DNA from: Clostridiales bacterium
GTDB taxonomy: Bacteria > Bacillota > Clostridia > Christensenellales > Borkfalkiaceae
Length of the DNA: 32,821 nt
NCBI GenBank assembly: GCA_015055725.1
Contig: SVHO01000015.1
Span: 1 to 32,821 of the forward strand
Direction: 5' to 3'
Shown: in pieces, positions 1-32,821 of the stretch
How the letters are laid out: each line of letters opens with the position of its first letter
Numbering within the stretch: the stretch's first letter is position 1
Program-made: the position numbers and the translations under genes
The notes under the pieces: model-generated
Told to the model about the DNA's origin: nothing
Seen by the model: the letters and a program-made list of their open reading frames with translations, nothing else
The model's database searches: none

Positions 1-74
1 GGATTCGAACCTCCGATAGGTTGCCCTATACACGCTTTCCAAGCGTGCACATTAGACCACTCTGACACCTCTCC
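1..74 (-). tRNA. tRNA-Ser (anticodon GGA), 3' end cut by window edge
   Basis: Read on the minus strand, position 74 starts the acceptor GGAGAGG, followed by a D-arm, an anticodon arm with the loop UUGGAAA (anticodon GGA, serine), a long class II variable arm (stem around a GGGCAACC segment) and the T-arm GGUUCGAAUCC. The long variable arm together with GGA identifies tRNA-Ser. The 3' half of the acceptor stem lies before base 1, so the gene is partial here. Confidence 0.95.
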
Positions 75-93
75 ATGCCTTAATCCGCAAATA

Positions 94-122
94 ATTTTAA
101 TATATTTTTAAAATAATTGCAA
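94..122 (-). promoter_or_regulatory. Promoter of tRNA-Ser
   Basis: On the minus strand there is a TTGCAA -35 (117-122), a 17-base spacer and a TAAAAT -10 (94-99). This places the transcription start about 12 bases before the mature tRNA 5' end at 74. It is a sequence match only. Confidence 0.5.
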
Positions 123-176
123 CTTAATTGCATATACTAATTTGAAAAATATTTTTAAAAAATTTTTTAAAAAAGT

Positions 177-206
177 ATTCACAAAATTGTGAATGTGTGT
201 TATTAT
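177..206 (+). promoter_or_regulatory. Promoter with overlapping inverted repeat, upstream of small membrane protein
   Basis: A TTCACA -35 (178-183), 17-base spacer and TATTAT -10 (201-206) precede the small gene at 238. A perfect inverted repeat, ATTCACAA-AA-TTGTGAAT (177-194), covers the -35 element, so a dimeric regulator could bind there. The half-site order is the opposite of a Rex site, and I cannot name the regulator. Confidence 0.4.
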
Positions 207-237
207 AAACGTAATAAATTTTTGGGAGGGTTTCAAA

Positions 238-462
238 ATGACTTGGTTTAATAAACAAAGCCGTTTGGTGCAAATTCTTTTACTTCTTATCCCAGGCGTT
301 AACTGGATAACTGAAATCGTGGTTAGATGGTCCACGTGGCTAAAAAAAGGCGGATTGCTTAGATTGATTGTTTGTATTGTTGTGACAATTCCTAGTGGTA
401 TCGTTTTCGGTTGGCTTGACCTCGTTTGGGTGTTATTATTTAAGAAGTTGTTCTTACAATAA
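238..462 (+). CDS. Small hydrophobic membrane protein, 74 aa
   Basis: I do not recognise a named family. The start chosen is the ATG at 238, preceded by a good GGGAGGG ribosome binding site; an in-frame upstream ATG at 193 lies within the promoter -10 region and is unlikely. The product has two hydrophobic stretches (about residues 10-30 and 42-70) separated by a positively charged segment (WLKKGG), which suggests two membrane-spanning helices with a short basic loop. It stands alone, between its own promoter and a strong terminator, so it is a single-gene transcript. A possible operator inverted repeat overlaps its -35 box. Function is unknown. Confidence 0.7.
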   Translation: MTWFNKQSRLVQILLLLIPGVNWITEIVVRWSTWLKKGGLLRLIVCIVVTIPSGIVFGWLDLVWVLLFKKLFLQ

Positions 463-476
463 GATAAAAACAATAT

Positions 477-514
477 ATATAGCCTTGGATTTTAGTTCAA
501 GGCTATATTTTTTT
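477..514 (+). terminator. Rho-independent terminator of the small membrane protein gene
   Basis: An 11-bp stem (ATATAGCCTTG, 477-487, with CAAGGCTATAT, 498-508) with a 10-base loop is followed by a run of T to 514. It starts 15 bases after the stop codon. Confidence 0.85.
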
Positions 515-520
515 GCCTAA

Positions 521-567
521 ACACAACATATTGTGGTTTTTTTAAAAAATAAAACAAAATATTGTGA
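521..567 (+). promoter_or_regulatory. Tandem NrdR-type boxes upstream of nrdD
   Basis: Two similar partially palindromic 16-mers, ACACAACATATTGTGG (521-536) and AAACAAAATATTGTGA (552-567), share ATATTGTG at 528-535 and 559-566. The offset is 31 bp, three helical turns. They resemble the NrdR consensus (about ACACWATATATWGTGT), and NrdR boxes normally occur as pairs with this spacing upstream of reductase genes. They end 8 bases before the -35 of the nrdD promoter. Confidence 0.7.
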
Positions 568-574
568 TAAATGA

Positions 575-604
575 TTGACAAAGGGGAATATACTGTGTTA
601 TATT
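575..604 (+). promoter_or_regulatory. Promoter of nrdD-trxB
   Basis: A TTGACA -35 (575-580) is followed by an 18-base spacer and a TATATT -10 (599-604). It lies directly downstream of the paired NrdR-type boxes and upstream of a GGAGGG ribosome binding site before the nrdD start at 649. Confidence 0.65.
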
Positions 605-648
605 AGATACGCTCACTTTTAAGGGAATATTATTACGGAGGGATAAAA

Positions 649-3018
649 ATGTATCAAGTAAGAAAAAGAGACGGAAAATTAGTTGAATTTGATTTATCAA
701 AAATCACAACTGCGTTGACCAAGGCGTTTAACGCAAAACAAATTGATTACACTGCAGACATTTTGAACACGTTGGCATTGCGTGTTTCTGCAGATTTTTC
801 AAAGAAGATTAAAGATGGGGTTATCAACGTTGAAGATATCCAAGACAGTGCCGAAGTTGTTTTAATACAATCGGGATACGTTGACGTTGCAAAAAGTTAT
901 ATACTTTACCGCAAGCAAAGGGAAAAAGTACGTAATATCAAGTCTACTATCGTTGACTATAAAAAAGTTGTTGACGATTATTTAAAGGTTGCAGACTGGC
1001 GTGTTAAGGAAAACTCAACCGTCACTTATTCTGTTGGTGGACTTATTTTATCTAACAGCGGTGCAGTGACTGCTAACTATTGGCTTAGCGAAGTTTATGA
1101 TGATGAAATTGGCGACGCACATAGAAACGCTGATATTCATATTCACGACCTTTCTATGCTTACCGGTTATTGTGCAGGTTGGTCACTCCGTCAACTTATA
1201 AAAGAAGGACTCGGTGGCGTTCCCGGAAAAATCACCTCTTCACCGGCAGGTCACTTGTCAACGCTTTGCAACCAAATGGTTAATTTCCTTGGCATTATGC
1301 AAAACGAATGGGCAGGTGCGCAAGCGTTCTCATCATTCGATACTTACCTCGCTCCGTTCGTTAAGGTTGATAACCTTACTTATAAAGAAGTTAAACAATG
1401 TATTCAATCGTTTATTTACGGTGTAAACACTCCAAGTAGATGGGGTACGCAATCTCCGTTCACCAACATTACTCTTGACTGGGTAGTTCCCAACGACCTT
1501 GCTGAAATGAACGCTATCGTTGGAGGAAAGGAAATGGACTTTAAGTATAAAGATTGCGTTAAAGAAATGGAAATGGTTAACAAAGCCTTTATTGAAGTTA
1601 TGATTGAAGGCGATGCTAACGGCAGGGGATTCCAATATCCTATTCCAACCTATTCAATCACGCGTGATTTCGACTGGTCTGAAACTGAAAACAACAAACT
1701 TTTGTTTGAAATGACTGCTAAATACGGTACGCCTTACTTCTCAAACTATATCAACAGCGATATGGAACCGAGTGACGTTCGTTCAATGTGCTGTCGTTTA
1801 CGTTTAGACCTTCGTGAACTCCGCAAAAAGTCAGGTGGTTTCTTCGGTAGTGGTGAAAGCACGGGTTCAATCGGCGTTGTCACCATCAATATGCCTAGAA
1901 TTGCATACCTTTCTAACACGGAAGAAGAATTCTACGAAAGATTAAAGAAGATGATGGATATATCTGCACGTTCACTCAAAGTTAAGAGAGACACCGTGAC
2001 TAAACTTTTAGAAGCAGGTCTTTATCCATACACTAAGAGATATTTGGGAACGTTTAGCAACCACTTCTCAACAATCGGTTTGGTTGGTATGAACGAAGCG
2101 TGCTTAAACGCAAAATGGATTAAGAAAGATTTAACTGATGCTGACGCGCAAAACTTCACCAAAGACGTGCTCAACTTTATGAGAAATAAACTTTCTGACT
2201 ATCAAGAAATGTACGGCGACCTTTACAACTTAGAAGCAACGCCTGCGGAATCAACGTCTTTCCGTCTTGCTAAACACGATAGAAAGCGTTATCCCGATAT
2301 CATCACTGCATCAGATAACGATAATACTCCGTATTACACCAACAGTTCACACTTACCCGTTGGTTATACTGACGATATCTTCTCTGCTCTTGATATTCAA
2401 GACGAATTACAAACGCTTTATACGTCTGGAACGGTATTCCACGCTTTCTTAGGTCAAAAACTTCCCGATTGGAAGTCTGCTGCTAATTTGGTTAGAAAGA
2501 TTGCTGAAAATTACAGATTGCCATACTACACTATGTCTCCAACGTATTCAGTATGTGCAGACCACGGATATATTTCTGGCGAAGTTTACGAATGCCCAAC
2601 TTGTGGAAAGACGACTGAAGTTTATAGCCGTATAACCGGTTATTATCGTCCTATCCAAAACTGGAACGACGGTAAGAGAAAAGAATTTGAAGATAGAAAA
2701 GAATATAACATTGACACTTCTAAATTCACCGCAAAGGCAGTTGACGCTTGTGAATGCAAGAAAGAAGAAGGCGAAAAAGTTGAACTTAACGGACCTGTAC
2801 TTTTCACGAGAAACGGTTGCCCTAACTGCAAAACGAGCAAAATGATGCTTGATAAAGCGGGCGTTATTTATTCAGTTATCAATGCAGAAGAACAAAAAGA
2901 TTTAACGCTTAAAATGGGCGTTAAAAAAGCACCAACCTTGTTAGTTCCTAACGGAAACGGGTATGACGTTTACGATAACGCAAGCGAAATTAGAAAATAT
3001 ATTGAGAGTAAAAACTAA
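649..3018 (+). CDS. nrdD: Anaerobic (class III) ribonucleoside-triphosphate reductase with fused C-terminal glutaredoxin-like domain
   Basis: This glycyl-radical enzyme reduces ribonucleoside triphosphates to deoxy forms without oxygen. Residues 1-90 form an ATP-cone allosteric domain. The catalytic barrel carries the active-site cysteine region YCAGW (Cys175) and SMCCR (Cys381/382). A zinc-type C-terminal segment (Cys636, Cys649, Cys652) precedes the radical loop RITGYY, with Gly664 as the predicted radical site. After an acidic/basic linker (about 700-712) a further 75 residues form a glutaredoxin/NrdH-like domain with a CPNC redox motif (724-727) and a cis-Pro-like APT segment (761-763). 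Ordinary NrdD ends soon after the radical loop, so this is a real fusion. The next gene overlaps by one base and encodes a disulfide-reductase-like flavoprotein, which suggests a formate-independent enzyme reduced through its own redoxin domain. The activase gene lies nearby on the minus strand. Confidence 0.95.
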   Translation: MYQVRKRDGKLVEFDLSKITTALTKAFNAKQIDYTADILNTLALRVSADFSKKIKDGVINVEDIQDSAEVVLIQSGYVDVAKSYILYRKQREKVRNIKSTIVDYKKVVDDYLKVADWRVKENSTVTYSVGGLILSNSGAVTANYWLSEVYDDEIGDAHRNADIHIHDLSMLTGYCAGWSLRQLIKEGLGGVPGKITSSPAGHLSTLCNQMVNFLGIMQNEWAGAQAFSSFDTYLAPFVKVDNLTYKEVKQCIQSFIYGVNTPSRWGTQSPFTNITLDWVVPNDLAEMNAIVGGKEMDFKYKDCVKEMEMVNKAFIEVMIEGDANGRGFQYPIPTYSITRDFDWSETENNKLLFEMTAKYGTPYFSNYINSDMEPSDVRSMCCRLRLDLRELRKKSGGFFGSGESTGSIGVVTINMPRIAYLSNTEEEFYERLKKMMDISARSLKVKRDTVTKLLEAGLYPYTKRYLGTFSNHFSTIGLVGMNEACLNAKWIKKDLTDADAQNFTKDVLNFMRNKLSDYQEMYGDLYNLEATPAESTSFRLAKHDRKRYPDIITASDNDNTPYYTNSSHLPVGYTDDIFSALDIQDELQTLYTSGTVFHAFLGQKLPDWKSAANLVRKIAENYRLPYYTMSPTYSVCADHGYISGEVYECPTCGKTTEVYSRITGYYRPIQNWNDGKRKEFEDRKEYNIDTSKFTAKAVDACECKKEEGEKVELNGPVLFTRNGCPNCKTSKMMLDKAGVIYSVINAEEQKDLTLKMGVKKAPTLLVPNGNGYDVYDNASEIRKYIESKN

Positions 3019-3935
3019 TGTATGACGTTATAGTTATAGGCGCAGGCGCGGCAGGCATGACCTCCGCGCTATACGCTTTAAGAAATAATAAAACCGTGCT
3101 CGTTTTAGAAAGCGAAAGTTTAGGCGGGCAAATAGCAACTTCTCCAAGACTTGAAAATTACCCTTCTATTAAAGAAATTAGCGGTGAACAATTTGCCGAT
3201 AATCTTTTTGACCAAATCACTTCTCACGGGGCAGAAGTTGAAATTGAAAAAGTGGTTGGCATTGAAAAACTTGGCGAAGGAAATTTTAAGGTTAAAACCG
3301 AATATAACGAATATTCTTCAAAAAGCGTTATAATTGCTTCTGGGGTTAAGCACAAACATTTGCGCACCAAATCGGATAGGGAAGACTTGGTTGGAAAGGG
3401 CGTTTATTATTGTGCGCTTTGTGACGGGCCTTTTTATAAAGGGCAAGAAGTTGCCGTTATCGGTGACGCTAACACCGCTCTTCAATATTCGCTTTTGCTT
3501 TCAAGTTATTGCAAAAAAGTTTATATCTACACTCTTTTTGATAAATTCTTTGGCGATAAGGCGCACGTTAAGGCGTTGTTATCCAAAGATAATATAGAGT
3601 GGAGACCTAACACTAGCGTGACCGATTTTATCGGTGAAGAAGAACTTAAAGCAATAGAATATAAAGATGCAGACGGAAATATTAAAACGCACGAAATCCC
3701 AGCAGTTTTCGTTGCGATAGGTCAAGTGCCTGATAATAAAGCGTTTGAAAATTTGGTGGACATTGATAAGATGGGATACATAATTTCAGACGAAACGTGC
3801 AAAACCAAAACGGAAGGTCTTTTCGTTGCGGGCGATTGCAGAACAAAAGCCGTAAGGCAAGTTTCAACGGCAATTGGTGACGGCGCAGTTGCATCAACCA
3901 ACGCAAGTTTATATATTGAAGGTCTTGACGCTTAA
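3018..3935 (+). CDS. Thioredoxin-reductase-like flavoprotein, possibly ferredoxin-dependent
   Basis: This 305-residue two-domain FAD protein has the N-terminal dinucleotide motif GAGAAG (8-13), a redox-active CALC (Cys132, Cys135) and the C-terminal FAD motif around AGDCR (271-275), as in TrxB. Length and order match low-molecular-weight thioredoxin reductases. The second nucleotide-binding region is atypical: it reads IGDANTALQYS (148-158) and lacks the GGGNSA-type loop and the HRRxxxR motif that binds NADPH phosphate in TrxB. Loss of these motifs is the hallmark described for clostridial ferredoxin-linked flavin thioredoxin reductases (FFTR). The ATG overlaps the nrdD stop codon by one base, so translation is coupled. 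Its probable job is to re-reduce the redoxin domain of NrdD. An NADPH-dependent reductase remains possible. Confidence 0.85.
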   Translation: MYDVIVIGAGAAGMTSALYALRNNKTVLVLESESLGGQIATSPRLENYPSIKEISGEQFADNLFDQITSHGAEVEIEKVVGIEKLGEGNFKVKTEYNEYSSKSVIIASGVKHKHLRTKSDREDLVGKGVYYCALCDGPFYKGQEVAVIGDANTALQYSLLLSSYCKKVYIYTLFDKFFGDKAHVKALLSKDNIEWRPNTSVTDFIGEEELKAIEYKDADGNIKTHEIPAVFVAIGQVPDNKAFENLVDIDKMGYIISDETCKTKTEGLFVAGDCRTKAVRQVSTAIGDGAVASTNASLYIEGLDA

Positions 3936-3977
3936 ATGAAGCACTAAGAAACCTATTGATATTTTACAAAAGATAAA

Positions 3978-4053
3978 CCCCCTTTTTTAATACGAAAAAG
4001 GGGGATAAGTTTTAAATAAAAAAGCGGACGAAAATAATTTTTCGTCCGCTTTT
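3978..4053. terminator. Two hairpins between convergent transcripts (bidirectional termination)
   Basis: The first hairpin pairs CCCCCTTTTT (from 3978) with AAAAAGGGGG (3995-4004). The second pairs AAAGCGGACGAAAA (4021-4034) with TTTTCGTCCGCTTT (ending about 4052). The second has T-rich tails on both strands, so it can end trxB transcripts from the left and the minus-strand permease transcript from the right. Confidence 0.8.
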
Positions 4054-4076
4054 GATGTGTTAAGTTTTTATGCGTT

Positions 4077-5066
4077 TTATACGGGTGAGAATATGCCGAG
4101 AAGAATTATACCTGCAAAAGTTAAACCGATTGCAACGTAATGTTTCCAAGAAAGTTTTTCTTTCAAGAAAATTCTGCTCCATACAACCGATACTACGCAG
4201 TATGCCGAGATGATGGGCATACCAACTTCATAATCGGCAAACATAACCGCCATATAGAAAACTTGACCTACCGTTTCACAAAGACCACCTAAATATAAAG
4301 AGTTGTTTGGTTTTGCAAAAAGTTTGTCTTTCTTAACGAATTTAATCCATATGAAAGCGAAAACTGCAACTAACAAGAAAGTGAGTTCAAAGGCTGAATT
4401 TGCAGCGTAATCGCTTGCAGCGTCGCCCAAAATATGGAAGTAAACTTCGTCACCAACCGTCCCAAGTGCGTCTATAATAAGGTATGCTATTGGAAGCAAT
4501 AACGCCAAGAAACTTTTGGTGTATTTACGGTTAGATGCTTGACGGCGCAATTCTTTAAGTTCTTGGTTTTCTTTATTATCCACGATACCTAAACCGATAA
4601 TACCTAAAGTAATAGATATAACGCCGATTATAGAAAACGCGTCAAGTGTGATAGCGTCTGCCCCGATAAGTGGGAACAAAATTGCGCAGATAAGTAATGC
4701 CAAAGAGCCAGAGCAGTTGCAAATGGGTGAAGATATAGAAAGTTCAATATATCTTAAACCTATGTAGCCGATAACCATTGCCAAAATGTAAAGCCCAGCA
4801 ACGGGGAGATAGTAAATAAAGTCTATAAACTTAAAGTCGGTGTAAAAAAGACTTGCAACGAATTTAGGCACGGCGTCAGGGCCACCGTTTGCATCAATAA
4901 CGGCACCACCGATTAAAGTAATAAGAAAATGAACTCCCATTATAAGCCCAACGGCAAAAGACACTTTCCAATGGCTGTTAGGGTCTTTTTCATTAGTGCC
5001 CATTTTTGAGAATAGGTCAGACCCACTCCAACAAAGAAGCGCAACAAGCGCAAATGCAAAATACAT
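4077..5066 (-). CDS. EamA/DMT-superfamily permease, 329 aa
   Basis: About ten hydrophobic helices are visible, starting MYFAFALVALLCWSGSDLF, in the two-fold repeated arrangement of drug/metabolite transporters. The halves are joined by a charged cytosolic loop (about residues 164-184). The C-terminal half ends with the typical pattern of an SRIFLKEKLSW segment followed by a last helix (AIGLTFAGIILLG). Substrate cannot be read from sequence. A good AAGGAG ribosome binding site precedes the ATG at 5066. It follows nrdG by 34 bases on the same strand and is probably co-transcribed from the nrdG promoter. A functional link to nucleotide reduction is not obvious. Confidence 0.8.
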   Translation of the reverse strand: MYFAFALVALLCWSGSDLFSKMGTNEKDPNSHWKVSFAVGLIMGVHFLITLIGGAVIDANGGPDAVPKFVASLFYTDFKFIDFIYYLPVAGLYILAMVIGYIGLRYIELSISSPICNCSGSLALLICAILFPLIGADAITLDAFSIIGVISITLGIIGLGIVDNKENQELKELRRQASNRKYTKSFLALLLPIAYLIIDALGTVGDEVYFHILGDAASDYAANSAFELTFLLVAVFAFIWIKFVKKDKLFAKPNNSLYLGGLCETVGQVFYMAVMFADYEVGMPIISAYCVVSVVWSRIFLKEKLSWKHYVAIGLTFAGIILLGIFSPV

Positions 5067-5100
5067 ATTAAATTTTAAAACTCCTTAAATGAAAATTTAG

Positions 5101-5799
5101 TTAAATATCATATCCACGAAGATAGGTGTTATTGATATTTTTCTTTAAAATATCCAAAAACTCTAAAACTAAATTTTCATCCACGGCGGAAAGATGTGAC
5201 TGGATACAACTCTCGCTGTCTTTGAACTTCTGTAAAAAATATTTGTTTGCTCCTTTTATCCATTCTCCAATATTGGCGATAGTTTCTTTAGTGTGATGCT
5301 CTTTAATAAGAGTGGTGCGGAATTCATAAGCCGTTTTACCACTTAAAAAATAGTCAACGCTTTTTTCAACGTTTGAAAGGTCGTATTCATCAAATCCGAT
5401 AACTTTTGCATAACCTTTTTTATCGCTTTTGATATCCATGGCAAAGTAATCGCAAAGTTCGTTATCAACGAGCGATTTAATCATTTGGGGGTTAGTTCCG
5501 TTAGTGTCAAGTTTAATTTTATAGCCTAAGTTTTTAACTTTTTCACAAAATGCGGGCAAATCTTTATTAAGGGTTGGCTCGCCACCAGAAATGCAAAGCC
5601 CGTCAAGAATACCTTGCCTTTTTTTAAGGTAATCTAAAATATATTGCTCGTTAATTTCGGGAAGAGTGTTTGCGTGCAAAACGAGTGGGGAATTGTGGCA
5701 AAAACCACACTTAAAATTGCATCCCGCCGTGAAAATGGTTGCGCAAACGAACCCATCAAAGTCGACAAGCGACATTTTTTCTAACCCCGAAATTTTCAT
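5101..5799 (-). CDS. nrdG: Anaerobic ribonucleotide reductase activating protein (radical SAM, NrdG2 type)
   Basis: This protein makes the glycyl radical on NrdD using S-adenosylmethionine and a [4Fe-4S] cluster. The cluster motif CNFKCGFCHN (CxxxCxxC, about residues 27-36) is present, followed by the SAM-binding SGGEPT (about 71-76). The N-terminus (GLEKMSLVDFDG...ATIFTAGCNF) is characteristic of the longer NrdG2 subfamily, and 232 residues fits it better than the about 155-residue E. coli type. AAGGAG precedes the ATG at 5799. It is convergent to nrdD rather than in the same operon, with its own promoter at 5823-5852, and I see no NrdR boxes there, so the two partners may be controlled separately. 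Confidence 0.9.
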   Translation of the reverse strand: MKISGLEKMSLVDFDGFVCATIFTAGCNFKCGFCHNSPLVLHANTLPEINEQYILDYLKKRQGILDGLCISGGEPTLNKDLPAFCEKVKNLGYKIKLDTNGTNPQMIKSLVDNELCDYFAMDIKSDKKGYAKVIGFDEYDLSNVEKSVDYFLSGKTAYEFRTTLIKEHHTKETIANIGEWIKGANKYFLQKFKDSESCIQSHLSAVDENLVLEFLDILKKNINNTYLRGYDI

Positions 5800-5822
5800 A
5801 AAAACTCCTTTTTTATATTTGT

Positions 5823-5852
5823 ATTATACCTTTTTTAATATACGCTTGTCAA
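5823..5852 (-). promoter_or_regulatory. Promoter of nrdG and the permease
   Basis: On the minus strand there is a consensus TTGACA -35 (5847-5852), an 18-base spacer and a perfect TATAAT -10 (5823-5828), followed by an AAGGAG ribosome binding site before the start at 5799. Confidence 0.75.
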
Positions 5853-5901
5853 TTAAATGAAATTATGTTATCATTATTAAAACACTATTAAAGGAGAATA
5901 A

Positions 5902-6348
5902 ATGAAAGCGGTCATACAGCGCGTTTTAGACGCGAATTTGAAAGTCGACGGCAAACTTATATCGGAAATTGGGTTTGGATACGTGATATTTTTAGGCGTT
6001 GAAAAGGGGGATATGCAAGAACAGGCAGATTATATGATTAAAAAAATTCCTTCTCTGCGCATTTGTGAAGATGAAAACGGTAAAATCAATAAATCTATTT
6101 TAGACGTTAAGGGCGAAATTCTTCTCGTTTCACAGTTTACTTTGTGTGCAAACGCTTCGCACGGTAATCGCCCCGATTTTTTATCGGCAGAAGTTCCAGA
6201 TAAAGCAAACGAAACGTATCTTTACGTTGCCGAGGGGATTAAAAAACAAGGCGTTCCCGTAAAACTTGGCGTGTTCGGTGCGGATATGAAAATTTGCCAA
6301 ACTAACGACGGGCCGTTTACGATTATTTTAGAGAAAAAGCCTGAATAA
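5902..6348 (+). CDS. dtd: D-aminoacyl-tRNA deacylase
   Basis: Dtd hydrolyses D-amino acids mischarged onto tRNA, a translation quality-control step in the cytosol. The sequence begins MKAVIQRV, has the catalytic-pocket motif SQFTLC (about residues 79-84) and the C-terminal NDGPFT motif (about 135-140) containing the Gly-cisPro that enforces chirality. At 148 residues it is the normal length. AAGGAGA precedes the ATG. It is divergent from nrdG and separated from the downstream ceramidase-like gene by a fresh promoter. Confidence 0.95.
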   Translation: MKAVIQRVLDANLKVDGKLISEIGFGYVIFLGVEKGDMQEQADYMIKKIPSLRICEDENGKINKSILDVKGEILLVSQFTLCANASHGNRPDFLSAEVPDKANETYLYVAEGIKKQGVPVKLGVFGADMKICQTNDGPFTIILEKKPE

Positions 6349-6373
6349 TTTATATATAAATTTATTAAATCTA

Positions 6374-6402
6374 TTGACATTATTTTTTAGTTGTATTAAA
6401 CT
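6374..6402 (+). promoter_or_regulatory. Promoter of ceramidase-like copy 1
   Basis: A TTGACA -35 (6374-6379) is followed, 16-17 bases on, by a weak -10 (TTAAAC/TAAACT, 6396-6402). The same arrangement is kept in front of copy 2, and conservation of the -35 and spacer supports it. Confidence 0.55.
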
Positions 6403-6420
6403 AATATTTAGTAAATAAAC

Positions 6421-6455
6421 TTATCGTTTTTTTGATTAACGATAGATAAAGGAGA
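6421..6455 (+). promoter_or_regulatory. Leader hairpin of ceramidase-like copy 1
   Basis: TATCGTT (6422-6428) can pair with AACGATA (6439-6445) across a T-rich loop just before the AAGGAG ribosome binding site. Copy 2 has the same structure with one pair changed from G-C to G-U. Its function is unknown; it could affect mRNA stability or translation. Confidence 0.35.
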
Positions 6456-6460
6456 TAAAA

Positions 6461-7813
6461 ATGAGCGATAAAATTTTGAAAGTTGGTTATGCAAAAGTAA
6501 ACGTCAACCCCCCAATGGGAATTGACGTGACTGGGTATTATAAAGTTCGTAAAGCGGATGGAATTTTAGACGATTTGGAAATAGTTGCAACCGCTTTTAA
6601 TCAAAACGGAAAAACGATTCTTGTTATTGCGATTGACAACTGTGGTATTAAAAAAGAAGTGATAGATGAATTCAAAGAAAAAATTACCGAAAGAACGGGT
6701 GTTCCTGCCGGGGCAATTTATATTCACGTGACCCACACGCATACGGGCCCAAGAGTTGTTCCCGTAGCAGAAGACCAATTCCAAGCAGATTATAAAACTT
6801 TGTTGTTTAGCAGAATTGCAGACGTTGCGCAATTTGCAATCGAAGACCTTAAGCCTGCAAAAATGGGTTATGGTGTTGGCGAAGCGAAAAAAGTTGCGTT
6901 TATCCGTCGTTATAAAATGAAAGACGGCACGACTAAAACTAACCCAGGTGTTAATAATCCTGATATAGTTGCACCTATCGGTGAGCTTGATGAAAGCGTT
7001 AACGTTGTTCGTTTTGATAGAGAAGGTGCTGAAACGGTTGTTTTAGTTAACTTTGCAAACCACCCAGACGTTGTTGGGGGAAACAAAATTTCTTCAGACT
7101 GGCCTGGTCTTACTAGAAGATTTGTTGAAAAAGCAATTGATAACACAAAATGTATTTTCCTTAACGGTGCACAAGGGGATGTAAACCACGTTAACGTTCA
7201 CCCCACCAAAGGCGACTTTAACGATATGTTTAACGACTTTGACGGTTGCTCACGTGGATATGGACACGCAAGACATATCGCGCGCGTTGTGACGGGTGCA
7301 GTTTTAAGTGTTTACGACAAGGTTGAATACGTTGACGTTGACGATATTAAATATTCTTTAACTTACGTTCAAGTTCCCGTAAACAAAGCAGACCCCAAAG
7401 ACTTGCCACTTGCGCATAAATATACAGATTTGCACCTTGCAGGCCGTGATGATGAAATTCCGTTTAAGGCAATGATGCTCACCACAGTCGTTGCAGAGGC
7501 AATGAGAATGGTTAGGCTCGAAAACGAACCCGAGTTTTACGATTTACCGTTCGGTGCGGTTGCTATCGGTAAGGTTGCACTTTTCGGTATCCCTGGCGAA
7601 CCGTTCAACGCAGTTGGTAGGGGTGTTAAGAAGGCTGAAGGTTGGGATTTGATTATTCCTACTTGCTTAACTAACGGCTCTGAAGGTTATTATCCGATGC
7701 AAGACTCTTATGACGAAGGCGGTTATGAGGCGCGTACTTCAACCTTTAAGGCAGGCACTGCTGAAAAGATTGTAGTTGAAGGCGTTAAGATTTTAGACCA
7801 ATTGAAAAAATAA
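6461..7813 (+). CDS. Neutral/alkaline-ceramidase-like zinc hydrolase, copy 1
   Basis: The 450-residue product resembles the N-terminal catalytic domain of neutral/alkaline ceramidases. Visible family signatures are THTHTG (His92, His94), NHPDVVGG (His201), the NGAQGDVN segment (235-242) and a C-terminal GSEGYYPM...GGYE segment (407-423, Glu408 and nearby tyrosines), corresponding to the zinc site of Pseudomonas ceramidase. The position of the ceramidase nucleophilic serine (GDVS) is Asn242 here. There is no signal peptide and the C-terminal Ig-like domain of true ceramidases is absent, so a cytosolic hydrolase with another substrate is more likely. AAGGAG precedes the ATG. It has its own promoter and terminator and is followed 192 bases later by a near-identical copy. 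Confidence 0.85.
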   Translation: MSDKILKVGYAKVNVNPPMGIDVTGYYKVRKADGILDDLEIVATAFNQNGKTILVIAIDNCGIKKEVIDEFKEKITERTGVPAGAIYIHVTHTHTGPRVVPVAEDQFQADYKTLLFSRIADVAQFAIEDLKPAKMGYGVGEAKKVAFIRRYKMKDGTTKTNPGVNNPDIVAPIGELDESVNVVRFDREGAETVVLVNFANHPDVVGGNKISSDWPGLTRRFVEKAIDNTKCIFLNGAQGDVNHVNVHPTKGDFNDMFNDFDGCSRGYGHARHIARVVTGAVLSVYDKVEYVDVDDIKYSLTYVQVPVNKADPKDLPLAHKYTDLHLAGRDDEIPFKAMMLTTVVAEAMRMVRLENEPEFYDLPFGAVAIGKVALFGIPGEPFNAVGRGVKKAEGWDLIIPTCLTNGSEGYYPMQDSYDEGGYEARTSTFKAGTAEKIVVEGVKILDQLKK

Positions 7814-7830
7814 TTAAAGAAAGTGTAAAA

Positions 7831-7857
7831 AAGCGGAGAAAATTCTCCGTTTTTTTA
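7831..7857 (+). terminator. Terminator of ceramidase-like copy 1
   Basis: CGGAGAA (7834-7840) pairs with TTCTCCG (7843-7849), followed by eight T. A related but rearranged hairpin follows copy 2. Confidence 0.8.
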
Positions 7858-7918
7858 TGTAGCAAATATGATTTTTATATGGATTTCTTAAAAGGTTTGT
7901 GTAAATTTAGTTAATTTA

Positions 7919-7948
7919 TTGACAATATTTTTAAGTTGTATTAAACTG
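7919..7948 (+). promoter_or_regulatory. Promoter of ceramidase-like copy 2
   Basis: TTGACA (7919-7924) is followed by a 16-17-base spacer and TTAAAC/TAAACT, matching the promoter of copy 1 at an offset of 1545 bases. It shows that the duplicated unit included the promoter. Confidence 0.55.
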
Positions 7949-8005
7949 ATATTTAATAAATAAATTTATCGTTTTTTTGATTAATGATAGATAAAGGAGA
8001 TAAAA

Positions 8006-9358
8006 ATGAGCGATAAAATTTTGAAAGTTGGTTATGCAAAAGTAAACGTCAACCCGCCAATGGGAATTGACGTGACTGGGTATTATAAAGTTCGTAAAGC
8101 GGACGGAATTTTAGACGATTTGGAAATAGTTGCAACCGCTTTTAATCAAAACGGAAAAACGATACTTGTTATTGCAATAGATAATTGTGACATAGTTAAA
8201 GAAGTCGTAAACGAATTTAAAGAAAAAATCACAAGAAGAACGGGTGTTCCTGCCGGGGCAATTTATATTCATATGACCCACACGCATACAGGCCCAAGAG
8301 TTGTGCCTGTTCCACAAGACCAACTGCAAGCAGATTATAAAACTTTGTTGTTTAGCAGAATTGCAGACGTTGCGCAATTTGCAATCGAAGACCTTAAGCC
8401 TGCAAAAATGGGTTATGGTGTTGGCGAAGCAAAAAAAGTTGCCTTTATTCGCCGTTATAAAATGAAAGACGGCACGACTAAAACTAACCCAGGTGTTAAT
8501 AATCCTGATATAGTTGCGCCCGCGGGAGAACTTGATGAAAGCGTTAACGTTGTTCGTTTTGATAGAGAAGGTGCTGAAACGGTTGTTTTAGTTAACTTTG
8601 CAAACCACCCAGACGTTGTTGGTGGAAACAAAATTTCTTCCGACTGGCCTGGTCTTACAAGAAGATTTGTCGAAAAAGCAATTGATAACACAAAATGTAT
8701 TTTTCTTAACGGCGCAGAAGGGGACGTAAATCACGTTAACGTTCACCCCACCAAAGGCGATTTTAACGATATGTTTAACGACTTTGACGGTTGCTCACGT
8801 GGATATGGACACGCAAGGCATATCGCGCGCGTTGTGACGGGTGCAGTTTTAAGCGTTTACGACAAGGTTGAATACGTTGATGTTGACGATATTAAATATT
8901 CTTTAACTTACGTTCAAGTTCCCGTAAACAAAGCAGACCCCAAAGACTTGCCACTTGCGCATAAATATACAGATTTGCACCTTGCAGGTCGTGATGATGA
9001 AATTCCGTTTGAGGCAATGATGCTTACCACAGTCGTTGGAGAAGCAATGAGAATGGTAAGTCTTGAAAACGAACCAGATTTTTACGATTTGCCGTTCGGG
9101 GCGGTTGCTATCGGTAAAGTTGCGCTTTTCGGTATCCCTGGCGAACCGTTCAACGCAGTTGGTAAGGGAATTAAAGAGGCGAAAGGTTGGGATTTGATTA
9201 TTCCCACTTGCATAACTAACGGCTCTGAAGGTTATTATCCAATGCAAGACTCTTATGACGAAGGCGGTTATGAGGCGCGTACTTCAACCTTTAAGGCAGG
9301 CACTGCAGAAAAGATTGTAATTGAAGGCATTAAGATTTTAGACCAATTGAAAAAATAA
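8006..9358 (+). CDS. Neutral/alkaline-ceramidase-like zinc hydrolase, copy 2
   Basis: This is a tandem paralogue of the preceding gene, also 450 residues and about 95% identical (I count about 22 substitutions). All predicted zinc ligands are kept (His92, His94, His201, Glu408), as is Asn242 at the ceramidase nucleophile position. Differences cluster at residues 62-107 and in the C-terminal third. The middle is nearly identical even at silent sites, which suggests gene conversion or very recent exchange. Several changes are non-conservative (Glu77 to Arg, Ala103-Glu104 to Pro-Gln, Lys/Glu swaps), so the copies may differ in partner or substrate. It has its own promoter, leader hairpin and terminator, and is cytosolic by the absence of a signal peptide. 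Confidence 0.85.
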   Translation: MSDKILKVGYAKVNVNPPMGIDVTGYYKVRKADGILDDLEIVATAFNQNGKTILVIAIDNCDIVKEVVNEFKEKITRRTGVPAGAIYIHMTHTHTGPRVVPVPQDQLQADYKTLLFSRIADVAQFAIEDLKPAKMGYGVGEAKKVAFIRRYKMKDGTTKTNPGVNNPDIVAPAGELDESVNVVRFDREGAETVVLVNFANHPDVVGGNKISSDWPGLTRRFVEKAIDNTKCIFLNGAEGDVNHVNVHPTKGDFNDMFNDFDGCSRGYGHARHIARVVTGAVLSVYDKVEYVDVDDIKYSLTYVQVPVNKADPKDLPLAHKYTDLHLAGRDDEIPFEAMMLTTVVGEAMRMVSLENEPDFYDLPFGAVAIGKVALFGIPGEPFNAVGKGIKEAKGWDLIIPTCITNGSEGYYPMQDSYDEGGYEARTSTFKAGTAEKIVIEGIKILDQLKK

Positions 9359-9371
9359 TTAAAGAAAGTGT

Positions 9372-9402
9372 AAAAAGCGGAGAATTTTTATCCGCTTTTT
9401 TT
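9372..9402 (+). terminator. Terminator of ceramidase-like copy 2
   Basis: AAAAAGCGGA (9372-9381) pairs with TCCGCTTTTT (9391-9400), followed by more T. Confidence 0.85.
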
Positions 9403-9428
9403 GATGATGAAAAGGTGGTTAAAAATCG

Positions 9429-9457
9429 TTGACAAAATATTTTATGTGTGTTAAAAT
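9429..9457 (+). promoter_or_regulatory. Promoter of the T-box leader transcript
   Basis: TTGACA -35 (9429-9434), 17-base spacer and TAAAAT -10 (9452-9457). The predicted start near 9464 leaves about 280 bases of untranslated leader. Confidence 0.7.
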
Positions 9458-9470
9458 AAACGCATTAAAG

Positions 9471-9727
9471 GCGTTGAAGAAGAGTGCGCAGTAAAACCAA
9501 ACTTAGAGAAATGGCGGTTGGTGCAAGCCACGTGCGGTTTGTTGCGTTGTAACTTTTGAGCCGAAAGGAAGAAAGCCGTTTTTGGTAAGTAGAACCTTTC
9601 CGTGTTTGCTACGTTAACGCATAGGAGTTGATGGACTCTGAAGGTGGCAGTTATAACTGCAATTTGAGTGGTACCGCGGGTGCATATGCTCTCGTCTCAA
9701 AGTCAAACTTTGGGGCGAGTTTTTTTT
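9471..9727 (+). promoter_or_regulatory. T-box riboswitch (tRNA-sensing leader) with antiterminator/terminator switch
   Basis: The gene-free stretch 9359-9745 is mostly this element. Stem I contains the usual apical motifs (AGAGA at 9505 and GGTGCAAGCC at 9520-9529). The T-box sequence TGGTACCGCGG is at 9669-9679. In the antiterminator, TTTGAG (9663-9668) pairs with CTCAAA (9696-9701). In the terminator, CTCGTCTCAAAG (9691-9702) pairs with CTTTGGGGCGAG (9708-9719) and a T-run follows. The two share bases 9696-9701 and so exclude each other. The bulge UGGU would pair with ACCA, so the sensed tRNA should have A73. The specifier is uncertain: lower-stem pairing of AAGAG (9480-9484) with CTTTT (9553-9557) leaves TTGTAA (9547-9552), making GUA (valine) the best candidate, with UUG (leucine) as an alternative. 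Confidence 0.93.
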
Positions 9728-9745
9728 CGCCCATAGGAGGTTGGT

Positions 9746-12040
9746 ATGGAACAAATGACAGGTCTTGATTTGAAGATTAAAGAGATGGCGGGGCGTATTC
9801 GCGAACTTCGTCAAATTGAAAATCTTTCAATCGAGCAAATGGCTGAAAAAACGGGTGTTTCTCCCGAAGAATATCTTGAATGTGAAAACGGAAATAAAGA
9901 CCTTAACTTTGCTTTTATTTACCGTTGCTCGCTTGCGCTTAACGTTAACGTCACGGATATTATTGAAGGGTATAGTCCAAAACTTAAAGGCTACACCGTC
10001 ACGAGATACGGTTCGGGTCAAAAAATAGCACAAGCGCATGGTATGACTTATTATAACCTTGCTTATGCTTTCCAAAACCGTATCGCAGAGCCCCTTTACG
10101 TTAGAAGCGTTTTTAGAGAAGAAGCACAAGGCAAGGATATTGAACTCACCACGCACGCAGGGCAAGAGTGCGATATTGTTATCGACGGCTATCTTATGGT
10201 TCAAATTGGCGAACATAAAGAAGTTTTAGGGCCGGGGGATAGCATTTATTACGATAGTGACACTCCGCACGGTATGATAGCGGTTAACGGGCGCGATTGC
10301 GTGTTTTACGCGATAGTTCTTAACCCCACGGGCGAGCCTATCCCAGAATTATCAAATGAAAAGAAAATTGCTAAACCTATCGTTAAAGCAACGGTTAAGG
10401 ATAGCAAAGAACGTATTTATAAAAATTATATCGACGTTGTGGAAGATGAACAAGGCACGCCCACGTCAATTAAATTTAAAAACGTTGAAAAGTTTAACTT
10501 TGCGTTTGATTTGGTTGACGCGCTTGCTGAACGCGAGCCTAATAAACTCGCTATGCTTCACGTTTCAAAGGATAAAACTGAACGTAGATTTACCTTTGCG
10601 GATATTAAAAAGGAATCTGCCCGTTCAGCAAATTACTTTAAGTCACTTGGCATCAAAAAGGGGGACAAGGTAATGCTCGTTCTCAAACGCCATTATCAAT
10701 TTTGGTTTGCAATGATAGGGCTTAATAAACTTGGGGCAGTCGCAATTTTGGCAACCAACCAACTTCAAGAGCACGATTTTGAATATAGATTTAAGGCGGC
10801 GGGTGTTAAGGCTATTATATGCACTGCCGACGGTGACACCGCTCATCAAGCAGAAATCGCTATGCAAAACTGCCCTGAATTGACGCATAAAATTATGGTT
10901 AACGGAAAAAGGGAAGGTTGGCGTTGCTTTGACGAAGAATACGCCCTTTATTCAACACACTTTAACCGCACGGAAGATACCGCTTGTGGTGACGACCCCT
11001 TGCTTATGTTCTTTACTTCGGGAACGAGTGGATATCCAAAAATGGCAATGCACAATCACAAATATCCGCTTGGGCATTTCCATACGGCAAAATATTGGCA
11101 TAACGTTGACCCTGAAGGTTTACACTTTACCATTTCCGATACTGGTTGGGCAAAATCAATGTGGGGCAAATTGTATGGACAATGGCTTTGCGAAGCACCA
11201 ACTTTCGTTTACGACTTTGACCGCTTTGATGCGAGCGATATTTTGCCTATGTTTGCAAAATATCATATCACCACTTTCTGCGCGCCACCCACAATGCTCC
11301 GTATGCTTATTAAACAAGATTTAAGCAAGTATGATTTTTCGTCTGTTCATCATATGTCAACTGCGGGCGAGGCGTTAAACCCTGAAGTTTATAGTCAATT
11401 TGAAAAGTTGACTGGGCTTCAAATCAAAGAAGGCTTTGGACAATCTGAAACGACAATGTTAATCGGTAATTTGGTTGGCAAATCACATAAGGTTGGTTCA
11501 ATGGGTAAACCTGCGCCTATATACGATATTGATATCGTTGACGATAAAGGTAATTCCGTTCCCGACGGTGAAGTTGGCGAAATAGTTGTAAACGTTAAAA
11601 ACGGCGCACCGTGTGGGTTGTTTACGGGATATTACCGTGACGAAGAAAAAACCAAAGAAGTATGGCACGACGGATTTTATCACACGGGCGATACCGCTTG
11701 GCGTGATGAAGACGGCTTTTTCTGGTACGTTGGTAGGGTTGACGACGTTATTAAGTCAAGTGGCTATCGCATAGGGCCGTTTGAAATTGAAAGCGTTATT
11801 ATGGAACTTCCATACGTTTTAGAGTGTGGCGTTTCCGCCGAACCTGACGAAGTGCGTGGGCAAGTTGTTAAGGCAAGCATAGTGCTTGTAAAAGGAACTG
11901 AGCCTAGCGAAGAGTTGAAAAAAGAAATTCAAGCATACGTTAAAGCAAAAACCGCGCCTTATAAATATCCGCGTATAGTTGTGTTCCGTGATGAACTTCC
12001 CAAAACCGTTAGCGGAAAAATACAACGCAACAAATTATAA
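9746..12040 (+). CDS. XRE/cupin/acyl-CoA synthetase (AMP-binding) fusion protein
   Basis: This 764-residue protein has three parts. Residues 14-72 form an XRE-type helix-turn-helix (IRELRQIENLSIEQMAEKTG). Residues about 115-195 form a cupin (THAGQECDIVIDG, GPGDSIYYDSDTPHG). Residues about 250-764 form an adenylate-forming ligase with the ATP loop FFTSGTSGYPK (422-432), GFGQSETT (A5), YHTGDTAWRDEDG and GRVDDVIKSSGYRIGP (A7-A8) and the terminal PKTVSGKIQR containing catalytic Lys758. The ligase domain resembles acetyl/medium-chain acyl-CoA synthetases and would activate a carboxylic acid with ATP and CoA. AGGAGG precedes the ATG. T-box control implies use when an amino acid (possibly branched-chain) is short, so activation of a branched or aromatic acid for amino-acid resynthesis is a plausible role. 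The DNA-binding domain may also regulate genes. Confidence 0.88.
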   Translation: MEQMTGLDLKIKEMAGRIRELRQIENLSIEQMAEKTGVSPEEYLECENGNKDLNFAFIYRCSLALNVNVTDIIEGYSPKLKGYTVTRYGSGQKIAQAHGMTYYNLAYAFQNRIAEPLYVRSVFREEAQGKDIELTTHAGQECDIVIDGYLMVQIGEHKEVLGPGDSIYYDSDTPHGMIAVNGRDCVFYAIVLNPTGEPIPELSNEKKIAKPIVKATVKDSKERIYKNYIDVVEDEQGTPTSIKFKNVEKFNFAFDLVDALAEREPNKLAMLHVSKDKTERRFTFADIKKESARSANYFKSLGIKKGDKVMLVLKRHYQFWFAMIGLNKLGAVAILATNQLQEHDFEYRFKAAGVKAIICTADGDTAHQAEIAMQNCPELTHKIMVNGKREGWRCFDEEYALYSTHFNRTEDTACGDDPLLMFFTSGTSGYPKMAMHNHKYPLGHFHTAKYWHNVDPEGLHFTISDTGWAKSMWGKLYGQWLCEAPTFVYDFDRFDASDILPMFAKYHITTFCAPPTMLRMLIKQDLSKYDFSSVHHMSTAGEALNPEVYSQFEKLTGLQIKEGFGQSETTMLIGNLVGKSHKVGSMGKPAPIYDIDIVDDKGNSVPDGEVGEIVVNVKNGAPCGLFTGYYRDEEKTKEVWHDGFYHTGDTAWRDEDGFFWYVGRVDDVIKSSGYRIGPFEIESVIMELPYVLECGVSAEPDEVRGQVVKASIVLVKGTEPSEELKKEIQAYVKAKTAPYKYPRIVVFRDELPKTVSGKIQRNKL

Positions 12041-12050
12041 TAAAAGAAAT

Positions 12051-12082
12051 AAAAGACCGCAACTTTCAAGTTGCGGTCTTTT
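12051..12082. terminator. Bidirectional terminator between convergent genes
   Basis: AAAAGACCGCAACTT (12051-12065) and AAGTTGCGGTCTTTT form a perfect 15-bp stem with a 2-base centre, A/T-tailed on both strands. It serves the acyl-CoA synthetase and, on the minus strand, the peptidase. Confidence 0.85.
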
Positions 12083-12095
12083 TACTTTTTAATTT

Positions 12096-13241
12096 TTATT
12101 CAAAGTAATTAAGCACTAATTCAGCAATAATTTTTAAACCGATTGGAATACTTGATTTAAGCAGTTTTTCTTCACGCGTGTGCGCACCGAAAGCAACGTG
12201 AGAACCAACGCAAACGGACGGAACACCTAAAGACATAGGGATATTTGCATCAGTTGAGCCTGAGTTTATATGGCACTTAACCCCAGAATATTTTTCGCTT
12301 ATATTAACTGCTAAATTCGTTATATCATCAAGCGCTTTTTGGTCAACGTTTTTTCCACACGGGCGGTCACCGATAAGGCGAGTGGTAATTTCTGCTAAGC
12401 CTTTTTTCCTTGCTTTTTCAACTTGTTCGTTAAAAAAGTTTTGCATATACTGTAAACAATCTTTATCATCTGAACGATATTCGTAAAGCATTGTTGCTTT
12501 TTGGGCAATAGTGTTAACCGAAGTGCCACCCTCAACGATTCCTACGTTATAAGTGGTTTTAGCGCCTTCTTTTTCAGGAACTTTGCAATTATAAAGATTG
12601 CATATTAAGTCACTCATAGCAAAAATTGCGTTGCGATTTCCAAAAGCACCGAAAGAATGCCCGCCTTCCGTTTCAAAAGTCACTTCGTATCTATGTGAAC
12701 CAACACATTTATTGACTAAGTGAGTGTAAGAGCCGTCAAACGTATAAACGGTGCTAATTCGATTAGCATAATCTTTCATAATTTGGCGAATACCCTTTAA
12801 GTTGCCCAAACCTTCTTCACAACTATTAGCAACGAACAAAATTCCGCGTTTTGAAGTTAGGTTGTTTTGTAAAACGTATTTAAGCACGGTCAACATTGAG
12901 TTAAGGCAAGCAGTGTCGTCACCTATACCCGGGCAGTAAATATATTCTTCGTCTTCAGAATAAGGCAAGGGGGTGGTGTCTGGGAAAACAAGGTCGGTAT
13001 GAGCCATAAACACAACTATCTCGTTTTTATTTTCACAGTCAATGGGGCAAACAACGTTTAGAGCGTCGTCAACTATAACGTTTTTTGCTCCGTTTTTTAT
13101 AAGCCAATTTTTAACGAATTCAACCCTTAATTCTTCTTTTCCACTTGGTGCGGGAATTTTAGCAAGTTCTTCAAGGCGAGCAAAAGTTTCATCTAAAGAG
13201 TTGTCAAGATAATCAATAACTTTCTTATCTAAGGTATACAT
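12096..13241 (-). CDS. M20-family metallopeptidase
   Basis: This cytosolic 381-residue di-zinc peptidase has the M20 ligand pattern: AHTDLVFPD (His81, catalytic Asp83), GIGDDTACL (Asp108/109), the general-base pair SCEEGLGN (Glu142, Glu143) and a C-terminal GAHTREE histidine. A GGHSFGAFG motif lies in the lid/dimerisation region. The family contains di/tripeptidases (PepT-like), carboxypeptidases and aminoacylases; the EEGLGN form and overall length fit a peptidase T-like or general M20 dipeptidase, but the substrate is open. AAGGAG precedes the ATG at 13241. It appears to be monocistronic. Confidence 0.85.
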   Translation of the reverse strand: MYTLDKKVIDYLDNSLDETFARLEELAKIPAPSGKEELRVEFVKNWLIKNGAKNVIVDDALNVVCPIDCENKNEIVVFMAHTDLVFPDTTPLPYSEDEEYIYCPGIGDDTACLNSMLTVLKYVLQNNLTSKRGILFVANSCEEGLGNLKGIRQIMKDYANRISTVYTFDGSYTHLVNKCVGSHRYEVTFETEGGHSFGAFGNRNAIFAMSDLICNLYNCKVPEKEGAKTTYNVGIVEGGTSVNTIAQKATMLYEYRSDDKDCLQYMQNFFNEQVEKARKKGLAEITTRLIGDRPCGKNVDQKALDDITNLAVNISEKYSGVKCHINSGSTDANIPMSLGVPSVCVGSHVAFGAHTREEKLLKSSIPIGLKIIAELVLNYFE

Positions 13242-13319
13242 ATTAGTCTCCTTTTTAATTATGATAAAATTATAACACGAAATAATTTTATAAACAAGAA
13301 AAAGAGCGCCCTTTTATAT

Positions 13320-13353
13320 AAAAAGAAAAACGCATAAGCACTTTGCTTATGCG
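13320..13353 (-). terminator. Terminator of spoVG
   Basis: CGCATAAGCA (13331-13340) and TGCTTATGCG (13344-13353) form a perfect 10-bp stem. On the minus strand it is followed by TTTTTCTTTT, so it ends the spoVG transcript about 100 bases after the stop. The bases between hold no gene I can support. Confidence 0.75.
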
Positions 13354-13457
13354 ACAAGAACCTATTTAAGTGATAAAAAACTACGACAAAATAACCGGAA
13401 AGAATTTTCTTATCGGTAAGAGAAAGAGCAAGATTCTTTGTTGAGAAGGCTTTTTGA

Positions 13458-13730
13458 TTATTCTACGGGTTTAGCCTTTTCTTCTTCGAAAGCAGCAAGA
13501 ATAACTTTAATGAGTTCTTCTCTGGTTTCGGTTTTGATGGGGTGTGCGATATCTTTATATTCGCCGTCACCCGTTTTCCTGCTGGGCATTGCAATAAAAT
13601 AACCTTCGTTTCCTTCAATAACTTTGATGTCGTGAACAACAAAGCAATCGTCAAAGGTCACTGAAGCAACTGCTTTAAGTTTGCTATCGTCTTTTTTGAC
13701 AATGCGTACTCTTACGTCTGTGATTTGCAT
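13458..13730 (-). CDS. spoVG: SpoVG-family regulatory protein
   Basis: The 90-residue product starts [11 protein letters not shown] and contains [11 protein letters not shown] and the strongly conserved [10 protein letters not shown] segment followed by DIAHPI, diagnostic of SpoVG, a small nucleic-acid-binding regulator of cell division and envelope functions in many Gram-positive bacteria. I chose the ATG at 13730 because the family starts here and an AGGTAGGT ribosome binding site precedes it; the open frame continues 20 codons upstream but would include the promoter. The C-terminus ends in a short charged tail ([10 protein letters not shown]). Presence of SpoVG alone does not show that the organism sporulates. 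Confidence 0.95.
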
Positions 13731-13761
13731 ATAAATACCTACCTTAAAATATATTACATAC

Positions 13762-13790
13762 ATTTTATCACACAATTTAACATATTTCAA
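13762..13790 (-). promoter_or_regulatory. Promoter of spoVG
   Basis: Minus strand TTGAAA (13785-13790), 17-base spacer, TAAAAT (13762-13767). It resembles a main-sigma promoter; I see no clear sigma-H type signature. Confidence 0.6.
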
Positions 13791-13865
13791 CAGGTTTTCG
13801 AAAAAAAACGTTAGAAATTTAAACTTTTTGGGCTTTTTTTCGCATTTTTAGCATAAATTTAGGGT

Positions 13866-15212
13866 ATGGATAAGAAAATTTTAAATCGTGAAATCAAAAA
13901 AGTGCATTTTATAGGTATTGGCGGGGCGGGAATGTGTGGACTTGCATTACACTTGTTGGCAAAAGGAATAGGGGTTAGTGGCAGTGATGCGTGTTTGAGT
14001 GAAACGACGGAACACTTAAAGTCAATGGGGGCTGAAGTTTTTTATAAACACACCGCAAAAAACGTTAAGGGCGCGGATATGGTCGTATATTCGTCTGCAA
14101 TAAATGATGATAATCCCGAACTTTTGCAAGCAAAAAAACAAAAAATCCCAACGCTTAAGCGCAGTCAGTTGCTCGGAGAGTTTATCAAACAGTTTAAAAA
14201 GTCGGTTGCGATTAGTGGAAGCCACGGCAAAACAACGGCAACTGCCATGATTGCAAACGTGCTTAAAGAAGCGAGTTTATCCCCATCCGTCTTTTTGGGC
14301 GGGGAAAGCGTTGATTTTGGAAACTACCTTTCGGGTGATGATAATTTGGTCGTTTTGGAAGCGTGTGAATATAAGAGAAATTTTTTAGACTTAAATCCAA
14401 ACATAGCAGTAGTTTTAAATGTTGACCACGACCACCCGGATAGTTATAAAACGATAGATGAACAATTTTTTGCTTTTAGTGAATTTATAAAAAACAAAAT
14501 AGCCGTTGTAAACGCTGACGACGAGCATGCGAGCAAACTCTTTAATTCGGCTTGCGTGTCGTTTGGGATACAAAACGTTGCAACGTACACGGCGAAAAAA
14601 GTTAAAGCGAAGAATGGTAAATATTCGTTTACCGCTTGTGTTTACGGCTCGCCACTTGGAAAAATAAATCTTTCAGTTTTGGGGAAACATAACGTTTATA
14701 ATGCACTTGCAACCATAGCCGTTGCACATCTTTTAGGCGTGCCGTTTAGCGCGGTTAAAAAAGGACTTGAAACGTTTAAGGGGGTTAAAAGAAGATTAGA
14801 GTTTTTGGGGACGCGTGATAAATGCAATTTTTATGCCGATTACGCCCACCACCCAAACGAAATTATAGCCACGCTTAAATGTTTTTTTGAAGCGTATGGT
14901 GAGGCAGGCGTAGTTTTTCAACCACACACTTATTCAAGGACTAAGGCGCTTATGGAAGATTTTGTGGGCGCGCTTAAAGGAGTTAGCGATTGCGTTATAT
15001 ATAAAACGTATTCTGCACGCGAAAAGGTTGATGAAAACGCAAGTGCAAAAGCTCTTTATGAAAACTTAATAAGTAAAAGCGCAAATAACTTAGTTTACGC
15101 TAAAAGTGTTGAAGAACTTGAAAACGCCGTTCAAAATTTGAGTAAAAAATATAAAAATATTTTATTTTTGGGGGCAGGGGATATTTATCAAATAGCAAAA
15201 AGTTTTATATAA
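13866..15212 (+). CDS. murC: UDP-N-acetylmuramate--L-alanine ligase
   Basis: MurC adds L-alanine to UDP-MurNAc with ATP, the first amino-acid step of the peptidoglycan stem peptide. The N-terminal UDP-binding motif FIGIGGAGMCGLA (15-27), the ATP loop SGSHGKTTAT (117-126), the NVDHDHPD segment and the C-terminal YADYAHHPNEI and FQPHTYSRT motifs are all diagnostic, and 448 residues is normal. The ribosome binding site is weak (TAGGG close to the ATG). It is divergent from spoVG. A separate murC, rather than one in a division cluster, is common in Firmicutes. The window also holds the asd-dapAB genes for the diaminopimelate or lysine of the same peptide. Confidence 0.95.
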   Translation: MDKKILNREIKKVHFIGIGGAGMCGLALHLLAKGIGVSGSDACLSETTEHLKSMGAEVFYKHTAKNVKGADMVVYSSAINDDNPELLQAKKQKIPTLKRSQLLGEFIKQFKKSVAISGSHGKTTATAMIANVLKEASLSPSVFLGGESVDFGNYLSGDDNLVVLEACEYKRNFLDLNPNIAVVLNVDHDHPDSYKTIDEQFFAFSEFIKNKIAVVNADDEHASKLFNSACVSFGIQNVATYTAKKVKAKNGKYSFTACVYGSPLGKINLSVLGKHNVYNALATIAVAHLLGVPFSAVKKGLETFKGVKRRLEFLGTRDKCNFYADYAHHPNEIIATLKCFFEAYGEAGVVFQPHTYSRTKALMEDFVGALKGVSDCVIYKTYSAREKVDENASAKALYENLISKSANNLVYAKSVEELENAVQNLSKKYKNILFLGAGDIYQIAKSFI

Positions 15213-15266
15213 AAAACGTTATACTGTTTATAAATAAAAAAATATTAAAAAAAGCGGGAAAAACGA

Positions 15267-15295
15267 TTGTAAAAAAAACTATTTTAGTGTATCAT
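15267..15295 (+). promoter_or_regulatory. Promoter of the lactate/malate-type dehydrogenase
   Basis: TTGTAA (15267-15272), 17-base spacer, TATCAT (15290-15295), about 35 bases before the ATG at 15331, which has an AGGAGA ribosome binding site. No Rex-type operator is evident. Confidence 0.6.
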
Positions 15296-15330
15296 ATACG
15301 TATAGAATAAAATAGGAGAAAATCGGCAAA

Positions 15331-16296
15331 ATGGTACAGAAAAAGAGAAAGATTTCAATTTTAGGCGCAGGAAACGTTGGTGCAACGATTGCTTATGCTT
15401 TAACGTTGCAAGGTGTTTGTTCAGAAATAGTTTTAGTTGATATCAATAAAGAAAAGGCAGAAGGTGAAGCCCTTGATATAACTCAATGTGCAGCTTGCGT
15501 TCCTTCTTGCAAAATTTGGTGCGGAGATTATGCAGACGTTGCTGGGTCAGACGTTGTGGTTATCACCTTTGGCGTTGGTAGAAAACCCGGTCAAACGAGG
15601 CTTGACCTTGCTGCTATTAACGTTGGAATTTTAAAGAGCGTTATTAAGGCAAACGATTTCAAGAAAATCGCGCCTGACGCGTTGTACGTTGTTGTTTCAA
15701 ACCCCGTTGACGTTATGACGTACGTTTTGATGAAAGAAGCAGGCTTAAAGAAAGAACAAGTTATCGGTACGGGCACTTTACTTGACTCTAACCGTCTTGT
15801 TCAAGCAGTTGCATCTTATTGCAAAGTTGACGCTTCTAACGTAAACGCATACGTTTTCGGTGAACACGGTGACGCATGTATGGCTCCTTGGAGTTTATGT
15901 ACCGTTTGCGGTATGAATATTAGAGATTACTGCACCAAGATTATGGGCGTAAATAAAGAACAACTTGAAGATGAACTTAACAATATTTACACGGGTATGG
16001 TTGCTGCAGGCTCTAAAGTTATTAAAGCAAAGGGCGCAACGTTCTATGCAATTGCAGCATCAACCGTTCAACTTATCAAGGCGTTAGTTTCAGATACCGA
16101 AACCATTTTATCAGTTGCAACTTATCTTGATGGGCAATACGGTGCAAAAGACCTTTGCACAGGCGTTCTTTGTAAGGTTGGTGGAACGGGATTAAAAGAA
16201 ATAGTTGAACTCCCGCTACCTGAAGAAGAAATGAAACTCTTCTCTGAAAAACTTGCTTCGCTTGACAACACTTTCAACGCATTGAACGTTAGATAA
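15331..16296 (+). CDS. L-lactate/malate dehydrogenase family protein
   Basis: This 321-residue NAD-dependent 2-hydroxyacid dehydrogenase has the Rossmann motif GAGNVGATIAY (12-22), an acidic NAD-selecting Asp37 (LVDIN), the mobile-loop segment GRKPGQTRLDL (83-93), the catalytic LLDSNR (Asp152, Arg155) and the proton-relay GEHGD. Overall it looks like bacterial L-lactate dehydrogenase. The residue aligned with Gln102 of Bacillus LDH, which selects lactate over malate, is Arg84 here, as in malate dehydrogenases; the Q102R change is known to switch LDH to malate. The activity could therefore be malate, lactate or another 2-oxoacid. The next gene sits behind a riboswitch with no terminator before it. 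Confidence 0.87.
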   Translation: MVQKKRKISILGAGNVGATIAYALTLQGVCSEIVLVDINKEKAEGEALDITQCAACVPSCKIWCGDYADVAGSDVVVITFGVGRKPGQTRLDLAAINVGILKSVIKANDFKKIAPDALYVVVSNPVDVMTYVLMKEAGLKKEQVIGTGTLLDSNRLVQAVASYCKVDASNVNAYVFGEHGDACMAPWSLCTVCGMNIRDYCTKIMGVNKEQLEDELNNIYTGMVAAGSKVIKAKGATFYAIAASTVQLIKALVSDTETILSVATYLDGQYGAKDLCTGVLCKVGGTGLKEIVELPLPEEEMKLFSEKLASLDNTFNALNVR

Positions 16297-16311
16297 ATTT
16301 AATCGGAAAGA

Positions 16312-16415
16312 TTAAAAGGGAGTAGTTTACGCTTGAATTGAGCGTCTGCTTTGTCGTCAACACGGCATTTTGCTCGGCGAGCAGAATTACAAATGGTAGT
16401 TTAACAAGACTTTTA
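16312..16415 (+). promoter_or_regulatory. yybP-ykoY (manganese) riboswitch aptamer
   Basis: The segment has the hallmarks of the Mn2+-sensing motif: AAAAGGGAGTAG (16314-16325) for P1 and loop L1; a P2 hairpin (ACGCT/AGCGT, 16329-16345); TTTGTCGTCAACACGG holding the L3 CGTCA (16355-16359); a P3 closed by CTGCT (16346-16350) and AGCAG (16380-16384); and the 3' TTTAACAAGACTTTTA that closes P1 (TAAAAG with CTTTTA, 16410-16415). This order matches the family well. The 3' strand of P1 is reused in the terminator that follows, so Mn2+ binding should switch expression on. Confidence 0.88.
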
Positions 16416-16449
16416 TCGTCAATAATTACGGTAAAAGTCTTTTATTTTT
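16406..16449 (+). terminator. Riboswitch expression-platform terminator
   Basis: AAGACTTTTA (16406-16415) pairs with TAAAAGTCTT (16432-16441), followed by a T-rich tail (to 16449). It overlaps the aptamer P1 strand, so aptamer folding and termination exclude each other. Confidence 0.85.
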
Positions 16450-16458
16450 GGAGCACTT

Positions 16459-17817
16459 ATGAAGATTTTTATTTTAATTTTATTCGTTTTAATGTATATA
16501 GGAATTATCGTTTTTCCTAAATACAAACCGCATATCACGGGTGCAACGGCATTTATTGCCGTTGTTTCGTGCGTGATATCTAAGGATATGCTTTGGCACG
16601 AATCATTTTCAAGCGCAATCAATTATAACGTTGTTATGATGCTTTTAGGCATTATGATTACCGTTGGCTTATTTTCAGAATCAGGCATGCCGAATAAACT
16701 TGCCGATAAAATTATTTCTAAAATACCCAACGCAATGTGGATTTTAGTTTTGCTATCAGTATTAAGTGGCATTATATCAGCTTTCGTCGATAACGTTGCA
16801 ACGGTTTTAATGCTTGCGCCTATTGGGCTTGCAGTTGCTAAAAAAGTTAACATCTCGCCTATACCCGTTTTAATAAGCATTTCCGTTTCAAGCAACTTGC
16901 AAGGCGCGGCAACCCTAGTTGGTGACACCACTTCCGTTATGCTTGCTGGTGAACTCGGTATGAGTTTTATGGACTTCTTCTTTATGGACGGAAAGTTGTC
17001 TATCTTTTGGGCAGTTGAACTTGGTATGCTACTTACTATTCCCGTTCTTATATTTATATTTAGGAAGAATAACCAAAGGATTAGCATTACGCCTGAAAAA
17101 ATTCAAGTGACAACTATTTTCCCAACGGTAATGTTGGTGCTTAATATAGTGTGCTTAGTCGTGTGCTCGTTTGTTTCTATACCAAACGCCTTTATTTCAG
17201 ACCACGTAAACGGTTTGGTTTGTATGTTTTTTGGTATCATTTGTTTGATTTATCACGTTGCAACGGCTAAAAGACAGGCGATTGAAAATGTTAATGAAGA
17301 CGGCTCGACTACAACCGATTTTATCGGTGGTAAAAAAGAAGCAGTGAAAACGGTTTTAGGAACTATCGATTTCCCAACAGTTTTATTCTTGGTTTTCTTG
17401 TTTATTATTATTCGTGCAGTAAACAACGTTGGAATTATTGCGGATATAAGCAGTTTCTTTGCATCTATCGGTGCTAAAAACATATTCTTGCTTTATACGC
17501 TTATAGTGTTTGGTTCGGTGCTTATTTCAGCGTTTATTGATAATATTCCTTACGTTGCAACAATGCTTCCCGTAATTGCAGGCTTAGGACTTACGGGAAA
17601 CGCGCAAATTCTTTTGTGCTTTGGTTTGTTATGTGGTGCAACGCTTGGTGGAAACATCACGCCCGTGGGCGCATCTGCAAACGTGGTTGCAATAGGTATG
17701 CTCAATAAAGAAGGGTATAAGGTTAAATCAAGCGACTTCTTTAAGATAGGTATTCCGTTTACATTAGTTGCTGTTTTAGGTGGATATGCGTTGATTTGGT
17801 TTGTTTTTGGAATTTAA
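16459..17817 (+). CDS. ArsB/NhaD-type (ion transporter superfamily) permease under Mn riboswitch
   Basis: This 452-residue integral membrane protein has about 11-12 hydrophobic helices. Two related inverted-repeat motifs are visible: SAFVDNVATVLMLAPI in the first half and SAFIDNIPYVATMLPVI in the second, plus GATLGGNITPVGASANVV near the C-terminus. These are typical of the ArsB/NhaD/SLC13 ion transporter superfamily, which exports arsenite, exchanges Na+/H+ or carries anions. The cytosolic charged loop at about 265-300 separates the halves. Placement behind a Mn2+ riboswitch suggests manganese export or manganese-linked ion homeostasis, although the family is not one of the classic Mn exporters. 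GGAG lies 8-9 bases before the ATG. A PHP-domain gene starts 18 bases after its stop. Confidence 0.82.
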   Translation: MKIFILILFVLMYIGIIVFPKYKPHITGATAFIAVVSCVISKDMLWHESFSSAINYNVVMMLLGIMITVGLFSESGMPNKLADKIISKIPNAMWILVLLSVLSGIISAFVDNVATVLMLAPIGLAVAKKVNISPIPVLISISVSSNLQGAATLVGDTTSVMLAGELGMSFMDFFFMDGKLSIFWAVELGMLLTIPVLIFIFRKNNQRISITPEKIQVTTIFPTVMLVLNIVCLVVCSFVSIPNAFISDHVNGLVCMFFGIICLIYHVATAKRQAIENVNEDGSTTTDFIGGKKEAVKTVLGTIDFPTVLFLVFLFIIIRAVNNVGIIADISSFFASIGAKNIFLLYTLIVFGSVLISAFIDNIPYVATMLPVIAGLGLTGNAQILLCFGLLCGATLGGNITPVGASANVVAIGMLNKEGYKVKSSDFFKIGIPFTLVAVLGGYALIWFVFGI

Positions 17818-17835
17818 TTTTATAAGGAACTAATT

Positions 17836-18867
17836 ATGAAAAAATATCTTATTGAGGATAAAAAGTATTATAAGGCAAACTTGCATTCGCACTCAACTCA
17901 TTCAGACGGGAAGTTAACTATTGAAGAAAATATAAGAGAGTATAAGGCGAAAGGGTATTCTATATACGCTATAACCGACCATTGTTATACTGAAAATTTT
18001 CACAAAAAGTTTACAAATAAAGATTTCGTTGTAATTAACGGATATGAAAACGTAATTTGGGATAGCGAAAAGTTTGTTGAAGACGATAAATTAAGAAATA
18101 GTCTCAAAGTTTACCATTTTAACTTTTTCGCGAAAAATCCTGAAAATTTGGTAATGGTTGGGATTAATTATGATGGATATCATCGTTTTTTTGAAAAGGT
18201 GTTGCATCCCGAAAATATAAAGAATGAATATTACGGTGGTGAATTTGCAAAATTAAAGTATAGCGTCGATTGCGTAAATAAAATGATTGAACAAGCCAAC
18301 AAAGCAGGCTTTTTGGTGCAATATAACCATCCTGTATGGAGTTTGAATGAACCGAAAGATTATCTTGGATTAAAAGGGCTTTGGGCTATGGAAATATATA
18401 ATACCGACTGTAATCAATTAGGGCTTAATGAAGAAAATGAATATATATACGACCTAATGCTACGAGACGGGCAAGACTTATGCGTGACCGCTAACGACGA
18501 TAATCATGGATTTGCCGATAGATTCGGTGGATTTAGTATGATAGGCGCAAACGAATTGACTTATGAAGCCGTTATATCAGCAATGGAAAGAAAAGATTTG
18601 TATGCGTCAACCGGTCCATTGATAGAATATATATATTATGAAAACGGAAAGTTTTTTATTAAATGCACAGATGCGGTTAAAATAGTAATGCTTTGTGGAG
18701 GAAGAAGAGCGAGGGTTTTACGTGCAACTGATAAAGAAATTAATTACGCAGAGTTTGATGACTTTAACGAACCGGTTGACTTAAAGTATTATCGATTTGA
18801 AATAACGGATAAAAACGGAAAAAAGGCGTATACGAGAGCATATCTCAAAAAAGAAATTCATGGTTAA
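17836..18867 (+). CDS. PHP-domain metal-dependent phosphoesterase
   Basis: The 343-residue product begins with the PHP signature NLHSHSTHSDGKLT (His17, His19, Asp24) and AITDH (Asp48, His49), followed by YNHPVW (His165), Glu186 and TANDDNHG (Asp221/222, His224). These are the usual metal ligands of a trinuclear phosphoesterase site. The C-terminal about 90 residues form a small beta-rich domain seen in PHP hydrolases of this length. The substrate is not readable; the family includes histidinol phosphatases and nucleotide phosphodiesterases. It is 18 bases downstream of the transporter with AAGGAAC before the ATG and ends at a terminator, so it shares the Mn2+ riboswitch. PHP enzymes commonly use Mn2+, which gives the co-regulation a possible rationale. 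Confidence 0.85.
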   Translation: MKKYLIEDKKYYKANLHSHSTHSDGKLTIEENIREYKAKGYSIYAITDHCYTENFHKKFTNKDFVVINGYENVIWDSEKFVEDDKLRNSLKVYHFNFFAKNPENLVMVGINYDGYHRFFEKVLHPENIKNEYYGGEFAKLKYSVDCVNKMIEQANKAGFLVQYNHPVWSLNEPKDYLGLKGLWAMEIYNTDCNQLGLNEENEYIYDLMLRDGQDLCVTANDDNHGFADRFGGFSMIGANELTYEAVISAMERKDLYASTGPLIEYIYYENGKFFIKCTDAVKIVMLCGGRRARVLRATDKEINYAEFDDFNEPVDLKYYRFEITDKNGKKAYTRAYLKKEIHG

Positions 18868-18868
18868 A

Positions 18869-18905
18869 AAAATCCTTTGGTTAACAAAACCAAAGGATTT
18901 TTTAT
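18869..18905. terminator. Terminator after PHP gene (also able to serve lysR)
   Basis: AATCCTTTGGTT (18871-18882) pairs with AACCAAAGGATT (18888-18899), A-tailed on one side and T-tailed on the other, in a 44-base gap between convergent genes. Confidence 0.85.
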
Positions 18906-18911
18906 GTGTTG

Positions 18912-19847
18912 TTATTTTTTCGTGTTATACTCTATAAATTTTCTGCTTGCAAGGGATAGATAGTGATTGCGCTTTTGGTAAAAATATATATTTCTTTCGG
19001 CTTGTGTGTCAGACAGGCTATAATAATAAACGTCACGCGCCGAGTTGATGCTTTTAATCAACGTGTCGCTTACGAAAGATATGCCCATGCCCGTGCAAGA
19101 AACGTTAAAAGCCGTCACTTGTTGGTCAAGGTGAAAAATAACGTTTGGCGTTATTCCGTATTTCTTAAATAACTTTTCGGCACGCTTACCCGTGTCGTTT
19201 TCGTGGTTTAGCAATATAAAAGGTTGGTCCTTAAAAACCGAGAGTTTAACCTTAACACTATCTTCAACGTGTTTGTTTGCTTTAATATCGCTTTCAGTAA
19301 ATCTAAATTGTTCAAGCCCTTGATTTACGGCAAGGTGTTTTGGAACGGCAAGTAAAAGTGATTCGGATGCAAAAACTTCGGATATAATGTTTTCATCTTC
19401 GTTTAGAGTGTTGTCTATAACGATATCAAGTTCACCAGAAGAAAGTTTGCTTAGAAGATTTTTAGAACTATCTTCAAAAATTTCAAACTTGATTTGTGGG
19501 TGCTTTTCGTTAAATTGATAAATTAGTTTTGGTAAAACGGAAGAAGAAAAGAAACTACTTCCTCCAATTCTTATTTTGCCTTTAACAAGGTTGGTATGGT
19601 CTGAAACGTATCTTGAAAAGTCTTTTTCCTTTTCTTCAATTTCCATAGCGTATTTAACGTATTCTCGGCCAACTTCGGTTAGAGAGATAGGGTTTGTGGA
19701 CCTATCGAAAATAGGTGCAGAAACTTTATCTTCAATTCTTTTTATCGACGCCGATAACGAGGGTTGAGAAACGAACAACTTTTCCGCCGCTTTGGTAAAC
19801 CCACCTTCTCTATAAACTGCAAGTATATATTCCTTATTTCTAAACAT
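18912..19847 (-). CDS. LysR-family transcriptional regulator, divergent from aspartase
   Basis: The 311-residue protein has an N-terminal winged helix-turn-helix (residues about 1-62; GGFTKAAEKLFVSQPSLSASIKRIE) and a C-terminal effector-binding domain starting near residue 90 (GKIRIGGSSFFSSSVLPKL), the standard LysR layout and length. An AGGTGT ribosome binding site precedes the ATG at 19847. It is transcribed away from aspA, and the 118-base gap contains one symmetrical promoter/operator-like element, so the simplest reading is that it regulates aspA and itself. The effector is unknown; aspartate, fumarate or a related C4 compound is a guess from context. Confidence 0.9.
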   Translation of the reverse strand: MFRNKEYILAVYREGGFTKAAEKLFVSQPSLSASIKRIEDKVSAPIFDRSTNPISLTEVGREYVKYAMEIEEKEKDFSRYVSDHTNLVKGKIRIGGSSFFSSSVLPKLIYQFNEKHPQIKFEIFEDSSKNLLSKLSSGELDIVIDNTLNEDENIISEVFASESLLLAVPKHLAVNQGLEQFRFTESDIKANKHVEDSVKVKLSVFKDQPFILLNHENDTGKRAEKLFKKYGITPNVIFHLDQQVTAFNVSCTGMGISFVSDTLIKSINSARDVYYYSLSDTQAERNIYFYQKRNHYLSLASRKFIEYNTKK

Positions 19848-19896
19848 ATAAACACCTATAACTTAAGAGTAATGATAATTATGATTTAATATGTAT

Positions 19897-19928
19897 TTGA
19901 TTATATCATACTTTTGTAGTATAATCAA
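19897..19928. promoter_or_regulatory. Symmetrical bidirectional promoter/operator between lysR and aspA
   Basis: TTGATTATA (19897-19905) and TATAATCAA (19920-19928) form a perfect inverted repeat. On the plus strand it gives TTGATT, 17 bases, TATAAT (aspA). On the minus strand it gives TTGATT, 17 bases, TATAAT again (lysR). Predicted starts leave leaders of about 35-45 bases in each direction. A further ATAATTAT palindrome lies at 19875-19882, within lysR leader DNA, and could be a LysR contact site. Confidence 0.65.
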
Positions 19929-19965
19929 GTTGTGCACGAAAATAATTTTATTTTTTAAGGAAAAT

Positions 19966-21348
19966 ATGGAAAAAATTTTTAGACTTGAAAGTGATTCGAT
20001 AGGGCAAAGAGAAGTTCCGATAGACGCGTACTACGGCGTACAAACGTTGCGCGCTTATGAAAACTTTAAAATTAGCGGTACGAAAACACATTCAGAGTTT
20101 ATAAAGGCTATCGTGGAAATTAAAAAGGCGGCGGCAATTACCAACGGCAACGCTGGCGTAATTGATAAAAAAATTGCGGACGCAATGGAAAAGGCGTGCG
20201 ACGAAATTTTATCAGGTAAGTATTTGGATAATTTTATCGTAGATGCCGTTCAAGGTGGTGCAGGTACTTCGTTTAATATGAACGCAAACGAAGTTGTTTC
20301 TAACCGTGCGATTGAAATTTTAGGTGGGCAAAAGGGGGATTATTCAATAGTTCACCCCAACGACCACGCAAACTGCGGTCAATCTACTAACGACGTTTTT
20401 CCTAGCGCAGGGAAGATTGCTACCGTGCGTCTACTTAAAAAAGCAATAGACGCGCTTGAAAATTTTTATGCGGCAATAATTGAAAAATCGGTACAATTTA
20501 AAGACGTTATAAAAATGGGACGTACTGAAATGCAAGATGCAGTCCCTATAAGTTTTGGACAATCGTTTACCGCTTACGCACAAGCGGTTAAACGCGATAT
20601 TAAACGTTTTAATAGCGCGATTGAAGAACTTTCTAAACTAAATATGGGCGGTACTGCGATAGGTACGGGGATTAACGCTGACGGCGAATACATAAAAAAT
20701 ATCGTTCCTAATCTTGCTACCGTTACTGGTTTAAAACTTACGCAAGCCGAAGATTTAGTTGACGCTACGCAAAACCTTGACTGTTTTGTATTCGTATCGG
20801 GTATAGTTAAGTCGTGCGCAACTACGCTTTCAAAAATTGCGAACGATTTGCGTTTGATGTCGTCAGGTCCGCGTACGGGTTTTGCTGAAATTAATTTACC
20901 TGCAAAACAAAACGGTTCTTCGATAATGCCTGGTAAAATCAATCCCGTTATTCCCGAAGTAATCAACCAAATAGCGTTTAACGTTATCGGTAACGACACG
21001 ACCATTACTATGGCGGTAGAGGCTGGACAACTTGAATTAAACGCGTTTGAGCCGATAATTTTTTACTGTTTGTTTGAGTCGCTTGAAACTTTAACTAACG
21101 GGATTAAAGTGTTTACCAAGGATTGTATTGAAGGCTTAACGGTAAACCAAGAAGTGTGTGAAGATGAAGTTGAAAGAAGTATCGGTATAGTTACTGCGCT
21201 TTGTCCGTTTATAGGATACACAAAAGCGTCTTATTTAGCAAAGAAAGCGCTTAAAGAAAAGAAAAACGTTCGCCAAGTATTGATTGAAGAAAAAATCATT
21301 TCCGAAAGCGAACTTAATAAAATTTTAGATCCACAAAAAATGATTTAA
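19966..21348 (+). CDS. aspA: Aspartate ammonia-lyase
   Basis: Aspartase converts L-aspartate to fumarate and ammonia. The 460-residue product contains the superfamily signature GSSIMPGKINP (317-327, catalytic Ser318) followed by VIPEVINQIAFNVIGNDTTITMAVEAGQLELN. The VxPEVxNQ and GNDTT.TMA.EAGQLELN pattern marks aspartase; class II fumarase instead has NPTQCEA and ASGNFELN. TNDVFPSA (141-148) and TGIN are also present. I chose the ATG at 19966 (AAGG ribosome binding site) because homologues start MEKIFRLESD; an upstream in-frame ATG at 19891 would overlap the promoter. The divergent LysR protein is the likely regulator. Together with the malate/lactate-type dehydrogenase nearby it suggests aspartate/C4-dicarboxylate catabolism. 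Confidence 0.93.
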   Translation: MEKIFRLESDSIGQREVPIDAYYGVQTLRAYENFKISGTKTHSEFIKAIVEIKKAAAITNGNAGVIDKKIADAMEKACDEILSGKYLDNFIVDAVQGGAGTSFNMNANEVVSNRAIEILGGQKGDYSIVHPNDHANCGQSTNDVFPSAGKIATVRLLKKAIDALENFYAAIIEKSVQFKDVIKMGRTEMQDAVPISFGQSFTAYAQAVKRDIKRFNSAIEELSKLNMGGTAIGTGINADGEYIKNIVPNLATVTGLKLTQAEDLVDATQNLDCFVFVSGIVKSCATTLSKIANDLRLMSSGPRTGFAEINLPAKQNGSSIMPGKINPVIPEVINQIAFNVIGNDTTITMAVEAGQLELNAFEPIIFYCLFESLETLTNGIKVFTKDCIEGLTVNQEVCEDEVERSIGIVTALCPFIGYTKASYLAKKALKEKKNVRQVLIEEKIISESELNKILDPQKMI

Positions 21349-21396
21349 CGCTATATTCGCGCAAAAAAAGGTCGTCATAAAAATTTTGCGTTGATA

Positions 21397-21426
21397 AAAA
21401 AGGCAGGTTAGAAAACCTGCCTTTTT
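21397..21426. terminator. Bidirectional terminator between aspA and sepF
   Basis: AAAGGCAGGTT pairs with AACCTGCCTTT (21414-21424) across an AGAA loop, with A and T tails, in the gap between convergent genes. Confidence 0.85.
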
Positions 21427-21448
21427 GCTTTTGATTATAAACTTGCTT

Positions 21449-21781
21449 TTAACCGTTAACTTCAACGCCTGCGGGGGAAAACATAAACACGTTGTTTCCC
21501 ATTTCATAAACACCGCCACCAAGTGCGTAAATTGCGCCAGACAACATATCTAAAACGCGTTTTGCAGTTTCAGTTTTTAGTTCGGTTAAGTGAACAACTG
21601 CGTTTTTACCCGACTTAATCGCGTCGATAATAGTTTCAACGTCTTGATAAGCCGTGGGGCTAAAAACGGAAACGGGTGCGTTTTTTGCGTTTCCCAAACC
21701 AACTCTTTCGTCAAATTCAGAACGAGAGTGTTGTTCGTTTTTAATTTTATTGTCTTTACCGAATAAATCAAATATTCCCAT
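21449..21781 (-). CDS. sepF: SepF-like cell division protein
   Basis: SepF anchors FtsZ to the membrane and shapes the division septum. The 110-residue product starts with a short amphipathic segment (MGIFDLFGK), has a variable linker to about residue 33, and then the SepF core (VSVFSPTAYQDVETIIDAIKS, AVVHLTELKTETAKRVLDMLSGAIYALGG, ending VFMFSPAGVEV). It is a little shorter than Bacillus SepF because of a short linker. The ATG at 21781 has a GGAG ribosome binding site and overlaps the end of ylmE by 14 bases, giving the common ylmE-sepF pair and coupled translation. It is the last gene of the asd-dapA-dapB-ylmE-sepF operon. Confidence 0.9.
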   Translation of the reverse strand: MGIFDLFGKDNKIKNEQHSRSEFDERVGLGNAKNAPVSVFSPTAYQDVETIIDAIKSGKNAVVHLTELKTETAKRVLDMLSGAIYALGGGVYEMGNNVFMFSPAGVEVNG

Positions 21782-22460
21782 TTTTATTTTCTCCGTAATT
21801 TCTTTCACCGAAAATAGTCGTGCCAAGTCTAACCATATTGCTACCGTTTTGAACGGTTATTTTATAGTCGTTTGACATACCCATTGAAAGATATTCAAAA
21901 TCGCTATATAAAGCCTTAAATTCGTCGTACAGCGCGCGCGTTTTTTTGCAAAGGGCAGTTAAGTATTCGTTATCTTCACTTTTTGGAAGCATTGCCATAA
22001 GACCTTTAATTTTAACGTTAGCGCAAGTTTTTGATATCTCGCTAACCGCATTTTTAACGTTATCAAAGTCAAAACCGCTTTTAGAAAGTTCACCGCCAAC
22101 GTTGATTTCAATTAGAACGTTTTGAACGGTTGAAAGTTTTTTTGCCGTTTTATCAATTTCTTGGGCAAGTTTAACGCTATCAACCGAGTGTATAAGGTCA
22201 ACCTTTCCAACTAAATATTTAACCTTATTAGTTTGCAAATGCCCTATAAAGTGTTGGCTTGCGCTTTTATCGATAAGTTCGGTTTTTTCTCTAAATTCTT
22301 GAACCTTGTTTTCAGCAACCACCTTAAGCCCAAGTTTGACCGCGCGATTTATAACTTCAACACTCATGGTTTTGCTTGCGCCCACAAGCGTTATTTTTTC
22401 GCCTAAATTATTGCCGTTTGAAAGTTCGGTTATAATTTTTTTAAGATTTTCTTCCAACAT
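21768..22460 (-). CDS. ylmE: YggS/YlmE-family pyridoxal phosphate homeostasis protein
   Basis: This 230-residue single-domain PLP-binding barrel protein has the PLP lysine in VGASKT (Lys30), AENKVQEF, HFIGHLQTNK, INVGGELSKSGF and the C-terminal MGMSNDYKI...VRLGTTIFGERNY, all diagnostic of the YggS/PROSC family. The protein regulates cellular PLP and amino-acid balance rather than catalysing a known reaction. It begins just one base after the dapB stop (TAAG-ATG) and overlaps sepF at its end, so it is firmly in the operon. Confidence 0.93.
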   Translation of the reverse strand: MLEENLKKIITELSNGNNLGEKITLVGASKTMSVEVINRAVKLGLKVVAENKVQEFREKTELIDKSASQHFIGHLQTNKVKYLVGKVDLIHSVDSVKLAQEIDKTAKKLSTVQNVLIEINVGGELSKSGFDFDNVKNAVSEISKTCANVKIKGLMAMLPKSEDNEYLTALCKKTRALYDEFKALYSDFEYLSMGMSNDYKITVQNGSNMVRLGTTIFGERNYGENKNGNI

Positions 22461-22461
22461 C

Positions 22462-23223
22462 TTATTTGCCGTTAATCACGTCACTCATATTATAAAGCCC
22501 GCTTTTTTTGTCTGCGATATAAATTGACGCTTTAACCGCACCGTCTGCAAAAACACTTCTGTCTGTTGCTAAGTGCGATAGGGTTATAGTTTCAAAACCA
22601 CTAGCGAAAATAACTTCGTGTTCGCCAACGATTCCACCACCGCGAACGGCGTGTATACCAATTTCGTTTTTATCACGTTTTCCACAAATACCTTCTCTGC
22701 CGTAAACGTAATATTTTTCAGGGTTAACTTGTTTAACACCTTCTGCAAGCATAAGTGCCGTTCCACTAGGAGCGTCAACCTTTTGGTTGTGGTGTTTTTC
22801 AATAATCTCAACGTCAAACCCTTCAAGAGACTTAGTTGCCTTTTTAACTAAATCAATTAAAACGTTTACGCCAAGTGACATATTACCCGAACGGAAAACT
22901 GCAATTTGTTTGCTTGCGTTTTGGATTTTTTCAACGTCGTTTTGGCTATAGCCCGTTGCGCATAGAACGGCGGGAATTTTTTTATTTAAGCAAAAATTCA
23001 AAACGTTATTCAAGTTGGCGGGGGAAGAGAAGTCGATAACGACGTCAACCATTTCCGCAATTATATTATCATTAAAACTTGAATAAACAGGATAAGAATT
23101 ATTGCTAAAATCATCTTTAAGGTCAACACCGCAAACAGGGATAACTTTATCGCTTAAAATACAAGCATCATAAACCTTTTTGCCCATTTTGCCGAGCGCA
23201 CCGCTTATTAAAACGTTTATCAT
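22462..23223 (-). CDS. dapB: 4-hydroxy-tetrahydrodipicolinate reductase
   Basis: DapB reduces the DapA product toward diaminopimelate and lysine using NAD(P)H. The sequence has the Rossmann GALGKMGKKV (8-17), VIDFSSP, the GYS motif and the diagnostic EKHHNQKVDAPSGTA (142-156; catalytic His144-His145 region and substrate-binding KVDAPSGT). At 253 residues it is typical. It starts 3 bases after dapA ends, with little independent ribosome binding site, consistent with translational coupling. Confidence 0.95.
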   Translation of the reverse strand: MINVLISGALGKMGKKVYDACILSDKVIPVCGVDLKDDFSNNSYPVYSSFNDNIIAEMVDVVIDFSSPANLNNVLNFCLNKKIPAVLCATGYSQNDVEKIQNASKQIAVFRSGNMSLGVNVLIDLVKKATKSLEGFDVEIIEKHHNQKVDAPSGTALMLAEGVKQVNPEKYYVYGREGICGKRDKNEIGIHAVRGGGIVGEHEVIFASGFETITLSHLATDRSVFADGAVKASIYIADKKSGLYNMSDVINGK

Positions 23224-23226
23224 AAA

Positions 23227-24120
23227 TTATACCTTTAACTTAAATCCGAAATCTTTTAAGATTTTAATCATTTGTTCAGTATGTTCAGGTTCTAACTCCG
23301 TGAGTGGAGCGCGAACGATACCGCTACCTATACCGATAAGTTCAGACGCTTTTTTTACAGGGATAGGGTTAACTTCAACGAACATTATATCAATTAAGGG
23401 CAAAAGCCTTTCTTGAAGTTCATAGGCTTCTTTATTTTTGCCTGCAAAATATAATCTTGCAACGTCGCCAACTTCCTTCGGCGCAATATTTGAGGCAACT
23501 GAAATTAAACCCATTGAACCAATGCTCATCATAGCAAGGTTAAGGTTGTCGTCACCAGAATAGAGCGCGGTTTTTCCACGAATAAGGCGCGCGGTTTCAC
23601 AAATTTGTTCCATATTGCCACACGCTTCTTTTATACCGCCGATATTTTTATGTTCAGCAATTTCTTCCATAGTGCGAGGGAGAATATTGACGCCCGTGCG
23701 CGCAGGCACGTTATAGCAAAGAACGGGGATATCAACGTTGTCGCAAATATCGTTATAATATTTAACTAAGCCTTTTTGCGTGCATTTATTATAGTAAGGA
23801 GTGACAACTAACAAGCCGTCAGCACCGATTTTTTGCGCTAATTGGCTTTTTTCAATTGCCTTTTTCGTGCAATTACTGCCAGAGCCAAGAATAAACTTTA
23901 CTCTGCCTGCAATTTTATCGTAAGCAAACTTAGCGATTTTATCGTATTCACTATCTGTGACGGTGGGCGCTTCACCCGTAGTTCCGAGAATACAAAGCGC
24001 GTCTATGCCGTTTTCAATTTGATATTCAATTTGTTTGCCGAGCGCGTCGTAATCAACGCCGTCTTTAGTAAAAGGTGTGATTGCGGCTGTACAAGTGCCT
24101 TTGAATATAGTTTTATTCAT
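23227..24120 (-). CDS. dapA: 4-hydroxy-tetrahydrodipicolinate synthase
   Basis: DapA condenses aspartate semialdehyde with pyruvate. The 297-residue TIM barrel has GTTGEAPT (46-53), the catalytic tyrosine in CYNVPARTG (Tyr136) and the Schiff-base lysine in GGIKEACG (Lys164). An AAGGAG ribosome binding site precedes the ATG at 24120. It lies 25 bases downstream of asd in the same operon. Confidence 0.96.
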   Translation of the reverse strand: MNKTIFKGTCTAAITPFTKDGVDYDALGKQIEYQIENGIDALCILGTTGEAPTVTDSEYDKIAKFAYDKIAGRVKFILGSGSNCTKKAIEKSQLAQKIGADGLLVVTPYYNKCTQKGLVKYYNDICDNVDIPVLCYNVPARTGVNILPRTMEEIAEHKNIGGIKEACGNMEQICETARLIRGKTALYSGDDNLNLAMMSIGSMGLISVASNIAPKEVGDVARLYFAGKNKEAYELQERLLPLIDIMFVEVNPIPVKKASELIGIGSGIVRAPLTELEPEHTEQMIKILKDFGFKLKV

Positions 24121-24145
24121 ATTAACTCCTTAATTTTAGGTTGTA

Positions 24146-25159
24146 TTAGATTTTACCTTTAAGTGCGCCGAGTTCAATAACTTTTTGTGCGATTTGAACT
24201 GCGTTGGTTGCAGCGCCTTTTCTAATGTTATCGGCAACGCACCAAATATTGATGCCGTTTTCAATCGTGTCGTCTTTTCTTATTCTGCCGATAAACACTT
24301 CGTCTTTATTTTCAGCAGTAAGGGGCATGGGGTAAACTAAATTTTTACCATCGTCTTCAAGAACAACGCCTTCTGCTTTAGAAAGAACTTCTTTAACTTG
24401 TTCAACCGTGCAGGGTTTTTCAAATTCAAGGTTGATTGATTCGCTGTGTCCGTAATAAACGGGAACGCGAACGCAAGTAGCGGTGACTTTAATAGATTGG
24501 TCACCCAAGATTTTTTTAGTTTCAAAAATCATTTTATCTTCTTCCTTGGTATAACCGTTATCTAAGAATACGTCTATATGCGGAATGCAGTTGCCGAAAA
24601 TGGGGTAGGGGAATTTTTGGGGTGCTTCGCCACAAATTCCACCCTTAAGGTCGTTAAACCCTTTAACACCTGCACCTGAAACTGCTTGATAAGTTGAATA
24701 AATAACTCTTTTAATCTTAAACGCTTGATGCAAGGGCTTTAATGCAACCATTGCTTGAATGGTTGAGCAGTTGGGGTTAGCGATAATGTTTTTGTGCCAA
24801 AGAATATCGTTTGCATTGCATTCTGGAACAACGAGCGGAACTTCAGGGTCCCTTCTCCATGCACTTGAGTTGTCTATAACCAAAATTCCGTGTTTGGCGA
24901 AAATTGGTGCAAATTCTTTACTAACGTCACCACCGGCTGAGAAAAGCGCGATGTCAATATTTTTACCTTCAAGGTTTTTTTCGGCAAGTTCGATAATTTC
25001 ATATTGTTTGCCCATGAAATCAACTTTCGTTCCAGCAGATTTTGCCGAAGCAAACAAATAATAATTTTCAACGGGAAGATTTCTTTCTTCTAACACTTGC
25101 AAAAATTTTCTGCCAACCATACCGGTTGCGCCAACAACGGCAACGTTATACTTTTTCAT
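24146..25159 (-). CDS. asd: Aspartate-semialdehyde dehydrogenase
   Basis: Asd reduces aspartyl phosphate to aspartate semialdehyde with NADPH, feeding the diaminopimelate, lysine, threonine and methionine branches. The 337-residue protein has GATGMVGRKFL (10-20), the active-site cysteine in NPNCSTIQ (Cys131) and the RVPVYYGHSE segment with the catalytic histidine. AGGAGT precedes the ATG at 25159. It is the first gene of the minus-strand operon. The 200-base upstream gap is too short for, and shows no sign of, a lysine riboswitch; a possible minus-strand promoter (TTTACG near 25205, TATATA near 25185) is weak. Confidence 0.95.
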   Translation of the reverse strand: MKKYNVAVVGATGMVGRKFLQVLEERNLPVENYYLFASAKSAGTKVDFMGKQYEIIELAEKNLEGKNIDIALFSAGGDVSKEFAPIFAKHGILVIDNSSAWRRDPEVPLVVPECNANDILWHKNIIANPNCSTIQAMVALKPLHQAFKIKRVIYSTYQAVSGAGVKGFNDLKGGICGEAPQKFPYPIFGNCIPHIDVFLDNGYTKEEDKMIFETKKILGDQSIKVTATCVRVPVYYGHSESINLEFEKPCTVEQVKEVLSKAEGVVLEDDGKNLVYPMPLTAENKDEVFIGRIRKDDTIENGINIWCVADNIRKGAATNAVQIAQKVIELGALKGKI

Positions 25160-25252
25160 TATAGTATCACTCCTAAAACATAATATATATGCTTAGTTTA
25201 GCAAACGTAAACAAAAAAGTAAAGTTTTTTTTACCCAAACACCGATTTTTAT

Positions 25253-25281
25253 TTGTAAAATATTTAAATTTAGTATATATT
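25253..25281 (+). promoter_or_regulatory. Promoter of DUF624-like membrane protein gene
   Basis: TTGTAA (25253-25258), 17-base spacer, TATATT (25276-25281), about 78 bases before the ATG at 25360. Confidence 0.5.
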
Positions 25282-25359
25282 ATATGATAGTACATAAAAT
25301 TTGTACGATGGAATAATGTTATCTTAATTGTCGTTATCAATTCGTTTAGGGAGAAAACA

Positions 25360-26625
25360 ATGGCACAAAAAAAGAGAGGCGGTTTTATTAACAGGCTTAT
25401 GCTTGGCAAAGAAAAGTCCGAAGGATATGCTAGGGCGTCTTTGCCGTCTAACAGGTGGGAACTTTTTTGGGATATTTTTAAAAGCAGGTTTGGTAAATTA
25501 GTTATTATAAACTTGCTAGTTTTATTATTCTTTATTCCACTTATTCTTTTGATATATTTTAGGTACGTTGCTTTAGTTAATATGGGTATGTCTTATCCCT
25601 TTTCAATGGGTTTTGGCGTTGGTTATCAAGCACCTGCATCTTTAATCGGCTTATCTGAAAACATTATCTATAACGTTAATATGTTGATTTATTTGCTTAT
25701 GCCTATTGCTTGTGCTATAGCAGGGGTTGGCCTTGCCGGTGGGGCGTACGTAATTAGAAACATGGTTTGGACGGAAGGTATTTTCGTTGCAAACGACTTT
25801 TGGCGTGGGATAAAACAAAACTATAAGCAAATTTTATTAGTTTGCCTTTTGTTTTCCGTCGTTTTCTATTTAACTATTATTTCATCTTCACTTGCAAAAT
25901 ACGCTATCGCTCTTGGTTCGGGAGTAATATGGCTATTGAAAATTGCTGAAGTTGCGTCTTATATATTCCTTGGCTTTTGGGCTATAGTGACTGCGCATAT
26001 GATTACTATGAGCGTGACTTATAACTTAAAGTTCCGCCACTTGCTTAAGAACGCTGTTTTATTCACGGTTGTGTTAATTCCACAAAATATTCTTTTTGGA
26101 TTTTTGGGTATGTTGCCTTTCTTATGCTTGTTTTTAGGCAATACCTTATTTGTTATAGGTATAATACTTATCGCAATTTTCGGCTTTTCACTATTGCTAC
26201 TCGTGTGGACGAACTTTTCACAATGGGCGTTTGATAGATTTATAAACGACAAGGTTGAAGGGGCTAAAAAGAATAGAGGTATTTACGAAAAAGTTAAAGA
26301 AAGCGATGCTGGAGCGCTTAAAAAATATAGAGAACAGTTGGCTCTTGCTACTAGAAGTTCGCTCAACAACAAACCTATTAAGCCTATTACTGACGACGAA
26401 CTTAAAGTTGCGGACTTGCCCACATCATTTAATAGAAGTGACCTTGAAAAATTGAGAGAAAGCAAGCAAGCGATTTACGACGACCACGCTAAATACGTTG
26501 AAGAGCATAAGAACGACCCAGAGTTTGCGCCCACCGAAGCAGAAAAAGAACAAGATAAACTTGCTGAAGAAAGGCAAAAACGCATAGAAAAAGCAAAGAA
26601 AGAACTTTCAAAGCGTAAAAAGTAA
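25360..26625 (+). CDS. DUF624/YesL-like membrane protein with charged C-terminal tail
   Basis: The 421-residue protein starts with a basic stretch and then NRWELFWDIFKSRFGKLVIINLLVLLFFIPLILL (about 31-63), the pattern seen at the start of YesL/DUF624 membrane proteins. Four or five further hydrophobic helices follow to about residue 285. The last about 135 residues are highly charged and soluble (for example KEQDKLAEERQKRIEKAKKELSKRKK at the end), probably a cytosolic coiled-coil tail that ordinary YesL proteins lack. GGGAGA precedes the ATG. It is monocistronic, with a terminator-like hairpin before hslO. DUF624 proteins often lie near sugar transporters, but none is here. Function is unknown. 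Confidence 0.72.
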   Translation: MAQKKRGGFINRLMLGKEKSEGYARASLPSNRWELFWDIFKSRFGKLVIINLLVLLFFIPLILLIYFRYVALVNMGMSYPFSMGFGVGYQAPASLIGLSENIIYNVNMLIYLLMPIACAIAGVGLAGGAYVIRNMVWTEGIFVANDFWRGIKQNYKQILLVCLLFSVVFYLTIISSSLAKYAIALGSGVIWLLKIAEVASYIFLGFWAIVTAHMITMSVTYNLKFRHLLKNAVLFTVVLIPQNILFGFLGMLPFLCLFLGNTLFVIGIILIAIFGFSLLLLVWTNFSQWAFDRFINDKVEGAKKNRGIYEKVKESDAGALKKYREQLALATRSSLNNKPIKPITDDELKVADLPTSFNRSDLEKLRESKQAIYDDHAKYVEEHKNDPEFAPTEAEKEQDKLAEERQKRIEKAKKELSKRKK

Positions 26626-26633
26626 TTATCGAT

Positions 26634-26664
26634 AAAAGCGTCTTGGGGTTTCCAAGGCGTTTTT
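26634..26664 (+). terminator. Terminator/attenuator hairpin before hslO
   Basis: AAAAGCGTCTTGG (26634-26646) pairs with CCAAGGCGTTTTT (26652-26664), with two G-U pairs, in the 60-base gap. The hslO ribosome binding site follows at once, leaving no clear room for a separate promoter, so hslO may rely on readthrough or on a promoter inside the upstream gene. Confidence 0.65.
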
Positions 26665-26685
26665 AGATTAAAAGGAGAGTTTGGT

Positions 26686-27543
26686 TTGAATAAACTTTTG
26701 AAAACCTTAGTGTTTGACGGGCAGATTTCTCTTTCCGTTTTAGACACAACGGAGATGGTTAATCAAGCAATTAAAATACACAAATTATCACCCGTTTGCG
26801 CGGCTGCGCTCGGGCGAACGCTTACCGTTTGCACGTTTATGTCCAGCAACTTAAAAAATCGTTTAGACAAACTTTCCGTCACGGTTAAGGGTGACGGGCC
26901 TGGTGGAAAAATTACCGTTTGTGGAAACGGTGAACTTGCTATGCGCGGTTTTATAGATAACCCAAACGTTGACCTTCCTTTAAGAGAAGACGGCAAACTT
27001 AACGTTGGCGCTTGCGTTGGAAAAAACGGCAGACTAACCGTGGTTAGAAGTATGGGGCTTAAAGACCCTTACACGGGCAGTAGTGAACTTATTACGGGTG
27101 AAATTGCAGAAGATTTCACTGCCTATTTCGCGTTTAGTGAACAGCAACCAACGGCTATGGCATTAGGGGTTAAAATCGGCGTTGACGGCACGTGTGTTGG
27201 TGCTGGTGGCGTTATCGTTCAAGCGATGCCTGGCGCAAGTGAAGACGCGTTGTTTTTAGCCGAACAAATTACTAAAGACTGCGCAAACGTTTCAACGCTT
27301 ATTGAAGAGCACGGCGCAGAGTGGATTGTAAAAGAACTTTTCTTTACGGATAAATTTAATGAATATCAACCAGAATATAAATGCCTTTGCAGTAGGGAAT
27401 ATATCGAAAAAGTGCTTATTTCACTTGGCAAAGATGAACTTAACGATATAATAGAAAAAGAAGGGAAAATCAAGGTGGATTGTCAGTTTTGCGATAAGGT
27501 TTACGAGTTTGACGAAACAGACATTCAAAAGTTTTTCGGATAA
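26686..27543 (+). CDS. hslO: Hsp33 redox-regulated chaperone
   Basis: Hsp33 is a cytosolic holdase activated by oxidation of its zinc-binding cysteines. The 285-residue protein has the N-terminal core (VKGDGPGGKITV...GNGELAMRGF) and the C-terminal redox switch CLC (Cys232, Cys234) and CQFC (Cys266, Cys269), all four cysteines present. The start is TTG at 26686 with a strong AAGGAGAG ribosome binding site; no suitable ATG is nearby. It is followed 3 bases later by the TPR gene and is probably co-transcribed with it. Confidence 0.94.
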   Translation: MNKLLKTLVFDGQISLSVLDTTEMVNQAIKIHKLSPVCAAALGRTLTVCTFMSSNLKNRLDKLSVTVKGDGPGGKITVCGNGELAMRGFIDNPNVDLPLREDGKLNVGACVGKNGRLTVVRSMGLKDPYTGSSELITGEIAEDFTAYFAFSEQQPTAMALGVKIGVDGTCVGAGGVIVQAMPGASEDALFLAEQITKDCANVSTLIEEHGAEWIVKELFFTDKFNEYQPEYKCLCSREYIEKVLISLGKDELNDIIEKEGKIKVDCQFCDKVYEFDETDIQKFFG

Positions 27544-27546
27544 ATT

Positions 27547-29238
27547 ATGAGTGATAACGTTTTACTTTTCGATAAACCGATTTTAAGGTATCGCCGTTTA
27601 GCAGACGAATGCGCTAAAAAAGAAGATTTTTTAGGGGCGATAAGATTTTTAACTTCGGCAAAAAATATAGACCCTTTCAATTTAGACGTTTTAATTGACC
27701 TTGCTGATAATTACGCTGACGCAGGACTTTTAGAAAACGCTAATAAGTGTTGGTTTAATTATATTGATAAAGCACCTAAAGAACGGCTTGCCGTTGCTTA
27801 TGAAGAGCTTGCTATAAACTTTTTTTATCTTGATAATTTTTGGGCGTCAAGTTATTATTTTCATAAAAAACTTGAGATAGACGGATTTATTTCTAAAGAA
27901 GGTTTGAGCCAAGAAATTATCGACTTTTTTTCGGGCGAAGAACACAAAAAAGGAAGTTATAAAATTGCTTATCCGTTCGATAGGGCGGACTATTCTTACG
28001 AAGTTAAAAAAGCAAAGCATTGTATGACGATTGGCATATTTGATGAAGGTGCGAAAATTTTGCAATCTATACCGTCAGAGTGCCTTGATGAAGACGGGTT
28101 TGGTGACCTTGCCGTTTGCCTTTTTATGAGTGACGATTTAGACGGCGCTGAAGAAGTTTGTAGGCAATCGTTAAAACTTCACGGCGATAACGTCACCGCG
28201 TTTTGCAACCTTTCAACCGTTTACGATATGAAAGAAGACTTTGACAATAGCGATTATTATTATCGCAAGGCGTTGTCTTGCAAAAAGGGTGATAAGGCGG
28301 AAGCGTATAAAATAGCAACTTGCGCAATTGAACGTGAAGATCATCAAATGCTTTTAGAGTGTTTAACCACTATTTTAAATGAACGACCTTACGAACTAAA
28401 TATGCTCTTTTTTAGCGGGCTTTGTTATGCGAATTTGGGCAATTTTGAGCGTGCTGAACAGCAACTAAAAACTGCTTTAAGTTTAGACCCCGAAGATAGC
28501 GTGGTAAGATTTTATTACGACTATGTTAATGGTCTTTTAGTTTCGGGGGCGGACGAGCAAAATTTTATGCCTTTTAAATACGTTAAAGAACTGCCTGAAC
28601 AAGTGATTTCTAAATATAAAAAGAAGATAAAATCGCTTGTGAAAAATCCCGAAAAAATGGCTTCTATGGTAAAGAAAACAGAAGTTAGGAAAGTTTTAGA
28701 ATGGGGGCTTTTTTCACTTGATAGCCAAGTGGTGAGAGATTGCGTTTTCGTTTTAACAAATACTTTAACGCCCTATTCAAAAAGCGTAATGATGAAAGCA
28801 TTAATCAATCCCGATGGGCGAGAAGAATTAAAAAGACTTATTATTTACGTCTTGTTGCAATGCGGTGTAAAAGAAAAAATCGGCGTTGTTGCCGGCTCTT
28901 TTTATTGCAAATTAAAGCCTAAAAAACTTGCGTGTGAAAAGGACTTAGAACACGGCGGTTTGTATTTATCTTCTTACGCATTATGCGTTTCTAAAATGAT
29001 TTTTTTAGACGTTGAAGTGCTTGATAAATTAGCAAAACAATGTGACGTTATATTTAAAAAATTGCGTTCGATTATTACTGAAAGCGACGCCACGAACGAA
29101 GAAATAGCAGGACTTATTTTATTTCGCGCAAAGGCTAAAAAGTTTTCGGATATAGCCATGGTCACGCGTGTTTTTTCGGTGGATAAAAACAAATTGATTT
29201 ATTTAAATAAACTTGTGGACGGTGAAAAAAATGATTAA
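27547..29238 (+). CDS. Tetratricopeptide-repeat protein, 563 aa
   Basis: Several TPR-like helical pairs are visible, for example AIRFLTSAKNIDPFNLDVLIDLADNYADAGLLENA (about 31-65), FGDLAVCLFMSDDLDGAEEVCRQSL (about 185-209), ALSCKKGDKAEAYKIATCAI, and LFFSGLCYANLGNFERAEQQLKTALSLDPED (about 288-318). The C-terminal about 210 residues lack repeats. No signal peptide or membrane helix is seen, so it is a cytosolic scaffold or adaptor. It starts 3 bases after hslO, and its end overlaps the next gene by 8 bases. Function is unknown. Confidence 0.75.
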   Translation: MSDNVLLFDKPILRYRRLADECAKKEDFLGAIRFLTSAKNIDPFNLDVLIDLADNYADAGLLENANKCWFNYIDKAPKERLAVAYEELAINFFYLDNFWASSYYFHKKLEIDGFISKEGLSQEIIDFFSGEEHKKGSYKIAYPFDRADYSYEVKKAKHCMTIGIFDEGAKILQSIPSECLDEDGFGDLAVCLFMSDDLDGAEEVCRQSLKLHGDNVTAFCNLSTVYDMKEDFDNSDYYYRKALSCKKGDKAEAYKIATCAIEREDHQMLLECLTTILNERPYELNMLFFSGLCYANLGNFERAEQQLKTALSLDPEDSVVRFYYDYVNGLLVSGADEQNFMPFKYVKELPEQVISKYKKKIKSLVKNPEKMASMVKKTEVRKVLEWGLFSLDSQVVRDCVFVLTNTLTPYSKSVMMKALINPDGREELKRLIIYVLLQCGVKEKIGVVAGSFYCKLKPKKLACEKDLEHGGLYLSSYALCVSKMIFLDVEVLDKLAKQCDVIFKKLRSIITESDATNEEIAGLILFRAKAKKFSDIAMVTRVFSVDKNKLIYLNKLVDGEKND

Positions 29239-30064
29239 AGTTATTGACGTTGATAAACTCTTTGATAAATATATTGAAGGGTACGTTTATTCTAATATTG
29301 GCAAGGTTAAGCCTGAAGAAATTGAAAATAAAATTCCTGAACTTTACCTTGCGTTCGGTGATGAAAAATTAGACGATTTAGACGGGAAAACCCCAAACAC
29401 TTATTACAAAGATTTTAGTGGGGAAGAGTTGCTTTCTTGTTTAAAAGAACATTTGGAAAAGGACGTGCCTGTTTCCGATTTTTTATGCGAAGCGATAACT
29501 GATAACGCTCAAAACGAAACCGCTCTTCTCAATGCCTTAAACCAAGATAACGGTGAAGAATTTACACTTTATTTAATGAATATGTTAGGTGATTTGGCAA
29601 GTGAAAAGGCGCAAAAAAGATATATAGAATTTATAACTTGGGATTATAGTGAGCCTATTAGAGAACTCGCAACCGAATTGTTGTCGCCTATGGCTGAAAG
29701 TGTTAAAGAGCAACTTTTAAGTCAGTTTGACGAAGTTGACGGCGTTAAAAAGGCGTGCTTAACTGAAATTTTGTCAAACTGCAAAAATGACGATAGGGTA
29801 TTTGAAATTTTAATTAATGAATTTAACTTACACCGTGACCAAGTTCCAACTTACGCCAACTATCTTGCTAAGTATGGTGACGAACGGGCGTTGCCTACGT
29901 TAATGCAAGCAATAGAAAACGAAAAAATAACTTACGCTGACTTTGAAGAGTTGCGCTTTGCGATTGAAGCACTTGGCGGAACTTATGATAAAGCGCGTGA
30001 TTTTTCTAAAGAAAAAACGTATAAAAAAATTAAAGGCGAGCAGTCTAACCAAAACAAAAACTAA
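29231..30064 (+). CDS. Acidic HEAT-like alpha-helical protein, 277 aa
   Basis: The family is not recognised with confidence. The chosen start is the ATG at 29231, which overlaps the TPR stop codon (translational coupling); an in-frame start at 29213 lies further into the TPR gene. The middle and C-terminal parts have helical pairs of HEAT type (LLSQFDEVDGVKKACLTEILSNCKNDDRVFEILINEF, and YLAKYGDERALPTLMQAIE, a classic HEAT-like turn). The protein is acidic and soluble, ending in a basic, Asn/Gln-rich tail. With the preceding TPR protein it forms a coupled pair of repeat proteins that may act together. Confidence 0.65.
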   Translation: MIKVIDVDKLFDKYIEGYVYSNIGKVKPEEIENKIPELYLAFGDEKLDDLDGKTPNTYYKDFSGEELLSCLKEHLEKDVPVSDFLCEAITDNAQNETALLNALNQDNGEEFTLYLMNMLGDLASEKAQKRYIEFITWDYSEPIRELATELLSPMAESVKEQLLSQFDEVDGVKKACLTEILSNCKNDDRVFEILINEFNLHRDQVPTYANYLAKYGDERALPTLMQAIENEKITYADFEELRFAIEALGGTYDKARDFSKEKTYKKIKGEQSNQNKN

Positions 30065-30142
30065 TCGCAGGGAATAAAATTTTTGCGTATAAAACTTTTG
30101 TTTTTTACCTATAATACGGGTATAAATTAAAAGGAGAGCAAA

Positions 30143-30271
30143 ATGTCAAAACGCAAAAAGAATAAAAATAAAGTTATTAAACTAACTGACGAGCAATACG
30201 GCGCGTATATTATGGCGCTTAAAGACGAACGCCCACCAAAACTTATTGAGGATACTCAAAAAGAACAATAA
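30143..30271 (+). CDS. Small charged protein, 42 aa
   Basis: A short ORF begins at an ATG with an ideal AAGGAGAG ribosome binding site 6-7 bases upstream and a TATAAT-like -10 at 30112-30117 (its -35 is unclear). The product has a lysine-rich N-terminus (SKRKKNKNKVIKLTDEQYGA), a short central segment and an acidic C-terminus. A terminator follows 26 bases after the stop, so the unit looks like an independent transcript. The family is not recognised. It fills the gap between 30064 and 30407. Confidence 0.6.
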   Translation: MSKRKKNKNKVIKLTDEQYGAYIMALKDERPPKLIEDTQKEQ

Positions 30272-30296
30272 AGGCTAAATAAAAGCGTTTACACAC

Positions 30297-30328
30297 AAAA
30301 TTCTTCGCGATTGCGAAGAATTTTCTTT
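30297..30328 (+). terminator. Terminator after the 42-aa ORF
   Basis: AAAATTCTTCGC (30297-30308) pairs perfectly with GCGAAGAATTTT (30313-30324) across GATT, followed by CTTTATT. Confidence 0.85.
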
Positions 30329-30334
30329 ATTCGT

Positions 30335-30364
30335 TTGTATTTTTAAGTGAGATTATAGTATAAT
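30335..30364 (+). promoter_or_regulatory. Promoter of the GNAT-fold protein gene
   Basis: TTGTAT (30335-30340), 18-base spacer, perfect TATAAT (30359-30364), about 40 bases before the ATG at 30407. Confidence 0.65.
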
Positions 30365-30406
30365 TAAATAGTTAAACGTGGCAATTCTTTGCCTATAAGG
30401 AAAAAT

Positions 30407-31537
30407 ATGATAACGATAAAAGAAGTAAAAACAAAAAAAGATATTAAAGAATTTGCAACTTATCCCGTTAAGTTATACGATAAGTGCCCTTATTACGTTC
30501 CTAATTTGTTAAGTGACGAATTTGCACTCTTTAACCCTAAAAAGAACTTTAACTTAAAAGAAAACAACTTAAAAGGTTTTTTGGCGTATAAAGACGGGCT
30601 GTTGGTTGGGCGTATTGCGGGATTTATAAACGGCAAGGAAAACGAACTTTCTGGCAAAAAATATATTAGGTTTTCGCGTTTTGAGTGCGTAGACGATATA
30701 GAAGTTTTTAAGGCTCTTTTGGGCGCGGTTGAAAAGTTCGGCATAGAAAACGGCATGGAAATTATGCACGGACCTTGGGGCTTTAACGATACGGATAGGG
30801 AAGGTATGTTGACTTTCGGCTTTGATAAGAGAAGCACTTATTCAACTAACTATTATTATCCTTACTTTCATAAGCGCATGGAAGAATTAGGGTTTGACGA
30901 CGAGTCTAAGTGGATTGAATATTTATTCACTATTCCTGAAACGCCTTATGAAAGGGTGACCAAACTTGCTGATAAATTAAAGAGCAAGTATAAGGTGGTT
31001 GACGTTGCCGATACAATGAGTGTTAAACAAATTTTAAAAAGGTATGGCGACAAGTTTTTTGAAACGCTTAACGACGCCTACGCTCATTTAGACGGCTATA
31101 TTCCAATAGAAGGAAAGGCGCGTGATAACGTTTTAAGTCAATTTGCAACCATAGTCAACATGCGATACATAAGTTTTTTAGTTGATGAAAATGATAACGT
31201 TGCAGGTTTTGGCATTGTGTTGCCGTCTATTGCAGACGCGCTTATAAAGAGTAGGGGTAAACTTTTCCCAACGGGGTTTATTTCTGTGCTTAAATCAATC
31301 AGTAAGCCAAAAGAACTTGAAATGGCGCTTGTTGGCGTTAGCAGTGAATATAAAAATACGGGTATCAATTCAATAATAATGTCGCGCATAATGAAAAATA
31401 TTATTGAAGACGGCATTTTGAGTATAGAATCTAACCCTATGCTTGAATCAAATCTTAATATTCAACAACAATGGAAGTTTGCGCAAACTGAAATTATTAA
31501 GAGACGCCAAACTTATCAAAAATACATAGGGAAATAA
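30407..31537 (+). CDS. GNAT-fold (YghO-like) N-acetyltransferase-family protein, 376 aa
   Basis: The start is ATG at 30407, with AAGGA just upstream. The protein opens with a segment of the form KEFATYPVKLYDKCPYYVPNLLSDE, followed by GFLAYKDGLLVGRIAGFIN, a GNAT beta-strand pattern, and MEIMHGPWGFNDTDREGML. This combination resembles large GNAT-like proteins of the YghO group. The second half contains ALVGVSSEYKNTGINSIIMSRI (about 304-325), where the acyl-CoA pyrophosphate loop is expected but the classical Q/RxxGxG/A is modified. Substrate is unknown. It precedes a membrane protein gene by only 3 bases, so the two are co-transcribed. Confidence 0.75.
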   Translation: MITIKEVKTKKDIKEFATYPVKLYDKCPYYVPNLLSDEFALFNPKKNFNLKENNLKGFLAYKDGLLVGRIAGFINGKENELSGKKYIRFSRFECVDDIEVFKALLGAVEKFGIENGMEIMHGPWGFNDTDREGMLTFGFDKRSTYSTNYYYPYFHKRMEELGFDDESKWIEYLFTIPETPYERVTKLADKLKSKYKVVDVADTMSVKQILKRYGDKFFETLNDAYAHLDGYIPIEGKARDNVLSQFATIVNMRYISFLVDENDNVAGFGIVLPSIADALIKSRGKLFPTGFISVLKSISKPKELEMALVGVSSEYKNTGINSIIMSRIMKNIIEDGILSIESNPMLESNLNIQQQWKFAQTEIIKRRQTYQKYIGK

Positions 31538-31540
31538 ATT

Positions 31541-32305
31541 TTGAAATTATTTAATTACTTTAAGAATAGGTTTAGCGATAAAGCGTTTGCCATTTTGTTT
31601 TTGCTATATGCTTTTATTTGCGTGTGTATTGCAGGGTATTGGTTAATTGACTTTAATTTAAGAAATTTTTTCTTGTCGCTAATATATTTACTAATTGCGT
31701 TTGCCGTACCAATCGCTGAATATTTGGTTAGGTTTAAGTGTGGGCCGTTGTTCGTTGGTGCGTTATATTTTTTAGCACTTGGCGGGATAACGGGGTCGTG
31801 TTTTAATCTCTATACCATAATTCCTTTTTGGGATATAGTTTTGCACGTTTTATCAGGTGTTTTGTTTTCAGCGGTGGGTTTTGCCGTGGCTCAAAGGTTT
31901 TTTGGAATAGCAAATACGGTTAAAAAGTTTTTTGGGTGCTTAGTTTTTGCCTTGTGTTTTAGTTTGGCTATCGCTGTCGTTTGGGAAATTTTTGAATTTA
32001 TCTGTACGATAGCAGTTGGCGCAGATATGATGGAAGATACGCTCGTCAACAAAATAAATTCGTATTTTCTATCTGGCACGCACGCAAAAGCCGTCACGCT
32101 TGACGGCATAACTAAAACGGTTATTTATTATGGAAACGGCAACACTTACACCATAAACGGATATCTTGACTTGGGGCTTATTGATACTCTCGTCGATATG
32201 ATAGTTTGCACGGGTGGAGCGCTCGTGTTTATGGCGGTGGTGGTCTTTGCTTACTTTAAGTTTCCCGTTCTAAACCGCATTTTGATACCTGAAAGTATTG
32301 AATAA
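31541..32305 (+). CDS. DUF2238/YjdF-like membrane protein, 254 aa
   Basis: Start is TTG at 31541, 3 bases after the previous stop, with a weak AGGG ribosome binding site inside the upstream gene, so translation is probably coupled. There are about six to seven hydrophobic helices. The segment PFWDIVLHVLSGVLFSAVGF (about 94-113), AVVWEIFEFICT (about 145-156) and the late DLGLIDTLVDMIVCTGGAL (about 210-228) match the DUF2238/YjdF pattern of conserved W-D-x-x-x-H, W-E-x-x-E and D-T-x-x-D residues in membrane helices. Function is unknown. The membrane-embedded His, Glu and Asp residues suggest metal or proton binding. Confidence 0.72.
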   Translation: MKLFNYFKNRFSDKAFAILFLLYAFICVCIAGYWLIDFNLRNFFLSLIYLLIAFAVPIAEYLVRFKCGPLFVGALYFLALGGITGSCFNLYTIIPFWDIVLHVLSGVLFSAVGFAVAQRFFGIANTVKKFFGCLVFALCFSLAIAVVWEIFEFICTIAVGADMMEDTLVNKINSYFLSGTHAKAVTLDGITKTVIYYGNGNTYTINGYLDLGLIDTLVDMIVCTGGALVFMAVVVFAYFKFPVLNRILIPESIE

Positions 32306-32373
32306 AACAAGCTTAATCGCAAAAAAGATTGCTTTAGGTGCGTCACTCATAGGGATTTAAATTATGCAATTTA

Positions 32374-32408
32374 GAAAACTCGACTTTTCAAAATTCGAGT
32401 TTTCTTTC
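32374..32408 (+). terminator. Terminator after the DUF2238-like gene
   Basis: GAAAACTCGA (32374-32383) pairs with TCGAGTTTTC (32395-32404), followed by TTTC. Confidence 0.75.
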
Positions 32409-32424
32409 GCCCACATAAAACAAA

Positions 32425-32453
32425 TTGAATTAAATTTTAATTTATGTTATAAT
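32425..32453 (+). promoter_or_regulatory. Promoter of the DUF3781 gene
   Basis: TTGAAT (32425-32430), 17-base spacer, perfect TATAAT (32448-32453). Confidence 0.65.
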
Positions 32454-32486
32454 AAACTCGCCGATAAATAAGAATTTAAAAGTGAG

Positions 32487-32741
32487 ATGATATTTTTGAA
32501 TAAAGATATATTATTGTCTAATATAGATAAAATTCATACTACTGAAATGGGTATTGATAGAATTAATAAGAATCTAAAATTGGATACTTATGACGTAGTT
32601 GACTTTTGTAAAAATAAAATATTACATAAGAATTGTAATATTTATAAGCAAGGTAAAAATTGGTATTGTGAAATTGATAATATTAAAATAACTATTAACT
32701 CTTATAGTTATACAATCATTACAGCACATTTAATCAAATAA
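32487..32741 (+). CDS. DUF3781-family small protein, 84 aa
   Basis: The sequence matches the DUF3781 pattern: GIDRINKNLKLDTYDVVDFCKNKI, then IYKQGKNWYCEIDNIKITINSYSYTIITAH near the C-terminus (conserved GKNWY, ITIN and YTIITAH). Function is unknown. The start is uncertain: ATG at 32487 is used here, but the in-frame TTG at 32496 has the better-placed GTGAG and may be the true start (81 aa). It is a single-gene transcript with its own promoter. Its base composition is noticeably more A/T-rich than neighbouring genes, which may point to recent acquisition. Confidence 0.75.
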   Translation: MIFLNKDILLSNIDKIHTTEMGIDRINKNLKLDTYDVVDFCKNKILHKNCNIYKQGKNWYCEIDNIKITINSYSYTIITAHLIK

Positions 32742-32800
32742 ATTCCAATTTGTCGAGTTGATATTCTTTGTGGAAAATTTTTCAAAAGTGTAGCACACTA

Positions 32801-32818
32801 TACTTTGTAAACAAAGTA
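32801..32818. repeat. Inverted repeat at the window end
   Basis: TACTTTGT-AA-ACAAAGTA (32801-32818) is a perfect 8-bp inverted repeat, preceded by GTGT-AGC-ACAC (32788-32798). There is no T-tail in view. It may be a terminator, operator or mobile-element end, and the window stops three bases later. Confidence 0.4.
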
Positions 32819-32821
32819 GCG

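Follow-up and report, generated by a model that had tools for sequence, protein, structure and literature searches.

A yybP-ykoY-class riboswitch missed by the Rfam model precedes a candidate manganese exporter of the CitMHS/ArsB-like type

The analyzed stretch of DNA (32,821 nucleotides, here called the window) contains at positions 16310-16441 a riboswitch region composed of an aptamer and a terminator, located directly upstream of a gene encoding an ion-transporter-superfamily protein. Sequence comparison confirmed this leader as a homologue of the yybP-ykoY (Mn2+) riboswitch. Members of the superfamily mostly carry anions or Na+, and this transporter family is not usually tied to manganese; apparent control by a known Mn-sensing switch makes the transporter a good candidate manganese exporter. 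Probably, an Mn2+-activated riboswitch controls a candidate Mn2+/H+ antiporter and is read through from an upstream dehydrogenase gene. Less firmly, we lean towards a wider reading: an unnamed class of manganese exporters, NhaD-like Mn2+/H+ antiporters, may have been swapped, over evolution, for P-type ATPases behind one switch, and the Mn2+ riboswitch may serve as internal valve of a dehydrogenase operon in the window's genus. The element, its terminator sharing a strand with helix P1, the transporter gene and a PHP-domain gene behind it had been recognized in an earlier sequence-only reading, and all four were recovered (Table 1).

Table 1. Coordinates of features at the riboswitch locus
Feature	Position	Strand	Basis
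L-lactate/malate dehydrogenase family gene	15331-16296	+	Ldh_1_N/Ldh_1_C; L-LDH-NAD 310.6 bits over 303.55
yybP-ykoY-class aptamer	16310-16417	+	32-row alignment, covariation, covariance model R1
Aptamer helix P1	16310-16318/16410-16417	+	outer pairs by eye from window sequence
L1 adenosine (A10 of L. lactis aptamer by own alignment)	16321	+	A in 70/70 selected elements
Aptamer helix P1.2	16325-16327/16403-16405	+	32-row alignment
Aptamer helix P2	16329-16333/16341-16345	+	32-row alignment
Aptamer helix P3	16346-16356/16375-16384	+	outer pairs by eye from window sequence
L3 adenosine (A41 of L. lactis, A48 of X. oryzae by own alignment)	16359	+	A in 70/70 selected elements
Aptamer helix P3.2	16364-16366/16372-16374	+	32-row alignment
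Aptamer helix P4	16385-16390/16396-16401	+	by eye from window sequence
Intrinsic terminator (5' arm 16406-16419)	16406-16441	+	14 pairs, T-rich tail, -15.2 kcal/mol
GGAG, likely ribosome-binding site of transporter	16450-16453	+	read from sequence
Ion-transporter-superfamily protein, CitMHS/ArsB-like, 452 aa	16459-17817	+	PF03600, SxxxDN motifs
PHP-domain (CehA/McbA-like) protein	17836-18867	+	PF02811 36.3 bits over 26.4

The leader shares with yybP-ykoY riboswitches (RF00080; E. coli, L. lactis, X. oryzae) a four-way junction of P1, P1.2, P2, P3 with L3, and P4, a near-constant core (GGAGUA, C..CA, AAGAC), a constant L3 adenosine and a terminator overlapped by P1. Alignment A1 comprised 32 of 34 distinct homologous leaders; L035 and L039 were dropped as long or divergent, and L059 and L090 were excluded by hand. 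Rows were chosen by a sequence motif covering both the L1 and the L3 adenosine, so that constancy of the motif is partly by construction, which does not apply to the helices. Covariation among these leaders amounted to 0.562; shuffles gave 0.237, and none of 500 reached the observed value. Compensatory changes were found among them (29 pairs, 91.8% of cells paired), with two-sided changes in each of the five counted helices of the junction. P4 is present in the window and absent or variable in other A1 rows. The minimum-energy fold of the window leader had a z of -4.4, and none of 200 shuffles was equally stable. The 3' strand of P1 lies wholly within the 5' arm of the terminator; P1 and terminator are therefore mutually exclusive. 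A terminator sharing the P1 strand was found in 31 of the 32 leaders. A10 of the L. lactis aptamer is described as making a cross-helix A-minor contact, and A41 (L. lactis) and A48 (X. oryzae) as contacting Mn2+ (PMC6754395); both positions have their counterparts in the window.

The sequence-only reading had named a search with the yybP-ykoY covariance model as a check and a poor score as contrary evidence. RF00080 (Rfam 15) left the window unmatched at E ≤ 1 and, at E ≤ 10, also a segment of 176 bases containing the leader and the whole genome; for this model the score is thus poor. The leader does not reach the RF00080 score of ≥45 bits, which is a detection score and not a biological feature. 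RF00080 was also blind to L058, the core of which equals that of the window, and was above its cut-off in 0 of 30 genomes of relatives; it matched in 9 of 14 control genomes, above cut-off in 2 of the 14. A covariance model, R1, was made from the 32 homologous transporter leaders only. It scored the window leader at 86.8 bits, a circular value since this leader is a training row, and it recovered two untrained sequences over their full length, the E. coli leaders of mntP (33.3 bits, E 9e-6) and alx (24.9 bits, E 9e-4; both E-values are rough). The window leader is thus homologous to studied Mn2+ riboswitches. Eight of 13 loci recognized by RF00080 were supplied to R1, which detected six; agreement in place was verified at L104 and deduced from flank lengths for the other loci. 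The Rfam model thus passes over one clear branch of the class of Mn2+ riboswitches.

The pairing of riboswitch and transporter recurs. Among 80 fetched transporter relatives, 35 carry the element directly upstream, 44 have no detected element (one of them, L075, offers only 64 nt of upstream sequence), and L037 has a remnant. Apart from the partial match before the L037 transporter, R1 had no other match (E ≤ 0.5) in these 756 kb. On the transporter tree, presence and absence of the element require at least 14 changes of state, and the pairing also occurs outside the 18-row clade holding the window. The lineage is found in gut and rumen Clostridia, cultured Butyrivibrio included; locus L058, at which element and transporter occur together, belongs to Butyrivibrio hungatei DSM 14810.

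A tabulation of downstream gene families, likewise suggested by the earlier reading, was carried out. Within the window's genus 40 elements were examined: 34 precede the transporter, five precede a P-type cation ATPase and one, G201, lies at a contig edge and was not classed. Two genomes (G039, G184) are without the transporter and have the element at the ATPase; two others (G133, G127) have the transporter without intact element and, again, the element at the ATPase. In G181, as in G133, the transporter is present and no element was detected with it. P-type ATPases are recognized clients of Mn2+ riboswitches (PMC11477304). Phylum-wide, the usual clients among the best-scoring matches listed are TerC, P-type ATPases, GDT1 and Na/Ca exchangers; the count covers the better-scoring part of the list, with 108 distinct loci, 25 of them P-type ATPases (L169 and L277 are one element). 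At L256 the ATPase gene lies 998 nt downstream of the element and does not adjoin it. The transporter differs from MntP, TerC/Alx, P-type ATPase, GDT1 and Na/Ca exchanger clients in Pfam family and shares with them the element and its position; its job is presumably the same. Among the literature matches listed, titles and opening parts of abstracts did not mention the transporter family as a yybP-ykoY client, and an earlier mention is possible; PMC8402239 contains both terms, yybP-ykoY and ArsB.

Comparison of 70 elements of our own choice (A3; seven client groups, found with the A1-built model R1) addresses the ligand. The leader could be a yybP-ykoY variant that responds to a divalent ion other than Mn2+, and the transporter would then expel this other ion. 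A review expects that some yybP variants sense other divalent ions (PMC7266159), superfamily and motifs of the transporter indicate cation antiport and not which cation, and the P1.2 pair 16326/16404 is mostly U-A in transporter leaders as compared to mostly C-G in most others, though it is located outside the metal core. Against this, the transporter leaders have the same core letters in L1 and L3 as most TerC and P-type ATPase leaders, the discriminating adenosine is present in 70 of 70 elements, and a deviating L3 belongs to GDT1 leaders and E. coli mntP, not to the transporter leaders. A ligand-shifted aptamer was rejected on this basis, the transporter leaders differing in the P1.2 pair, and we regard sensing of another ion as unlikely.

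The transporter matched PF03600 (CitMHS), its best Pfam family, with 195.7 bits at a cut-off of 31.9, and its best fold matches were ArsB and DASS folds. It contains two SxxxDN hairpin motifs (S107/D111/N112 and S357/D361/N362), both invariant in 59 of 59 proteins of alignment A2, i.e., the window protein and 58 of the 80 relatives. Relatives with and without the element have these motifs in common; the motif itself is thus no pointer to Mn2+. The NhaD antiporter HhNhaD1 belongs to the same superfamily, has SxxxDN in both hairpins and was reported to need residues matching this pattern (PMC9408914). Unlike NhaD antiporters, the transporter stands under a Mn2+ riboswitch. ArsB (10tp) binds neutral As(OH)3 by Asn111, Asn337 and Ser380 and has Asp112 (PMC13381914), whereas the transporter has an Asp before each of the two Asn. 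In a profile alignment counted by hand, Asp111 falls on ArsB Ala110, Asp361 on Asn336 and Val113 on Asp112. The ArsB equivalog TIGR00935 gave 43 bits at a cut-off of 415, and the residues of the As(OH)3 pocket were not matched.

Alkalization is tied to the alx and mntP switches of E. coli. The transporter might therefore be a Na+/H+ antiporter, or serve pH/ion homeostasis in general, and have been recruited by Mn2+ stress, in keeping with the NhaD-like residue pattern and a report that connects the mntP riboswitch with alkalization (PMC9603457). The NhaD equivalog TIGR00775, however, gave only 26.2 bits at a cut-off of 577.1 (NF038006, 23.7 at 80), and P-type cation ATPases occupy the same slot at 5 of the 40 genus elements; this explanation seems slightly less likely still than sensing of another ion. 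The earlier proposal of a manganese exporter from an unusual family has gained from recurrence across distant clades, exchange with ATPase clients and antiporter residues, with export itself still a predicted function. It gives this transporter lineage, whose usual labels are citrate, arsenite or sodium carrier, a substrate open to direct testing.

Between the stop of the dehydrogenase gene and the R1 match lie 13 nt, which makes an intercistronic position of the switch probable. At 32 of the 34 loci in the genus, a gene for lactate/malate dehydrogenase precedes the switch by 1-27 nt, and with this spacing the switch probably controls how much transcription reads through from the dehydrogenase; a consensus scan, which is weak evidence, showed no separate promoter between gene and element. 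Unlike a typical yybP-ykoY element, that of the window's genus thus stands between two genes with scarcely any promoter room. This adjacency of dehydrogenase and riboswitch is new, the spacing having been overlooked in the sequence-only reading, and it suggests that Mn2+ riboswitches may act between genes of an operon.

The same neighbor allows the transporter to be viewed as a carboxylate or metal-citrate carrier working with the dehydrogenase; the sensing of Mn2+ would then reflect the need of a metabolic enzyme for this ion. CitMHS is named after citrate transporters, and the gene conserved upstream of the transporter in the genus is the dehydrogenase. However, D111 is aligned with a Ser in the DASS carrier VcINDY, namely that of its first SNT hairpin (for SNT, PMC13381914). 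Furthermore, the dehydrogenase adjoins the transporter in only 16 of 80 loci, all within the single 18-row clade, while the riboswitch pairing extends beyond it. We consider such a carrier quite improbable. That the leader is a chance RNA-like sequence and no riboswitch, as the silence of RF00080 might imply, is refuted by the covariation, the recurrence and the conserved core, as well as by the E. coli leaders (mntP, alx) that R1 recovered.

The preferred reading, a manganese-activated yybP-ykoY riboswitch acting on transcription, takes its architecture from the sequence, and ligand and switching are predicted from the class. At low Mn2+, the weak P1 would open, its 3' strand would enter the terminator and transcription would end before the transporter gene. 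At excess Mn2+, the L1-L3 site would close and hold P1, the terminator would be blocked and the transporter made. The transporter, presumably of the elevator type, whose two hairpins each contain an acidic residue, would most likely act as a Mn2+/H+ antiporter expelling surplus Mn2+. Judged by the spacing, the transcript in the window's genus most likely comes from the dehydrogenase gene; the riboswitch terminator would also end the dehydrogenase message, with read-through decided by Mn2+. If true, exporter supply in the genus would track both fermentation gene expression and Mn2+.

The PHP gene, which follows the transporter gene after 18 nt, had been proposed to encode a manganese-dependent partner. 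Among the loci examined, it stands next to the transporter only in the window's genome. No homologue was detected (tblastn, E ≤ 1e-8; a more diverged PHP would escape) in any of the 73 transporter relatives with at least 1100 nt of downstream sequence. A role as manganese partner was rejected on these grounds, and the PHP enzyme looks incidental and outside the system.

Additionally, other exporter genes were surveyed. An MntP-family gene that has no such element is also present in the window's genome, a point the earlier reading had overlooked. Within the genus, PF02659 (Mntp) matched in 41 of 44 genomes, some matches being of a weaker, half-length kind, and PF00689 (Cation_ATPase_C) in 43 of 44. 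With these counts the transporter was rejected as the genome's only Mn exporter; it would be an additional one.

The yybP-ykoY motifs and the P1-sharing terminator that the sequence-only reading had placed ahead of the transporter gene are present, and the PHP gene follows 18 bases past that gene on the same strand. The leader folds with a z-score of -4.4 and is more stable than 200 of 200 shuffles; the entire 3' strand of aptamer helix P1 sits within the 5' arm of the terminator.

Features of the window, with coordinates in nucleotides
Feature	Position	Strand	Basis
tRNA match, truncated by window start	1-74	-	RF00005, 30 bits over 29
450-aa ORF, first of tandem pair	6461-7813		
450-aa ORF, second of tandem pair	8006-9358		
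T-box leader	9465-9702		RF00230, 89.4 bits, just below gathering score 93
HTH-cupin-AMP-binding ligase ORF	9746-12040		
Lactate/malate dehydrogenase family ORF	15331-16296	+	ORF call and profile search
Terminator, 14 pairs	16406-16441		
Transporter ORF, 452 aa	16459-17817	+	ORF call and profile search
PHP-domain ORF, 343 aa	17836-18867	+	ORF call; match to PF02811

The assignment by motif found no echo in the Rfam yybP-ykoY model RF00080 (Rfam 15): the window yielded nothing at E ≤ 1, and searches of 176 bases spanning the leader and of the whole source genome, both at E ≤ 10, were likewise empty. The same model did not match L058, a locus whose leader carries the same core, and in the genomes of 30 relatives it pointed to 13 loci in 12 genomes, none above its cut-off. 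The printed consensus of RF00080 leaves the P1 region unpaired; of 14 control genomes, two gave a score above the model's cut-off.

Upstream sequences of transporter relatives were collected and 32 leaders were aligned. The consensus structure was obtained with RNAalifold and three outer P3 pairs were added by hand, giving 29 counted pairs. In this alignment 91.8% of cells were paired as compared to a shuffled mean of 75.5, both sides had changed in 21 of the 29 pairs, and covariation was 0.562 versus 0.237 in shuffles; none of 500 shuffles was as high on any of five measures, and slid versions of the structure reached 39-44% pairing. The terminator was built on the P1-closing AGACUUUU strand in 31 of the 32 rows, L069 being the exception at the criterion used.

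A covariance model, R1, trained on these transporter leaders alone, matched the E. coli mntP and alx leaders full length, each upstream of its gene (33.3 bits, E 9e-6, and 24.9 bits, E 9e-4, respectively). When R1 was run on 8 of the 13 RF00080 loci, six were matched and L108 and L111 were not; both models point to the same place in L104, and from flank lengths we infer the same for the other five. According to PMC6754395, an invariable L3 adenosine (A41/A48) contacts Mn2+, the L1 adenosine A10 crosses helices, and antitermination works through P1. The equivalent positions, 16359 and 16321, are A in all 70 selected elements from seven client groups. We regard the identification of the element as a yybP-ykoY riboswitch as secure. 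PMC11477304 terms these switches 'OFF' switches, a label at odds with the layout of the window element. The L3 of six GDT1-type leaders (L207, L210, L212, L223, L237, L253) equals that of E. coli mntP (L118) and is unlike that of the other groups, with A at 16356 and 16357 and U at 16360.

The best 80 transporter loci (756 kb) were scanned with R1 at E ≤ 0.5. Of 36 matches, 35 ended 28-126 nt ahead of the transporter match; the remaining one was a partial match ahead of the L037 transporter, apparently the gene of genome G127. Under these settings no element was found in 44 of the 80 relatives. On a quick tree of 82 transporters, which contains one very long branch (L255) and does not distinguish gain from loss, the element switches between present and absent at least 14 times, L075 (64 nt upstream) not being counted. 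The pairing also occurs in cultured bacteria, among them Butyrivibrio hungatei DSM 14810 (L058) and Butyrivibrio sp. WCD3002 (L063).

Within the window's genus, R1 matched in 40 of 44 genomes at 41 places. The client was the window's transporter type in 34 of 40 places examined and a P-type cation ATPase in five; one place ends at a contig edge (G201) and was not classed. The transporter client is thus the rule in this genus. The transporter itself is present in 40 of 44 genomes. G039 and G184 are without it and carry the element ahead of the ATPase, G196 has the element at both genes, and G205 and G103 have neither transporter nor element. G181 has the transporter and no element detected in the genome; in G133 none was detected at the transporter, and an intact one stands ahead of the ATPase. 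G127 likewise has an intact element at the ATPase and a 56-nt partial R1 match (26.3 bits, L282) at the transporter; this stretch (L282 825-880) appears to be a decayed switch copy, essentially the terminator part. The G201 transporter, L033 by coordinates, has no R1 match upstream, and that of G202 starts at a contig edge, where presence of the element cannot be judged.

Across the phylum, R1 matched at E ≤ 1e-4 in 146 of 398 genomes drawn. Among the matches listed, the gene within 1500 nt downstream was classed by BLAST for 109 loci, with representatives named by Pfam; L169 and L277 are one element fetched twice, leaving 108 distinct elements. Clients were TerC (30), P-type ATPase (25), GDT1 (15), Na/Ca exchanger (13), oxaloacetate decarboxylase beta (7), DUF5685 (3) and the CitMHS type (2), with no class given for 13. 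Of the two CitMHS cases, L150 apparently shares its genome with L058. The transporter type is therefore a minor client in this sample. Oxaloacetate decarboxylase beta (L149, L151, L164, L165, L171, L177 and L222 by gene cluster; PF03977, 511 bits, for L171) is another client without obvious manganese tie. The DUF5685 type comprises L213, L216 and L217 by cluster, with PF18937 for L216.

The best explanation is that the transporter probably exports Mn2+. Against it count the 44 relatives without the element and L037 with a remnant only, and the transporter superfamily mostly moves anions or Na+. Some yybP variants are also expected to sense other ions, according to PMC7266159. An MntP-family match occurs in 41 of 44 genus genomes, and R1 found no element at the MntP gene of the window genome; the transporter is therefore not the sole candidate exporter.

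The PHP enzyme, proposed earlier as a manganese-dependent partner, gained no support: apart from the window genome itself (L001, L148), the fetched loci showed no homologue at E ≤ 1e-8, and this despite 1100 nt or more of downstream sequence at 73 of the 80 top transporter loci. Nothing points to a conserved PHP-transporter partnership. The PHP gene may be co-transcribed in the window genome; it scored 67.7 bits against CehA/McbA, below the cut-off of 80.

In 32 of 34 genus transporter loci, 1-27 nt separate the dehydrogenase stop codon from the R1 match that follows it, a gap too short to hold a promoter. The exceptions are L145, at a contig edge, and L188, without such an ORF; in its genome, G024, a dehydrogenase match ends 586 nt upstream of the transporter (L006). 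At the five ATPase loci of the genus, the distance to the end of the closest upstream ORF is 35-186 nt. The switch would act behind the dehydrogenase gene as an internal attenuator, likely in an intercistronic mode, with a promoter possibly inside that gene. With 310.6 against the L-LDH equivalog (cut-off 303.55) and 292.7 against a malate dehydrogenase subfamily (cut-off 283), the window dehydrogenase exceeds both thresholds; its RKPGQTR stretch contains the Arg of the malate type.

Elsewhere in the window, the T-box leader precedes the ligase ORF, and the near-identical tandem ORFs are apparently a recent duplication.
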